A DNA stretch of 64,000 nucleotides from Periconia sp. R9002 (Eukaryota > Ascomycota > Dothideomycetes > Pleosporales > Periconiaceae), in contig JAMAHW010000062.1 in NCBI GenBank assembly GCA_023627715.1, positions 1 through 64,000 on the forward strand, given 5' to 3'. Every line of letters starts with the position of its first letter. The stretch's first letter is position 1. Below, in pieces: positions 1 to 64,000 of the stretch. The notes beneath the pieces were generated by a model. It worked only from the letters and a program-made list of their open reading frames with translations, did not search any database and was not told where the DNA came from. A program made the translations under genes and the position numbers.

Positions 1-1396
1 GGGGGGGTAGTAAAGCGTTGTAATAAGTGAGTTCGTTCTTTGTTTCTTTGGTAAGATTAGGAGGAGAAGGAGCTAGGTATTTCAGATATTTATATGCAGT
101 TACGTAGTTAGATTAAATTTATATAGCAAGAAAAGGTAGACGAAGACGGAAGAAACACAGAAACAGAAACAAAATCGACAATGATTCCGTCCTACTAGAT
201 GAGCCGGTATATATTATCTACAGTCATTCTATGCCTTAAATTCTTCGCTTTACACACTCAAAACCGCGAGAAAGAGAGATATGAATGCCATATTCAATTC
301 ATAACCCCCCCATCACGCACATTTCCCCCAAAAAAAATAATTATCCACTCCTAACTCTGGTACTAAAAGCCCCTTCGCTCCCCTTCCCTTCCGTCTAAAA
401 TAAATCTATATATAAAATAAATATAGCTTAAAATGGAGGTAACGCCGCGACTCGACCCTATTTCCAGCACACGTCGAATCATGGAGCTTCATCCCCGCCA
501 GCAAGAAAGCTAGATAGTGAAGAAATACGACAGATGTTAGCTAACAATACGTTTTCTCGCCGTGTTACGCTTAAAAAGGAGGAGGATGAGGGGAGGTAGA
601 TGTTGTACTGTTCTGTGGTCTAGTTAGTAAGTGGAAGGTAGATGGGAAGGTTAGAGGTATAGGTGGAAGGGAGTAGGGAGGGAGGGAGGGGAGTGGTTTA
701 TTTATGATGGTGTAAGAGAAGAGGTGGATAGATGGATAGGTAGGTAGGTAGGTAGAAGAGAGGGAAGGAGGGATAAGGAGATGTGTTTTTTATTTGTGGG
801 TGGTGGATGGAAGGGTAAGTGTACCTCAAGGGGATAGAGCGAGAGAAGGGAGAAAAGGGGCGATAGAGTGAAGAGAATTTTTTGTTCGTCTGTTTGTTGA
901 TTGTACACGGGGAAAAAAGAGAGAGATGCTTGATGATCAAGAAGGATGAGATTTAGAAAGTATACATAGAGAAGCGGCGAGGTACGAGGGATGGATATCG
1001 GGATATATCCACGCATAAGGATGAAAAGATTCAAAGTCGTAGGTAGGTAAGATTTAGGGACCGGAAACAGAGACACCAGACGGACCGCCGTGGATATCGT
1101 TCCCCAAAACCTAGATAGGACTATTCAAGTAGAAGGGCTAAAGAAAAAAGATAAGAGAATTTATTCCCAAAATCCCTCCGCGAACAATAATAAATGTTAG
1201 CGACCAAAACACATTCGCCCTAATCCAAAAAAATACTCCTGATTAAACCGCCCCTGCCCCCATTCGCCCTGGTCAGTTTTTAACGATACAAGACTATGAT
1301 GTTACAGCAGAAAGCCACTTGGAACCCATTTCTGGGCCTGATTTTTTTTTCGAATCCCAGCACACAACTACAGACCTGAAGGGCCGTCCAACCATT
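1..1396. other. Left-edge intergenic region, no supported gene
   Basis: AT-rich, low-complexity DNA with G-rich runs and a GGTA tract near 737-754. The open frames here translate to Ser/Pro/Tyr-rich low-complexity peptides with no recognisable domain. The part nearest 1396 probably includes the 3' untranslated region of the TENA-domain gene. Confidence 0.6.
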
Positions 1397-3100
1397 CTAT
1401 GAATCCTGATTCACAGCCTCCAGGCCATCGCCGTTGGACAAGCCGAAGCTGTTCCTGTTATGAACAACGGGGGTTGTGTCGCCGCCATTCATTTGACTGG
1501 TCAAATGTTGGCTCATGGTGCCGTTGAGGGATGCGCTCAGGGGACCTCCGTTGTTCATGGACCCGCTCATGCCGCCGTTCATACCATCCATGCCTGTCCC
1601 CATGGGCGCGATGCCGGGGCCGAGGCGAGCACTGTCGTCTTCTTCGCCCATGCCGTCAACGTCTGGCCAGAAGCGTTCTTCCAGCCAGCAGATTTGGCGG
1701 AAGATTTCCTCACATCGCTGCATTTCCTCCTTTCCATCCCGTGTGGTTGTGATGTTGGCCAGCTCGTCGACCAGCGCGCGTGTGGCATCAACGAATTTGT
1801 TAAAAGCGGGCGATGTCCAATTGGGTATCAGCGCTTGGTGGAGGGCGACGATATGCGACTCGGTACTGGGTGTGGAGAGGGAGGAGCTGAAGGAGGAGGC
1901 GTACTGCCAGGCTGAACGATAACACTGTGGAAGAAAGTCAGAATTGAAGCGACGGGGGAGCTTGGCCCGAAACTTACGTGCTCGGTACCCCAAAGGACCA
2001 CCATACCCTCCAGCATAGAGGCACTTGAGCTGCTAGCGCTCACGAAGAGATCTAGCAAAGCTCTGGTGATGGGGGTCGGCGGTTCTTGAGTTAGGGTGAG
2101 GCGGTACTTGGTGGCCGTGATTTCGAAAAACTGCATCTCTCGTCGCATGTTGTTCAGGGCCGATATCAGTAGATCCATGGTCCTGTACATGTGATGAAAC
2201 TGTGAGTTTTGCGTCTGCGGGAGTCGAATCTTGGCCAGCAACTGGCCCACAAAGCGTATATAGCCCCTCTGGTAATGACTATCCTGCACCAACCATTGCG
2301 ACAGCGGACCTGCCGCCAAAGAGCCACAGCCAGCATGTGAGAGAAAAGGCTGCTGTGTCGCTTGACTGAATTGCGAAGTGCAAATGGAGAGCAAATGCGC
2401 CGTCAGGGACGGGGATGTAGAGGGCTGGATGTGAGGATGAGGGGCGATGGGTTGGCCCTCGCGGGTCCGCTTTGTGTTGGGACCGCGGCGGTGGACCTGG
2501 AGGTTTGGGTTGGGATGTTGACCGCTCAAGACGCCGGAGCCCTGAGGCATGGTAGGGTCCACCTGGTTTGCATCTTGCGGCTGCGTTTGTTGGGAGGCGG
2601 GCTGTTGGAGATGGGCTTGGGCTTCGGGAGACTGGAGATAGGCCTGGCAGTCCTGCAAGTGTTCAATCTGGCGCGTGGTGTTCTTCGCGCGAACGAAACC
2701 GCAATGCAGACATCGTACTTTATTGCACTGTGCGAAGTCAGTATACCATGGCATGCGAAAACGACATTAGTTGTTGAGCGTTGGCTGCGCCGTCTCGTTG
2801 CGCGGGTCAGGCCAGATGGCGTCGCGTCGCGTCGCGGTTGCGATGACTCGACAGGCCATGGTTTTTTGTGCTACTACTGCTGCTTTCCGTCTCGACTCCA
2901 TCGCTAGAGACAGATGTGCTTCGGGCCAGCACCCCGAGGGCGGGATGCATGGAGACGAGCAATGGAGATGTAGACGTAAGACAAGCCGTGAGGGACAGGA
3001 GGGGTAGAGAGGGTGGAGGGCGACTGGCCTTGGATGGGGTGTCGGTATCTTGGAACTCAGCAAAAGCTCTCCGAATGTCCGGGTTGGCGTGTCGGCCCAT
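1397..3100 (-). CDS. Zinc-finger protein with TENA/THI-4 (heme-oxygenase-like) domain
   Basis: The coding exons on the minus strand are about 1978-2727 and 1397-1924, joined across a clean 53-bp intron (1925-1977), with a probable first exon starting at the ATG of 3098-3100 (MGRHANPDIRRAFAEFQDTD). An N-terminal C-x2-C...H...C cluster (RCLHCGF, then RQIEHLQDC) looks like a BED/C2HC zinc finger. After a Gln/Pro-rich linker comes a TENA/THI-4 fold: PFLSHAGCGSLAAGPLSQWL, a Cys just after the intron (HCYRSAW), and LEERFW, which matches the catalytic Glu motif of TenA. TenA proteins are thiaminase II-type enzymes; in this fused form the role is unknown, perhaps regulatory. The C-terminus is Met/Gly/Asn-rich. 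The exon 1-2 junction is uncertain: the best acceptor (CACAG at about 2728) needs a GC donor at about 3028, or a weaker GT donor nearby pairs with another acceptor. Confidence 0.72.
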
Positions 3101-3120
3101 GACGGGACTGGCGCGGCAGC

Positions 3121-3164
3121 GCAGGCAGGCAGGCAAGCAAGCAAGCAAGCCAGCAAGCAAGCAA
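3121..3164. repeat. GCAG/GCAA tetranucleotide tract
   Basis: A run of GCAG then AAGC/GCAA units lies immediately upstream of the presumed start codon of the TENA-domain gene, in its likely 5' leader. Read on the minus strand it gives a Leu-Ala-Cys repeat that I do not regard as protein coding. Confidence 0.8.
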
Positions 3165-5751
3165 ACGAGAGAAAGAGAGAATTGGGGATGTAAGTCGACG
3201 ATTGATTACAATACCCGGGGCCAAGGGAGGGAAGCAGAGAGGTGGGCAGAGCAGCGTGTGTTCTGTAAAGTGGGTTTTGCGGTCATAAAACACAGCTGGG
3301 GTATCGAGAAGTAATGGATGCATGTATTGGGCGACGTATGAAATATGACAGATATTTCAGCTGAGGGGTATCTGTGACTAAGCAGACCTGCGACGCCGGC
3401 CTGCTATGCTACTCGACCGACACACACGCCCCCCCTTTTCCATCCATCATCCCTCTGGCGCCCCGTCCCCGTTGCACTCTCTCACAAACTTGCTGTCTTT
3501 GACGATAAAACAATCATCTTGGTCCATTATCGAATATGTCAACTGTTTGCTCACAGCCAGCCCGTGTTACTTTGACCGCAACGAACGGATTGCCCCCAGC
3601 TGTGATGTGATTCCCTTCTCAGGGTGGGGCGATGTGGCTTGGCGCGCAGGATGGAATGAAAGATGATGACAAGGCGTACAGTACAGTAGTAATCGTGTAA
3701 AGCTAATTAACTAACTACATACGAGGATACATGTATTCAACCTCCAACGTAATCATCACTCTTTGTTCGATTTATTTCTTTCCAATCGTCGGATGGATCA
3801 TCGCACCTCTTCCCCATCAGCGAACCCAACATGACACAACGACAAGTGCTAGCTCGCAAGCGTGCTGACTGACCAACGACGATCACGACCTGCCTGCCCG
3901 CCTGCTCATCGTACATACATAGACATGTATGTATGTCGCCGAATGCAATGACGAGCTGAGTGAGCTGTCCACCGGAGCTGCAGCAGGCAGGTAATTAGCT
4001 TCATTTCAGCTGCTCACTATTCACAAACAAAAATCTTGTGATCGCGTAGCTAGGTAGGTAGGTAGGTAGGTAGGCATGCTTCTGCTCTTCTCCCAATTCC
4101 CTCAGAGACCAATGTTGCTGTGTGGAAGTGAATCCCTGGCCAAGTATCTAGTACACGGGCGCACATAGTACCGTGTGGGCATGACCGAGTACAGCAACAT
4201 TAAACCACGAGGGATTCGAAATTCGAAACCACCCAGTGGAATTAGTTCACGATCATACAGCTACCTATGTCATTCTCGCGATGATCTGCTCGGGCGTAGC
4301 GCGCGTGATGGACGGTTTAAAAGTTGGACGGTCACGATGGACGTACTGGTAGAGGTGCAGACGGGAGAATGGAGAAGGCGACTGACGATGCACGGCAGCG
4401 GCTTGGCCCGCGGTTAAAGGTTGTCCTGTACAATCGTGAGTAATACGATGGAGTAAGTTGAGCGGTAATAAGCAAGTAAGCAAATCAAGTGCAGACCTAG
4501 GTAGTCGAGCAAGCATGAAGTAACTCCATGTAAGATGTACTGACCATTCAGAGACGAGCAAACAGGTCCGGACTAGGCGTGTGCGGGGGCGGGGTGCTTA
4601 CATGACTACATCAATCTACATAACCTAGGTACATTCGATGTTACATTATCCATGTACGTCCAAAATGCTTTTGCTCATGGCTCAGAGTTCGCCAAGTTAC
4701 TTGGCTGTGAGTATCTGCTGTCAGTTGAAACAAACATGTATTTGCTGGTCGAAGCGAGGAGAAAAGAATGGAGACACGGTGGGTATCATATGTGACGGCA
4801 CTATTGAAGCATTGATGAAAAACAGAAGCATGCTGGAGATTGAGATTTGCAAAGGCAACAAGGTAAGCTAACAGGTCTTGCACTTGCTTCTTCTCTTCGT
4901 CCTCCGCTGCTCCATCCCACAAAGGCAACCAATCCCGCCAACTGGTTCACCCAATAGGCCAAGTCAATGATCATTTCAGGTTTCACCCTCGGCTTTTGCA
5001 AATACTGGAGATCTTCGGGGAGAAAAGCCATCATGTGGTGCCGTCGCCGCGAAGATCTGCCTGCCGCATGGAGCAAAGCGCAAGCTCCCCGCAATCTGTG
5101 GTGCCTCACCAGACGAAAACAAGCACGCCGTCAGCCACGCGAACATTCCAAGTTTTCCATCCACGCTGATCGACAGCGCCGACGCCTACGCCTTGTTGAC
5201 GGGTCGTGAGAGGGCGGGTGGCAACCAGTTTGCCGTATCGGGTCCCCGTTGATCATGGCTGCCATCATGGCTGTCCTACGCGTCCAATCGCCGTGCTGTA
5301 CCTGACTCTTGTTTCTCTTCCCTGCATATATCGGGGCTTTTGTATTGTCAACACCGCCAGTGTACAGTACTTGTACATCCCAGCAAATAGCCGGCTCACA
5401 AAGTCCAGCAACATCATCGTCATCATCATCATGGGTACAGGCTACAAGCCTACTCCACTGGCGCCACGCAACAACTTAGTTAGGCATTTGTTTACCTACT
5501 CCACCGCGCCCCATGCATGCACCCCTAGAAACTCTATCGTCATGCCCGAGAACTTGGCTTGGGACGCACGTCTTTCAAATGCTGTTATAAGAGACCGGTA
5601 ATCCCTCGGGGAGCCCAACTGGTTGCACTGAAGCACAATTGCCACTTCTCCTGAATCCTCGTTGAACCTTCTGTTCTACCATCTGTAAGGTAGCATTGAT
5701 ATCAATATCTTCTTTCGCGTCGCACCGCAATCGTCGATACCAACCATCGCC
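3165..5751. other. Gene-free spacer between divergent TENA and glucanase genes
   Basis: About 2.6 kb separates two divergently transcribed genes, so it must contain both promoters. It has a (TAGG)6 tract at 4051-4074, CCTAGG palindromes near 4497 and 4624, and no open frame with a recognisable domain. Short frames here look like chance. Confidence 0.6.
4051..4074. repeat. (TAGG)6 microsatellite
   Basis: Six TAGG units in a row are visible directly in the sequence. The same tetranucleotide recurs near 737, 8571 and (as CCTA/CTAC) 12228, so it is a local theme of the gene-poor left part of the window. Confidence 0.9.
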
Positions 5752-7293
<1,542 letters not shown>

Positions 7294-10200
7294 TTAAACT
7301 CGTCCGTCTTACTGTACACACGAACGAAAACGCAACTGCCCTCGAGTCAGATGGCGGGGCCTGCGCTGTACGAACACCGAAGTTATCATCTACCTATCGC
7401 AATCTCCTTATCGATACTCCCAATTTCGTGTACACTACACTACTGACTGGTACCTTACCACCGCCCCGGGATACAGTCACCTTCTTCTTTCCCGAACCCT
7501 CAAAAACGCGCGCTCAACAACACAACGACGTAAAAAATTGTATGCAGTAACGAGACTCACGACCCCCTTTCTCTTTTTCTACTTCCAACTCGAGTATACC
7601 CCCACCCCACCTACTTTACTGCGTGTGGGCGCGCGCGCGTGTCGACCCACCCACTCACAGGTGTCGCGCGAAAACCAGAAAAATGGTGTTCTTCGTTCGC
7701 TTTTTGTCGGCAGGTTGGATACCTAGGTACCTACCCCCACTTCGCTTCTTTTTTCAGCTTTCGTTCGAAGGCTTGGTCTACCTACCTGCCTAGGTAGCTT
7801 GCTTGCTTGCTTCTGCCGCGCAGCCGCGGCTAGCAAAACAGGGGAAGGGGACAAGGAAGGGTTTTATTTGTGTATAGTACGTTTACATAAGTAGTATGTA
7901 TGTAGGGAAATAGGTATATACAATGAATGCAGAGATGTTATATTCTGATCTACGCACGTAAGTGAAGTGAATGATATTTTCTCCCCTTCTTCTTCCCCCT
8001 TCTTCTTCGTCCCCTCGCCCAGTGCCATGCGAAACAGAAGAAAACGCACTCCAGCGTACCAAATAGAGTCCACGCCTTCCATTCTTTTTTCTTATTACTA
8101 TCTGGCTTTCGTTCGTCAAAAAGGACAATCAACGTTTGATACGAGTAAGGGTAAGGGTACGGTATGGTGTTCTAGTGTTGTTTATTATGTACTGCGGCCG
8201 AGGTGTGGTGGATGTAGGTTTTGAGTTGGGGACATGATATGTTATGTTGAACACTGCTCTGCTTCACTTTAGTGTCACTGGGGCTAGTGGGACGGAGGAA
8301 TTGGGGAGCAGGAGGAGGGAAGGAAAGAAGGAAGGGAGGTGTTTGGTTGGTTGATGGTATGATTGTCGGTTAGTGGGAAGGGGATGTATATATTGTATGT
8401 GCGTGTGTGTGTGTGTACGTGGTCTACTCGATCCAGCTGCATATCGTCGACGACACTCGCTCGCCTTTTCTCGCTTGTGGGAAGAAGTGGGTGTGCGTGC
8501 GTCCGGGTGAATGGTCAAGGTTGTTAGGTGAGAGACATGACTGAATGCGGATACCTACCTACATCTGTAAGTAGGTAGGTAGGTAGGTAGTTGAAACTAA
8601 ACGAATCTGGTTGCCTGCGCACATCTAGTGCGCTACGATTGATGCCGATGTCTGGGATGGACGAAAGCGGTCGTATCAACTTGTCCTTGTTCCTCCTACG
8701 GGTAGATCTAGGTACAAGAAAAGGAGAAGAGGGGAAGTTGGTTGCGTCTTAGGTTTGTGTGATGCTTCTTCCTACTAGATAGGTATTACGTATATGTAGA
8801 GGTACTTGCCTGACACTGTGGGTATGGTTATTGGCAAGGGTCGCCATCAAGTCGACAATTACTTCCCAATCTTCATGGTTGATGAATAGGTACTCGCTTT
8901 ATGTACCGGTCTATGCACTAAGTCACGCACACCCCTTTGAACTGAATCCTCTTGAGAGGAAGGCGAGGTCGTAAAGCGAAGCACTTAGCCAAAGGGAAGG
9001 CTAGTCTTGGGCTACTGTGTCTATTGGAGAGTTGAGTTTGTTCTATGGAGAACCCAGCTAGCCGAAGGTCTCATTGACTTTTGTCGATTTCTTGAATGGA
9101 GTGGGAGTGGGTACGAGGCAATAGAGTAGCAGCCGGATCTAGCTAAGCTTAGCGCTTCCTTTACGCTTTCTCGCTGGTCGATTGGCTGCTTTGCAAGAGA
9201 GCTGAACAACTTGGGCAAGCTGACAGTCATTCAGGGGAAGGGCGTCGCGATGGGATGCGATGTTACGCTACGATACCGCGCTTTTACCGACGCGACGGAC
9301 GGCAGAAGAGTCATGACCAGAAACCGAAGGCGCGTTCGGGGTCTAGAATAGCCAGTGGCATCTGACTACCAAACGAGCTATTTTCTTTTTCTTATTTTTT
9401 ATCGATATGCGGGAGATCATCCAGGGCGACGGGCGCAGGCACGCGCATGCCACGCTCGAGTCGTTGGTTGGATTGGAGGGGGAGTGGGGATTTGGCAGGA
9501 TTGAACCGGTTTGATATTTTGTTGGAAGGATCCGAGCGGAGGCTGGACTTTTTACGATGCCTGTTTGGTGCTCATATAAGTAGGTGTCATTTGTGCCGCA
9601 TCATGCGTGCGTAGGAACCGCGTTGCATGCAGTTTTGTACTTGTTGTAGGTAGGTATTGTACTCGGGGTCTTGGGCGAAGCTTTCCAAGTGCGCCTGTGC
9701 TGCGGTCTGTTCATTCTGACCACGCCGCCCACCGGCTCGCCAATGGCGTGGAGACGGTAGATGATAGATGGGTCGCTGTCATAACCCAATCGTCAAATCG
9801 CGCCATTTTGACTCGAGCAGACGAACGGTTATTAAGTGCAGAACTGTATTGGCAGTGTGTGACGCGGATGATGGATGCATGATATCATTTGGCACTCGTA
9901 CATGTCCTTCTCTGTTGCTCTGCCTAGGGAGGGTGATTAGGATGGACCCGTCTATTTCTGGAAATTTGGCCCCATTTCGTCGAGGTGGGGAGTTGTTTGG
10001 CTTCGTTTCCCGGTGGTTCCTCGTCGACCGCTCGTCGCCCCTTGACTAATTCGAAAGGGGGGGAAATGGAATCAGGCAGTAGCCGGGGACGAAGAAATAA
10101 GCAGTAAGCAATTGATTATGGCACGATGTAATGCGAGTGTCCGGTGTAAGGCCGCAATGGGGATGGAGGGACGGTGGTGAAATGAAATGACGCCGCTCGT

Positions 10201-10716
10201 GAGGGTGAGGGCACGGACCGCCGGCGCGGTGTTTAGAGCAGGGCACGCAGGGAAGCTGCGACGAACAAGTCCGCTAAGGCTAGCGATTGGCCAGGCGTCC
10301 GATGCTAGGCTTGAAGAGGAATGAGCCGATGTGGCCACTGGGAAAGCGCAATGCACCGTTGGTGAATTGGGCGGGCCATTAACGCAGGAACACCAGGGAA
10401 GCGGCAGGGTCTGACCAGATGGAAGCGCTGCGGGAGATTGCATCGTGGGGCTCGTGCTCGCTTTGGCTAACTCCATGGATCCGGAGAGTGAGATGCGCTG
10501 CTGCGCCCGGAGGCCAATATAACCTTCAGGCATGCCGCTGCAGCTGACCTCTTCCCTTCTTCCAACCTCGAGTCTAGTACTTTAATATACCTCCTACTCC
10601 GAACGCCTTTGTGCTTCAGTCGCTCTTTGCTCCCACCCAGTCACTCTTTTTTCTTTGCTTTTTGTATCTACTACATCTCCAGGTTAATCGCCATAATCAT
10701 ACAACCAGTAGCAACC
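7294..10716. other. Long gene-free spacer (3.4 kb)
   Basis: I see no supported gene. The sequence holds CCTAGG/TACC motifs near 7720 and 7790, a GCTT tract near 7797-7813, a GT run near 8401-8416, the inverted GTAG repeat at 8552-8581, and a CT-rich leader just before the wall-protein gene (about 10600-10680). The short frames are low complexity or featureless. Confidence 0.6.
8552..8581. repeat. Perfect inverted repeat built from TACC/GGTA units
   Basis: TACCTACCTAC at 8552-8562 is followed after 8 bases by its exact reverse complement GTAGGTAGGTA at 8571-8581, and the direct GGTA run then continues to 8591. It could form an 11-bp stem with an 8-nt loop if transcribed. It may equally be a chance meeting of two microsatellite tracts of opposite orientation. 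Confidence 0.85.
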
Positions 10717-11491
10717 ATGTTCGCCAAACTCTCCGTCGTTGCTCTCTTCGCTGGCCTCGCTGCCGCCTACAAAGCCCCTGTTGGCGAGCCCACTGGCAAC
10801 CCCATCACCCGTCCTTTGAACGAGGTATGTACATGACAGCATGCATTCTCGACCGACCATGTGCTAACATTCCGCTCAGGTTGTCCCCGCTGGCAAGCCC
10901 TTCGAGATCACCTGGACCCCAACCACCTCCAACCCGGTCTCCCTCGTCCTCCTCAAGGGCCCGGCCATCAACGTCATCCCCCAGTACGCCATCGTCGAGA
11001 ACATCCCCAACTCCGGCAAGTTCGTCTGGACTCCTGATGCGGCTCTCGAGGCTACTGCCGGCCCCAACGGCTACGGCATCCAGCTCATCGACGAGGTGAC
11101 CGGTGCTTACCAGTACTCCACCCAGTTCGGCGTCTCCAGCTCTGGCAAGCCCACCGACAAGCCTTCCTCCGTGGCCCCCGTTACCAAGCCTGCCTCCACC
11201 CCCAGCGGCTATGCCACCGCCCCGGCTCCCGTCAAGCCCACCACCATCAAGACCTCTGCTGTCCCCACCACCTCTCCTTGCACCACCGTCACCGCCTACG
11301 TTCCCGCTGGCACTGGCGCCGTCGTTCCCCCCAAGAACGGCACCGTCCCCTACCCCACTGGTGCTCTCCCCCCCAAGCCCTCTGCTCCCGCCGGTAACAC
11401 CACCGCTCCTTTCTTCCCTGGTGCTGCCTCTGGCCTCCAGGCCGGTGTTGGCCTTGCCGGTGCCGCCGCCGCCCTCGTCTTGCTTTTCTAA
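10717..11491 (+). CDS. GPI-anchored Ser/Thr-rich surface protein, Kre9/Knh1-like N-domain
   Basis: Exons 10717-10824 and 10880-11491 give 239 residues. There is a signal peptide (MFAKLSVVALFAGLAAAY), then a beta-sandwich domain of the Kre9/Knh1 type (PAGKPFEITWTP, VSLVLLKGP, NSGKFVWTPDA, GYGIQLID, YQYSTQFGV). A Pro/Ser/Thr-rich stalk follows, ending in a small-residue GPI site and a hydrophobic tail (GLAGAAAALVLLF). Such proteins are attached to the plasma membrane or wall; Kre9 homologues are linked to beta-1,6-glucan assembly, but most of this family is uncharacterised. The codons are almost all C-ending, which suggests high expression. The CT-rich leader upstream fits a strong fungal promoter. 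Confidence 0.9.
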
Positions 11492-12750
11492 GTCATGGAA
11501 ATCCTATGAGTTTCTCTCTCGTCTCGATGTCGTACAAAGTCGGCTTCGCGCGTGCCTGATCCCCTGTCCTCCCATTCGCTTGGTTAAGTGAAGGACGGGG
11601 TCAAGCAGCTAGTGTGGGGAGGCCGAGACGAGCGCGTGCAGGTTATCGGCTTCGCGGTCTTCGTTGAGAAAGGCTGGTCGGAGGTCCTGTGTGACGCGTT
11701 GCGGGGACTGATCCAATCACGAATTGTAAATGGAAAATCCTTTTGAAATGCAGATGGCGTATATACCCCTCAATGTCTTTTGTCTTTTTTCTAATACTTC
11801 TTCCTGTCTGTCTGATGTGATGTTCCTCTTGTGCTTAGTGACAGTGAATACATGTATTTTGCATTGGTCGATCGTTTATGAATGACATGATGTCCTAACC
11901 TGTGTGACTGTTGCCCCTTTTCGGTAAGACCTACGGTCGTTCGTACCTGCCTCGAATTCCTCTACGTGCGAACAGCAAAGGAAAGAACGACAGACACATG
12001 TCCCTTCCCCCGCGCTCCTCCATCACGTCATCCGCATGCTCATACCAACCAAATCCTTTCTCTTCTCTTTAATCTTCTCTCTTCCCACCCCCACCTATAT
12101 ACCTCAGGCAAAAGTTCGAAACCTCTTCTCCTATGTATCTTCGCACCAGTCTTGCTCTTTTACGTGCATCGCTCGCCGTCTTCCTTCGTTGCCGTCTCGC
12201 TATGGCATTACCTTGACACCTAGCTATCTACCTACCTACCTATACACGAAGCCTTCGTTGTCCCCTTCCACAAGTACATAACTCGTCTCGAGCGACTTCG
12301 CTCCCCCCCTCTCCCCCCCCTCCACGATCATGCAGTCGATACATACTCATGGCTGTCACACATAGCACATCTTACAAGTCCACACCACTTCCTCACATGC
12401 CAGTAAACACGTCAAGCATCAAATCCTCTTCTGCAAAAGACCTTTTTCTGCAGATGGGCACTTTTTTGCATTCATTTCATATCCAAACAGCTATCGAAAG
12501 CCATCCTCGGTTCAAATGAACAAACCACCCGCCCCTCTAATTTGCTCTCTCACTCTCCAGAGGAATACGGAGGGGGAACGCAACTTGAACGCCGCCAGAA
12601 TGGGTATATGTGGAGGGAAAAACAGGAGACTACAACAAGGAAAGAGGACTGATGAGGGTTTGAAACAGCATCCAAGGAAATCGCTAAATGATGAAAAACA
12701 CGCTTCAAAGGAGATACAGAAAAAAACACCGACTTTTCGTTCGTTTCGCT
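11492..12750. other. Convergent intergenic region
   Basis: This lies between the 3' ends of the wall-protein gene (plus) and the large minus-strand gene. A CTAC tract lies near 12228-12242. I see no gene; both 3' untranslated regions are presumably here. Confidence 0.6.
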
Positions 12751-15675
12751 TCACATGACCGAGCAATTCACTTTTCTCCTAGGACTAACATCCTTATCGC
12801 CAGAACTACCTAACCAACCCTCCAACCGACTTGCGCTCCGCGCTCCTCCATGGTGCACATCTTCCCCATAATGGCTCGTCATTCGCGAACCCGTCCGCGG
12901 CGGTGCGCTCACCGGCCCAACCGCCTGTTGCAGGGGAGCCCGCCCCAAACCGTCGCCCCTTGTCGTCAATCGTGGAAGCATTGTCCGCCGCTCCCGGGTG
13001 CGAGGTGCCTGTGGTTGTGGTGAAACAGGCATACTGATGCGGTTGACCCTTGAACTGGAAGCGGGACGAGGTCGTGAGCCGTGCGACTCGGGTGCTGAGC
13101 CTCGACGGCCGGTGTGAGGGTCCACGACCGGGGGTGGGCGTAGGTCAAATGCGCTTTCCAAAGCACGACGAGCGCTCAAGTTAGGCCTCGTGCTCGGACG
13201 TGGCGGGGAAGGGTTGGAAGCGGAGTGGAGTGCAGCTGTGGCCTGATAGGCCGATTGGTTGGCAATGTTGGGGACGGGAGGGATGTTTTGTGTTTGTGGA
13301 GGTGAACGAGATGCTGCTGAGCTTCTTCTCCTGCGACCCGAGACCAACTCGTCGGGGCTAGGGAAGGTGGACGGGTGCACAAGAGAGGGACGGCGGTCAT
13401 TTTGGGTTGGAGTCACCTGTCGCTGGTGGCTGGACCGCAAAAGATCGATTGAGGACTGAGACTGGAGAGAACCCATTCGGGTACGGTACGGATGTGATTG
13501 CGGGTTTGGAGGAGCAGGGATATTTGCTGGGATCGCGGGCACTGGCGGGAGGACAGAGGCTCTTGGATTGGGATTTGAACTGGGAGAATTGGCTGGTACA
13601 GGAGCACCATTTGGATGGCTCAGACTAACACTTTGAGATGCTTCAGCGGTCTTCGTGTAAGGTGGTGGAGGTGGGACCCAATTATCAGCATCGCTTTCAT
13701 GAGGGAGCTCTCGGAGCCCATCGGCGCGTCGGTACTCTAAGGGTCTGAATGGAAGGGCTCGAAGATGTCGACGGTTGGCTGGCGACACAGCAGCTACTGT
13801 GGCTGCTCTCAGTAGCGACATTTGAGATCTCGGCTGCTGCATGTCGTATGGAGCCTCGAAAGCGGCCTGTGCTTCCTCAGCTGTCAATTCTTCTTCGTCT
13901 GCTGCTCCAGGTTGCCGAACCGAAACGGTTGGAGGCGGCGGCTGCTGCTGTTGCTGTCGACGAATTGTTCGTGGCGCTGAATGGGTAGGTGTTGATTCGG
14001 CCCTCGAATGACCCCCGGGGCGTGTAGTTGGCTGCGCTCTACGCTGCGCCATGGTTCTCCTCCTTACCAGCTCTACTTCCCGCTCAAAATCAATAGAACC
14101 CTCCGGCAGCAAATCTCCCGGGCATAGCGGGTCTAAGTCGTACACAGTTTTGGTAGGAGTGGGGATGGGGCTATCTAAGGGTTTAGACCTGTCAAAGTCC
14201 AGGACAAGAACGACTCCTTTGGAGCCTTCGGGCGCTTCAGGCATCTCATTTGTTGCCATGCTTGAATTTCCAACGGCGACAAGGCGCTGCACATGATCAT
14301 TGAGGGCTACCCAGCGAAGAGTGTGTATTTCCTGAACCGAGTCCGAGCCTTCGTTGAGAATGGGTATGCAGAAACATGGCTGTATGGGAGATTGATCCAG
14401 CTTTTTATTTGCCTTGAAATCCCATTCTGGCACTTGGTAAATCCATATGCTCGTGGTTCCACGCATCCTCAACGCGACGGCCGCTAGATCGGCATTCGGC
14501 GAGACTGCGGGCATGGCATCATCAAGAAACTCGGACCTTGTCCATCGCTGCTGGTCGGGCAGAAACATTTTACGCTGCGTAAACCGCTGGGTCCCGATAT
14601 CGTAGATTCCCCACGTGTCCTCTTGCGAATTGAAGGCAAACAGCTCGTTCACTTGTCCCGTCTCGTTGTCGGGAATCAGAGTGGCTTGCCGAGCAATTTT
14701 GGCAGTTTCAGGGAAGAGTACTGAACCAGTCCAGACGGCCGATGGTGGCTGTGGTATCGGCACCCCTTCTTCGTCAAAAGGGCCGTCGTACAGTCCGGGC
14801 AGCACGTAGAGGGATGAACTTCCGGACTTGCGGGCATGACTCGTCATAAGGAGTGTACGCCCACAATCGGAAAACTCGAGCACATCCCCCACCGGCCCCG
14901 AAAGCGTGCGTCGGGCTGTCTCTGGTGCTTCGGGTCCAATCGCAAGAACTTCAATTCCAATCGAGTTACCAGCAATGAGAATCAGGCCGTCGGGTGAGAT
15001 GACAACGGTGCTGGCTTCGTGTACCAGCATGATGGTTTTTCTCTTTACAATCCGCCGGTCCTGCGCTTGGGCATGGATCTCATATATATCTACCTGGGTA
15101 GATTTGCTCAATACGGCCAACAAGAACCCATCTTCCGTGACATCGACAGCGACGGGTTTCCTTTTGACCTGCAATGTTCTCGCCCATAATCTCGGCAGCT
15201 GAACTGTTTTGATAAGCCATATGTTGCTGGAGGAGTAGACCGCCACAAAGTTTCCCTTTCTGCTAACGTTGAAGTCGAAGGAATCTGCGAGGGCGGACGC
15301 GGATGCAGTATGGGTTACGAGCTCGAGGATGGTGAGAGTTGGGTGGGCGTGTAGAGTAGGGTGGGATCGATCATCATCGTCGTCGGCCATTGTGGATGTG
15401 CGAGCCGTAGAGTGGGCGGATACAGCCGATGCACTGGAGATATCCGTGTTCCCTGCGGAGCTCGCTGATAGATGGGTGTGAATTTGCTCTTCCTCGCCTT
15501 CTACGTCGTCGTCGGAGCCCAGAGAAGCTGAGCGCGGACGGCCTGGGGCCCCTCGCATTGTGCTACGCTCGGCGCCATGGTCACTGGCAAGGCCCTTTCC
15601 TTTGCTTCGCCGTCTGAAGTCAGTATGGATGGCCAGGGCGTGGGCCTCGTCTTGAGGTGCTCTCCTCCCCACCAT
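12751..15675 (-). CDS. Large protein: propeller-like N-terminal half, disordered C-terminal tail
   Basis: One uninterrupted frame of 974 residues. The N-terminal half, from about residue 105 to 520, has the strand-turn rhythm of a WD40/beta-propeller (FNVSRKGNFVAVYSSSNIWL, PVAVDVTEDGFLLAVLSKST, EASTVVISPDGLILIAGNSI, GDVLEFSDCGRTLLMTS). The second half is Pro/Ser/Arg-rich and almost certainly disordered, with a polyQ-polyP stretch near residue 590. It looks like a conserved filamentous-fungal family of unknown function; I cannot name it. The true start may be downstream, at the Met of residue 40 (MRGAPGRPRSAS) or residue 96 (MADDDDDRSH), since the first 95 residues are low complexity. No catalytic motif is visible, so a scaffold role is only an inference. 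Confidence 0.82.
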   Translation of the reverse strand: MVGRRAPQDEAHALAIHTDFRRRSKGKGLASDHGAERSTMRGAPGRPRSASLGSDDDVEGEEEQIHTHLSASSAGNTDISSASAVSAHSTARTSTMADDDDDRSHPTLHAHPTLTILELVTHTASASALADSFDFNVSRKGNFVAVYSSSNIWLIKTVQLPRLWARTLQVKRKPVAVDVTEDGFLLAVLSKSTQVDIYEIHAQAQDRRIVKRKTIMLVHEASTVVISPDGLILIAGNSIGIEVLAIGPEAPETARRTLSGPVGDVLEFSDCGRTLLMTSHARKSGSSSLYVLPGLYDGPFDEEGVPIPQPPSAVWTGSVLFPETAKIARQATLIPDNETGQVNELFAFNSQEDTWGIYDIGTQRFTQRKMFLPDQQRWTRSEFLDDAMPAVSPNADLAAVALRMRGTTSIWIYQVPEWDFKANKKLDQSPIQPCFCIPILNEGSDSVQEIHTLRWVALNDHVQRLVAVGNSSMATNEMPEAPEGSKGVVLVLDFDRSKPLDSPIPTPTKTVYDLDPLCPGDLLPEGSIDFEREVELVRRRTMAQRRAQPTTRPGGHSRAESTPTHSAPRTIRRQQQQQPPPPTVSVRQPGAADEEELTAEEAQAAFEAPYDMQQPRSQMSLLRAATVAAVSPANRRHLRALPFRPLEYRRADGLRELPHESDADNWVPPPPPYTKTAEASQSVSLSHPNGAPVPANSPSSNPNPRASVLPPVPAIPANIPAPPNPQSHPYRTRMGSLQSQSSIDLLRSSHQRQVTPTQNDRRPSLVHPSTFPSPDELVSGRRRRSSAASRSPPQTQNIPPVPNIANQSAYQATAALHSASNPSPPRPSTRPNLSARRALESAFDLRPPPVVDPHTGRRGSAPESHGSRPRPASSSRVNRISMPVSPQPQAPRTRERRTMLPRLTTRGDGLGRAPLQQAVGPVSAPPRTGSRMTSHYGEDVHHGGARSASRLEGWLGSSGDKDVSPRRKVNCSVM

Positions 15676-18600
15676 TTCTCTTCGTTATGAGCGGGCGCGG
15701 TGTAAGCGGCGGGGCGTTTGCGGAATGGTAAGCGTCCCAAGGAATGGCAAGGGTGGCTGGCGGGAGTTCAGGAGTTGGGAGGATTTGTACGGAGGAAGCA
15801 TGGCCTCTCAACTAGACAGGACTGCTGCGTTTTGGCGGCAACATAACACGCCGCGCGCCACGTAGACGTGAGAGTGGCCGTGAGGGTGGGAAAGGGAGTG
15901 AAAAGAAGAGACGGGTATGTAAGTCGCAGGAAAAAGGGCCTTAAACGCATGACCGCTCATCAGTATGCAGCGCAGCGCCAGTCACCATTCAGAGCAAGTT
16001 GCGGCGTCAGATCTCGGTTACGCAGACAAGCAAGCAAGCCAGCCCACAGGTCGACCAGTTCACTAGACACCCACGGGCCCTTGATCCACATCGCCTCTTA
16101 CCCGAACCAGAAGGCTGATCGCTAAGAATAGATGGCCCCAAGTCACGTGGAGTTTGCTCTCCTGTGCGTTGTTTCCACACGTACGTTGCCCACATCGCTC
16201 TTTTCAAACGAAACGAAATCCATGCCTTATGTACTTACCCTTTGATCTGCCGACAACGTTTCAAAACGCAGCAGACTGCAGCACGCGTACATACATACAC
16301 ACTGTCCTGCGCGCACTTTGGCTAATCACCTATCCGCAACCCTTTTCCCATGAAGCGACCCGAAACCGTGCCGCCCCCTTTCGTTTCCCCTCCTCCGTCC
16401 TCCCCTATTTTTGTTATCTGCTTTCTTTTTTGTCAGCTCTCCACCGCCTGCACCACAGCTTTTGCTTGCTCGTCTGCCTTTTTTCCACGCTCAAGCGTTT
16501 GGTTCCTACCATCCTGCAATTTATCAAGACGCATACTCAATATGCATGCATGAGGGAGAGGGGGAAAGCCACTTCTACATTTAGGTCGTTTGTTCTTCAG
16601 CCCCGGCCCAATCATGCCCGTATTCCTCGCTTCTTTCCCTTTCCCTTGCCGTCCCCCTCACGGGCCTTGTCTTCTTCGTGTTTGGAGTGTCTAAGCTGGC
16701 GAACTTGAAACAAAACGCGCCCCCAATTCCCTAATCGTCCTCTTCGTCTTTCTCATTTTTTCCTTTTTGTTGCTCTCTTATACCCTCTCCTTCCCTTTTT
16801 CCCCTCATGTCGTCGCTTCCGAATGTTCTCCTTCTAGAAATTCAGTGGAGCGAGCGGGGACAAGGGTGGAGACCCACCCACCTAGTGCACCCACTGACTG
16901 GCGCGCCGCCGCCAGCCCCATCTTTTCTCTCTAAATTTACTTGCACCTCTCTGCTTTTTTACTCGTTCTGGTTTACTACAAAGGTAACTAACGAAAAACA
17001 ACGTTTACACTACCTATCTCCCCCGGCTATGGCGGCGTTTTTGGTTAGGCGGGGGGTTAGGGTAATCAGGTTAGTTAGCTAGCTAGGTTCGTTGAAAGGT
17101 GTGTGTTATCGGCTGGATACGGACGTTCATGAGTAGTTTTTTTTTTTGGTGTGTGGTGTAGGCAAGTGGTTTGCTACGTCGAGGTAGTAGCGTAGCGTAG
17201 CGTTGTATGTGGATCGGTCAATGGATGGATGGGAGCGAGTAGTGGAGGAGGGGAATGTGAGATGGGGGATTGGTGGAGATGTTTGGTTGGCAAACCGAAG
17301 TCATTTTTAGGGAGGTGGAAGATGGAGAGTTCGATTTTGGGGCGGGAAGTTTTTTTTTCTTTCTCTTGCTCTTTACCCTTTTTATATTCTTTGGTCGTTT
17401 GTTAACTTTCTGTTTTTTCGTTTTCGCCTTTTTTTTTTCTCGTTGGAAAAGTCATGAAATTGAATTGGATCCTCACAAAGTATTGCTACGCTGGGTTATC
17501 GATACAGGTAGAGAGGTTGGAAAAGTCATAGATTGGTACTTACTTTCCTAACATACTAACTCTTTTAACGAAAGTAGATGAAAAAAAAGACGTTGACCGA
17601 CCGTCCGTCCGTTCCTATATTTTAACGCTGGATACAGATACATATATACATCATCCAATCCCTCTTTATCTCTCTCTCTCTCCCATGTGACGCTTGAACA
17701 GACGTTTACGGATCGAGTGTTCATATGTGCATTTGGAGGGAGAGAGTGTGTGTGAGTACGTTGAGTTGATGTTTAAGTAGGGGCGGTATTGACGCAGATG
17801 GAGTATCGCAATACTTTCCTTGGCCAGGTTTGATTGAGATTCTTTTTTTGTTAGGGGGAGAGGGAGGGGGGGATGTTGTGTTTGAGAGGAAGAGAAAAGA
17901 GGAGGGGATGGGAGGGGAGGGGTTTGACTCTATGTAGGATATCAGGTGTTTGGTTGGTTGGGTTTAGATTGTGAGGGTTAAAACAGACGTTTAGATAGAG
18001 AGTGGGCGATTAAAGACATAGATAAACGGTGATGGATGTGTAGGATGCAGTGAAGTGTATATGTAGTTGGTTTATAATAGGCATCAGGGACGCGGTTTAA
18101 GAGGCGCGGAGATGGGTAGTAGCTTTGTAATTGTTGAATGCTATGTAGGTTCCACGCATCCATTCTCTTTTATACCTCTTTTTTTCGAGATATTCGTTTC
18201 GGATATACGTTACAAGCCTAGACTGGACATAAACAACAGGGAGGGAGGGAGGGAGAAAAAAAGTCTTGTTTCCTCAAAGCGGTACCATTTTTCGACCTCC
18301 CCGCTCCCTTCCCTCTTTCTATCCCCACCCATCCACTCATCCATCTGTAAACAGAGAAAGAGAAAAAAAAGGTAGGCTCAACCAGATTTCCCTCCCCCTT
18401 TTTTTGCCACCGTAAGATAATTTCGTTGTACGAAAACCACTTTTTTCCCTCCCCACTTCTTGCAAATTTATAACCATTGTTGGTGTGTGTGTGTGTGTGT
18501 GCTCAAGCTTGGAACGGAACAGAACATGATATTCGGCTTCTCGGCCTTCGGATAAGGGAACGACACAGATGTTTTTCCTCCCTCCCATTTTGCCGGTTTT

Positions 18601-19555
18601 TTTCATGATCCCCGACTTTTGGGGTTGATTGGCTCTGTGATTGGTAATGAGTTGTTTGTGTTATATGGGTAATATAGTGTGGTTTGTGCTATATGATTCC
18701 TTGTGCGATTAATTACCCTTTTTTTGTTGTAGACGAAGCTTGGGTAGCAGTGTAGGATTCTAGTTCTATGACATCCTTCCGTACGTATTTTTTTTGAAGT
18801 TGGTAATGTATGAAAGGTGCGAAAGAATACATTCACATTCAGTCTTGCAGTTTTCTTCAAGATAGGAGGTCTAGCATCTAAGTGTCCGTGATCGGGTGAT
18901 GTAAGATGTCTCCCTGCGACCACATAGCTTTCACAATATACCTCTTTTGCAGACAAATTTCAAATGTAGGTTGTTGCAACATAATATCCAAGGCTGATAA
19001 TCAGAAAACACGGAGAGGGTTCTTCCGCTAAGGCCATCGCAGTTAATATGCCTCTTTCCCTCTGGAAGCACCTTCAGACACAACAGCAGAGACCAAAAAG
19101 AGATTACAAATTCGTTTCTACGGTATCACGATGGGCATCGAATACAGCGCCCCTCACAACTTAGTGAAGTCATTTTGTTCCGTTCGTACGGTCCCTAGTA
19201 ATATAACCTGCCGAAGGAATACCATTCCCAGTCTACAACCCTGTCGCTTGCCAGTGGTAGAACATTTCCATGTCGCGCTCGCCAATCGATACTATTATGC
19301 ATGCATACATTTGTACGACGTTCACCATATCCGCGCCAATCGCTTCCTGTTACATCAAAGCATTTTGTACAAGATGTAGCTGGAAAGGTGTGCTCGGTGT
19401 TCCAGTGAAGCCGAAATGGCTCCATTTTATCTATATTCCTGCCCGCACACCGGACGTATTTAAACGCGAGGAAAGATAGAAATACTACTTAGAAAGCCAG
19501 ATTCTTCGTTCCATCAGTACAAACTCCAGTCTCATCTAGTTGATCTTGTAACGCC
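15676..19555. other. Long gene-free spacer (3.9 kb)
   Basis: The largest gap in the window. It contains long pyrimidine stretches (16380-16800), homopolymer T runs (17137-17146, 17350-17440), a GT microsatellite at about 18481-18501 and G-rich tracts (17860-17920). No frame has a recognisable domain; the 184-codon plus-strand frame at 16154-16708 is Ser/Pro/Phe-rich and looks spurious. Long untranslated regions or a non-coding transcript are possible but not shown by sequence. Confidence 0.55.
18481..18501. repeat. (GT)n dinucleotide microsatellite
   Basis: A run of about nine GT units within the gene-free spacer, directly visible. Confidence 0.85.
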
Positions 19556-20830
19556 ATGTTAGAAAACAAAGTCCTCATCATCGGCGCCGGCCTAGGCGGT
19601 CTCGTCCTCGCTCACGTTCTGCACAGGAACAACGTACCCTTCGAGATCTTCGAGCGCGACGCTGAGATTTCTTCTCGCGCACAAGGTTGGGCGGTGGTTC
19701 TTGCAGAGTAACGCTTTCCCCAATAAAACACGATTTCCATTTGCAACTTCCGTTTTTCTCTAACGAAACACTGCATTACCAGGTGTCTCCCTCAGCTCAG
19801 AGAAGCGCTCCCCGACGTTCTCGTCCGAGACCTCTACACCAACAGCGTAAACCACAACACGGGGGACTTCGACGAGATCAGCTTCGTCAACGCTGTGACC
19901 GGCCAGAAAATCGGGTCTATTGGCGGCGTCCCGCAGGGTCAAGACGATCACCTCTTACGCGTCCGTCGTCTCGGTCTGCGTAACTTCCTGCTCCAGAACG
20001 GCAACCTCCCTGTCTCGCTGGGAAAGCATTTCACGCATTACGAGGAGAAAGAGGGATCCGTGACTGCGTTTTTCAAGGACGGCACGTCGACGACTGGCAG
20101 TCTTCTGGTCGGCGCAGATGGTGTTCACTCTTATGTGATGAATCAGCTCCTAGGAGCACCCAACCATCGCCCCGTTCCAAGCAAATGGGTCCCGATATTC
20201 GGACAAGTCAAACTCCCTCCAAAACACTACGAACCGCTCCGGAAACTCGGAAGTGCTGTTGTGCTAACTGCTGCTCCTGGCGTGCGATCGCAATTTGGCA
20301 TGCTGCACATGGAGCCCGACAAATCCGCAGCGACGTACTTCTGGGCGGTCTCACCAAGGCAAGAAGACCCAGAGGCTCTTGTTAGATGGATAGAGAATGC
20401 AACGCAGAAAGAGCTTTACGACCGCGCGCTCGAGATTCTACAGGGACAGCATCCGGTCATTACGGATGTGATTCGATTTGGTGGGCCTGAGGCACTTGTT
20501 AAACCCCAGCCTAGGTTTTTGGAGTGGGTCACACCGGAGCATATGCCGAATGGACGAGTCACGGCGTTGGGGGATGCGGCACATGCGATGGTGCCCTTCC
20601 GCGGTGCTGGGGCAAATACGGCGATATTGGATTCTTGTGAATTGGGCAACTTGATAGTGAGGGCTCACCAAGCACGGAAGGATCTTGCAAGCGTCGTGGG
20701 GGAGTACTTGGAGACCATGGTTCCGAGGGGAAGAGAGATGGTGCTTTCGAGTCGTGCCGCGGGTGAGTATGCGTTGGAAGCGTGGGTTGCGAAATATCAG
20801 CGACAGAAGGAGAGTTCGGAGAAGTCGTAA
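19556..20830 (+). CDS. FAD-dependent monooxygenase (salicylate hydroxylase-like)
   Basis: Exons 19556-19707 and 19783-20830 join in phase to 399 residues. The N-terminal dinucleotide-binding motif is [20 protein letters not shown] with the ribose-binding acid in [22 protein letters not shown] carries the conserved Arg, GADGVHS is the second FAD motif, and [19 protein letters not shown] is the GD motif that contacts the FAD ribityl chain. These define class A flavoprotein monooxygenases, which hydroxylate aromatic or polyketide substrates using NAD(P)H and O2. The substrate is unknown, and there is no biosynthetic core gene next to it. The 75-bp intron restores [15 protein letters not shown] across the join. 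Confidence 0.9.
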
Positions 20831-21126
20831 ATCTCGGGAGTGGTTAACAATCGAGAGCACTGTCTTGCCAAATGAAAGTATTGTTCTTTATAGGGTGATG
20901 GTGTACTATCCATATTACTGATAAATTATGGCCAAAGAAGCAAGAAAAGTGTGTGTGAGCCTGCCTTGCAAACGTTCGCTCGGAGCAATTCTTCTATAAT
21001 GATGCGTGATCGAAAAATGATTAATGAATCATATTGTAGGACCAAATACAAAGCAGAGCATTGACATGCAATGACCACATAAAATGTTACGAGAAGTAAA
21101 GCTGTTCAACCTGGACAACTTCACAT

Positions 21127-22359
21127 TCATTCACGTGCGAACACCTGGGTAGCAAGAGCAACAGCCTTCTCTTCCTTGAGTAAGCAAAACTTCTGAAAGA
21201 GCTCCTCGGGACAGCGGAAATCAATGTTGAACGGAACGTGACATAGCGTCTCGGTGACTGGTGTTAAACCCATTGCTTCCCGTAGGTGCCGGCATTCTGC
21301 ATACTGTGTAAAATATGCGAAAGGGTTCACGACCTGAAAATCTTCCTCCATCACCGCTTGGTCCTGTATCGCCTTGTGCACTTTTGTCGCGTTCTCGCGC
21401 TGCAGAGCATGCTCTTTTTCGTTGACGTCGTTCCACTTGTCCGGCAGGAACTGATGGATGAAATCTTCAGGCGTGATTTTGGCCATGCCGAACCAGGCTT
21501 CGATAGAGCAGTCGCGGATATGGTATTTAGTTGAGGGTGCATCGGCAGGTAACGTCCACCACTGGTGCCAAAAGAGCTGGGGACCCTCGTGCAAGACGAA
21601 CCACGTTAGCCAGGAATTCCCTCGCCGCAAGAGACGTGGCCCGTCAATCCCACAGCACCAGTCAAAGACCCAAGGCTTGTGGTCGTCGCCGTGGTTCTCG
21701 ACAGATGTGCGGAAGGCTGCAGAGAGAAGCATAAACATGAGTCTATAATCCCTTGCCATGTCGTTCGATATGCTACTGATGTACTGGAGACGTTTTTCCA
21801 TAATCATGTCCTCTCTCTGTTTAAACACCTCATACTTGTACCGCGAAGGGTGTACCACCTTCCATGCAAGATCCTTTGTCGACTTTAGGACATCCTTGGC
21901 CCCTAAGTTGTAGACATGCTTCGATATGTTCGAGAGCTGATGCAGGACTCGCCAGCCGTTGGCGACCCTGCCGCGCAGCTCCTCGCCGTAAGGATCCTCG
22001 GCGGGAATGCCGTATCGTTGGGACCATTCATGACTGAATCGATTTCTGTCCACTAAAATAGCCGCAAGATGCTGAGGTACCAAGTTCTTCAACCATTGCA
22101 GCGAGTAGGTGCTAGGTGGAGTGAGGAGGAGTTCGCTGCGGGGAAATGTCGAGCGCGCGACGCGTGGTGCGATTGTGGTGATGTATTCGGAGATGACATT
22201 ATTCGCCTTCGAGGCCGTGAGACGCAAGGCAAGTAGCTCGTCGATGCGACACTCAGAGAAGATCAAGATGAGAATATCTTCGGGGAGGCCAATGAAGCTC
22301 GCGTGCTCCAGGCATTCGTCGGTAGGGGGTGATTTGCTGCAGTTGCGACGGGCCGGCAT
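21127..22359 (-). CDS. F-box domain protein
   Basis: Single exon; the frame extends upstream but I place the start at the Met of MPARRNCSKSPP (410 residues), because the preceding translation is featureless. An F-box-like motif follows at about residues 24-70 (GLPEDILILIFSECRIDELLALR), the segment that binds Skp1 in SCF ubiquitin ligases. The rest has no WD40 or LRR repeats I can recognise, but contains conserved-looking segments (EWSQRYGIPAEDPYGEELR, WVFDWCCGIDGPRLLRRG). It belongs to the large, fast-evolving group of fungal F-box proteins of unknown target. The convergent neighbour is the monooxygenase; no functional link is evident. Confidence 0.78.
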   Translation of the reverse strand: MPARRNCSKSPPTDECLEHASFIGLPEDILILIFSECRIDELLALRLTASKANNVISEYITTIAPRVARSTFPRSELLLTPPSTYSLQWLKNLVPQHLAAILVDRNRFSHEWSQRYGIPAEDPYGEELRGRVANGWRVLHQLSNISKHVYNLGAKDVLKSTKDLAWKVVHPSRYKYEVFKQREDMIMEKRLQYISSISNDMARDYRLMFMLLSAAFRTSVENHGDDHKPWVFDWCCGIDGPRLLRRGNSWLTWFVLHEGPQLFWHQWWTLPADAPSTKYHIRDCSIEAWFGMAKITPEDFIHQFLPDKWNDVNEKEHALQRENATKVHKAIQDQAVMEEDFQVVNPFAYFTQYAECRHLREAMGLTPVTETLCHVPFNIDFRCPEELFQKFCLLKEEKAVALATQVFARE

Positions 22360-23609
22360 GGCGGAGAGTGCGCAACTGAACTTGTGGGAAAGGAAGACGA
22401 CTGTGGGAAGGAATACGAGTATGTTCCTACAGGGGAAGCATGATAACAACGCTATGGATCGTCCTAAGTTCCTGGTGAAGGGGTAGTTACATGTTGAGGT
22501 GGAGAGAGAGAGGACGACCGTGCGTCTGCAGCTGCCCAATCGAGCAAGTTTTACGGAGGCGAGTGCGAATTCGAAATGCAGGGTGTGTCCATCAAAGAGA
22601 TAGCATGAAGACAGGCAGTCATGGCTAGATAGCCGTAGTTCTCGATGGGCAACAATACAATAATTCGCGGATGGTAGTTGGATATTCTGCACAAGTCTAT
22701 CTGGACCTCAAGTTTGTATGATCATTAGGTAAGCACAGCGTTAGTGTTAACGGATGCCATAGATCAGTACATAGCGATGCACTTCCCACTATCGATAATC
22801 GGAAATTTATTTTTGGCGATATCTAAAGTAGAATGCATATTGTTCTCGCATACACACCGTTAGGAGGTCTGGAAGGTATTTGTTTTGAGGAGTGCGAATG
22901 TTCGCCGAGACATCTATTTTTACACGCTAGAGGCGTTTTCATCATTTCCCCTCCCTTCGTATTGCTATTCAGGATAATATGCGTCCGCGTATTGTTTCTT
23001 AGGTGTAGGGTATATATAGCGCGTAGTGGCTGGCCACCCCAGTTGTGTTTTGACTCCACCCTCGGGGTTGAGTAGACATTGATAGAAGCGCAGAAACAAC
23101 GTTAGTGCTTCACTGCTGTCTGTACAGACCCTTCTTCAGAGTGAAATTTGGATGAAGCCAAATTCATGTTCCTATACCTCAATGCTCAACCGTTTTTTCT
23201 GCTTTCAATCCTGTATTAACTGACTGCGAGGTACCCGGGACACCATGTCAAGCCCGCATACGCCACACAATTCCATTACTTTTGTACTCCCATCGTCTTT
23301 CAGCTCTCACCCATTCAGGCAGAATTACGCCACAAGTTCAGTCCTATAGGCTTGACCGGTTCCGGGGCAAAAGTTGTCTCATCGTTCTACTGGCCGCAAG
23401 TTCGGCCATGAACCAATCCCCTCCGTGCCTCTCGGGAAGTCTATAGTGTAGCACAAATCCCGGGGTTTCCGCACCCATCTCGTGGCTTGCTTTGTACATG
23501 AGAACGCGCAGAAACGAGTTACGGAGTTGTATTTAACGCGCTTCCTGCCTTCACTGACGTGTTGTCTGTCTTGATGACTTCCACTACTAAGTCTTCCCCA
23601 CAAAAGATA
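22360..23609. other. Divergent intergenic region
   Basis: It separates the divergent F-box and Cys-rich membrane protein genes and so should hold both promoters. A TATATATA stretch lies near 23010. No gene is supported. Confidence 0.55.
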
Positions 23610-24781
23610 ATGGCGGGAAAACCTCAATATACATATCTACCCTTGGTGATCTGGGCAGCGTTAGCTGCGGCTGTTCCCGCAGATCCGACCATTACTTCCG
23701 CTGCACTGCTTCCTAGGCAAGCCGATGCCGCTTTTATAGGCTGGCTATCGTATAACGGCTCTTGTAGTTGACCATAAATCTTCATTCTCTGCATTTGCTG
23801 ACTCCGTTAGGGTCTTCCATGGCTTGCAATCCAGGACTCACATGGTTTCAAAAAGGCAGCTATGCTCAGTGCTGTCCAGATACATTAGCTAGCTGTCATG
23901 CACCAACGGCTTGCTTTGGCGGATCGCAGATCTACCCGTTTTCAACCACTACCATCACCACCGCTTGGTACGCAATGATTTTTATGCCCCATTTGCACAA
24001 TAGTTCTCTAACATGCACGTAGCACAGGCAACTACAACGACAAAGCTGCCTCCATATGCAATACAGCCTTCATATACGAGAGCTTCGGTGACCCAAATCC
24101 CAAAACCGATATCATCTGCGGAGATTCGTCAGTGAATTGGTCCTATTATCGTAATATGCCGGCGACAGCTACAGAGAAAGCCTCATCCAGTATGTTACTC
24201 GTTCTCTTCTGTATGCACCAAGTACATTGATTTTGGTCTCACAATATATAGCATCTACCTCAAATCCAGCCCCATCATCATCACCCAAAGACCAAAAATC
24301 CCGCCCCAAAACATGGATCATCGGCGCGATAGTCGGACCCATCGCAGGTGTCGCTTTGTCCGCCGTAATCCTTTTTCTGCTCATCCGTCGTAACAACCAA
24401 GCACCATACCAGTCATCTACCTCCCAGTCTGGAACCGCGGCCATGGGTCCTCCCTCAGAAGTGACTCCCTTCTCCGACGTCAAACCTCAGATAGGGCAAA
24501 GCGCAACTATCCAGAATTTTAGCCAATCTGCGCAATACAGTCCGAATCATTCGTACCATCACCAGTCTGGCATGACTTTTCCGCCCGCGTCGCCGGCTCC
24601 GCAGTATAGCGCTCCTAGTTCACCGCCACCACAGGGTATGTTTCCCGCCGAGTCGAGGTATGGACATGTAGCGGTTGAAGCATCGGAGCTGGGGGCTGTG
24701 AGTGCTGTTGCTGCCCCAGCTTCCTCCATGGGGCAAATGTATACTGTGGAATTGTCTGGTGGTGAGCGTGTGAGAAGGTAG
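23610..24781 (+). CDS. Cys-rich single-pass membrane protein with cytoplasmic tail
   Basis: Exons 23610-23763, 23811-23967, 24023-24189 and 24252-24781 join in phase to 335 residues. A signal peptide (LPLVIWAALAAAVPA) leads into a Cys-rich ectodomain (ACNPGLTWFQKGSYAQCCP, SCHAPTACFGG, SICNTAFIYESFGDPNP, DIICG). A Ser/Pro stalk, one transmembrane helix (WIIGAIVGPIAGVALSAVIL, then FLLIRR) and a Pro/Ser/Tyr/Gln-rich cytoplasmic tail follow. The plan resembles fungal Mid2/WSC-like surface sensors and a common but uncharacterised filamentous-fungal receptor-like family. An in-frame ATG exists at 23559, but the later Met gives a better signal peptide. The second acceptor (TAG at 24020-24022) was chosen by reading phase and is the least certain junction. 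Confidence 0.78.
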
Positions 24782-25188
24782 GTTTGGGATGTTGTTGCAT
24801 GCGAGACACAGAGATGAAACCAACTTTTGCCCTGAGCGCAGGTAATTAGAAAAGCACAATAAAATCAATCTCTTTTCTTGTTTACAAAAATTTCGCGACG
24901 GTGAATATCAAGCGTCATTGGTACGTCCATTATACGGTAAGATCAACTGAAGCTTGCAAATCTATACTAATCCCTATTAATAATTCAATTTGTTAATACT
25001 GCACAAATCTTACTGCTATGCCGATAATATTTTATTCTTTTTGATGTATCATTCAAATTGTGGAAACCCTCAAGCAATCTAACATGTATCTACCAGCGCC
25101 ATTACTCCGACACTTCAATTTCTTTTGATGAAATGGGAAACAATCTGATTCTCTTGATTCTCTCTCCTCTCTGCTATAGCTCCATCTT
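24782..25188. other. Convergent intergenic region, AT-rich
   Basis: AT-rich spacer between two convergent genes; nothing recognisable beyond probable 3' untranslated sequence. Confidence 0.6.
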
Positions 25189-27159
25189 TTATTCCTCATT
25201 TTCCGCTTCCGGTGATTCTGGCGAATAGATTGGAGAAGTGGATGAGTAGGGTATAGGATACGGTGGGTCTTGCTGAGGATCCGGAGAGTTCGGCCGAAGA
25301 TCTGGGGGGAAATACTGAGGGGATGTGGGAGAGTAATTAGGGGACGTTGGAGTCCACTGGGGGGTGCCGGTCATATAAGGATGACCTTGGGGACTCTGAG
25401 GTGACCAGGATCTATCGTCATCACCCATACAATAAGTACAATGACAACCAGTCATACAACCAGAAGCAAGCCCAAATCGGAGCGGTGTGAAGACTCCCGT
25501 ACTGTGCAGATAACATCTAGCGATGACAGAACAGTTAATGCCCTGCTCTTCGACCATGCGCACTAGCTCATTCATCGCCGAATGCTCTTCCCAGTGAGTA
25601 TACAAAACATCATGAATCCCGTCTTCATCAATACGGAAGACAAACTCTCTCAGTTTGGGCGTCGCTGTTTTCCAAACCGGCTCTTGAACTTTAGCCCATC
25701 CTTCAAAGCTGAGCCAGGTCGGGTATTTTGCATTTGTGTCTGGGTTCCATATCTCGCCGGAGAAGAACTTTCTGAACAAGACTACGATCGGGATTCCTCC
25801 TTCCGGATAGTCAATTTCCCTTCCCTCTTGAAGGAGGGCGACGAATCCAGATCTACCCGTGGTAACTGTCAAGATTTGAAGATTCGGAGGCAGCACGCTG
25901 CCTAGGTCAGGGTACTCTGACCCACACCACCAGGCGTCGTCGTGACCAGAAAGTCTGCCCAGTGACACTTCCAGGCTGACGAGGGAAGCCAAGTTTTGGA
26001 GAGAGCCCAACCGACCAATAAAAGGAGCAACGTATTGTTCTGAATGGTAACAAAGACAAGAAGCTTTATAATGCCTGAAGATGAGGTGCATCAACGTATC
26101 CTGACGGGAATCGAATGCGCTTTTGACAAGCTCCACATCCAAGGCCTTGGTATCATCCCCGTGACCACTAATGGAATCAAACTCTAAGGTGGCGATATTG
26201 GGGCTGGATTGCAGCATGATTGCAAGGTCCGACGCTACGAATTTTGATCCTACCAAACGCAAAGTAGAAAGTCGCTCAGCTACCGGTAGCGGCTCTAAAT
26301 CAGGAAGAGAGCCCAGTTGAACACGTCGAGAATTTTGATCATGTTCCCTCGAAGAGTCCTTGTCAGGACCTACGGTGAGGCTTTCCAACGCAGGAAGCTG
26401 GTACAGAGTGCGAAGTATTGAATGAATCAGCGGCGCCTCTTCTTCGGGCGCCGCGAGCGTGAAATCAACAAAGCGAATGGCAACTCGAGATAACTGGCCC
26501 AAGGCTTTGTATCCTCTGCTGGACCCTGAAGATTCAGCTGCCTCATGCAGAAGATTCATCAGCCAAGGATTCCACCCCAGAAGATCGAGGCGAATGGATA
26601 GTGCTCGAATCTGAGGGCACTGGTACAGCAAAAGCGTTACTATGGCATCAAACTGGTGTTCTTCCAACGTGTTCCAACTCCAGGGCCTCTCTTGTAAAGT
26701 CGAGTAATTCCCGGCAACAGCCTCCTTCCATTGTTCAGCCCCAGAAACGCAAAGCGCATCAATGGCTCCCACAAATGCTTCGTTATCACCCGCACTAACT
26801 TTAACATCGTCATCTAACCCTTCCGCACAGAACCTCCCTCCCTTATAAACGTGGGAGATATCTACATCATGAACCAATTCCGCTAGCTTAGGCTTCGCAA
26901 TCAACGTACGCAGAAAGCTCCTCAGAGATTTTGCGCTGCTTATGTGCACCGGATCTGCAATAGTACGCTCCTCCCACTTTTTGTATTTTGACGGCAATTC
27001 TCCCGCTGCGCTACCTATCGACACTGCGCGGAATATTGCAGGCTGGCAGGTGAAGTAGAGCTCTTTACAGGTTTGTGTGAGGCTCAAAATGTCAGGCAGA
27101 GTTAGGTGCGAAAAGACATTGTTTGTGAGCTCATTCGGCAGCGTTGGGAGAGACGCCAT
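25189..27159 (-). CDS. F-box protein with RNA polymerase II CTD-like C-terminal tail
   Basis: Single exon of 656 residues. An F-box opens the protein (TLPNELTNNVFSHLTLPDIL). The middle has irregular leucine-rich segments (LSTLRLVGSKFVASDLAIML, IATLEFDSI, LESLTVGP), which suggests an LRR-like substrate domain. A small Cys cluster (ASGCMTGCHCTYCMGDD) sits at about residue 565. From about residue 577 the tail is Ser/Pro/Tyr/Thr-rich and contains YSPTSPQ at 609-615, with imperfect copies around it (WSPQSPQ, TPTSPN, SSTSPIYSPESP), matching the Rpb1 heptad YSPTSPS. It could be a substrate-recognition subunit of an SCF ligase; the role of the tail is unknown. F-box identity is firm, target unknown. 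Confidence 0.85.
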   Translation of the reverse strand: MASLPTLPNELTNNVFSHLTLPDILSLTQTCKELYFTCQPAIFRAVSIGSAAGELPSKYKKWEERTIADPVHISSAKSLRSFLRTLIAKPKLAELVHDVDISHVYKGGRFCAEGLDDDVKVSAGDNEAFVGAIDALCVSGAEQWKEAVAGNYSTLQERPWSWNTLEEHQFDAIVTLLLYQCPQIRALSIRLDLLGWNPWLMNLLHEAAESSGSSRGYKALGQLSRVAIRFVDFTLAAPEEEAPLIHSILRTLYQLPALESLTVGPDKDSSREHDQNSRRVQLGSLPDLEPLPVAERLSTLRLVGSKFVASDLAIMLQSSPNIATLEFDSISGHGDDTKALDVELVKSAFDSRQDTLMHLIFRHYKASCLCYHSEQYVAPFIGRLGSLQNLASLVSLEVSLGRLSGHDDAWWCGSEYPDLGSVLPPNLQILTVTTGRSGFVALLQEGREIDYPEGGIPIVVLFRKFFSGEIWNPDTNAKYPTWLSFEGWAKVQEPVWKTATPKLREFVFRIDEDGIHDVLYTHWEEHSAMNELVRMVEEQGINCSVIARCYLHSTGVFTPLRFGLASGCMTGCHCTYCMGDDDRSWSPQSPQGHPYMTGTPQWTPTSPNYSPTSPQYFPPDLRPNSPDPQQDPPYPIPYSSTSPIYSPESPEAENEE

Positions 27160-27620
27160 GTTGGACGTAGAGTGAGATGAAGGGAAGAGGGCAAAATCGG
27201 GGCGAGGAGGATGAATAAATGCACTTGGGGTTCAGGGGTTCTACACAGCCCCCGGGCGTTTCAGTTAGGCAGCCGGCGCGGTGGGGCACCGTCAGCATCA
27301 GGCAACGGCAGAACTGAGCGTCGCGAGATTATTCAGTTTTCACGATCGATCATTTGCGGATTTATGAAATGCGATTACCCCCCCCCCCTCCACCTGTGTC
27401 GATACCCAGGGTAGTGGTACTCTGTGAGGATCAAATTCAATTCATGAAATGCGATTAATAGATACTAGGTAGGTTTGCTAATTGTTAATTTTTAAAACTC
27501 GATATGTTCCACATCATTTCGCCCAAATTCCCCTGGCCTGTGAAGTATATATACAAAAGAAATAATCTTCTCGTTGATGTATCAGTACAGCCAAAAGTAT
27601 TCAATCATGTATCGAGAAAT
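27160..27620. other. Spacer between two minus-strand genes
   Basis: Contains a C run near 27380-27388 and a CTAGGTAGG motif near 27466. It should hold the promoter of the CTD-tailed F-box gene. No gene seen. Confidence 0.6.
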
Positions 27621-29038
27621 CTATCCTCTCTTGTCCCTAACGGGTTTTGGAGGCCGCGGCATCAAGCCTACTTCATCATCGCTATCGTCTTTCCTCCTCC
27701 CGTCCGAACTGGCCCCGCTATCGGTTAGATCGTCCAGACTTTTCGAATCTGCGATTTCGATTGTCCTGAAAGGCCCGCCGTTCTTCTTAATGACTTCTGT
27801 CTCCCTCTTGAGTCCTTGCCATTCGGGATTGGGGTCGCTCGTTATTACGATTTCTTCTGTTTTCTTGATTTGAGTACCGGTCGGTACGAAGCTTATGTGG
27901 CGCTCTTCCTCTACGGGAGGGACCGATGAATGTGAGTTGCTGAGCCGATTCTTCTTCGAAGTTTTGGCTGTGAGCTCGATGTAAGAGTTGCGTTGGAGGC
28001 GCGATGCAGTTCCGCTAGACCCATTCACACCTGTCGAGTTGTATTCGTGTGCCACGGAGGCATGGCCGGGACGACGAGCTTTGGAGACTGCGATGCGCTT
28101 GATCAGGTTCGCCATTGTCATTTCGATGTTCAGTTTGACGAGGTATGCCAAGGGATGGAATTGGATATATCTATTCAAATTAGTTACTTGATTTGGAGAG
28201 AGATACGCCGACTCACACAAAGGAGTTGGGGATCGACATGGCCACAATAATCATTACGTCCATGAGAAGTGAAATGACGATGATACGTTGGTTGAAACGT
28301 AGCAACTTGTTGTATTTCTGAAGACCATTGTTGATCAAATTCGCCTTGACTGTCTTCAAGAAATACCCGTTAAGCAACGCATCGATGAACAGATATAACA
28401 CTTTCTCAATGCGGTCCCAAATCTCGTTAATGTGGATGTATCTATGACTTATCTGCAAACGAGCAGGTATCCAGATGTTGAAGACGCTGATGTTGATGGC
28501 GGTGACAATGATTGCAGTGCCGATCATGATATGGCGAGATAGCTTTCGGTCAGGGACAATAACTCGAATACGGTTGATGATGATTTGAAGGAGTAATTGG
28601 ACCTGGATGCACCACCAAAATACTGCGTCTCATTAGCGTTACGGTCGAAAGCTCTTGTAAGGAGTGACCTCACATATCGTAAAATAGAATGCGAAACCTA
28701 TATCACGATTAACAACGCAAGCTCGTGTTGTCAGTAACCTTCTACTCACTAGGTCTGATGAACTTCAACAGATGCAGAAAACACTCCAATCCCATAACGA
28801 AGCAAACCACAAGCTCAAGCCATATCAACCAGACGTATGTACTTCTCCAGGGATAGCGTGATCCTTTTGTCTGTCCATATCCTAAATAGAGGGCAAGGAC
28901 AGAGAAAACGCATGTCAGACTCCATACAACCGAGGCGATGATGATATCGGCGACGGTTATCTCCTCATTTTTGTAGGTGGAAGGTATGAAAGGGCCCCAT
29001 GCAATAAAGGATGGGTCGTGTCTGAACTCTTTATCCAT
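27621..29038 (-). CDS. Multi-pass (about 7 TM) integral membrane protein
   Basis: Minus-strand exons 28750-29038, 28674-28697, 28217-28622 and 27621-28170 join in phase to 422 residues. About seven hydrophobic helices are visible: ADIIIASVVWSLTCVFSVLA, YVWLIWLELVVCFVMGLECF, a third created across the 24-bp exon (FAFYFTILFWWCIQ), then IMIGTAIIVTAINISVFNIW, VLYLFIDALLNGYFL, IIVISLLMDVMIIVAMSI and FHPLAYLVKLNIEMTMANLI. A charged, Ser-rich cytoplasmic tail ends the protein. It resembles uncharacterised filamentous-fungal integral membrane proteins. I see no transport or receptor motif and assign no substrate. All three introns carry standard donors, and phase supports the tiny exon. Confidence 0.8.
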
Positions 29039-31113
29039 GGTCTCGGGTATGTAGGTATATTATGTCGTAATGGAAGAGAGCGAAAGCCAGGAGATCGAGG
29101 ACCCGACAACGAGGTATGAAAGAAAGTCGAAAGCAGCTGCATTTGAAGTGTTGTATGGAATGCTTGGGCTCTGAACATGGATCGTCCAGGCAAACGATGC
29201 TGCCCCCTAAAAAGCAGCCATCGTGTCAACCATAGCACGGCCACCCGGGGAAATCTAGACAACGAATGACAGGGTGTACGAATATCGCTGGTAGACTGAG
29301 ATATGCGGCAGTCCCCGAGTCCCCATGGGAGCCGGTCGATCTGATCTTCAGGAAATACATGCTATCCTTGTAGACATGAAGACTCCCTGCGATATGCCTG
29401 TAACTATAGTTCGCCTCCAGTAAATCCAGGAGACGTCCCAACAATGACTCGCAGCTACCGTTGTTTCTGAAATTTGTCCGCAAATTTTTCCTCATATGGA
29501 AGCTGTGCGAAGAGTCGTACCCGCAGTGTCTACGTAGGGCTGAGATTTGCTGAGAACTAAGCCATGGTGACACGATTACACCGAACAGTTAGTGGTGATG
29601 AGACAATAAGGAAAAGCGAAGTTCTTTCTGACACCCGAATGGGTTAAATCGTCCAGTCGTGGGACGGTTACATGTATGCTTGATATGATACCGTCGATGT
29701 ACGAGTGCGCACTATTTTAGTGTTAATCCGAAACTACCATTCCTATGTGTATGCCTCATGTTCTTTCATAATTTGTGTATGTGTGTGAAGCTCTTGAAAA
29801 CAATTTAAGTCATCATGTTATCAAATTACGGGATATAAAATACCCTAATAAAGGAATATTTGCAAATTGCAAGCTTTGTTTTGGTTTTGATTTTGATTTT
29901 GTGGTTACTAGGTGATTGATAGAACCATGGTACACTAGCTTCGTATTATATCTCAAGTCGATTTTGATACGTCGCACACATTGATGCATATTTCGCCTGT
30001 AAACCCTTCAGAGAAGGGGATACCTCGATACAAACACGACTACGTACGCCACACGAGAGTTCTTTACTGGGTGGTCAGTGTCATTGTTTTCCACCTCTCG
30101 TTTTCATGGCTTTTAAGTGGACAACTAATTTTACGCTACATCCATAGATGGGCTAAAAGGCCCGAAACAGATGTTTCATTACCTCGAACTTTATCTGGCT
30201 TGAGCTGGTCTCTTGCTTGCCCGCCCTGTTACGAGTCGGATACGAGAGGCAAAAGAACGGTGCATATGCGAGGGGAACATTCTAGATACTGTACGCCAGA
30301 GACGGTCTGAACCCAAACCTGCGATTATAAACACAGACTGTGTCAGACTGGAGTTCTCAGGAAGCATGGAAGGCCCGTAAACAGTCAGTCTCATCTTATG
30401 AAATTTTGGTGATAGTACCAGCTCGGGAAAACAATGGACCGTGATCAGTACAAAGTCGCATTCATTTGCGCTTGACCTTCTGCACTTTGATTGGTATTTC
30501 CGATATCCTGGATGATGGGTGACTGGCCAAAACGTCAAATATAGAATAATGCGAATCGCACGATTCACACCGGGCTCTCAAGCATCGCCATTCAACAAAG
30601 CAGCCAAGGCCCTAAACCCTAGACCGCGCGGGAAAACAATCCCGAACCTGCCTTTTCTGCTTCCCCGCTGCTTAGAGGCAGATCCGACTCTAGATGCGGC
30701 CTCATTGCGGCTCAAGCACATTCCCGTCCCGCTGAACCCTTGGATGTATTTTGGAAAACCCCTGAATTCTAGCTACAAATCGGAGTCTAGTAATCACTAA
30801 GGACGCCTCTCATCTTTGTCTCTCATTTCTATGCTATGGAGGATTTCCAAGTCCGACCTAAGACAACGCATGAGTTGTTCGTGATCTTGCTAGCGAAATA
30901 TCTCTTTATCACATGGGCTGAGAAATTTGTTGTTAGCTAGCAAGATCCGGTCCGATCATCCTGCTACCCACAAACACTCATCGCCCGAGGCTTTCGTTAG
31001 ATAGCAACTGTATGCAAACACTAACAGCACGTAAGATCGATGACTGTGCAGGCGAAACTCGCTATTTTCACATGGTGACATTGTCCAGCCGAGGGCAATT
31101 CGTGCTTGATCCA
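29039..31113. other. 2.1-kb gene-free gap left of the hydantoin cluster
   Basis: AT-rich sequence with scattered short frames (around 29226-29573, 29981-30310, 30519-30800) that match nothing I know. A TTTTGA-type repeat lies near 29880-29902. No transposase, integrase, terminal repeats or regulator gene is visible. It could contain decayed sequence, but nothing proves that. Confidence 0.55.
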
Positions 31114-32825
31114 TTAATATACGTAAAGGTTCATGACTTCAGGGTTTTCCCTCCTCATTCTCTTGTTCTGAGCCTTGAGGGCATATTTGAGGGGCAAAGT
31201 GATGAGGATAACACCCACCGCAAAACCAATACTTGCGCCCCATGCAGTCATGTATCGGGGTGAATCGGATGACGGCCAAAGGTAGGGTGTGTATATGTTG
31301 GCTAGGCCGCCTAGCATATTACACAAGGCAAGCGCCACGGACCTTTTCTCGTTGGTTTGCCCGAGGGTAGAGCTTAGCCACGACAGCATAATATTGTTGA
31401 TGCCAAAACTGAACCCCACAAAAAGGAAGATGCTAAGCATGCGTGCGGCGAAATTGCTGGTCGCAGCTGGAATAATAAACCCAATTAGAACGATGGATTT
31501 GCATATCACGATATGCCAGGTTCGCTCGTTCCAGTGACCTGACGTCCAGGCGATGATAAGACCCACTATGGCTGCAAGGATGAAAGGTGGACAGGTCAGA
31601 GCCAATGTCACGGTTCTGCTGTATCCTAGGGTCGACATGACCGTGGGAAGGAAATTTTGGAATCCAACCGACGATATGTGGAGATTGTACATGAGACAGA
31701 ATGCCCATGTACGCCAGTCTGCCACTGCATCTCTCAGGCCAATCCAGACGTTAGTGCCTTCCTGAACATCGGTCGTGTCGATAAAGATTCGGTTGTGCGC
31801 TATTTGCCTTTCCTCTTCCGTTAACCATCTGGTAGTTAAGGGGTAATCAGGTAGGAACCAAAAGGCCAGTAGCGCGGTGGCTGCTGAAAGTGCGCCCTGT
31901 ATGATGAAGAGCCTGTCATCCAGTCAGTTCTTGAGAATCAATCTTCAGGCTTTTACGAGCACATACCATTGCCAACCAGCTAACCCGTGCTTTTGGTCAA
32001 GGCCCTCGAAGATGCCGGCTGCTATAAGCCCAGCGAACGATCCAGAAAAGTTATTGCCAGTGGTCAGGATAGCCAATCTAGTGGCTATCTCCTTACGGGT
32101 ATAGAAGAGACTGATAATGTACAAAGCTCCTGGGTAGAACTATCAAATTGTAAGCAATGCTCAAGTCTGATATATTAGATGTCAAGACCTACTGGAGCCT
32201 CCACTATCCCGAGAACAAAGCGAAGGGCGACCATGCTTGGATAACTAGTTGCCAAGAAAGACAGAAGACTGATGACTGACCATGCCAGGCAGAAGCCAGC
32301 CATGAACAAAGATGGCCGAAACCTGGTCATAAGCATATTACAGGGGATCTGGCCAAGCCTGCGCGGAATCAATCAATTTGAGATATATCTGTGATGAGCG
32401 GAGCGAGACCCACGTATATCCAACGAAAAGAATAGATACACATGTGTTATACTGTGTATTCTTCAGGCCCAAGTCTTTTTCCAGATTGTTGAGTCTTGCG
32501 TTGACAATAGCATTACGATCAAGATAGTTGAATGTGTACATAAACCATAGAATAGGCTGCATTGGTTGGCTCAGTAGGTCGTGGTGAAGAGATTGAGGCT
32601 TACCATGATATACCAATCTAGTTTCTTAACTAATTTGATCTCGCGAGGGTCCGTCTTTGCATGCGCTCCAAACTTATCCACCTTGTCCATGACGGGGAAC
32701 TTGGTGGCTTCGATATCGCCGTCTTGCATTGTCTCAACGGGGGTAATCCGATTCTGAATAGCTTCATCATCTTTTGTCTTAGTGGTACCAGTTACGCCTG
32801 GACTAGGCGGAGTAGGTGCGGTCAT
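31114..32825 (-). CDS. MFS anion transporter, Dal5/allantoate-permease type
   Basis: Minus-strand exons 32604-32825, 32414-32556, 32193-32358, 31967-32139 and 31114-31912 join in phase to 500 residues. The ACS/Dal5 subfamily is evident: KKLDWYIMPILWFMYTFNYL, DRNAIVNARLNNLEKDLGL, the family phrase GYTLGQIPCNML (usually GY-x4-PSN), RFVLGIVEAPFYPGALYI, YTRKEIATR and GWQWLFIIQGA. Members carry carboxylated nitrogen compounds such as allantoate, ureidosuccinate, nicotinate and related acids with protons at the plasma membrane. Here it starts a run of hydantoin-pathway genes, so uptake of a hydantoin or N-carbamoyl amino acid is the natural inference. Twelve hydrophobic helices fit the length. Four HGATAR sites lie in its upstream spacer. 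Confidence 0.93.
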
Positions 32826-33263
32826 GATGGGAAAGAGTGAAGGATAGTTTGTAGAGTCCTCAAGTTTTGAAATGTATTGACTATGTTGGGTTTATAGCTT
32901 CTACAATCCTTCTCGCAACGGCAGCTCCTTATCCGTGAACGAGACCAGGATGCGTTGAGGGAGCAATACTCCTGTCATGGTATATTTGACTCATCAGCGC
33001 AAGGCCATACGCCAGAAGTGGATTTCCTGACTGTCGACCTTCTACATCAGGGTCAGTTAAGACTTTTTCAAAGATAAGCGTGCGGTTGGTACTCGCAGAA
33101 ATGGGGGGAGTGGGAGATTTGATTGAATCAATCAATTGTTCTCAAAACCTCGGGCCGACCTTATCGTTCGATGATCATCGGGAAGATAAAGCAACCAGTA
33201 ATCCGACCATGTGCCTATTCTATCATTCCTCCCAAGTTACAACTATGAATATAAAACTTGTTA
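32826..33263 (-). promoter_or_regulatory. Promoter region of the Dal5-type transporter, GATA-rich
   Basis: This 438-bp spacer lies upstream of the transporter and downstream of the racemase. I count four HGATAR hexamers on either strand: AGATAA at 33072-33077 and 33184-33189, and reverse-strand copies at 33161-33166 and 33220-33225. About 1.3 would be expected by chance. AreA/NIT2-type GATA factors bind this sequence in nitrogen-regulated fungal promoters; binding here is inferred. Confidence 0.5.
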
Positions 33264-34055
33264 TTAGTACCATGCCTGGTTTCGGGCTTTGCGCCCAGCC
33301 TCCGCCGGCCGATATGCCCCACCCTTTGCCGTCCCAAGACCCTCGCGAACCAAGCCGATGAGGAATTGCACGCCGATAGTGACACCATCTACCACCATGA
33401 CTTGTCTCTGCTGCGTTCCAACAGCTCCTTCACAGGCCTCTTTCGCCCCAGTCATGCCAGCACATCCGAGCGCAAGACAATCTGCCTTTCTACCCTCTAC
33501 AAGTTCTTTGGCGGCCCGCGTCACCCCTGCAAATACCTCTTCCTTCGGCTTATTCTCTAGATCCAGGACTGAGATCTTGCAGGCAGCGCATCCCGCTGAG
33601 AAATTGGCAAATCCGTAGTCAAAGATGGTCTGCTCATGGATTATCTCGGATCTCTCGCTTGTGGTGATGATTCCCAGTTTGTTTCCGCACATTCGTGAGG
33701 CGTACAGGGCCGATTCCATGATACCGAGTACCGGTTGTTCCACTTCCTCGCGAAGGGCGGTTATGAGCGGGTGGTTGCTGAAACAGCAAACAAGAAAGGC
33801 GTCGAATTGATCTTTAATGGGCACAATCTTGCGCAAGCACTCAGCTGACGATAAAACACCGTCGACTCGACCTTCAATAGCACTGGGTGCCGGCGGAGGA
33901 GCAGTAAAGCCGTAAACTGTCACCCCTGGCGGAATTTTGCTGGAAACATTTCGAAGGCAAGCTTCGGTGATGTGAGAGGAAGAGTTTGGATTGATCAAGA
34001 GGATGGAGATCGGGGTCTGTTGAGCACCCGTGACTGACGAGAAGGTCGCATTCAT
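33264..34055 (-). CDS. Asp/Glu/hydantoin racemase family protein
   Basis: Intronless, 263 residues from the Met of MNATFSSVTG (ten codons further upstream is an alternative Met). The Asp/Glu/hydantoin racemase fold shows in ISILLINPNSSSHITE, the first catalytic-type cysteine at position 91 in AFLVCCFSNHPL, VLGIMESALYAS, NKLGIITTSERSE and the second cysteine at 198 in CLALGCAGM. The two cysteines act as the opposing acid/base pair in hydantoin racemases, which invert 5-substituted hydantoins. The yeast relative is Dcg1, of unknown function and located in the allantoin region. Placed between a Dal5-type permease and a hydantoinase, hydantoin racemisation is a strong inference, though an allantoin-type substrate is possible. 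Confidence 0.92.
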   Translation of the reverse strand: MNATFSSVTGAQQTPISILLINPNSSSHITEACLRNVSSKIPPGVTVYGFTAPPPAPSAIEGRVDGVLSSAECLRKIVPIKDQFDAFLVCCFSNHPLITALREEVEQPVLGIMESALYASRMCGNKLGIITTSERSEIIHEQTIFDYGFANFSAGCAACKISVLDLENKPKEEVFAGVTRAAKELVEGRKADCLALGCAGMTGAKEACEGAVGTQQRQVMVVDGVTIGVQFLIGLVREGLGTAKGGAYRPAEAGRKARNQAWY

Positions 34056-34314
34056 GTTGGCACAGCGAGGTAGGTAATGCTTCACGCCGTACTTTAAAAA
34101 TATGCACTTAGGAGGGAAATTGTGGTTTGGTTTGGTTCGCAGCAGTAATGGCGGGCGAGGGCGCTTTTAACATGATCCGAGGCATTTTCCCCACTTCATC
34201 ATCTGAATTGAAAAGAGTCCGGCTCCACACGGTGAAGTTCCAGATGACAAACATCAATGACGCCCAAGCAGAAATGGTTCTATGATTAACAAGTGCTACC
34301 AAAAATTGATCCAG

Positions 34315-35921
34315 TTACAACCAAAGCTCGCGTTCACCCGGCAGCATGCCTCTGCCCTGTTGGCCCATCTTGCCAGTGACAAGCTTTCCTTTGTTGCGGC
34401 GCAGGAACTGCCCATACCCCCTTTCGCCTACGATCCCAGCGCCATCATGATGCCATACAACCTTGCCTCTGACCATCGTGTATCTGGGCCAGTTCTGAAC
34501 AGAGAGACCTTCAAAAGGCGTATAATCAACGCCGTGGTGGAGGTTCTTCTGGCTAATAGTTACATTTCCCCTTTGGTCACCAGGAGGATACCAAATAACC
34601 AAATCGGCATCAAATCCTACCATCAAAGTTCCTTTTCTATCATCCATACCGTACAGCTTGGCGGCATTACTGGCTGTGAGTCGGACGAATTGTGGCAGAG
34701 TAATACGCGCCTTTTCAGGTGCTAAGCACCCTTCGGACTGATTGAACAGCAGTGCCATCCTCGTTTCAATTCCCGGTAATCCATTGGGAACTTTGGAAAA
34801 TCTTACTACACCATCTACTATGCCTGCCTTTTTGCCCAAAGGATGGTCATACTTGGTGGCCGCATGATCTGAAGACCAGACGGTGAAAGCACCGTTAGCC
34901 AAGCCTCGCCACAAGCCCTCAAGATCCGACGCGTGATGTCGCAAAGGCGGCGCACAGATGAATTTTGCGCCGTGGAAATTGTCACCGTGGTGGCACTGTT
35001 TGATCTCGTCGGAAAGGAGAAAAAGGTAGTGAGGACAAGTTTCGGCATGCACTGGCAAGAGCCGTGCTTGGGCAGCCCGAACATGCTCGACTGCTGATTC
35101 GGATGACATGTGTACTAAGAGGATAGGTGCATCGACCAATTCGGCCAGCGAGATTGCTCGGTATGATGCCTCGTCTTCGGCAATCCGTGGTCTTGCTATC
35201 GCGTGGAAGAAGGGATCTGTATCTCCTTTCTGTTCAAGGCGCTGGATTACCATGGCAATCATATCGGAGTTCTCTGCATGTATCATGGTAGTCATGCCTA
35301 AACTACGGCAAGAGAGCATTACATCAAGTAATTGCCCATCATGTAGTTTGTACGGCTCGTACGTCATGTACAGTTTGACAGACGTGATGCCTTCACGATC
35401 GACCAACTGTGGCATTTCGTCCTGGAGGATCTCCTGTGTTGGATTCGTGAGAACGACGTGGAATCCATAGTCGCAATACACGTTTCCATTTGCTTTTTCA
35501 TGATATTTCTGCACAACGTCCAGCACCGAGGTTTCATGGCGTTTCTGGCCGGCGAATGCGAGAACAGTAGTCGTTCCGCCGGCAACAGCACTTCGCGAAG
35601 CAGTTTCCCAAGTGTCACCGGTTGGCATCGTGTCTTGCTGGATGTGAGCATGTGAATCTATGCCGCCTGGGGTGATGTAGCCGCCTTCAGCGTCAATTAT
35701 TTCCATGCCGGCTGCTCCCTTGGCGAGATCATACCCAAGCGCAGCAATCTTGCCGTCTCGGATACCAATCTCCAGACCAACCGGTAGAACTTCATTTGCT
35801 GTTACCTTGGGTAAAATCTGTTAGCTTTCTGAATTATTCAAGCCTCCGAGTAGTGTAAAATACATACGAGAATACCATTTTTGATAATGCAGTCAAATTC
35901 ATGGCGTCGCTCTTCAGACAT
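34315..35921 (-). CDS. D-hydantoinase / dihydropyrimidinase
   Basis: Exons 35868-35921 and 34315-35805 (minus strand) join in phase to 514 residues, starting MSEERRHEFDCIIKNGIL. An in-frame alternative acceptor 12 bp upstream would add four residues. The cyclic amidohydrolase metal site is complete: His70 and His72 in GGIDSHAHIQ, the carboxylated Lys162 in SVKLYMTYEPY, His194 in MIHAEN, His250 in LLVHMSS and Asp331 in WSSDHAA. PNGLPGIETRMALLF near the C-terminus is diagnostic of the dihydropyrimidinase/hydantoinase group. It hydrolyses hydantoins (or dihydropyrimidines) to N-carbamoyl amino acids in the cytosol. A pure pyrimidine-degradation role is less likely because the neighbours are a racemase, a D-carbamoylase and a D-amino-acid oxidase. 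It shares a divergent promoter with the dehydrogenase gene. Confidence 0.94.
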
Positions 35922-36392
35922 GATTGAGGCTGTAAGCGCAATAGGTAGTTGGCCAAGATGATTGAATTATGCTCAGCGCATAATCAATAAACACCGTTGG
36001 GACGATAAAACACACGTTTTCGTATGTTATGGAACCAAAAGGCATCGTCTGGCAACGTACGATAGCTTCGGTCTTCCTACGCCACTTTTGATAGCTTGAG
36101 TTCGTTATCCTTCCCCACATCCTGTTTCGGCACCCTGCCTACCGTTATCTCGGCGGTTGTTTATCTCGACAGTAGATCCCTTGACCCTGGCGCTTTTCCG
36201 AAAGGCCGTCGGCGTCGGCATCGGCTAAGTTAATCGGATTTGTAGAGACAGCAATGCTAAGAACATCATTGGGAAGGACATTCGACATCAAATGCGTGTA
36301 TGCATTGCCTGTCTGCCAAGTTTAGGTCTGTTTCTTTCTACTGATTTACAAAATCAACAACCCTAAGTTATTCATCCATCTGCTTCAATAGG
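35922..36392. promoter_or_regulatory. Bidirectional promoter with five HGATAR sites
   Basis: This 471-bp spacer drives the hydantoinase (minus) and the D-2-hydroxyacid dehydrogenase (plus). HGATAR hexamers occur at 36003-36008, 36060-36065 and 36089-36094, and on the reverse strand as TTATCT at 36145-36150 and 36161-36166, the last two 16 bp apart. About 1.4 would be expected by chance. Paired GATA sites are typical of AreA/NIT2 targets; regulation by nitrogen source is inferred. Confidence 0.55.
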
Positions 36393-37430
36393 ATGAGCGA
36401 GAAGCCGGATTTGCTCATCATCGATTCAACGGTGCTGGACGTTGACGTCGCTCGCCGCCAAGCACTGGCCGAAAAGTTCAATCTACTTTATTATGATTGT
36501 ACCACAACCGATGAGTTTAAAAAACGAATGAAGGACGGCGGCCCTTACGCGCAAGTTGTGGCAATCATGCGCAATGGCTGGCGTAAGGCTGGTCCTCTGG
36601 CAAACCACCGCCTCTTCGCGGCTGACGTCGTGCCCTTCTTTCCAGAATCGCTGAAGCTCATTGCATGCAGTGGACACGGATATGAAGAAGCGGATATCGA
36701 AGGATTGACCGCCCGAGGCATTTGGTATTCTAACACCCCAAACGCATGCACCGAAGCCGTATCGGTGACGACAGTGTCTCTCATAATCGACTCATTCCGC
36801 TTCCTGTCTTTCGCCCAATGGTGCGCGAGATACGACTGGATGAAGAGTCGCGAGTTGAGCTCAAAAGCCGTTGATCCCACCAACAAGTCTCTGGGGATCG
36901 TGGGACTTGGTAACATTGGCCTCGCCGTGGCACAGAAATGCGAGGCCGCGTTTGGAATGAAAATACATTATCAAGGTCCACGACCAAAGACTGAGGCTGA
37001 GCGGTCATTGAAGAATGGAGCCATATATCATTCGACCGTTGAGGACATGATTCCGGAGATTGACTGCATCGTACTTGCTGCGCCTTACACCAAGGAAACT
37101 CACCACTTGCTCTCGCACAAACAGTTCTCGCTTGCGAAGAAGGAAGGTCTTCGGGTGGTGAATATTGCAAGAGGCGCAATGATCGACGAGGATGCTTTGA
37201 TAGAGGCGCTGGAGTCTGGACGCGTTCCAGGGGCAGGGCTCGATGTTCATGCTAATGAACCAGGAGTAAATCTCCGACTCAAGGAGAACTGGAGAGTTGC
37301 TTTGCTGCCTCATATTGGCGTCTGCTCGGAGAGTAGCTGGATCAACTTTGAGAAAGCGAATCTGGATAATATTGAGGCGTTCTCTAGTACGGGAAAACCA
37401 TTAACTCCCGTCAACTACATTTCTCAATAA
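36393..37430 (+). CDS. D-2-hydroxyacid dehydrogenase (2-oxoacid reductase)
   Basis: Intronless, 345 residues. The nucleotide-binding motif is GLGNIG at 171-176 within SLGIVGLGNIGLAVAQK, and the catalytic triad of the D-isomer-specific family is visible as Arg260 (VVNIARGAMID), Glu289 (DVHANEP) and His307 (LLPHIG). The family reduces 2-oxo acids to D-2-hydroxy acids with NAD(P)H; members include hydroxypyruvate/glyoxylate reductases and D-mandelate dehydrogenases, the last close in style to this one. In this cluster it would take the 2-oxo acid made by the D-amino-acid oxidase. No peroxisomal tripeptide is present (it ends NYISQ), so it should act in the cytosol. Divergent from the hydantoinase, with shared GATA sites. 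Confidence 0.93.
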   Translation: MSEKPDLLIIDSTVLDVDVARRQALAEKFNLLYYDCTTTDEFKKRMKDGGPYAQVVAIMRNGWRKAGPLANHRLFAADVVPFFPESLKLIACSGHGYEEADIEGLTARGIWYSNTPNACTEAVSVTTVSLIIDSFRFLSFAQWCARYDWMKSRELSSKAVDPTNKSLGIVGLGNIGLAVAQKCEAAFGMKIHYQGPRPKTEAERSLKNGAIYHSTVEDMIPEIDCIVLAAPYTKETHHLLSHKQFSLAKKEGLRVVNIARGAMIDEDALIEALESGRVPGAGLDVHANEPGVNLRLKENWRVALLPHIGVCSESSWINFEKANLDNIEAFSSTGKPLTPVNYISQ

Positions 37431-37748
37431 ACTATTACCGTACCGGAATTCATGCGCAACCTGAGTTATCATCTAAAGAGCTAATGTAACGGTCAAATGT
37501 CGGACATACATAATTGACATCTGCGATAAGGCCGGAAAATTTTCCGTCGCCCAAGTCCAAGTCAGCTTAGGATGATTGATCTTGGCAAATATTCCTCCGA
37601 TTAAACCAAGCCGATGAGTCGGGGAGAGTGCAGCCGACGGCCTGAGTCGCTGATCGGCTATAAACAGAGCTAAGTCGCGAATAAAAAACCAGTGCTTCAT
37701 TACTAAAACGTACTTACTCTTCTCGGAAACAAAGATACTCTGCCAATA
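37431..37748 (+). promoter_or_regulatory. D-amino-acid oxidase promoter: TATA box and GATA sites
   Basis: A TATAAA element at about 37659-37664 lies 85 bp before the start codon. HGATAR sites occur near 37465 (reverse strand, TTATCA) and near 37523 (CGATAA). Together they resemble an inducible, nitrogen-regulated promoter; this is inferred from sequence only. Confidence 0.45.
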
Positions 37749-39095
37749 ATGCGTACGTAGAAGTCATTGATATCAAGCCAGACTTTGTAGAACTACGCTA
37801 ACTACCACATTTTTGTTGGCTCATCAGCCTTTTTTCTCGTCATTGGAGCGGGAGTTGTTGGCCTTACGACTGCCCTGGAGCTTCGATCCCGACACCCCCA
37901 AGCTCAAATAGTCGTTGCAGCAAAGTATTTGCCCGGTGACAGCGCTCCTGAGTACACTTCAGCCTGGGGAGGGGCAAACTGGTTTCCTGCTGCTACAGAT
38001 AATGGCCCCCAACAAGACTGGGAGGCGATCACATATCGTAAGTTCAAGAGCCTTTGCGCAGACAGGCCAGACTGCGGGATCCGGCCTATGAACATCCGGT
38101 GGCATTATGAAAGTCCCATCGAAACCGTTGGCATCTTGACTCCGGCTACTGGAAAGCTTTGGTTTGAGGAACTGGTAGGAGGACTCAAAAAGATTGAGAA
38201 AGATGAATTACCTGAAGGAACAGCTTTCGGGTTTGAGATGGCCAGCTTTGTTATCGATGTGCAGAGATATTTGCCCTGGTAAGTGAAAAACTTTGCTTTG
38301 TTTATCCCAAATCTCAAGTCTGATGACGAAAAACATATGTTAGGTTGCAGATAGAATGTTTCCGGTTGGGGATCGAAATACACCGACGCATTTTCGGTCA
38401 CATTGACGAGGCATTTGAGCTTTACCCTCAAGCCACCGCCGTCTTCAATTGTACGGGACTAGGTGCGATGTCTCTGGGAGGCGTAGCGGATAATAGTATG
38501 TACCCTGCTAGAGTAAGTTCCATGCCATATGTGACCCTTCCTTACAAGTCCTCACTTCATGTTTTATGCAGGGTCAAATATTGCTTGTCCAAGGACCAGA
38601 GAAGCCAATTAAAAAGATGTATTTCCGCGCGCCACATCGTGCTGGTGAAGCCACCCATATTTTCCCTCGAGGAGAACGTGGCGGTGTCATTTTAGGCGGC
38701 TGTCGCCAAAAGAACAACTGGAGTGGCGAAGTGGATCTTGCTTTCGCTGAGGTTATCAAGAGACGCTGTTGTTTGCTTGTACCAGAATTGGGGAAACCAG
38801 AAGACTTAAAGATCGTTAAGCATGGCGTTGGGTTACGTCGTAAGTGAATGGATTTTAGTGACTACGTTGCAATATGCTGATTGTGTCCAGCTGGCAGAGA
38901 AGGCGGGCCGCGCGTGGAATCGGAGATCAGAAACGGCAAGCTGGTTATCCACAATTATGGCGCGGGCGGAGTCGGATTCCAGGCATCATGGTATGTTGAA
39001 GCCGTACCTTCGATTCTCACCCTACTAATACACAATCCATTAGGGGCTTAGCACAATATGCGGCAGATTTACTTCCGCAGAGAGCGCGATTATAG
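37749..39095 (+). CDS. D-amino-acid oxidase, peroxisomal (C-terminal ARL)
   Basis: Exons 37749-37752, 37828-38278, 38344-38512, 38572-38839, 38891-38990 and 39044-39095 join in phase to 347 residues. The first coding exon is just ATGC; splicing gives MPFFLVIGAGVVGL, the FAD-binding start usual for this family. Other DAO marks are YTSAWGGANWFP, VFNCTGLGAMSLGG, ARGQILLVQGP, the substrate-carboxylate Arg in GLRPGREGGPRVE and NYGAGGVGFQASWG. The enzyme oxidises D-amino acids to 2-oxo acids, NH3 and H2O2. The C-terminal ARL fits the PTS1 consensus, so peroxisomal. D-aspartate or glycine oxidase-like substrates cannot be excluded. Its place next to a D-carbamoylase explains the D-specific supply. 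Confidence 0.9.
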
Positions 39096-39668
39096 ATGAG
39101 AGTGCGGCATTCATAAATATGGGATATTTTCCCAAAATAGGAGAGGTGGATGCTATTGCTCGAACTGATGGTAGATTATTTGAATCTCAACAGTCAAATG
39201 TTTTTCCCAACGAATCCTTGTATATGTCCCCCGGTTGACGAGTTGAACTTGAATAATACTGCTCTATCATCAATCAGTCCAATTTCTCTCCGCCGGTATT
39301 ACCCATATGCGCGTTTTCCAATATCAAGTTGCAATGGGAAATTCAAATGCTAAGTCGTAGAAAAAATCAGGATATTCTTCCCAGGAAAATTAGTTGCCTG
39401 CATAGTGTATTTGATAAGTGTTTCTGACCATGGCTTGTGTCTTGGGCTGCAGTGTAGGCCTTGAGTTCCTGGATGATCGGCCCGTCCCGACTTGTGCTGC
39501 CGACTTTTGGTTGCCGCCACTTTCGTCCCACTTTCATGTCATCCTTATCTACAGACCTTTATATTATTCATGCTTCTTACAGCAAAATGATAGGGCGCTA
39601 AAGACCAGTACTTCACTTACAAAGGATTCGCATTCAATTCCAGAACGATACTGCTTTCACATTAGAAG
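39096..39668 (+). promoter_or_regulatory. D-carbamoylase promoter region with GATA sites
   Basis: The 573-bp spacer contains HGATAR hexamers at 39412-39417 and 39589-39594 and reverse-strand copies at 39264-39269 and 39545-39550, about twice the chance number. No other gene is supported here. Confidence 0.45.
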
Positions 39669-40818
39669 ATGGCTACAGCAAATGGATCAGACCTATCAAG
39701 GCCCTTGACTGTTGCAGCAGCGCAACTGGGGCCAGTCAAAAGCTTGTCGACGCCGAGGTCGGAAACCTTGGGTCGCATGCTCAAACTACTCGAGCAAGCT
39801 GCAGAAAAAGGCGTCGAACTCCTTGTGTATCCAGAGTTAGCTTTCACCACTTTCTTTGCCTCCTACATTATCCAGGACCCCGACGAGCTTGCCAAGTTTT
39901 TCGAAAAGGCTTCACCATCAGAGCCTTACGCATTCGTCAACTCCCCGAATATTAAGCCTCTTATCGATCGAACTAATGAGCTTGGAATTGACCTCTACTT
40001 TGGGTTCGGAGAGCGCTGGGTCGATGATGGCAAGACAAGCGATTTCAACACAAGTGTATACTACTCGGCTTCTCAGCGAAATTGTATAGCAAAGTACAGA
40101 AAGATTCATCTCCCTGGAAGATATGAGCCACTCACAACCCCTGGCTTCAGCCAGCAACTCGAGAAACGCTACTTTACGGTCGGCGATCTCGGCTTCAAAG
40201 CTTTTCGAGCACCAGGGTTGGTCGACGGTGCTTTGAAGGCTAAGGACGTTGATGTAGCTGCTGATCCCAAGGCAAATCAAGGAAGAGGTGATCCCATTAT
40301 CGGGATGCTCCTCTGCAACGATCGTCGATGGGCTGAAGGTTGGAGATGCTACGGACTACAAGGTATCGAGCTTTTACTAGTAAGTGCATCTTGTTAATAT
40401 ATTTTCTAGTTTGGCACGAGCACTCACGATATTTACTTAGGAGGGATACAACACCACGGCATTTGCTCCGCAATACGAAGGTTCGCCGGAGTGGCAAGAA
40501 GAAGAGGCACTCTTTCACCATCGGTTGTCTTGTCAGTCCGGAAGTTATCAAAACGCGTGCTTCAGCATTCATTCTGCCAAAGCCGGTGTAGAGGATCACG
40601 GGTCTCTTATCGGTGGCTCAAGTATCGTCGACCCCAATGGTCACATCATTGCCGAGGCCAAGACTAAAGAGGATGAGCTTGTTTACGCGACTATTGATCT
40701 CGCAAAATGCCGGAAAGGCAAAGGCAGGGTTTTTGCTTTTGATGATCATCGAAGGCCTGAGCATTATTCACGTCTTCTGGAGCAAGTGGGGGTTCAGGAA
40801 CCTCCATTTCTTGACTGA
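39669..40818 (+). CDS. N-carbamoyl-D-amino-acid hydrolase (D-carbamoylase)
   Basis: Exons 39669-40379 and 40441-40818 join in phase to 362 residues. The nitrilase-superfamily triad is Glu56 (LLVYPELAFTT), Lys145 (KYRKIHLPG) and Cys216 (GMLLCNDRRWAEGW). CNDRRW followed by GLQGIELLLEGYNTTAFAP is the signature of the D-carbamoylases known from Agrobacterium and relatives, and HSAKAGVEDHGSLIGGSSIV and RRPEHYSRL agree. The enzyme hydrolyses N-carbamoyl-D-amino acids to D-amino acid, CO2 and NH3. An insertion between the Lys and Cys segments (about residues 165-207) makes it longer than the roughly 300-residue bacterial enzymes. Cytosolic: no signal or PTS1 (ends PPFLD). This is the most diagnostic gene of the cluster. 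Confidence 0.94.
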
Positions 40819-41505
40819 GGTGGTCATTATATATATTCAAAATGTATTATTTCAAGATAACTTGTCGTTTGAGGCTCTGATCCCCTTGCGTCTCGTAATA
40901 ATGCGACTTGACATATAACAATTGTGATTCAGTGATCCAGTGCTCACTGAAAATCAAACTTCTACTATGCATTTCAGAGTATATTTCAATGCCAATCTAT
41001 ACTGATCTCTAGCTATAAACTACGGTAGATACTCATTGCCAAGCGCATTAAAACAATACGAGTACCTTCCATTGCTCAGATGAACCGATCCATCAGCTCG
41101 TTATGCAATGCTAGTTATGAGGCGGGGCTTCATTTCAGTTCTAGTTACTTGTTTGAACTAAAACCTGGTCTCTGTCACTTTAATCAGAAATAGTTAGAGT
41201 GTCCCGAATGACTTTGTCATGACTACTAGTCCTAACCTTATGCTTGTGCCGAATGGAGTGGGGCCAAATTAGGTGTCCGCTTTACAGGCTTAATGGAGAT
41301 ATTTCGCGGGGTAATATCGAAAATCAACGTCGCATGAGATCTGAAGCATCAAGCCTACCCGCGCCTCCATCGTCTTTTTCGTGGAAATCAATGTGTTGTC
41401 AATTCTTGTACTAGCAACATGTCGGCCGCCTCTTCTCCTTGATTCGCCGAATCACTGAGTGATTAAGACGTTCAAAGTTCCGTTTTATCCGCGGCGACGT
41501 TCACA
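40819..41505. other. Intergenic region right of the hydantoin cluster
   Basis: AT-rich spacer; short frames only, no recognisable gene. It should hold the promoter of the following uncharacterised gene. Confidence 0.55.
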
Positions 41506-42524
41506 ATGACAGATAGTCAAAACGATTCGGATACTCCACTTCCTCTATCTATTCCTTCTTGGTACGAAGACCTATCAAACCCAGAGAAATCTTTCTGCAT
41601 ATCCATACTTAACGCTTTATATCTCAACAAGCTCTCACCCTCTGCCGCCGCTACCAAACTGGATATCTGGGTAACACAACGTTCGAAGAAGGCTTTAGAA
41701 GATCTCCTTGCTAATCCGTCCCTGGCCTCCATCGACGAGGACGGTTCCGTGGCCCGTAAGTCGTCACCGAATGCGAGCGGCTACATTGATACATTTTTTC
41801 AGGCGTTCCCGTGAATATGCGAAGTTTTTGCGCCGCATTCTGCGGGCCAGGCTAGAGTCTTAGATTTCGTGAAAGGACTGTTAAAATTGGAGGCTCATGA
41901 GCCACCAAATTCCCTGCCCAACTCCAAGAATTTGCAAGACGTGCAGAAGATTAGGATTTGGGAGAAAGGAGGATACGTACAAGCCGATGTTTTTCGTTCA
42001 TATGGTGGCAGTAAGTCCCCAACACCCTAACGACCACAGCCAGATTTCACATTCTCCCGGCTAAGCTAGTTCAACAAACTATAGAACAGACATCCGACAA
42101 CCCTAAAGACGATTGCGCAATCGATCAGTGTTCTCGAAACTATCAATCCACACTATGCCATATCAGCATGACCGGATTCGTTGACTGTTTGTTCTTATCC
42201 GGGCTGAGCGAAATTATTCCCAGAGGAAAGACGGTAGCTCCAACGCACATAGTGAAGTGTGGAGTGCACCCTGCTGACATAGATACACGGCTCGAAGCAG
42301 CAGCACAATGGGTCGCAGCGGAGGAGGAGGCGAAGTGGGTGTATGCACGGTGTCAAGAGAAAGAGAAGACGAGTAAATCTAATCCAAGGAATATCTGGAG
42401 CATGAAGAACTGGGAGATTTGGAAAGTGCAGTTTAAGTTCTACGCGGAGCACGAGCGGGTGAGCGTCAAGGGGAGGGAAGTTGCTAAGGCCGCTCTGGAT
42501 ATGATGGAGCAAATTGGGGAATAG
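41506..42524 (+). CDS. Uncharacterised protein, DUF3632-like
   Basis: Exons 41506-41755, 41825-42010 and 42085-42524 join in phase to 291 residues. The N-terminus (NPEKSFCISILNALYLNKLS) and the C-terminal block (DTRLEAAAQWVAAEEEAKWVY, WEIWKVQFKFYAEHERVS, AKAALDMMEQIGE) have the helix pattern of small fungal DUF3632-type proteins, whose function is unknown. No catalytic motif is visible. The first acceptor is odd: a strong TTTTTTCAG at about 41812 leads to stops in every frame, so the open frame needs the weaker GAAG acceptor at 41824. That could mean an unusual splice or a decayed copy. Any connection with the neighbouring cluster is unproven. Confidence 0.6.
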
Positions 42525-43157
42525 ATTTCTAGGGACGCCGTTGATCATATCCTGAATGCATTCCACATCTTATCAAGAAATCTAGAAACCATTATTAGAC
42601 TGTCCGTGGTATGAGTCCTGTGTGATTTTGTATCATTGACATCGTAAATGGCATCATTTTGTTTTGTGGGTGAAAAATGTCAACCCATACTTGTCACCAG
42701 AAGTTGGCATAACCAACTCTCACAGATCAACCATCGTCAATATTGTCGTTGCTCCAATTTCAACTCCCCAACATCGGCGAAAAATACACATGGACTTATG
42801 CGCAATTCTTCCACCTCTCTGGCTCACCACTGGCTGACGCTGGCTTATGCTTACCGTGCCGCTTAACCAAACCCAGTAACTCACCTAACGCAAACCGTGC
42901 TTAGCTGCCGCTGTTAACACCCTTCCAGTCTAGCGTAAGGTTTTTGATCCTCTTATATCCGATATATGCTTCGCCGTCCAAAAGAGGTAATCTTCCTGAA
43001 TCTGTAAAGGGTTATATATCTCAACTGAGATTGGGACATTTTGGTACACAGTGCTCTTCCATTTCTTTTATGTCTCTCGTGTATCAAGTTTTATTCTTTT
43101 GGAAGTCAGTGGCTGCGAATTATTTGACCAACACCCATCAACGGAGCAAAGACAAAA
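42525..43157. other. Intergenic region before the DHA1 transporter
   Basis: Nothing recognisable; short chance frames only. Presumably the 3' end of the previous gene and the promoter of the next. Confidence 0.55.
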
Positions 43158-45074
43158 ATGGAGCTAAGGTTCCAAACTACAGTGTTCGGCCAACTTGTAC
43201 GGACTGTTTCAAATGGTCGTGCCTTGCGTTACCCTGATGAAATCGATCCTTCTTTATGGAAGAAAGCCGTTGAGCACCAAGTTCCGGATCAATCGCAACA
43301 AGCACTTGGGGATTCACAAGATACCGGATGCTTGAACGAGGGCGAGGAAGGATCTAGCAAGGACCTTGAGCCAATAGAATCACGAAACGATGTACCGCGC
43401 GAGGAAATCGTAGCAAAACAAGGAACAGACACAAATGTTGTGGTGGTTGACTGGTACGGTCCGGATGATCCAGAGGTAAGAAGCGTCGTCCATTCGACTC
43501 AATTGAAATGAGCCCGCTGATCGTGTTTTTCGTTGGCAGAACCCTCAAAATTGGTCGGAGAGTTACAAGCACTTGATCATCTTGCAGCTCTGCATCCTCA
43601 ATTTCGCAGTATACATAGCGAGCTCCATCTACGTACCAGGAGAACCAGATCTAATGAAGGACTTTGGAGTCAGCAAGATTGTTGCAACGCTAGGTCTTTC
43701 GCTTTTCACCATGTAAGTAAATTTATACTTTTTATGGTATAAAGCCGTGGAGTATCGCCAAAACTGATACCGTTCTTTAGCGGATACGGTATAGGTCCAA
43801 TGCTTTGGTCACCTTTGTCCGAAATGCCCAAACTAGGCCGCTCGGCAATTTTCTTCTGGACCCTCTTCGCGTTTATCCTGCTTCAACTGCCTGTCGGCTT
43901 CGCGCCAAACATCTCCGTCTTCCTCTTCTTTCGATGGTTGACAGGCTTCTGTGGCAGCCCTTGTCTATCCACCGGCGGTGGCGTCATCACCGACATATAC
44001 GCCCCAACAAAAGTCCCATATTTCCTGTGTATATGGGCTGCGGCGGGTGTGCTTGGACCGATCCTAGGACCGTTAATCGGTGGATACCTAGCACCAAGTG
44101 CGGGATGGAGATGGTCTATTTGGACGTTTACGTGCATGTGCAGCCTCGTGCTTGTCATCATGTCCTTCTTCTTCCCCGAAACAAGCGCGGCTAATATCCT
44201 GTACAAGCGCGCGAAACGACTGAGGAAGGCCACGGGGATGCAGCATTTGCGAAGTCAGTCTGAGATTGATTCCGCGCATTACACACCGAAGGATAATTTG
44301 CGACTGGTGGGGAAAGCATTCACGTTGACGTTCATGGAGCCAGTCGTCTTACTCATTAACATGTTTGCGGGACTTCTTTACGGTGTGCTCTTTACTTGGT
44401 TCGAGTCCTTCCCACTCGTCTTCGGAGACATATATCACTTCGCCCCTGGCGAACAGGGACTCGTGTTCATGGGCATATTAGTATTCTCGATCATCGCACT
44501 ACCTCTTTTCCTCCTCTGGATCAAACTCCGGCTAGTTCCCGCAATGACATCCGGAAACTTCAAACCAGAGATGGTCCTACCGCCAACTACCATCGGAGCG
44601 GCGGCGCTACCAATTTGCCTATTTTGGTTTGGATGGACGTCCCGGGAAGATGTACACTGGATCGTACCTATCGTAGGATCTGGATTCTTCGCTATTGGAA
44701 TCATCACACTATTCAACTCGCTTTACATGTACCTTGGTATCGTGTACGCTCAGCACGCTGCATCCATCTTTGCGGGCGCGGCTCTGTTTCGTGCCTCGTT
44801 CGGTGCGACATTCCCGCTTTTTGTAAGTTATCGAATGAATTTTTGATTTCGCGTTGCTTTCTGGCTAATGTCTGCGTATGTAGGCACCTTCGCTGTTTGC
44901 GCGCCTAGGGATCGGACCAGGCAACTCACTTCTAGGTGGCATTGCGGTTTTGTTCTTCCCGATTCCACTCGTGTTCTATCGCGTAAGTTGGTTCTAATGT
45001 TACCCTAAGTCCTCCATAACCTGACTTATCTTTAGTATGGTGAGCGACTTCGTGGATGGAGTAAGAACGCATGA
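43158..45074 (+). CDS. MFS drug/polyamine:H+ antiporter, DHA1 family
   Basis: Exons 43158-43475, 43540-43712, 43781-44822, 44884-44982 and 45036-45074 join in phase to 556 residues. After an acidic cytoplasmic N-terminus the DHA1 entry phrase DPENPQNWSESYKHL is rebuilt across the first intron, followed by SIYVPGEPDLMKDFGVSKIV and GYGIGPMLWSPLSEMPKLGR (motif A region). Then come RWLTGFCGSPCLSTGGGVIT, GPILGPLIGGYLA (the antiporter motif C) and GWRWSIW. Twelve helices fit the length. Members export polyamines, fungicides or small toxins. The short last exon encodes a basic YGERLRGWSKNA tail. Substrate unknown; it may or may not belong to the neighbouring catabolic cluster. Confidence 0.92.
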
Positions 45075-45949
45075 TAGAGAGAAGATTTACTAGTCTTGTG
45101 AACAACAGATATAGACAGCTTAGATTTTCTGCATAGCGAGTGGGTGGTTCGTGGTGATGGCCTTTCAGAAAAGCGCATACGAGTAGTGAGTTCCACGGAA
45201 CACGAAGTTGTGGAGTGTAAAAGGAAGTAAAAAATAGAGTGTAGGAGTTGGAAGCGCGGCAAAGGGCAGAAGAGAGTAGCAAATTGGAGGTTTTTGATGA
45301 GGCTGTCAATTGACTCCCCATTTTCTTTTCATTGAGGGAAGCCATATTATGCGAAGGTTCGATGCAAGAATATTAATGAAAATGGAGCCCATATCTCTAT
45401 TACGGTGCAGATGGAATGAAACCATCTTTTGATCTGTGGTGTCGTCCACGGTCGAGGGCACTCCTCCTAATATGTCCTAGCGCCAAACTAAACCCTTGGC
45501 GCGTGGAATTTTCTCCACAGAAACGAAGCAGCTTCTTCAGTTCACTCACTCACACATCACACAATCACCACGCCCCATTGCACCAGCGATGCCAATGAAC
45601 AAGACATCTCTTCAATTCGAGAGATTCTATTCTATCTATAATTCTCGTAGGCCCCTGCAACCAGCGAATCAGCCACTTGCCGTCTTCTCGATGCACCTCT
45701 TCAAGTCCCTTTGGGAGCATCCTGCATCCTCGCGTTTTGCGTCGGATGTTGTGTATGCGGCTGTTACGCATCGCGCTCTTCCTTACCGTTGAGTGCGCTA
45801 TACGTGTTGCTAGACAAATAAAGGTCCTTCATAGTTCACACTTCCTCGCTCTTCGGAGAAATCCTACGAAGAGTGTGACTCCTAGCGCACCTACATGTAC
45901 CTATGTATGTATAAGTTTTGATATTGATTGTTGAAGAGGGGCATTTTGA
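45075..45949. other. Convergent intergenic region
   Basis: Lies between the 3' ends of the transporter and the ubiquitin hydrolase gene. Short frames only; no gene supported. Confidence 0.55.
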
Positions 45950-46770
45950 TTAAGAGGAGGGATCGGACACCAAAGCCATGAGATTGACGCCTAGCTGTGC
46001 ACCTTCGTCGCGGGTAATCATGTCGCGGATGACAGAGAGGCATGTGTCCGAGAGTAGGCCATTCTCATCATTTATGGGACCCAAGTCGATAGGCCTTTTG
46101 CGATCCCCATCCAACTGGAACAAATGCCCCGTTTTGTGCGATTGAACGAAACAAATGTAGTGATAATCAACTTCATCCTCTGCGTCCGGTGCTTGCGTCT
46201 CCCCTTTGTCAGCGACCGCGGCGTACGCTTCCTCTAGCGCATCGTCGTTTTCTAGTGCAAGAGCACGCTCCTTGGGTGGTAAAGGTATGCTTTTAGCTAG
46301 CAATTTGGTGAGCGTGTTCTCTTCTCCTACGTACCGCCGTCAGCAACTCCGGGCCCCTCTGACATGAGAGTCCTTCACAACCTACCGAGAAATCCTCTGG
46401 CACTCCCATTACAAAGCCCATGCAGAATGGCGTACAGGCCGCACGCATTGTATATAGTCTGCTTGAAAAACACTACATCTTCTGCGTCACCATACCCTCG
46501 GTACTCTTCAAGGTCTTTTTCGTGTTCTTCGACATCTTTTTCATAGGCCTGCGTAGTAGGAATCACGAGTATGAAAGCGTGCGTGTGAGGGATGAATTGG
46601 CGCAGTAACTCCGGGTCGTCAAGGGTGTACACATCTTCGAAGCGCAGGCTAGTGACACCGAGTCGATGGATTAGCTCGTCGAACACGGACGGATTAGATT
46701 CTAGGGGAATGACGTATTTGCGATAACGGCGGGAAGACTGTTCCATAGGAGTGTTGTTGGTCGATGCCAT
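45950..46770 (-). CDS. Ubiquitin C-terminal hydrolase, UCH family (peptidase C12)
   Basis: Exons 46386-46770 and 45950-46326 (minus strand) join in phase to 253 residues, starting MASTNNTPMEQS; a Met six codons upstream is possible. The C12 active site is clear: Gln104 and Cys110 in FFKQTIYNACGLYAILH, the His in DYHYICFV (about residue 186) and the Asp in GHLFQLDGDRKRP. RYVIPLESNPSVF-type N-terminal sequence and YDLEEY-like linker fit UCH-L3/Yuh1 in size, without the long C-terminal extension of UCH37. It cleaves small adducts from the ubiquitin C-terminus in the cytosol. A conserved housekeeping gene with no evident link to its neighbours. Confidence 0.93.
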
Positions 46771-47783
46771 GATGGGCGTTAGATTCACGGCACATGAAAG
46801 TTGTTGCCTCTGTGAGGATAAGTTAACGAGGTAGGTAGTTATCGGTCGCGAGGTGAGATTAGGCAGCTAGGCTGTATGGCAGCGGTGACATCAGCGCGCA
46901 TTCTGTGCCTTTCACCTTTCGTTCGCGGTACATTGGTATTCTTGTTTAGCAATGGTTTTCTTCTTCAAATGCTCTTTCTATTCCTTAGGATGCTAGTAAC
47001 GGATGGTTGTTATCCATCACAAGTGAAGCTGTTGGCAGTACGATGGGGCCGTTGTCAAAGTTCAAAGAAGAGTTTGCCAAGGACCCTTGTGAACGCCTTC
47101 ATGCGTGCATTGACCGTGGATATATCCATCGCGGCACTGAGTACTGTATATCGCCCCCTTCGTTCCTGTCATACTCTTTTCGGATTGTCTCAGTGTTGTT
47201 CTGGTACTAAGCGATGGTGGTCAAGAGTAATCGATGATTGATGCATGTTTAATTTCATGTGTCCCGTATGAAAGACAGAAAAGAAAAAGAAAAAGTCGGT
47301 TCATCACTTTTTTAAAGCGCTCGTGTGATGGTTCCAGTGCACAATATTAAGGTCTGGGAAGGTGGTTCGGCTATCTTCAGGGGCAATGGTACATGTATGA
47401 GGGGAAGACGGGCGATTGGGGACTTCCCCGCCACCCGTTGCCTCCTCTATTATTGTCCATCGCATCTCACATCTCACTGTAAAGCAAAGCAAAGACGAAG
47501 AAAGAAATATAGGCGACGGTGGCGGAAGCACTGCGCTATCTCTGCTCCTTCTGTTCAAGGTTCAAGCGGCCGGTTGGTGCGCAGCTTGATCTATCCACCT
47601 TCCTATTATTCTCATGATAAACAGCTACCCATGCTGACCATCCATGTCGAACAATATCATGTACATGCCATCATCGCGCTCATGATGGTGCTACCCTCCG
47701 CGTATAAATAGTCCAATGGCCTCCATTTCTTCCCCCCGCTTTCGCCCTACCGATTTGACTTTGCTTCGCTCTGTACATCGGCC
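46771..47783. other. Divergent intergenic region
   Basis: Contains the promoters of the ubiquitin hydrolase (minus) and the S28 peptidase (plus). GGTAGGTAG occurs near 46831. Short frames at 46876-47241 and 47325-47711 have no recognisable domain. Confidence 0.55.
47703..47710 (+). promoter_or_regulatory. TATA box of the S28 peptidase gene
   Basis: TATAAATA lies 74 bp before the start codon, closely followed by CCAAT at about 47713. The spacing suits a core promoter. Confidence 0.6.
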
Positions 47784-49652
47784 ATGCGCTTCGCAAATCT
47801 TGTCGTGGGAGCCCTCTTCGGCGTCCAAGCTTCCGCTTTGGGCCGAACACCAACCATCAGCGAACTGAGAGCTAAGGTAAGCTTTCCATTCTACCAATAC
47901 AGAATTGGATTGACTTAATCAATTGCCACGAATAGACTGCGGAGCTCAAAGCCAGTCGCGAATCTCGTTCGCTCACGAAGCGCGACACCGACCCTGAGAC
48001 TCTGTACACAGGACACAATCTCAGCGTTCCTCTCGACTTCTTCCAAAATGAAACCCGCTATGAACCGCACTCAAACGCAACGTTCAACCTGCGCTACTTC
48101 TTCGATGCCCAGTACTACAAACCTGGCGGCCCAATCTTTGTGCTCCTTTCTGGAGAAACATCCGCTGTCAATCGTCTCAACTTTTTGCAGAAAGGAATCG
48201 TAAATCAAGTCGCAAAGGCCACCAACGGTATTGGTGTTATCCTGGAACACCGTTACTACGGCACATCGCACCCCTTCCTCAACGTCACTACACAAAACCT
48301 TCGCTTCCTATCGACTGAACAGAGTCTGGCTGAAATCGATTATTTCGCGCGACATGTGAAATTTGAAGGAATCGATGCTGATTTGACTGCTCCTAAGACT
48401 CCGTGGATTGTCTACGGTGGTTCGTACGCAGGGGCTCAGGCGGCATTCTTGCGCGTCGTCTATCCCGATACTTTCTTGGGTACCATTTCATCTTCAGGTG
48501 TAACCGAAGCGATATGGAGCTACCCAGAGTATTTCTATCCGATTCAGGACCATGCTCCTCCGGATTGCGTGTCGGCGACAGAGACGCTCGTAGACGTGAT
48601 AGATGGCATAATCATCAGAAACAACAGCACTGAACTCGTCCAGAAGCTCAAGGACACTTTCGGCTTTGGTGGTGTCACCGACAACCGCGATTTTGCCAAC
48701 ATCTTTGGGGGTGTTCCTGGCTGGCAATCGACAAACTGGGACCCCGATCTCAATTCGCCAACGACTCATTATTACTGCGGAAACTTATCAGCCCGCGGAT
48801 TAGTGGATCCGGCGACTGAGTCCAAACGTTCCGCCGTCCAATCCCTTACTACTGCAGCAGGATACAAAGCCAACGATACTGCCGTGGAGAATGTCATTCT
48901 GAACAGCATCGCTTACTACGGTGGCTCATCTCTCGCTGGCTGGAAGAAATCGGGCCTGACTCAGGACCAATACTTCACTCAATTGGATGACTCTTTCTGG
49001 CAAGAGGTTGACCTAGACGCAGCTGAGACTTGGAGATCTTGGTATGGTTATTCCTTTACCTTTGTCTTTGCCCTAATTCAATAACCCACCCAAGTAGTAT
49101 GCCTTTCTTAAACTAACTCTTGAAAACTACAGGCAATACCAAGTTTGCACCGAGTGGGGTTATATCCAAAATGGTGCCGATTATGCCCAAGACAGAAAGC
49201 CGCTTATCTCTCGCGCCGTTGACGTTCCCTACTTGACGTATTCTTGCAAATCTGGCTTTAACATCACCACCCCAGCAGCGGTTGAGAAGGTCAACAAGTA
49301 CGGAGGTTTTGACATTGAAGCCCCGCGTCTTGCTATCATCGGCGGCAATGCGGATCCCTGGAAAATGGCTACTCCCCTCCGATTCGGACCCCAGACCCGA
49401 AACTCCACAACAGAAAAGCCATGGTTGGAGATCGCACACGGCGTTCACCACTGGGAGGAGAATGGTATCTTCGACAACCAGACCACTCCGACACTGCCGC
49501 CTCCGCAGATTGAGTATGCGCAGCAGTTCCTCAAGAACTTTGTCATTGATTGGCTGAAAGGTAAGCACTCGCGCATGTTGCTACATGATAAAACGACTTA
49601 CGAACATTCTACAGAGTTTGAAGGTGGAAGCAAAGAGAACACAGAGCTATGA
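47784..49652 (+). CDS. Secreted serine peptidase, family S28 (prolyl carboxypeptidase-like)
   Basis: Exons 47784-47876, 47936-49041, 49133-49560 and 49615-49652 join in phase to 554 residues. There is a signal peptide (MRFANLVVGALFGVQASALG) and a propeptide ending near a KR pair (LTKRDTD). The S28 core shows FNLRYFFDAQYYKPGGPIFV, LEHRYYGTSHP, the nucleophile Ser194 in VYGGSYAGAQAAF, the Asp in IIGGNADPWK and the His in AHGVHHWEENG. Many N-x-S/T sites suggest glycosylation. Fungal S28 enzymes remove residues after proline from peptide ends at acid pH, for nutrition or host-protein breakdown. The final exon codes only the last dozen residues (EFEGGSKENTEL). Confidence 0.93.
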
Positions 49653-49785
49653 GCTGATTATCTTCATTTAATCAACAATTCATTTCCACGCGTTCTTCTC
49701 CTGTGTATACATGATTCTCGAGTGACAATTTCGCTTTTACCCCTAGAATTTGTGTTTGACCAATCCTGTTAAAAGCTTCTCTATC

Positions 49786-50945
49786 CTAAGCAGCCGCATT
49801 CTTACTATCAATGCCCGAGAAAATACCCATAGTATGATCCCACACCTTTTTCGCCGTATCATCTTTCCGAATGTGCGCATAGGCCACCTTTCCAGTAGCA
49901 TCACCCCTCTGGCCCACACCATACGCACCGCCTCCACGCTCATTCTGCGTACTAGTCACTACATCAGCCCCCTCCGGGGCACTCCCTTTGGCCGGATACC
50001 GCTCCGTAGCAAGCGACACCATAACATCACCACAAAGATCTGGCGGCGTGATATACCACGAAAGCAAGGGCTTCATGATTCTCCATAAAAGGAGAAACCA
50101 CCACGGATTCACATCGCTGTAAAACACCTGTCCGTCGACGAGCCCGGGGTAGATGTGCGTGAAGCTGATTTTCCCCGCGTGCTGCTTGGCCAGCTCCTCG
50201 AAAATGAAGGTTTTCATGAACGTCGCGTTCGTACGCACCGACGTCACGCCGTAAGGGTCTGGTTTACCGATTGCCGCATCGACGGTTTTGACCTTGTCTT
50301 CGATGCTGCCGGCGAAGATGGAAATCACGTGTGCGGTCTTGTGAGGGGAAGCAAGTAAGAGAGGAGTAAGTTTTTGCGCGAAGCGGATCCGGGAATAGTA
50401 GAGAAGAGACAGCTGTGTGTCGAGACCTTCTTTCGTGACTGTCCCCAAGTCGGTCAGTAAACTTTTCACGCCATCATCCCAGCACCCGAAATAACAAACC
50501 AACACACCAACCAAACTGCACAACCAAACAAAAAAAAGCAAACCACGAACTTACCAGGCGAAGGCTGCAGCGGGGAAAGCGCAGGACTCATGTACAAAGC
50601 ATCCAACCTCGCCTTCCCCTGAAACGGCTCCTTCACCTCCATTTCCTCAATCTTCTTCGCAACGGCATCGACCTCGCTCGTCAGCGACAAATCCTTGACT
50701 TCGAGGAACCGCCAATCAGACCCGGGACTCGTGCTGCGCGCATACTCGAGGATCTCGGCTGCGCGCGTTGCATTGCGTCCGACGAGGTATACGCGGAGCT
50801 TGGAACCTTGGGAGGCGTATGTGCGCGCGAAGGCGCGCGCGGTGTAGGAGCCTATTCCTGTTGTCCCGCCGATTATGGCTACGACGAGAGGGGGGCCTGA
50901 GGGGAGGGTGGAGAGGGAGGTGCGGATTTGTTTGTCGGATGGCAT
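49786..50945 (-). CDS. Atypical short-chain dehydrogenase/reductase
   Basis: Exons 50555-50945 and 49786-50438 (minus strand) join in phase to 347 residues from MPSDKQIRTSL; the frame runs further upstream but without domain content. The Rossmann start is VVAIIGGTTGIGSYTARAF, with ribose-side VYLVGRNATRA and WRFLEVKDLSL. The region expected to hold the NAG motif reads LYMSPALSPLQP, and after the Ser strand (VISIFAGS) the expected Tyr-x3-Lys reads NATFMK, so the catalytic Tyr seems absent. A related fungal SDR group with YYSRIRF shares this pattern. It may be an unusual reductase or a non-enzymatic NAD(P)-binding protein. Substrate unknown. Confidence 0.85.
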
Positions 50946-53155
50946 TTTTTTGTGAGGGTTTGTTGGAAGGGTTGGTTCGAGGATTTGTGATTGTGTTCGT
51001 TGTGTTATTTGGATAGATGAAAGTAAGGAAGGAGTAGAGAATGAGTGAACAAGTAAAGAATCTTGCAGAAGAAGCTGCTGTCTCTCTGGTGGTTGAAAAA
51101 GAGTACTATCCAGTGCTCTAACAAGTGCAATCAATTGATGGTTGATGGTTTCTGTGACGAGTCTGACTTGAGCAAGAATCCGAATGTGAGAAATGGGGGG
51201 ATGGATGTTAGCTTTTATATATCTTCTTCCTATCCTATCCCCTGCTCGCCTTAGCCCACCTCTCGTTCATCGAATAATCATCTTATCCTCCTCTACCGAT
51301 GGTCTTGACATCTAGGTGATGGGGTTCCAACTAGGCTAGCGAATTACCTCAACTCGGAGCTTACATCTCTCCGAGCGTATTTCCAGTCCTCCCGAACGAA
51401 CAAAAGAACTATACTAGCTCCCTTCGAAACGCACAAGGGCTCATTATCAACTAGCTACCATCACTTCGGTATAGCCTCTGGTTCTTTATCACTTCACAGC
51501 AAGTATAACCCGGAGCCCATGACGATGCAAGGGAAGAGACTCGGAGGAAATATAGGGACGCTTTCGCCATAAATGGGAAGCGCTAAGCCGTTCGTCGTAT
51601 TCTATACGATTAGCGGCATCGGGATCGTTTTAAGCGACAGACAGGGTAAGCTTTTTTGGGAGCGATTTGCGCGCACGAGATGGGAGTGTGATTGAAGAGG
51701 GTGCGTTTACGCCCGGTATAGATTTGGGAAGGGCGGCGGGCTGAGGTCGGAGTTTAGCCTGCCTTTATGATGGATTGTTCCTCCGTGGTATCGATGTTAT
51801 GGACTTCTGTTAGAGATCGTGGGTTTCGATTTAATTTCTAGCTATTGTAATTCTCGACTTTGCATATATGCCGTTGGTTCTTGAATTGTTCTTCCCATAG
51901 TCTTGAGTCAGTGGATAAAAAGGCAGAGTTCAGGATTGCCCAAGCCAGGTAACTGGGCTCTATGTTTTAATCTTGCTGATGATTTTGAGAATGGCTTGAA
52001 GATTGATTCTGCGTACGTTGGAATGGGAAAAAGTGGTTTGGTGTTCTTCGACTCAGTCATCTGAATGCAGCACTGAGCTCTAAAGTACAATCAATGGTCC
52101 CGAGTCGATTTGGGGTTGAATACGGTGATTAACTGCAGTCGGGAGCTAATCGACAAGTTATTTCTTTCAATAGTGTAAAGTGCAACGCAAAAGTGAGCAC
52201 GACATCTTTAAGTTCCTTTGCTGGTTATCAGAGCGTTCCCCCAGGCTATAAAGCATATCAAAGTATTCATTGCCCACGAGCAATGTTGGGGAAACATTTC
52301 ATCCAAGTCAGATCAGATGGCATTATCCTTAGAATCGATTTTTTCTCTCACTTCGTAGTAAGTCTCACCACTTGATCAGAAGATAATTACCATCGGTGGT
52401 CTAATCGCCTAGGAGCTTCTCCAGCGGTAGCCATCCTTCACATATTCACAATCAGTTGATTGCTGAATACGATTTCCTTGCATATTCATCAACCATCAAC
52501 CTACAACTTCACCCTTACGATTCAGATATTTACCCAAACTTGAGAAGCATGATGCTGGCCGATCCAAAGCAGCCGAAAAAGTGCAGTGACGGGAAAATCA
52601 GACACTAGGAAGCATAGCTGGTTGAGTTTCTATTGAACCTAAGTTGATAGTCTCAACTGGGATTTGGTGTGAAATTTCGCAAAAGGACATCCAGCCTACT
52701 TTACGAATACTCGATAGATTGTTTGTGTAAGGAACTTCGATGGACAATATCATGCATGACGAAAAGAAGAGAACTATATCGTGTTGTCAGGCCAAGATTT
52801 CGAGTCTGGATTGGAATTTTTCGAAATCACTCGAACAAGAGCTGCTCACAATAAAATAGTACACCTTAAAATTTAACAATAAGTATGCTGCGAAAATATT
52901 GTTCATTATCGGACGGAAAGTTAGAAGCTCCCTCCTTCTCGCGGAGAAAATCCCCAACCTGCCAAGCTTTCAAGCTTGACGCTAGTCCTCTTCGGTCGTT
53001 AGGCAAACGGGTGCTATTCACCTTCTGCGACCTCTCCCATCAGCTTCCTTTCTCCACTGGGTCGCTGGCGTTATTCACCCCGCTCTAGCTCCAGGTTTTG
53101 TTGCGTAGTTCTGCGCCCTTGTTGATCGCCTACCGCCGGGCGATTGTGAGTGAAG
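50946..53155. other. Gene-free region between SDR and BuGZ-like genes
   Basis: About 2.2 kb containing the two divergent promoters. Short frames (for example 52193-52375, 52669-52854, 52885-53088) are AT-rich and featureless. I support no gene here. Confidence 0.55.
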
Positions 53156-54228
53156 ATGACGAAGAAAAAGAAGAAGTATCTCACGATTGCCGAGAAGTTG
53201 AAGCGACCATGGTGCTATTACTGCGAGCGCGACTTCGACGATCTGAAGATTCTCATATCACATCAGAAGGCGAAGCATTTCAAATGCGACCGTTGTGGAC
53301 GGCGACTGAACACAGCTGGAGGTAAATCTCTGTTCTCCCCAGCGCTCAATTCCAACAGCAAGCTGATCCCCCAACCCAGGTCTTTCGGTGCACATGAACC
53401 AAGTCCACAAAGAGACGCTCACCCAAGTCGAAAATGCTCTCCCCGGCCGTCAAGGTCTCGAAGTTGAGATTTTTGGTATGGAAGGTGTGCCCGAAACCGC
53501 CGTCAAGAACCACGATGATTTGGTGACCGCGAAACACTACGACGATGAGGCAGAAAGGATGCGAGCTAGCGGCAACACCCTTCGAGGCACTCTCGGGTTG
53601 AAAGCTGGTGTGAAACGGAAGCTCAAGGTTCGCGAGGAGGAAGACGACGTCGACGAGCACGCCGCAAAATGGAGGACAGATAGGCGCAATGGCGTTCCAA
53701 GGCCCGTCATCGTCGAGGCGAAGCTGGTCAGTGAAGCGCGAATCATAAAGGCACGCCCTGTCTTGTGCGCCATCATAAAACTGACGGTTTTCACAGAGCC
53801 CACCACCGCAGCAACCAACCCCAACAGCCGCGCCACAGCAACCCCCTCAACCTATTCCGCCCCCTGGCGCCGTCGTCCCACCTTTCCCACCGAACGGCCC
53901 GCCCGGTTTCGCGCCACCACCAGCAGGTCTCCCAGTTCACCCTCCTTTCCCACCCGGCCAATTCCCACCTCCGGGCGCGCTGCCCTCCCGCCCCGGTTTC
54001 TCGCCCCCTCAGGCAAATCCGTTCCCGCCCGCCAGCAACCTCCCACAGCAGATCGACGACCTCATCGCGTCGACGGCAGCAGCAGCCGCTGCCGCCGAGA
54101 CTACGCAGGACAAGGACAAAAAGGCGAAGAAGGGCAGGGAAGCCAGGTTGCTCTACTTCGACGAAGACGTGAGTCCCGAGGAGAAGACGGCGAGGTTGCC
54201 ACGGTATCGCCAATTCGTACGCACCTGA
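53156..54228 (+). CDS. BuGZ/ZNF207-like C2H2 zinc-finger protein
   Basis: Exons 53156-53321, 53380-53726 and 53797-54228 join in phase to 314 residues starting [15 protein letters not shown]. The N-terminal pair of zinc fingers is very close to animal BuGZ/ZNF207: [40 protein letters not shown] and HMNQVHKE, followed by [20 protein letters not shown]. The middle is Pro-rich and low complexity (about residues 172-270), also like BuGZ, and the end [12 protein letters not shown] is a conserved C-terminal helix. In animals BuGZ binds Bub3, microtubules and splicing factors; the role in filamentous fungi is not established. The start is the ATG just before the Lys run. Nuclear by inference. Confidence 0.9.
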
Positions 54229-54954
54229 AGAGAACGATTGTTTTAATGATGGAATGGCTCTTTTCTTCGAGTGTGGTGTGGATGCCACACAAGATGATTG
54301 ACGGAAGGAAGAAAGCATGCTGCAGTTCAAAGGGTGCATTGTGGGGAGGCACATACACGAGCATGTGAGCGGATGGCTAGCTAGTAAGCAGGAAGAAAGC
54401 TGGCGCAGAGTAGCCTGGAGTGAGCGCTCCTTTGTCGATTGGCAACGATATCGACGAAGCGCGCGCCTCACGTCACCGAGGAAGGCAATATATATGAATT
54501 TAGAGAACAAAAACATCGGGGCCTAGCGTATCATTATAGGTCTTCTTTCTTGGAAACGTGTAGAGCCGTTTTTGATCCCCCCCCCGTGCCGTTACTTTGG
54601 TTGATAACGCTTGTTGATGATGTTGTGAGGTATATATATACATACATGTATGGAGAAGAACGCTTGCTTGCATGGATCGAATCGTCCAAATGAAAAACGC
54701 CGCGAATGAAGCTACTTGTGTAGCTAGCTCATGCAACAATGGAGGAGAATAGAAGAATAAGAAGAACAAGAAGAAAAAATATCAGAGGGTAATACCATCC
54801 CGTCCGCCCTTGAGCAGGAAAACCAAATCCCAAGAAGTAATGCCCATGCCCACCACATTCCTCTCGTGTTTTACAATCACACGCGGGCCGCCTCCACCCA
54901 CCCTCCATACGAGCCTCACACAGAACCCCAAGTACCAAAGATAGGAATCAGAAT
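54229..54954. other. Convergent intergenic region
   Basis: It holds the 3' ends of the zinc-finger and PEX2 genes, with a TATATATA stretch near 54632. No gene supported. Confidence 0.6.
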
Positions 54955-56559
54955 CTACTGATCGAAATCCAACTCCTCACCCTCAACCTGTTCATCCTCA
55001 TCGTACTCCTCGCTCTGCTCGTCCTCGTCGTCACTCTCTCCCGCACGCGCCCACTCCGCACTCTCGTCCAGACTAGGGCCCAGATCGAGGCCGCGAGCGT
55101 ACTCGATGCCAGCGGTCGCAGCGTGGCGTTCGAGCGTGGAATCTTGTTCAGGCATGGGATCGATCTCGCGGAGTGATGGGTCGGCGTCGAAGTCGTCGGC
55201 GTCCTGGTTTGCGGAAGTAGTAGTCTGCGTTGGATCACCACCAACCGTAGCGAATCCGACTGATTTAGTATGTGAGCTGTGTTCGTTTTCGTGCGAGGAG
55301 GTTGTTGGGAGCCGCCGCCGCGTCTCGAGGACGTCGCCGTCCCATGGCATACACTCTTTAACTGTTTCACCGCACCGTAGACACGTCCAGCCTTCGCCCT
55401 CTTCGTTCGCGATGCGCTGCGCGATACACGCGAAGCAGTATATGCAGCCGCACGGCACGGCTTCGTAGGGGTTTGTGATGTCTGTAGCTGCGGAGCCGAC
55501 GACGCCGCCACCGCCGGCGGACTGCGCGAGGATGTCTTGCTCGGTTGCTGTCGCGGGGTTTTGGTCGCGGTAGCAGATTGCGCAGGTGCGTTCAGGGAGG
55601 AAGCCAAGTTCGCCTGTGGGCTTCGCGTCTGCGTCTTCGACATCGGAGGGAGAGGTGGATGAGGAATGGCGGCCGATTAGGGTAAGAAAGGAAGAGCGCA
55701 GTTTGCGCCATGTGCGGGCGAGGATGCGGCGCCAGCGAGAGATGCCGACGAGTGGGAGGAGGAAGAGGAGGAACTCGGTGAAGGCGTGCCAGACGAGTTG
55801 GCGGTTAAGGTATTCGAAGGAGACCTCGCGGCTTGTGGAGTGCGAGGTTGGGGTTAAGCGCAGGCGGAGGAAGCGGTCGGTTAGGGTTCTGTAGCGGCCG
55901 TTCACGAGGAAGACGAGGAAGGAGGCGAGGGATGCGAAGTCGTGTATTGAGGTGAGGTATTCGGAGAGTTGGGAGGCGAGTTGGAGCGTTTCGGATTGGG
56001 GTCTTGTGTAGTCTTCGGATGCGGAGAGGAGATAGTCTTCCCACTTTGCCCATGCGTAGCGTCCGCCGACGGTGATGAGTCCATATGCAGTCTTCTGCCA
56101 TTTTGTGGGCCGCGGTCGGTCGGGGCGGGTGCTGCGGGCGTCTGTATATCGTAGGCCCTGGAGGTGGGCGCCGTAGCTTGCGTCGTTGTTCCATATGCTG
56201 AGCTTGAACAGGATCAAGCGGAGACCCAATAGAATTTCCGGGGTGTAGTTGTCGGTGATGTGGGTGCCAAAGTATTTGAATCCTTCAGAGACCTGGCCCT
56301 TGAGCAGGTCGAGTAATTCTTCGTCGAGCAGTTCGGCGTCGACCTGGCCGACACGGAATTCAGGCTGGGTGCCCTCGCGGCCTCGTATGGCGTGCCATAT
56401 CGAGAGGCCCGTATTACCGAAGCGATTGAATGGGAATGGAAGGCGGCTTATGGATGCGGTCGACTGTGCTGTGCGTGCGGCTTCATGTTGGGCCCGCGCG
56501 CGTTGGGCACGGCGAGCTGCGATGCGTTCTTGGGCGGCGGCGAAGTCGGCGGATGGCAT
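54955..56559 (-). CDS. PEX2: Peroxin-2, peroxisomal RING E3 ubiquitin ligase
   Basis: Single exon, 534 residues. The N-terminal Pex2/Pex12 domain is visible (VGQVDAELLDEELLDLLKGQ, PEILLGLRLILFKLSIWN, TKWQKTAYGLITVGGRYAW) with hydrophobic segments FASLASFLVFLVNGRY and FTEFLLFLLPLVG for the peroxisomal membrane. The C-terminal RING begins at ERTCAICYRD and continues VPCGCIYCFACIAQR and WTCLRCGE, with an insertion rich in Gly between the first two Cys pairs. PEX2, PEX10 and PEX12 form the ligase channel that ubiquitinates and recycles PEX5 after import of PTS1 cargo. The acidic tail is poorly conserved in general. Conserved housekeeping gene; adjacency to PTS1-bearing enzymes in this window is probably coincidence. 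Confidence 0.94.
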   Translation of the reverse strand: MPSADFAAAQERIAARRAQRARAQHEAARTAQSTASISRLPFPFNRFGNTGLSIWHAIRGREGTQPEFRVGQVDAELLDEELLDLLKGQVSEGFKYFGTHITDNYTPEILLGLRLILFKLSIWNNDASYGAHLQGLRYTDARSTRPDRPRPTKWQKTAYGLITVGGRYAWAKWEDYLLSASEDYTRPQSETLQLASQLSEYLTSIHDFASLASFLVFLVNGRYRTLTDRFLRLRLTPTSHSTSREVSFEYLNRQLVWHAFTEFLLFLLPLVGISRWRRILARTWRKLRSSFLTLIGRHSSSTSPSDVEDADAKPTGELGFLPERTCAICYRDQNPATATEQDILAQSAGGGGVVGSAATDITNPYEAVPCGCIYCFACIAQRIANEEGEGWTCLRCGETVKECMPWDGDVLETRRRLPTTSSHENEHSSHTKSVGFATVGGDPTQTTTSANQDADDFDADPSLREIDPMPEQDSTLERHAATAGIEYARGLDLGPSLDESAEWARAGESDDEDEQSEEYDEDEQVEGEELDFDQ

Positions 56560-57097
56560 TGAGGGTCATGGGGGGTATTGGGAAGGCAGGGAACGGTTTA
56601 TGAAGGCGATGATGTTGGCATGGAGGGAGGTGGAGGTGGAGAGAGCAGAAGGTGACAACAGACAGATGGGCCGAGGTATCACTTGAGATGGATTGCAGTC
56701 GGCGCGGAATTAGGAGCTACGGAGCACCCGGTAGGCCATGGTGGATGGTGATAGGGAGCACTGCGGGGAAGCAAAAGTTCCCAGATGCAATTGACAGATC
56801 AATACGGACTCGACGTGCTTTTGATCGCCGCTGCATATGTACATGACACAATTGCGGTCGATTGTTTTCTTCCTTGCTTCTTGCTTTTTACATGTCTGAC
56901 CACCCATTTCTTAGAGAGTTAGGCAACCTCAAACCGTTGGTGCCTCATGCCTTTTCTTCTCCACTCCGTCAAATAAACTATTGATCCCTCCCCACCACAA
57001 CCTTCGCACCACCCACACGACACCTCCATGACCCCGCCCTCGACCATTTGACGGCTGCTTGCTACCACAAATTGCTTGCTCCACGGCTTGACACGCC
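56560..57097. other. Divergent promoter region of PEX2 and importin genes
   Basis: A 538-bp spacer between two divergent housekeeping genes. No other gene or clear motif is seen. Confidence 0.6.
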
Positions 57098-60000
57098 ATG
57101 CAGGTGGATTTTGGCGCTGTAGAGGTGCCAGGCGAGGCCAACCCTCTCACTGAGGGCATCCTGTTCCACGTTTTGAGGTCGGCCTCCTCCACAGACCCCA
57201 CGCAGATCCAGACGGGCGCAAAGCAGCTCCAGGAATGGGAAAAGGCCGCCGGCTTCTATCCTTTGCTACAAACCGTATTCATCGACAAATCATTACCTTA
57301 TGAAGTTCGTTACCTTGGTATTATCCAGCTCAAGAACGGCATCGACAAATACTGGCGCAAGACAGCCACCAAGTACGTGAATCCCTTGGACCTTTCCCCT
57401 TCTTCTTCTCTTCTAACCACATGTAGTGCCGTCACCAAGGAAGATAAGGCCCAGATAAGATCGAGGCTGCTCCAGAGTGCCGTGAATGAGGCCGATCACC
57501 GTCTTGCCCTGCAAAATGCCTTGGTCGTTGCCAAAATCGTCCGCTTCGAATACCCTAATGACTGGCCCCAGCTGTTCCAAGAACTTCTACAAATCCTTCG
57601 CGCGTCGACCGATCCGAACGCGTTCCACCTCCAACTGCCTCGAGCGCTCATGGTGCTTCTCTACATTGTCAAGGAGCTATCGACCGGACGTCTGCTGCGT
57701 ACCCGTCAAAATCTACAAGCTGTCGCCCCTGAGATATTGAATGTCCTAGGCACCATTTATGTGAGCAAAGTACAAAATTGGTATACGTTCTTTAGAGATG
57801 GTGGAGACGATGAAGCGGGCGCTCTGCAGAGCATCGAGAACAGCTTGCTCGCCCTAAAGATCCTGCGGCGGTTAATCATGACGGGCTATGAGTTCCCAGG
57901 CAGGGACAAGGACGTTCAAGGATTTTGGACATTGGTGCGGCAGCAGTTTGGAGACTTCCTTCCTTTTGTCTTGAATCAGGCTTCTCCGATTGCGCCACCC
58001 GTGACCAAGCTGATAGAGAAGCATTTGATGCAGCTGGCAAAGTTTCATCTTGCCATGGCTACTAACCACCCTGCTGATTTTGTCCTACTGCCTAACTCAC
58101 TGGATCTTGTTCGCGCCTACTGGGGTCTCATCTCCCAACTTGGGGAAACATGGGGCTCCAAATCTGTGGAGGATGCTAAGATCGTAACCGACGGTGATCA
58201 GGAAGACGATGCCCCTATTCTCGAGCGCCTGGGCTTGAAGGGATTGCTTCTCATCCGTGCTTGCATCAAAATGGTCTTTTATCCCACACAGACTTTCCGA
58301 TACAAACATCCACAGGAAAAAGAGGAGCGAGCCAAAGCCACTCAGATAGTCAAGTCGGAGCTGCTCACTGACGACCTTGTCCGTGAAATGACTTCTGCTC
58401 TCGTTACTCGCTTCTTTGTGTTCAGACCGAGCGACTTGCGCATGTGGGAGGAAGAGCCCGACGAGTGGGAGAAGATGGAAGACGGCGGCGAAGATTGGGA
58501 ATTTGCAGTCCGGCCCTGCGCCGAAAAGCTCTTTTTAGACCTGGCAAAGAATTTCAAGGATTTGATCGTGCAGCCTCTGCTACAAGTCTTCTCCTCAGTT
58601 GCAAGTGAGTCGCCATTCTATCATCCTCGTATGCATATGCTGACAAACTTTAGCACCGGAAAACGAGGACATATTGTTTAAAGACTCGGTCTATACAGCG
58701 ATTGGTCTAGCTGCTGACATCCTACACGACCAGCTTGATTTTGACTCCTTTATCGAGAATACCCTCGTTCCGGAAGCGCAGAAACAGAAGCCTGGTTTCA
58801 ACATCATTCGTCGCCGCATCGCTATCATCATATCGCAATGGATAGCCATCAAGGTTTCCAAGGAAAAGAAGCCGATTATATACCAAATTTTCCAGCACCT
58901 ACTCGACAAGAGCGACCCCCTAAACGATCAAGTGGTTCGCGTAACCGCTGGGCGAAAATTCAGGGACGTTGCTGATGAATGGGAATTCCACGCCGACATC
59001 TTCTTGCCATATGCGCCCTCCATCCTGGACAGGTTGATGGCCCTAGTTCAGGAGGTCGAACTCCAAGAAACTAAGATGGGTCTTTTGAATACAATCAGTA
59101 TTGTTGTAGAGAGGCTGGAGCATAACGTGAGTACATTGTGGTTAAGTTTTATTCATACCAAACTGACGAGTTTTAGATCACACCCTACGCCAACAGCATC
59201 GTTTCACTCCTGCCACCGCTGTGGGAAGAATCTGGGGATGAGCATCTTATGAAACAAGCAATCCTAGCAATTCTCGCTCGCCTCACAAATGCAATGAAGG
59301 CCGACTCTCGTTCATTCCACAACTCATTCCTTCCAATTATCCAATCAGCCATTGAGCCTGGTTCTGAGACGCAAGTATATCTCTTGGAGGACGCTCTCGA
59401 TCTGTGGTCTTCCATTATTGCACAGACACCTTCTGCACCTGAACCCACACCGCCGGAACTGTTACACCTCCTCCAATACCTCCTCCCTCTCTTCGCGATG
59501 GACAACGAGACCCTTAGGAAGGCTATCGAGATCACAGAAGCGTATCTTTTACTCGCACCCGCTGCCGTCTTAGCGGACGAGTTCCGCCCGGGACTTCTTC
59601 GCGCGCTAGCCGATTTGCTAGGCAATCTAAAACCTGAGGCCAGCGGGAGCGTCCATCATCTTATGCAATGCGTTATTCGGGGCGCCGAAGGTATCGGCGG
59701 TGAAGACGCTGTCAAAGTTCTTGTCGCGGACCTGATCTCCACGGGATTTCTTGCCAAGGTCCTTGAAGGTCTCCACGGCGCGTGGACGCACCACCAATCG
59801 CACGGTCCATATCGTGAACTCCCTTCTCGTGCCGTCGATGGTGTCGTAGAAACAGACTACTTCACCGTCCTTGCGCGCATTGGCCTTGCGTCGCCTTCCC
59901 TCCTACTCGAAGCACTATCTTCAGTGGGGAATGCGGAGCTAGCGAAGACGCTCGACTGGTTGCTTGAAGAGTGGTTCGGCCACATCGAGAACATTGGGGA

Positions 60001-60468
60001 TCTTTCTAACAAAAAACTCATGACGCTCGTGCTCTCACGCCTCCTAGAAGTAGATGGCGGTCGCTTTGTTTTAGAAAAGCTACAAAATCTAATCACCGTC
60101 TGGACAGACGTACTAGGTCAGTTGCTCGATGGCATGGACGATAAAAGCGCCGAGTAAGTCCCTCCCCCTTCTCAATGTCTCCCGGCGACCAAATCTCACA
60201 AACTAACTACATGAACAACAGCTGCCTTTACTGGCCCGAAGAACCCAACCCCTACTGGCCTAGTGAGCCTGAAGCCCCAGAGGAACAGCGGAAGCGCGAC
60301 CTCATCTATTCGGACCCCGTGCACCGTCTCAACCTCGTTGTCGTGGTGCGCGAGCACCTCCAAGCAGCGATCCAAGCATCCGGTGGCGAGCAACGCTTCC
60401 AGGAGGAGTGGCTGAGCCGCGTGGACAAGGATGTGCTCAAGGGGTTTGGCGAGTTGGGCATCATGTAG
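57098..60468 (+). CDS. Importin-beta family karyopherin, KAP120/importin-11-like
   Basis: Exons 57098-57372, 57427-58604, 58654-59126, 59177-60153 and 60222-60468 join in phase to 1049 residues. The importin-beta N-terminal domain lies at about residues 29-110 (AKQLQEWEKAAGFYPLLQTV, EVRYLGIIQLKNGIDKYWRK), where Ran-GTP binds; HEAT repeats fill the rest. IRSRLLQSAVNEADHRLALQ, KIVRFEYPNDWPQLFQELL and the acidic loop after YPTQTFRYKHPQ match Kap120/IPO11. It carries proteins through the nuclear pore; yeast Kap120 is linked to 60S ribosome export and Rpf1 import. The first intron is 54 bp and in frame with no stop, but splicing restores TATNAVTKEDK, which fits the family better. Confidence 0.92.
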
Positions 60469-61369
60469 GTAGGCTGAAGACGCCTTCAACGCCGTGGGAT
60501 TTTTTTTCTTTCTCTCTACCTTGGGACGGTTTTGGATTGATAGATTGAGTGAAAGTGGGTGTGGAGATTATGCGAGAGCTGCTCTGCTGCTCTGTCTTTG
60601 GTTTTCTTTGGTTTTCGACTTTTCTTGGACTGTGCGAGGCAGCGACATAGCGAGTAAGATGATGATACCAATTCGTGCGATTGATGCGATAGTTACATAT
60701 GCATATCGATGTCCTGGGTGAAGGAAAGGCCGAGGGAAAAGGAAAACGCTGAATGAATAAGGAAACAAGAGCAATTTTTGTCACGACTTCATCCACATTG
60801 CTCTACATGGACACTTTGAGAAAGCACCAGCGGATTGATGGATCGTGTTGTACGTGATTTCACTTGCCCATCCACACCGTTTTCGTACATACATACAACA
60901 CCCACGAGCGAATATGCGGGGAACCCGCGCACCCGATCCTTGCAAAAAGTACACGCGGGCACACCCTATACATAGAACCACGATATTTCCCCTGGACTGG
61001 AACCCTCTTAAACATGCCACCTCGTGGCTAAATCCCCAGTGTTGCGTCCTCATCCCACCTTCCCGTTGCAGGAGAGGGATATGCTCGAAAACGGAAGGGA
61101 ACAACGTCATCAGCCCAGAAATAACAATGGTATGAGACAAACGATCAGCTGATGTTTTGGATTGCCTGGTTCCGTCACCATCTCTATCATAGCCTCCGTG
61201 GTTCAAAACTCCATATTTTGCGCTCGTTGATCGAAGACGGGTATTAGCTAGCCGTACATTTTTTGTTGTCATACACCAATGATTCAATCGGCCCTGTGCC
61301 TTCGGTACCTGACAACAGCAGGGGTTTATTGATTTCAAAACGCGCAATAACGTCCATTTTTTCTCAATC
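60469..61369. other. Intergenic region before the GH76 gene
   Basis: No supported gene on the plus strand. A 268-codon minus-strand frame (60781-61587) crosses it and the first exon of the mannanase gene, but has no recognisable domain. Confidence 0.55.
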
Positions 61370-63069
61370 ATGAAGATTGGGTATACAGCGCCGAGGTGGA
61401 TTATTTCGTATTGGCCATTGCTCCTCGCTTTTGCGACTGCCATACCAGTTGGTGAGTAATAAAATGTCAACTTCGGCTTTCTGAACGAGGAAAACTTGCT
61501 CACGGTACCGCAGAAAATAGTGCAGCGTACAATTTGAAGCCCCAGGATACAGTTGACACGGTGTTGCTGCGCGATGCTCCACATCACCTCTCACGTGGAA
61601 TTGCAATCGATTCCGCCCAGGCACTGCAAGAACTCCGCGCAACCCTTGGGGTAATGCAAACCAAGTACTTCACGATATGGGTTGGAGATTGGGAAACCGC
61701 AATTGATTGGACCGGCGCGGTCATAAACACGCATCTCACGGCAGCCCTCTTGACCATTTCAAAGTCATTGGAATACATTTTCCCCAATACCTCGAGCGGC
61801 GGCTCCGGCCCGGGTGGGGAAGCGCAGGAGTTGGAAAATGAGATCAACCAATACTTCACCCAGGGGATTGGCTACTACTATGTAGAGGATATCCTATCGA
61901 TCCGCAATGAAGCTTATGATGATATGCAATGGGTGGTGTTGGACTGGTTAGACGGTATAAGATTCATCGATGCGCACTCCAAAGCGCACTACGAGAATGC
62001 AAATGGGACAGATTGGTGGTACGCACGACAGTTCATCCCATCCTTTGCACACCGTTCACGTGCTTTCTACGAGTTGGCCCAGCAGGGCTGGGACGAGACG
62101 CTTTGCGGTGGAGGCATGCTATGGAATCCAGTGGGACTACCATACAAAAACACCGTCACAAACGAGCTCTTCATCACTTCCAGTATAAACATGTATCTCT
62201 ACTTCCCAGGCGACGACATTGACTCCCCGTTCTTCATCCCTTCAAGCCAGCAACAACCCCAAACCAACCACCCGAACGTTCCCCCCAACGCTAAACGACA
62301 ACCCTCCTCCGAACCAACGCACGACTCCAAATATCTAAACGCCGCGATAAAAGCCTACGACTGGCTCGCAAACATCAACATGACCAACGACCAGGGGCTC
62401 TACGTAGACGGCTACCACATCAGCGGGCTCAACACAAACTCCACCAACAACACCGTCTGCGACGAGCGCGACGAAACCGTCTGGACCTACAACCAAGGCA
62501 TCCTTCTCTCTGGTCTCCGCGGTCTCTGGGATGCCACAGGAAACACAACATACCTTTCAGACGCACATACACTCGTACAAAACGTGATGCGTGCTACAGG
62601 GTGGACATCTACCCCCTCCTCCACCTCCATCACTACACTGCCCCTTAACACCACCACCCCCAACAACCTGGGCACAAACGGTATCCTGAACGAACCCTGC
62701 GACCCAACAGGCGACTGTACCCAAGACGCCCAAACCTTCAAATCCATCTTCTTCCACCACTTCACCTCCCTCTGCGCCCCGCTCACCCCAACCCCGTTCG
62801 TCCCTTCGCCTCCCCCCGATCTCGTATCATCCCACGCGCAGAACTGCACGCGGTATCTGGAATGGGTGGAGCGGAATGCGCGAGCCGCGTTGGCGACGAG
62901 GGATGGGGAGGGGAGGGTCGGTGGCTGGTGGGGGGTGGAGTGGGATGGGACGGGTGGGGATTTGAATGATAGGGGTAGAGGGAGGACGGTGGAGACGCAG
63001 GGGGGTGGGGTTGCGGTCGTGAGGGCGTGGAGGGAGTTGGGGGGTTGGTATGGTGGAGGGATGGGGTGA
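61370..63069 (+). CDS. Secreted endo-alpha-1,6-mannanase, GH76
   Basis: Exons 61370-61451 and 61514-63069 join in phase to 545 residues. The signal peptide is IISYWPLLLAFATAIPV. The GH76 core shows the two catalytic aspartates, Asp163 and Asp164, in RNEAYDDMQWVVLDW, then GGGMLWNPVGLPYKNTVTNE, ELFITSS, VWTYNQGILLSGL and NGILNEPCDPTGDCTQDAQTFKSIFF (read as shorter family phrases). The family cleaves alpha-1,6-mannan; fungal Dcw1/Dfg5 relatives help link GPI proteins into the wall, while free secreted forms degrade mannan. No GPI tail is visible: the C-terminus is Gly/Arg-rich and low complexity. This points to a secreted, soluble enzyme. A Thr/Asn/Pro-rich insertion sits near residues 265-290. 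Confidence 0.92.
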
Positions 63070-63209
63070 CGGAATGAACGGATTCTTGTTGGTTTGTGTG
63101 GGTGAGTGTATACATATATCAGCTTTTGAGGTTGGTGCAGTTTTTCGGTCATGTGGATGTAGCGGAGAGAAGGAGAGACTTATGAGGCATTAAGATTCCG
63201 TGCTATATA

Positions 63210-64000
63210 TCAATTCGAACTCCCACTTAATATCAAAGTGAACTGGTTCTTTCCCGCAGAAAGCACTACCTCGCTCTTCCCCTCACCACCCCCATCCACC
63301 ATCCATTTCGCCGGCACCTCCAAAACCCCCTCAATCCCTTCCGGAACATCAAGACCCACCACAGCCCTCTCCCCCTCCACCCCCCAACGCGCCGTAATCG
63401 TACCATACGGTGTCGACACCCTACCCTCCACTTCCTTCAACCCCAAAACCCCAACACCAGGCTGCACCACAAACGTCTTATACCCGGCCGACGTCGGTCG
63501 AATCCCAAGCACATATTCCGGCAACACGTACGATGGCGCAGCCCCCCAGGGATGAGCCAGACTCGTAAACGCATCGATCCCGGGTGACCCGTCGGGTTTC
63601 ACGTACTCCCAGCTGGCCCCGGAGTAGTACTTGTCGTCGTTGACCATGCTGGCCCAGAGACCATCGAGGAGGTGCGATATCGCGACGGTGGCGTCTTCAA
63701 TGTCGTAGACGTGATACGCCTGGAGTAAAGCCTCGAGGAGGAAGCCGGAGGGGCTCGGTGCGAGTTGGTAGTCTGGCGTCTCGGCGTCGGAGGAGGTGGT
63801 TTTGTACCCTGGACCGAACCGCAGGTCTTCGAGTTTTTGGATCGAGGAGAGGGTTTGGGTGGAGTTTGCTGCGCCCGCGAGCATGCACCATGCGAGTCCC
63901 GTGAGGGAGAAGTTCCCGGGCGAGTCGATGGAGAGGGAGTATGTTTGGAGGGAGGGGTTCCAGAGGTGCGTGTTGATCGCGTCGACGAGTCCCGACGCAG
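63210..64000 (-). CDS. Alpha-L-rhamnosidase-like glycoside hydrolase (GH78), C-terminal part
   Basis: Partial: translation continues upstream to the window edge (ASGLVDAINTHLWNPSLQTY), so the N-terminal and central parts lie beyond 64000. The visible 260 residues match the end of the GH78 (alpha/alpha)6 barrel and the final beta-sandwich: FLLEALLQAYHVYDIEDATV, DGLWASMVNDDKYYSGASWE, SLAHPWGAAPSYVLPEYVLG, IRPTSAGYKTFVVQP and a last strand FTLILSG. GH78 enzymes release terminal alpha-L-rhamnose from pectin side chains and plant glycosides. The catalytic acids are probably off-window, so activity cannot be judged. Convergent with the mannanase, 140 bp apart. Confidence 0.88.
   Translation of the reverse strand, partial: ASGLVDAINTHLWNPSLQTYSLSIDSPGNFSLTGLAWCMLAGAANSTQTLSSIQKLEDLRFGPGYKTTSSDAETPDYQLAPSPSGFLLEALLQAYHVYDIEDATVAISHLLDGLWASMVNDDKYYSGASWEYVKPDGSPGIDAFTSLAHPWGAAPSYVLPEYVLGIRPTSAGYKTFVVQPGVGVLGLKEVEGRVSTPYGTITARWGVEGERAVVGLDVPEGIEGVLEVPAKWMVDGGGEGKSEVVLSAGKNQFTLILSGSSN

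Follow-up and report, generated by a model that had tools for sequence, protein, structure and literature searches.

Six adjacent genes on a Periconia contig

The window analyzed here is the whole 64,000-nt stretch of contig JAMAHW010000062.1 from Periconia sp. R9002, and six adjacent genes occupy its positions 31114-40818 (Table 1). A minus-strand triplet, namely an MFS transporter, a racemase, and a hydantoinase, and a plus-strand triplet, namely a D-2-hydroxyacid dehydrogenase, a D-amino-acid oxidase, and a nitrilase-family carbamoylase, diverge from the region between the hydantoinase and dehydrogenase genes. The six adjacent genes described in a first-pass annotation are all present and yield intact proteins after splicing at GT-AG introns, and the catalytic motifs of the cluster enzymes are intact. 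The same annotation called the genes intron-rich, a description that fits the transporter and the oxidase but not the other four; the core hydantoin genes, encoding racemase, hydantoinase, and carbamoylase, contain two introns altogether.

Using family counts from this genome and assuming uniform placement, a hydantoinase, a racemase, and a carbamoylase within 8 kb are expected by chance approximately 2e-6 times, and all five enzymes clustered approximately 2e-11 times. The clustering of these genes is more than chance. Among the five cluster enzymes searched, only the hydantoinase passes a curated NCBIfam cut-off, the dehydrogenase being one of those with no model over its cut-off.

Table 1. 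Features of the gene cluster and of a related fusion gene (positions refer to the window unless a contig is named).
Feature	Position	Strand	Exons	Introns	Protein (aa)	Pfam	Remarks
MFS transporter	31114..32825	-	5: 32825-32604, 32556-32414, 32358-32193, 32139-31967, 31912-31114	4	500	MFS_1, 4.7e-40	
Asp/Glu/hydantoin racemase	33264..34055	-	1	0	263	Asp/Glu/hydantoin racemase (PF01177), 9.2e-53	two cysteines of catalytic type
Cyclic amidohydrolase (hydantoinase/dihydropyrimidinase)	34315..35921	-	2: 35921-35868, 35805-34315	1	514	amidohydrolase	full metal site
Upstream region common to hydantoinase and dehydrogenase	35922..36392						471 bp; 5 HGATAR sites
D-2-hydroxyacid dehydrogenase	36393..37430	+	1	0	345	2-Hacid_dh (PF02826), 8.5e-41	GLGNIG, NIARG, and LLPHIG motifs
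D-amino-acid oxidase	37749..39095	+	6: 37749-37752, 37828-38278, 38344-38512, 38572-38839, 38891-38990, 39044-39095	5	347	DAO (PF01266), 1.8e-34	C-terminus ARL
Nitrilase-family N-carbamoyl-D-amino-acid hydrolase	39669..40818	+	2: 39669-40379, 40441-40818	1	362	CN_hydrolase (PF00795), 2.3e-40	
Carbamoylase-racemase fusion	C66:8150-9979				609	CN_hydrolase, then Asp_Glu_race	one frame

The 2059 bp of cluster upstream sequence contain 15 GATA sites of the form HGATAR, compared to 7.1 (sd 2.5) in shuffled sequence, the control used here rather than promoters of other genes. As many sites occur in 5 of 2000 shuffles, a frequency that rises to 0.015 when multiplied by the six motifs counted, of which HGATAR was the first. 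The racemase's own upstream region contains no HGATAR site. GCCGAC, a motif picked after looking, occurs five times in five upstream regions and 30 times in the whole window. The 11-mer AGGCCGTCGGC lies upstream of both the hydantoinase/dehydrogenase pair and the oxidase, and a 12-base form occurs at 13 places in the genome, two of them in the cluster. It was rejected as a shared promoter word, given that a word at least as long is shared in 1286 of 2000 random sets of window segments (272 of the 1286 reached the 19-nt ceiling, and draws could overlap each other). No long promoter word is shared beyond chance among the cluster upstream regions.

Carbamoylase and racemase as neighbors and as a fusion

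In sequence, the carbamoylase resembles solved N-carbamoyl-D-amino-acid hydrolases much more closely than it does other nitrilases. Its best structure match is 6le2 (1.1e-66), and 11 D-carbamoylase sequences match it at 1.2e-63 or better, the next nitrilase following at 8.4e-8. Nitrilase-family enzymes employ a Glu-Lys-Cys triad; E56, K145, and C216 of the cluster carbamoylase are invariant in a seven-sequence alignment with a fusion protein encoded elsewhere in the genome (C66) and five plasmid enzymes. The CNDRRW signature singled out in the first-pass annotation begins at residue 216. D- rather than L-selective N-carbamoyl hydrolysis is predicted. In a tree containing 85 bacterial carbamoylases, the cluster and fusion carbamoylases form one clade of their own (100/99).

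Hydantoin racemases possess two catalytic cysteines, found in the cluster racemase within LVCCFSNH and ALGCAGM. The previously annotated two-Cys hydantoin racemase is equally near to hydantoin racemase 3qvj (2.7e-22) and allantoin racemase 5lfd (3.5e-22), both of which adjoin the fungal racemases in the two racemase trees computed.

The C66 gene joins both activities in a single frame. Its product is identical to the cluster carbamoylase at 170 of 329 aligned residues (52%) and to the cluster racemase at 131 of 258 (51%), which makes it the closest relative of the latter when compared with the racemase-family genes that the genome also carries on C114 (68 of 195) and C44 (57 of 196). Since its linker contains no Met, the racemase part lacks its own start codon. 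No hydantoinase match was found on the contig carrying the fusion gene. As judged from gene structure, this fusion is a strong sign that carbamoylase and racemase act together.

In the first racemase tree, which left out the C114 and C44 genes, the cluster and fusion racemases are sisters. In the wider tree they form a clade with C114 (100/98), a partial sequence on a very long branch, and the tree gives no inner order for this clade; C44 falls outside. Both trees carry long-branch and composition warnings. A single duplication of the carbamoylase-racemase pair is possible and agrees with the carbamoylase tree; as a simple account of the pair, it was dropped once C114 and C44 entered the racemase tree. 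No cluster surrounds the racemase-family gene on C114 or that on C44, the neighbors of the latter being seen as ORFs only. The C114 gene adjoins one for methionyl-tRNA synthetase.

Among 85 bacterial carbamoylase loci, six have a racemase frame immediately after the carbamoylase, and six have a close hydantoinase (a match over 250 bits) no more than 2.5 kb away; loci L032 and L034 match the racemase profile, and L034, L096, L097, and L111 the hydantoinase profile, by construction, because the profiles were built with them. A plain tblastn search with the window proteins, covering loci other than L034, detects a hydantoinase in the neighborhood of the carbamoylase in L096, L097, L111, L113, and L114. 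By the 250-bit measure, 79 of the 85 loci, some of them short contigs, lack a close hydantoinase. Such loci favor a cluster devoted chiefly to N-carbamoyl-D-amino acids or D-amino acids, with hydantoins as minor or unnatural substrates, and for this purpose the carbamoylase, oxidase, dehydrogenase, and transporter would be enough. However, an amidohydrolase and a racemase lie within the same cluster, and the racemase also appears as the fusion partner of a carbamoylase; we regard this restricted role as quite unlikely.

Lineage of the ring-opening enzyme

The cluster hydantoinase scores 424.8 bits against TIGR02033, a D-hydantoinase model described as dihydropyrimidinase (cut-off 393.25). Enzymes of the hydantoinase/dihydropyrimidinase class carry a binuclear metal site composed of four His, a Lys, and an Asp, here H70, H72, K162, H194, H250, and D331; the residue numbers assigned in the first-pass annotation match these motif positions. 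Dihydropyrimidinase 2fty, a yeast enzyme, matches at an E value of 5.9e-111. In a tree of 11 sequences, the cluster hydantoinase, 2fty, and a partial paralog from the same genome (C27) form a clade (100/99) whose inner order the tree does not give, and the cluster enzyme lies outside the bacterial D-hydantoinases. By sequence it is a member of the dihydropyrimidinase lineage, apart from the bacterial hydantoinases.

Dihydropyrimidinases accept a broad range of substrates. Because the cluster hydantoinase groups with a dihydropyrimidinase, sequence does not reveal whether it is D-selective; of the D-specific route proposed earlier, the passage through hydantoins and N-carbamoyl amino acids is supported, with a D-selective hydantoinase as a possibility. 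Since the enzyme belongs with 2fty and a dihydropyrimidinase of its own genome, transfer of a whole bacterial operon is not supported and appears unlikely. Bacterial hydantoin clusters (Sulfitobacter L034, alphaproteobacterial L113 and L114, Rhizobium L097 and L111) likewise hold the three core enzyme families close together. In contrast, the fungal genes contain introns, their hydantoinase is of another lineage, and the fungal carbamoylases form a separate clade. The fungal cluster also contains both an oxidase and a dehydrogenase, whereas no relative of either was found in the 85 bacterial loci using single-sequence profiles, which could miss remote relatives. This difference accords with the earlier proposal that the route had been extended by an oxidase and a reductase. 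In viral contigs, eight stretches matched a pattern, none coding for a relative.

Allantoin is itself a hydantoin (5-ureidohydantoin), and the cluster might instead serve its catabolism, with an allantoin racemase, an amidohydrolase that opens allantoin, and a transporter for allantoin or allantoate. The cluster racemase, scoring equally with 5lfd, is compatible with this role, and the DAL cluster of baker's yeast similarly gathers a ring amidohydrolase, a racemase-family gene, and a transporter for nitrogen use. In an exon-by-exon search of the whole genome with the allantoinase model TIGR03178, the highest-scoring single piece comes from the cluster hydantoinase (207.7 bits) and, like every other piece, stays below the cut-off. 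Yet the whole protein reaches 215 bits against a required 357.85 while passing the D-hydantoinase cut-off, and C16 carries both an allantoicase gene and, approximately 26 kb away at C16:12912-14548, an allantoinase-like gene, named from pieces of 181, 146, 70, and 30 bits, each below the cut-off by itself. Allantoin catabolism as the cluster role is weakened by these C16 genes; moreover, neither a D-carbamoylase nor a D-amino-acid oxidase is known to take part in the breakdown of allantoin, and we consider such a function very unlikely.

Least likely of all is a role in the reductive pyrimidine pathway, which leads from dihydrouracil to beta-alanine, with the remaining genes as accessories. 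The hydantoinase would then be a dihydropyrimidinase, as its grouping with 2fty, an enzyme of PYD2/PYD3-kind systems, allows, and the nitrilase a beta-ureidopropionase. However, D-carbamoylases match the cluster carbamoylase at 1e-63 or better, and the other nitrilases, among them an entry labelled beta-ureidopropionase, do no better than 8e-8; the cluster carbamoylase is of the nitrilase family rather than M20. This role is also weakened by a separate PYD2/PYD3-like pair on C27, where the dihydropyrimidinase paralog adjoins a gene with a 1.3e-88 match to beta-alanine synthase 1r3n, also from yeast, and neither a racemase nor a D-amino-acid oxidase is known to act in that pathway.

A candidate pathway for hydantoin nitrogen

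The closest solved relative of the oxidase is 7ct4 (3.7e-68); the oxidase gene model is least secure in its 4-bp first exon. In the DAO fold an Arg binds the substrate carboxylate, and the Arg of the oxidase motif GLRPGREGG is aligned in 7ct4 and 6rkf. Two further residues, R227 and R253, are matched by Arg in D-aspartate oxidase 6rkf and in the Periconia paralog on C5, but their counterparts are not Arg in the paralog on C1, in 7ct4, or in 1c0i; 9vpf, labelled a D-aspartate oxidase, has neither. H237 occupies a position held by Tyr in both 7ct4 and 6rkf. An acidic substrate for the cluster oxidase is only hinted at by these residues. Its C-terminal ARL is a possible peroxisomal signal. The dehydrogenase possesses nucleotide-binding, Arg, and His motifs and matches D-mandelate dehydrogenase 2w2k at 4e-48. 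For the transporter, the best solved relative is the D-galactonate transporter 6e9n (E 4e-7). This match does not place the protein in an MFS subfamily, and the Dal5 type given in the first-pass annotation, the allantoate permease subfamily, is a candidate label.

The cluster probably encodes a fungal route for the catabolism of 5-substituted hydantoins, N-carbamoyl-D-amino acids, or both as a nitrogen source. In this pathway, the MFS protein would import the substrate, the racemase would interconvert hydantoin enantiomers, and the hydantoinase would open the ring to give an N-carbamoyl amino acid. From the D-form of this product, the nitrilase-family carbamoylase would then remove the carbamoyl group, releasing a first NH3 together with CO2, and the oxidase, perhaps peroxisomal, would deaminate the resulting D-amino acid to a 2-oxo acid with a second NH3 and H2O2. 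Finally, the dehydrogenase would reduce the 2-oxo acid to a D-2-hydroxy acid, or run in reverse. We infer the order of steps, substrate, stereochemistry, transport, compartment, and nitrogen control by GATA factors.

A more specific version of this route, which we judge unlikely, would be a pathway built within fungi rather than a moved bacterial operon, combining a ring opener of dihydropyrimidinase lineage, a fungal carbamoylase-racemase module, and a D-aspartate-oxidase-like enzyme, with acidic hydantoins (for instance hydantoin-5-propionate or hydantoin-5-acetate) as natural substrates. Here the carbamoylase-racemase module would occur in two forms, a pair of clustered genes and a single bifunctional protein. 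Hydantoin-5-propionate and hydantoin-5-acetate could come from the breakdown of histidine or ergothioneine.

Hydantoin use through a D-carbamoylase is not known outside bacteria. If the proposed catabolic role is correct, a fungal cluster that adds an oxidase and a reductase would constitute a new eukaryotic nitrogen-salvage route and would point to hydantoins having a natural role in fungi. The C66 fusion would then offer a two-step catalyst, already assembled, for the conversion of racemic hydantoins to D-amino acids.

Layout of the cluster and its gene models

The six-gene cluster is real. All six genes lie where the first-pass annotation, which had proposed a D-hydantoin catabolic cluster, had placed them, and splicing on GT-AG introns yields an intact protein from each. 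Pfam finds the expected family for the cluster proteins, and the hydantoinase is the sole protein that NCBIfam names above cut-off; the metal-site positions previously assigned to this enzyme are exact. The carbamoylase retains E56, K145 and C216. Least certain among the gene models is the oxidase's first exon, which spans just 4 bp; the C-terminus of this enzyme is a possible peroxisomal targeting signal.

Coordinates and arrangement of the genes and loci compared
Feature	Location	Strand or arrangement	Remark
Transporter, racemase, hydantoinase, in this order	window	minus	4, 0 and 1 introns
Region from which both triplets diverge	window 35922-36392		471 bp
Dehydrogenase, oxidase, carbamoylase, in this order	window	plus	0, 5 and 1 introns
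D-amino-acid oxidase	window 37749-39095	plus	C-terminus ARL
Second MFS transporter	window 43743-44846		~3 kb past the carbamoylase
D-carbamoylase then hydantoin-type racemase	L026:8111-9979 (C66)	single open frame	622 codons, 609 aa from first Met
More distant racemase-family gene	L030:5902-6618 (C114)
More distant racemase-family gene	C44:188160-188804
Dihydropyrimidinase paralog and beta-alanine-synthase-like M20 gene	L028:6799-8181 and from ~8530 onward (C27)	head to head
Carbamoylase, two racemase genes, dihydropyrimidinase	L034:7506-12852 (Sulfitobacter plasmid)		ureidoglycolate lyase nearby

The genome comprises 42.9 Mb in 267 contigs, and the window corresponds to C62:1-64000. The chance estimate used counts of 2 close hydantoinase loci (not counting the allantoinase-like gene of contig C16 or a weakly matching C5 locus), 4 racemase-family, 2 carbamoylase, 7 oxidase and 10 dehydrogenase loci. 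With uniform placement assumed, approximately 2e-6 occurrences are expected by chance of the three core genes within 8 kb, and approximately 2e-11 of all five enzymes together.

A carbamoylase-racemase fusion and bacterial loci

The fused gene on contig C66, where no hydantoinase match was found, carries the motifs of both carbamoylase and racemase. Its linker contains no Met, so there is no separate start codon there for the racemase domain. The fusion is identical to the window carbamoylase at 170 of 329 aligned residues and to the window racemase at 131 of 258. In a tree of 87 rows the window and fusion carbamoylases form one clade (100/99). The two racemases form one with a partial C114 relative (100/98), the order inside which is not settled in a tree that has long-branch and composition warnings; they are sisters in an earlier tree that left out C114 and C44. 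The C114 gene adjoins a methionyl-tRNA synthetase gene. Because both kinds of enzyme are fused on C66 and clustered in the window, there is strong evidence that carbamoylase and racemase share a joint function.

Among the matches listed, the closest carbamoylases outside the fungi show 40-47% identity and belong for the most part to Acetobacteraceae and relatives of that family or to Bradyrhizobium. The bacterial comparison set comprised 85 loci, namely the best 80 of at least 575 confirmed candidate stretches together with 5 plasmid loci. A racemase frame directly follows the carbamoylase in 6 of the 85, the same order as within the fungal fusion, and 6 of the 85 have a close hydantoinase no more than 2.5 kb from the carbamoylase; carbamoylase and racemase share one frame in none. 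Single-sequence profiles (E 1e-10 and 0.1) detected no oxidase or dehydrogenase relative in the 85 loci, an absence that is weak for those that are short contigs, and tblastn at 1e-6 detected none in the best 80. One place covers at least 80% of the fusion in 7 of 52 matching plasmid records, all 7 listed as two pieces.

Hydantoinase lineage and related genes elsewhere in the genome

Among solved structures, the carbamoylase matches 11 N-carbamoyl-D-amino-acid hydrolase sequences at 1.1e-66 to 1.2e-63, the next match reaching only 8.4e-8. The nearest solved relatives of the oxidase and the dehydrogenase are D-amino-acid oxidase 7ct4 (3.7e-68) and D-mandelate dehydrogenase 2w2k (4e-48), and the racemase is about as close to hydantoin racemase 3qvj as to allantoin racemase 5lfd. 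For the hydantoinase the best relative is dihydropyrimidinase 2fty (5.9e-111), with bacterial D-hydantoinases next. A tree of 11 sequences joins it with 2fty and a partial C27 paralog in one group (100/99), without settling the branching order inside this trio, and the bacterial hydantoinases, including those beside D-carbamoylases, fall apart from it. On this placement the hydantoinase may or may not be D-selective, and it speaks against an entire bacterial operon having been transferred.

The C27 dihydropyrimidinase-like gene, 45.5% identical to the window hydantoinase over 415 residues, adjoins an M20 gene matching beta-alanine synthase 1r3n (1.3e-88); a phenol-hydroxylase-like FAD monooxygenase adjoins this pair. 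Contig C16 carries an allantoinase-like gene in several pieces, with an allantoicase approximately 26 kb away. In a genome-wide exon-by-exon search no piece passes the allantoinase cut-off, the best single piece being the window gene, and the whole window hydantoinase protein also falls below it.

Upstream sites, oxidase substrate and assignment of the cluster

The 2059 bp upstream of the cluster genes contain 15 sites of the form HGATAR, presumably the target of fungal nitrogen regulators, with none in the racemase's own upstream region. The controls were dinucleotide shuffles (7.1, sd 2.5; 5 of 2000 as high as 15) and random window segments (4.7; 1 of 2000), rather than promoters of unrelated genes. 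No long word common to the cluster upstream regions stood out.

R227 and R253 of the window oxidase stand opposite arginines of the D-aspartate oxidase 6rkf in the alignment, at positions we take to be determinants of acidic D-amino acid preference. Both are present in the C5 oxidase paralog and absent from the C1 paralog, 7ct4 and 1c0i, and the window oxidase might possibly take an acidic substrate. Against this hint count 9vpf, likewise labelled a D-aspartate oxidase and lacking both arginines, and H237, which aligns with Tyr of 7ct4 and 6rkf. A pathway of the fungus's own, uniting a dihydropyrimidinase-lineage ring opener, a carbamoylase-racemase module and a D-aspartate-oxidase-like enzyme, with acidic hydantoins as natural substrates, seems to us improbable, its odds slightly lowered by the lack of both arginines in 9vpf.

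Assignment of the window genes as a hydantoin / N-carbamoyl-D-amino-acid cluster is well supported by the enzyme families, their clustering, elimination and the fusion; its function and stereochemistry are ones we infer. With pyrimidine-type genes on C27 and allantoin-type genes on C16, the window cluster therefore looks like a third system of its kind in this genome.
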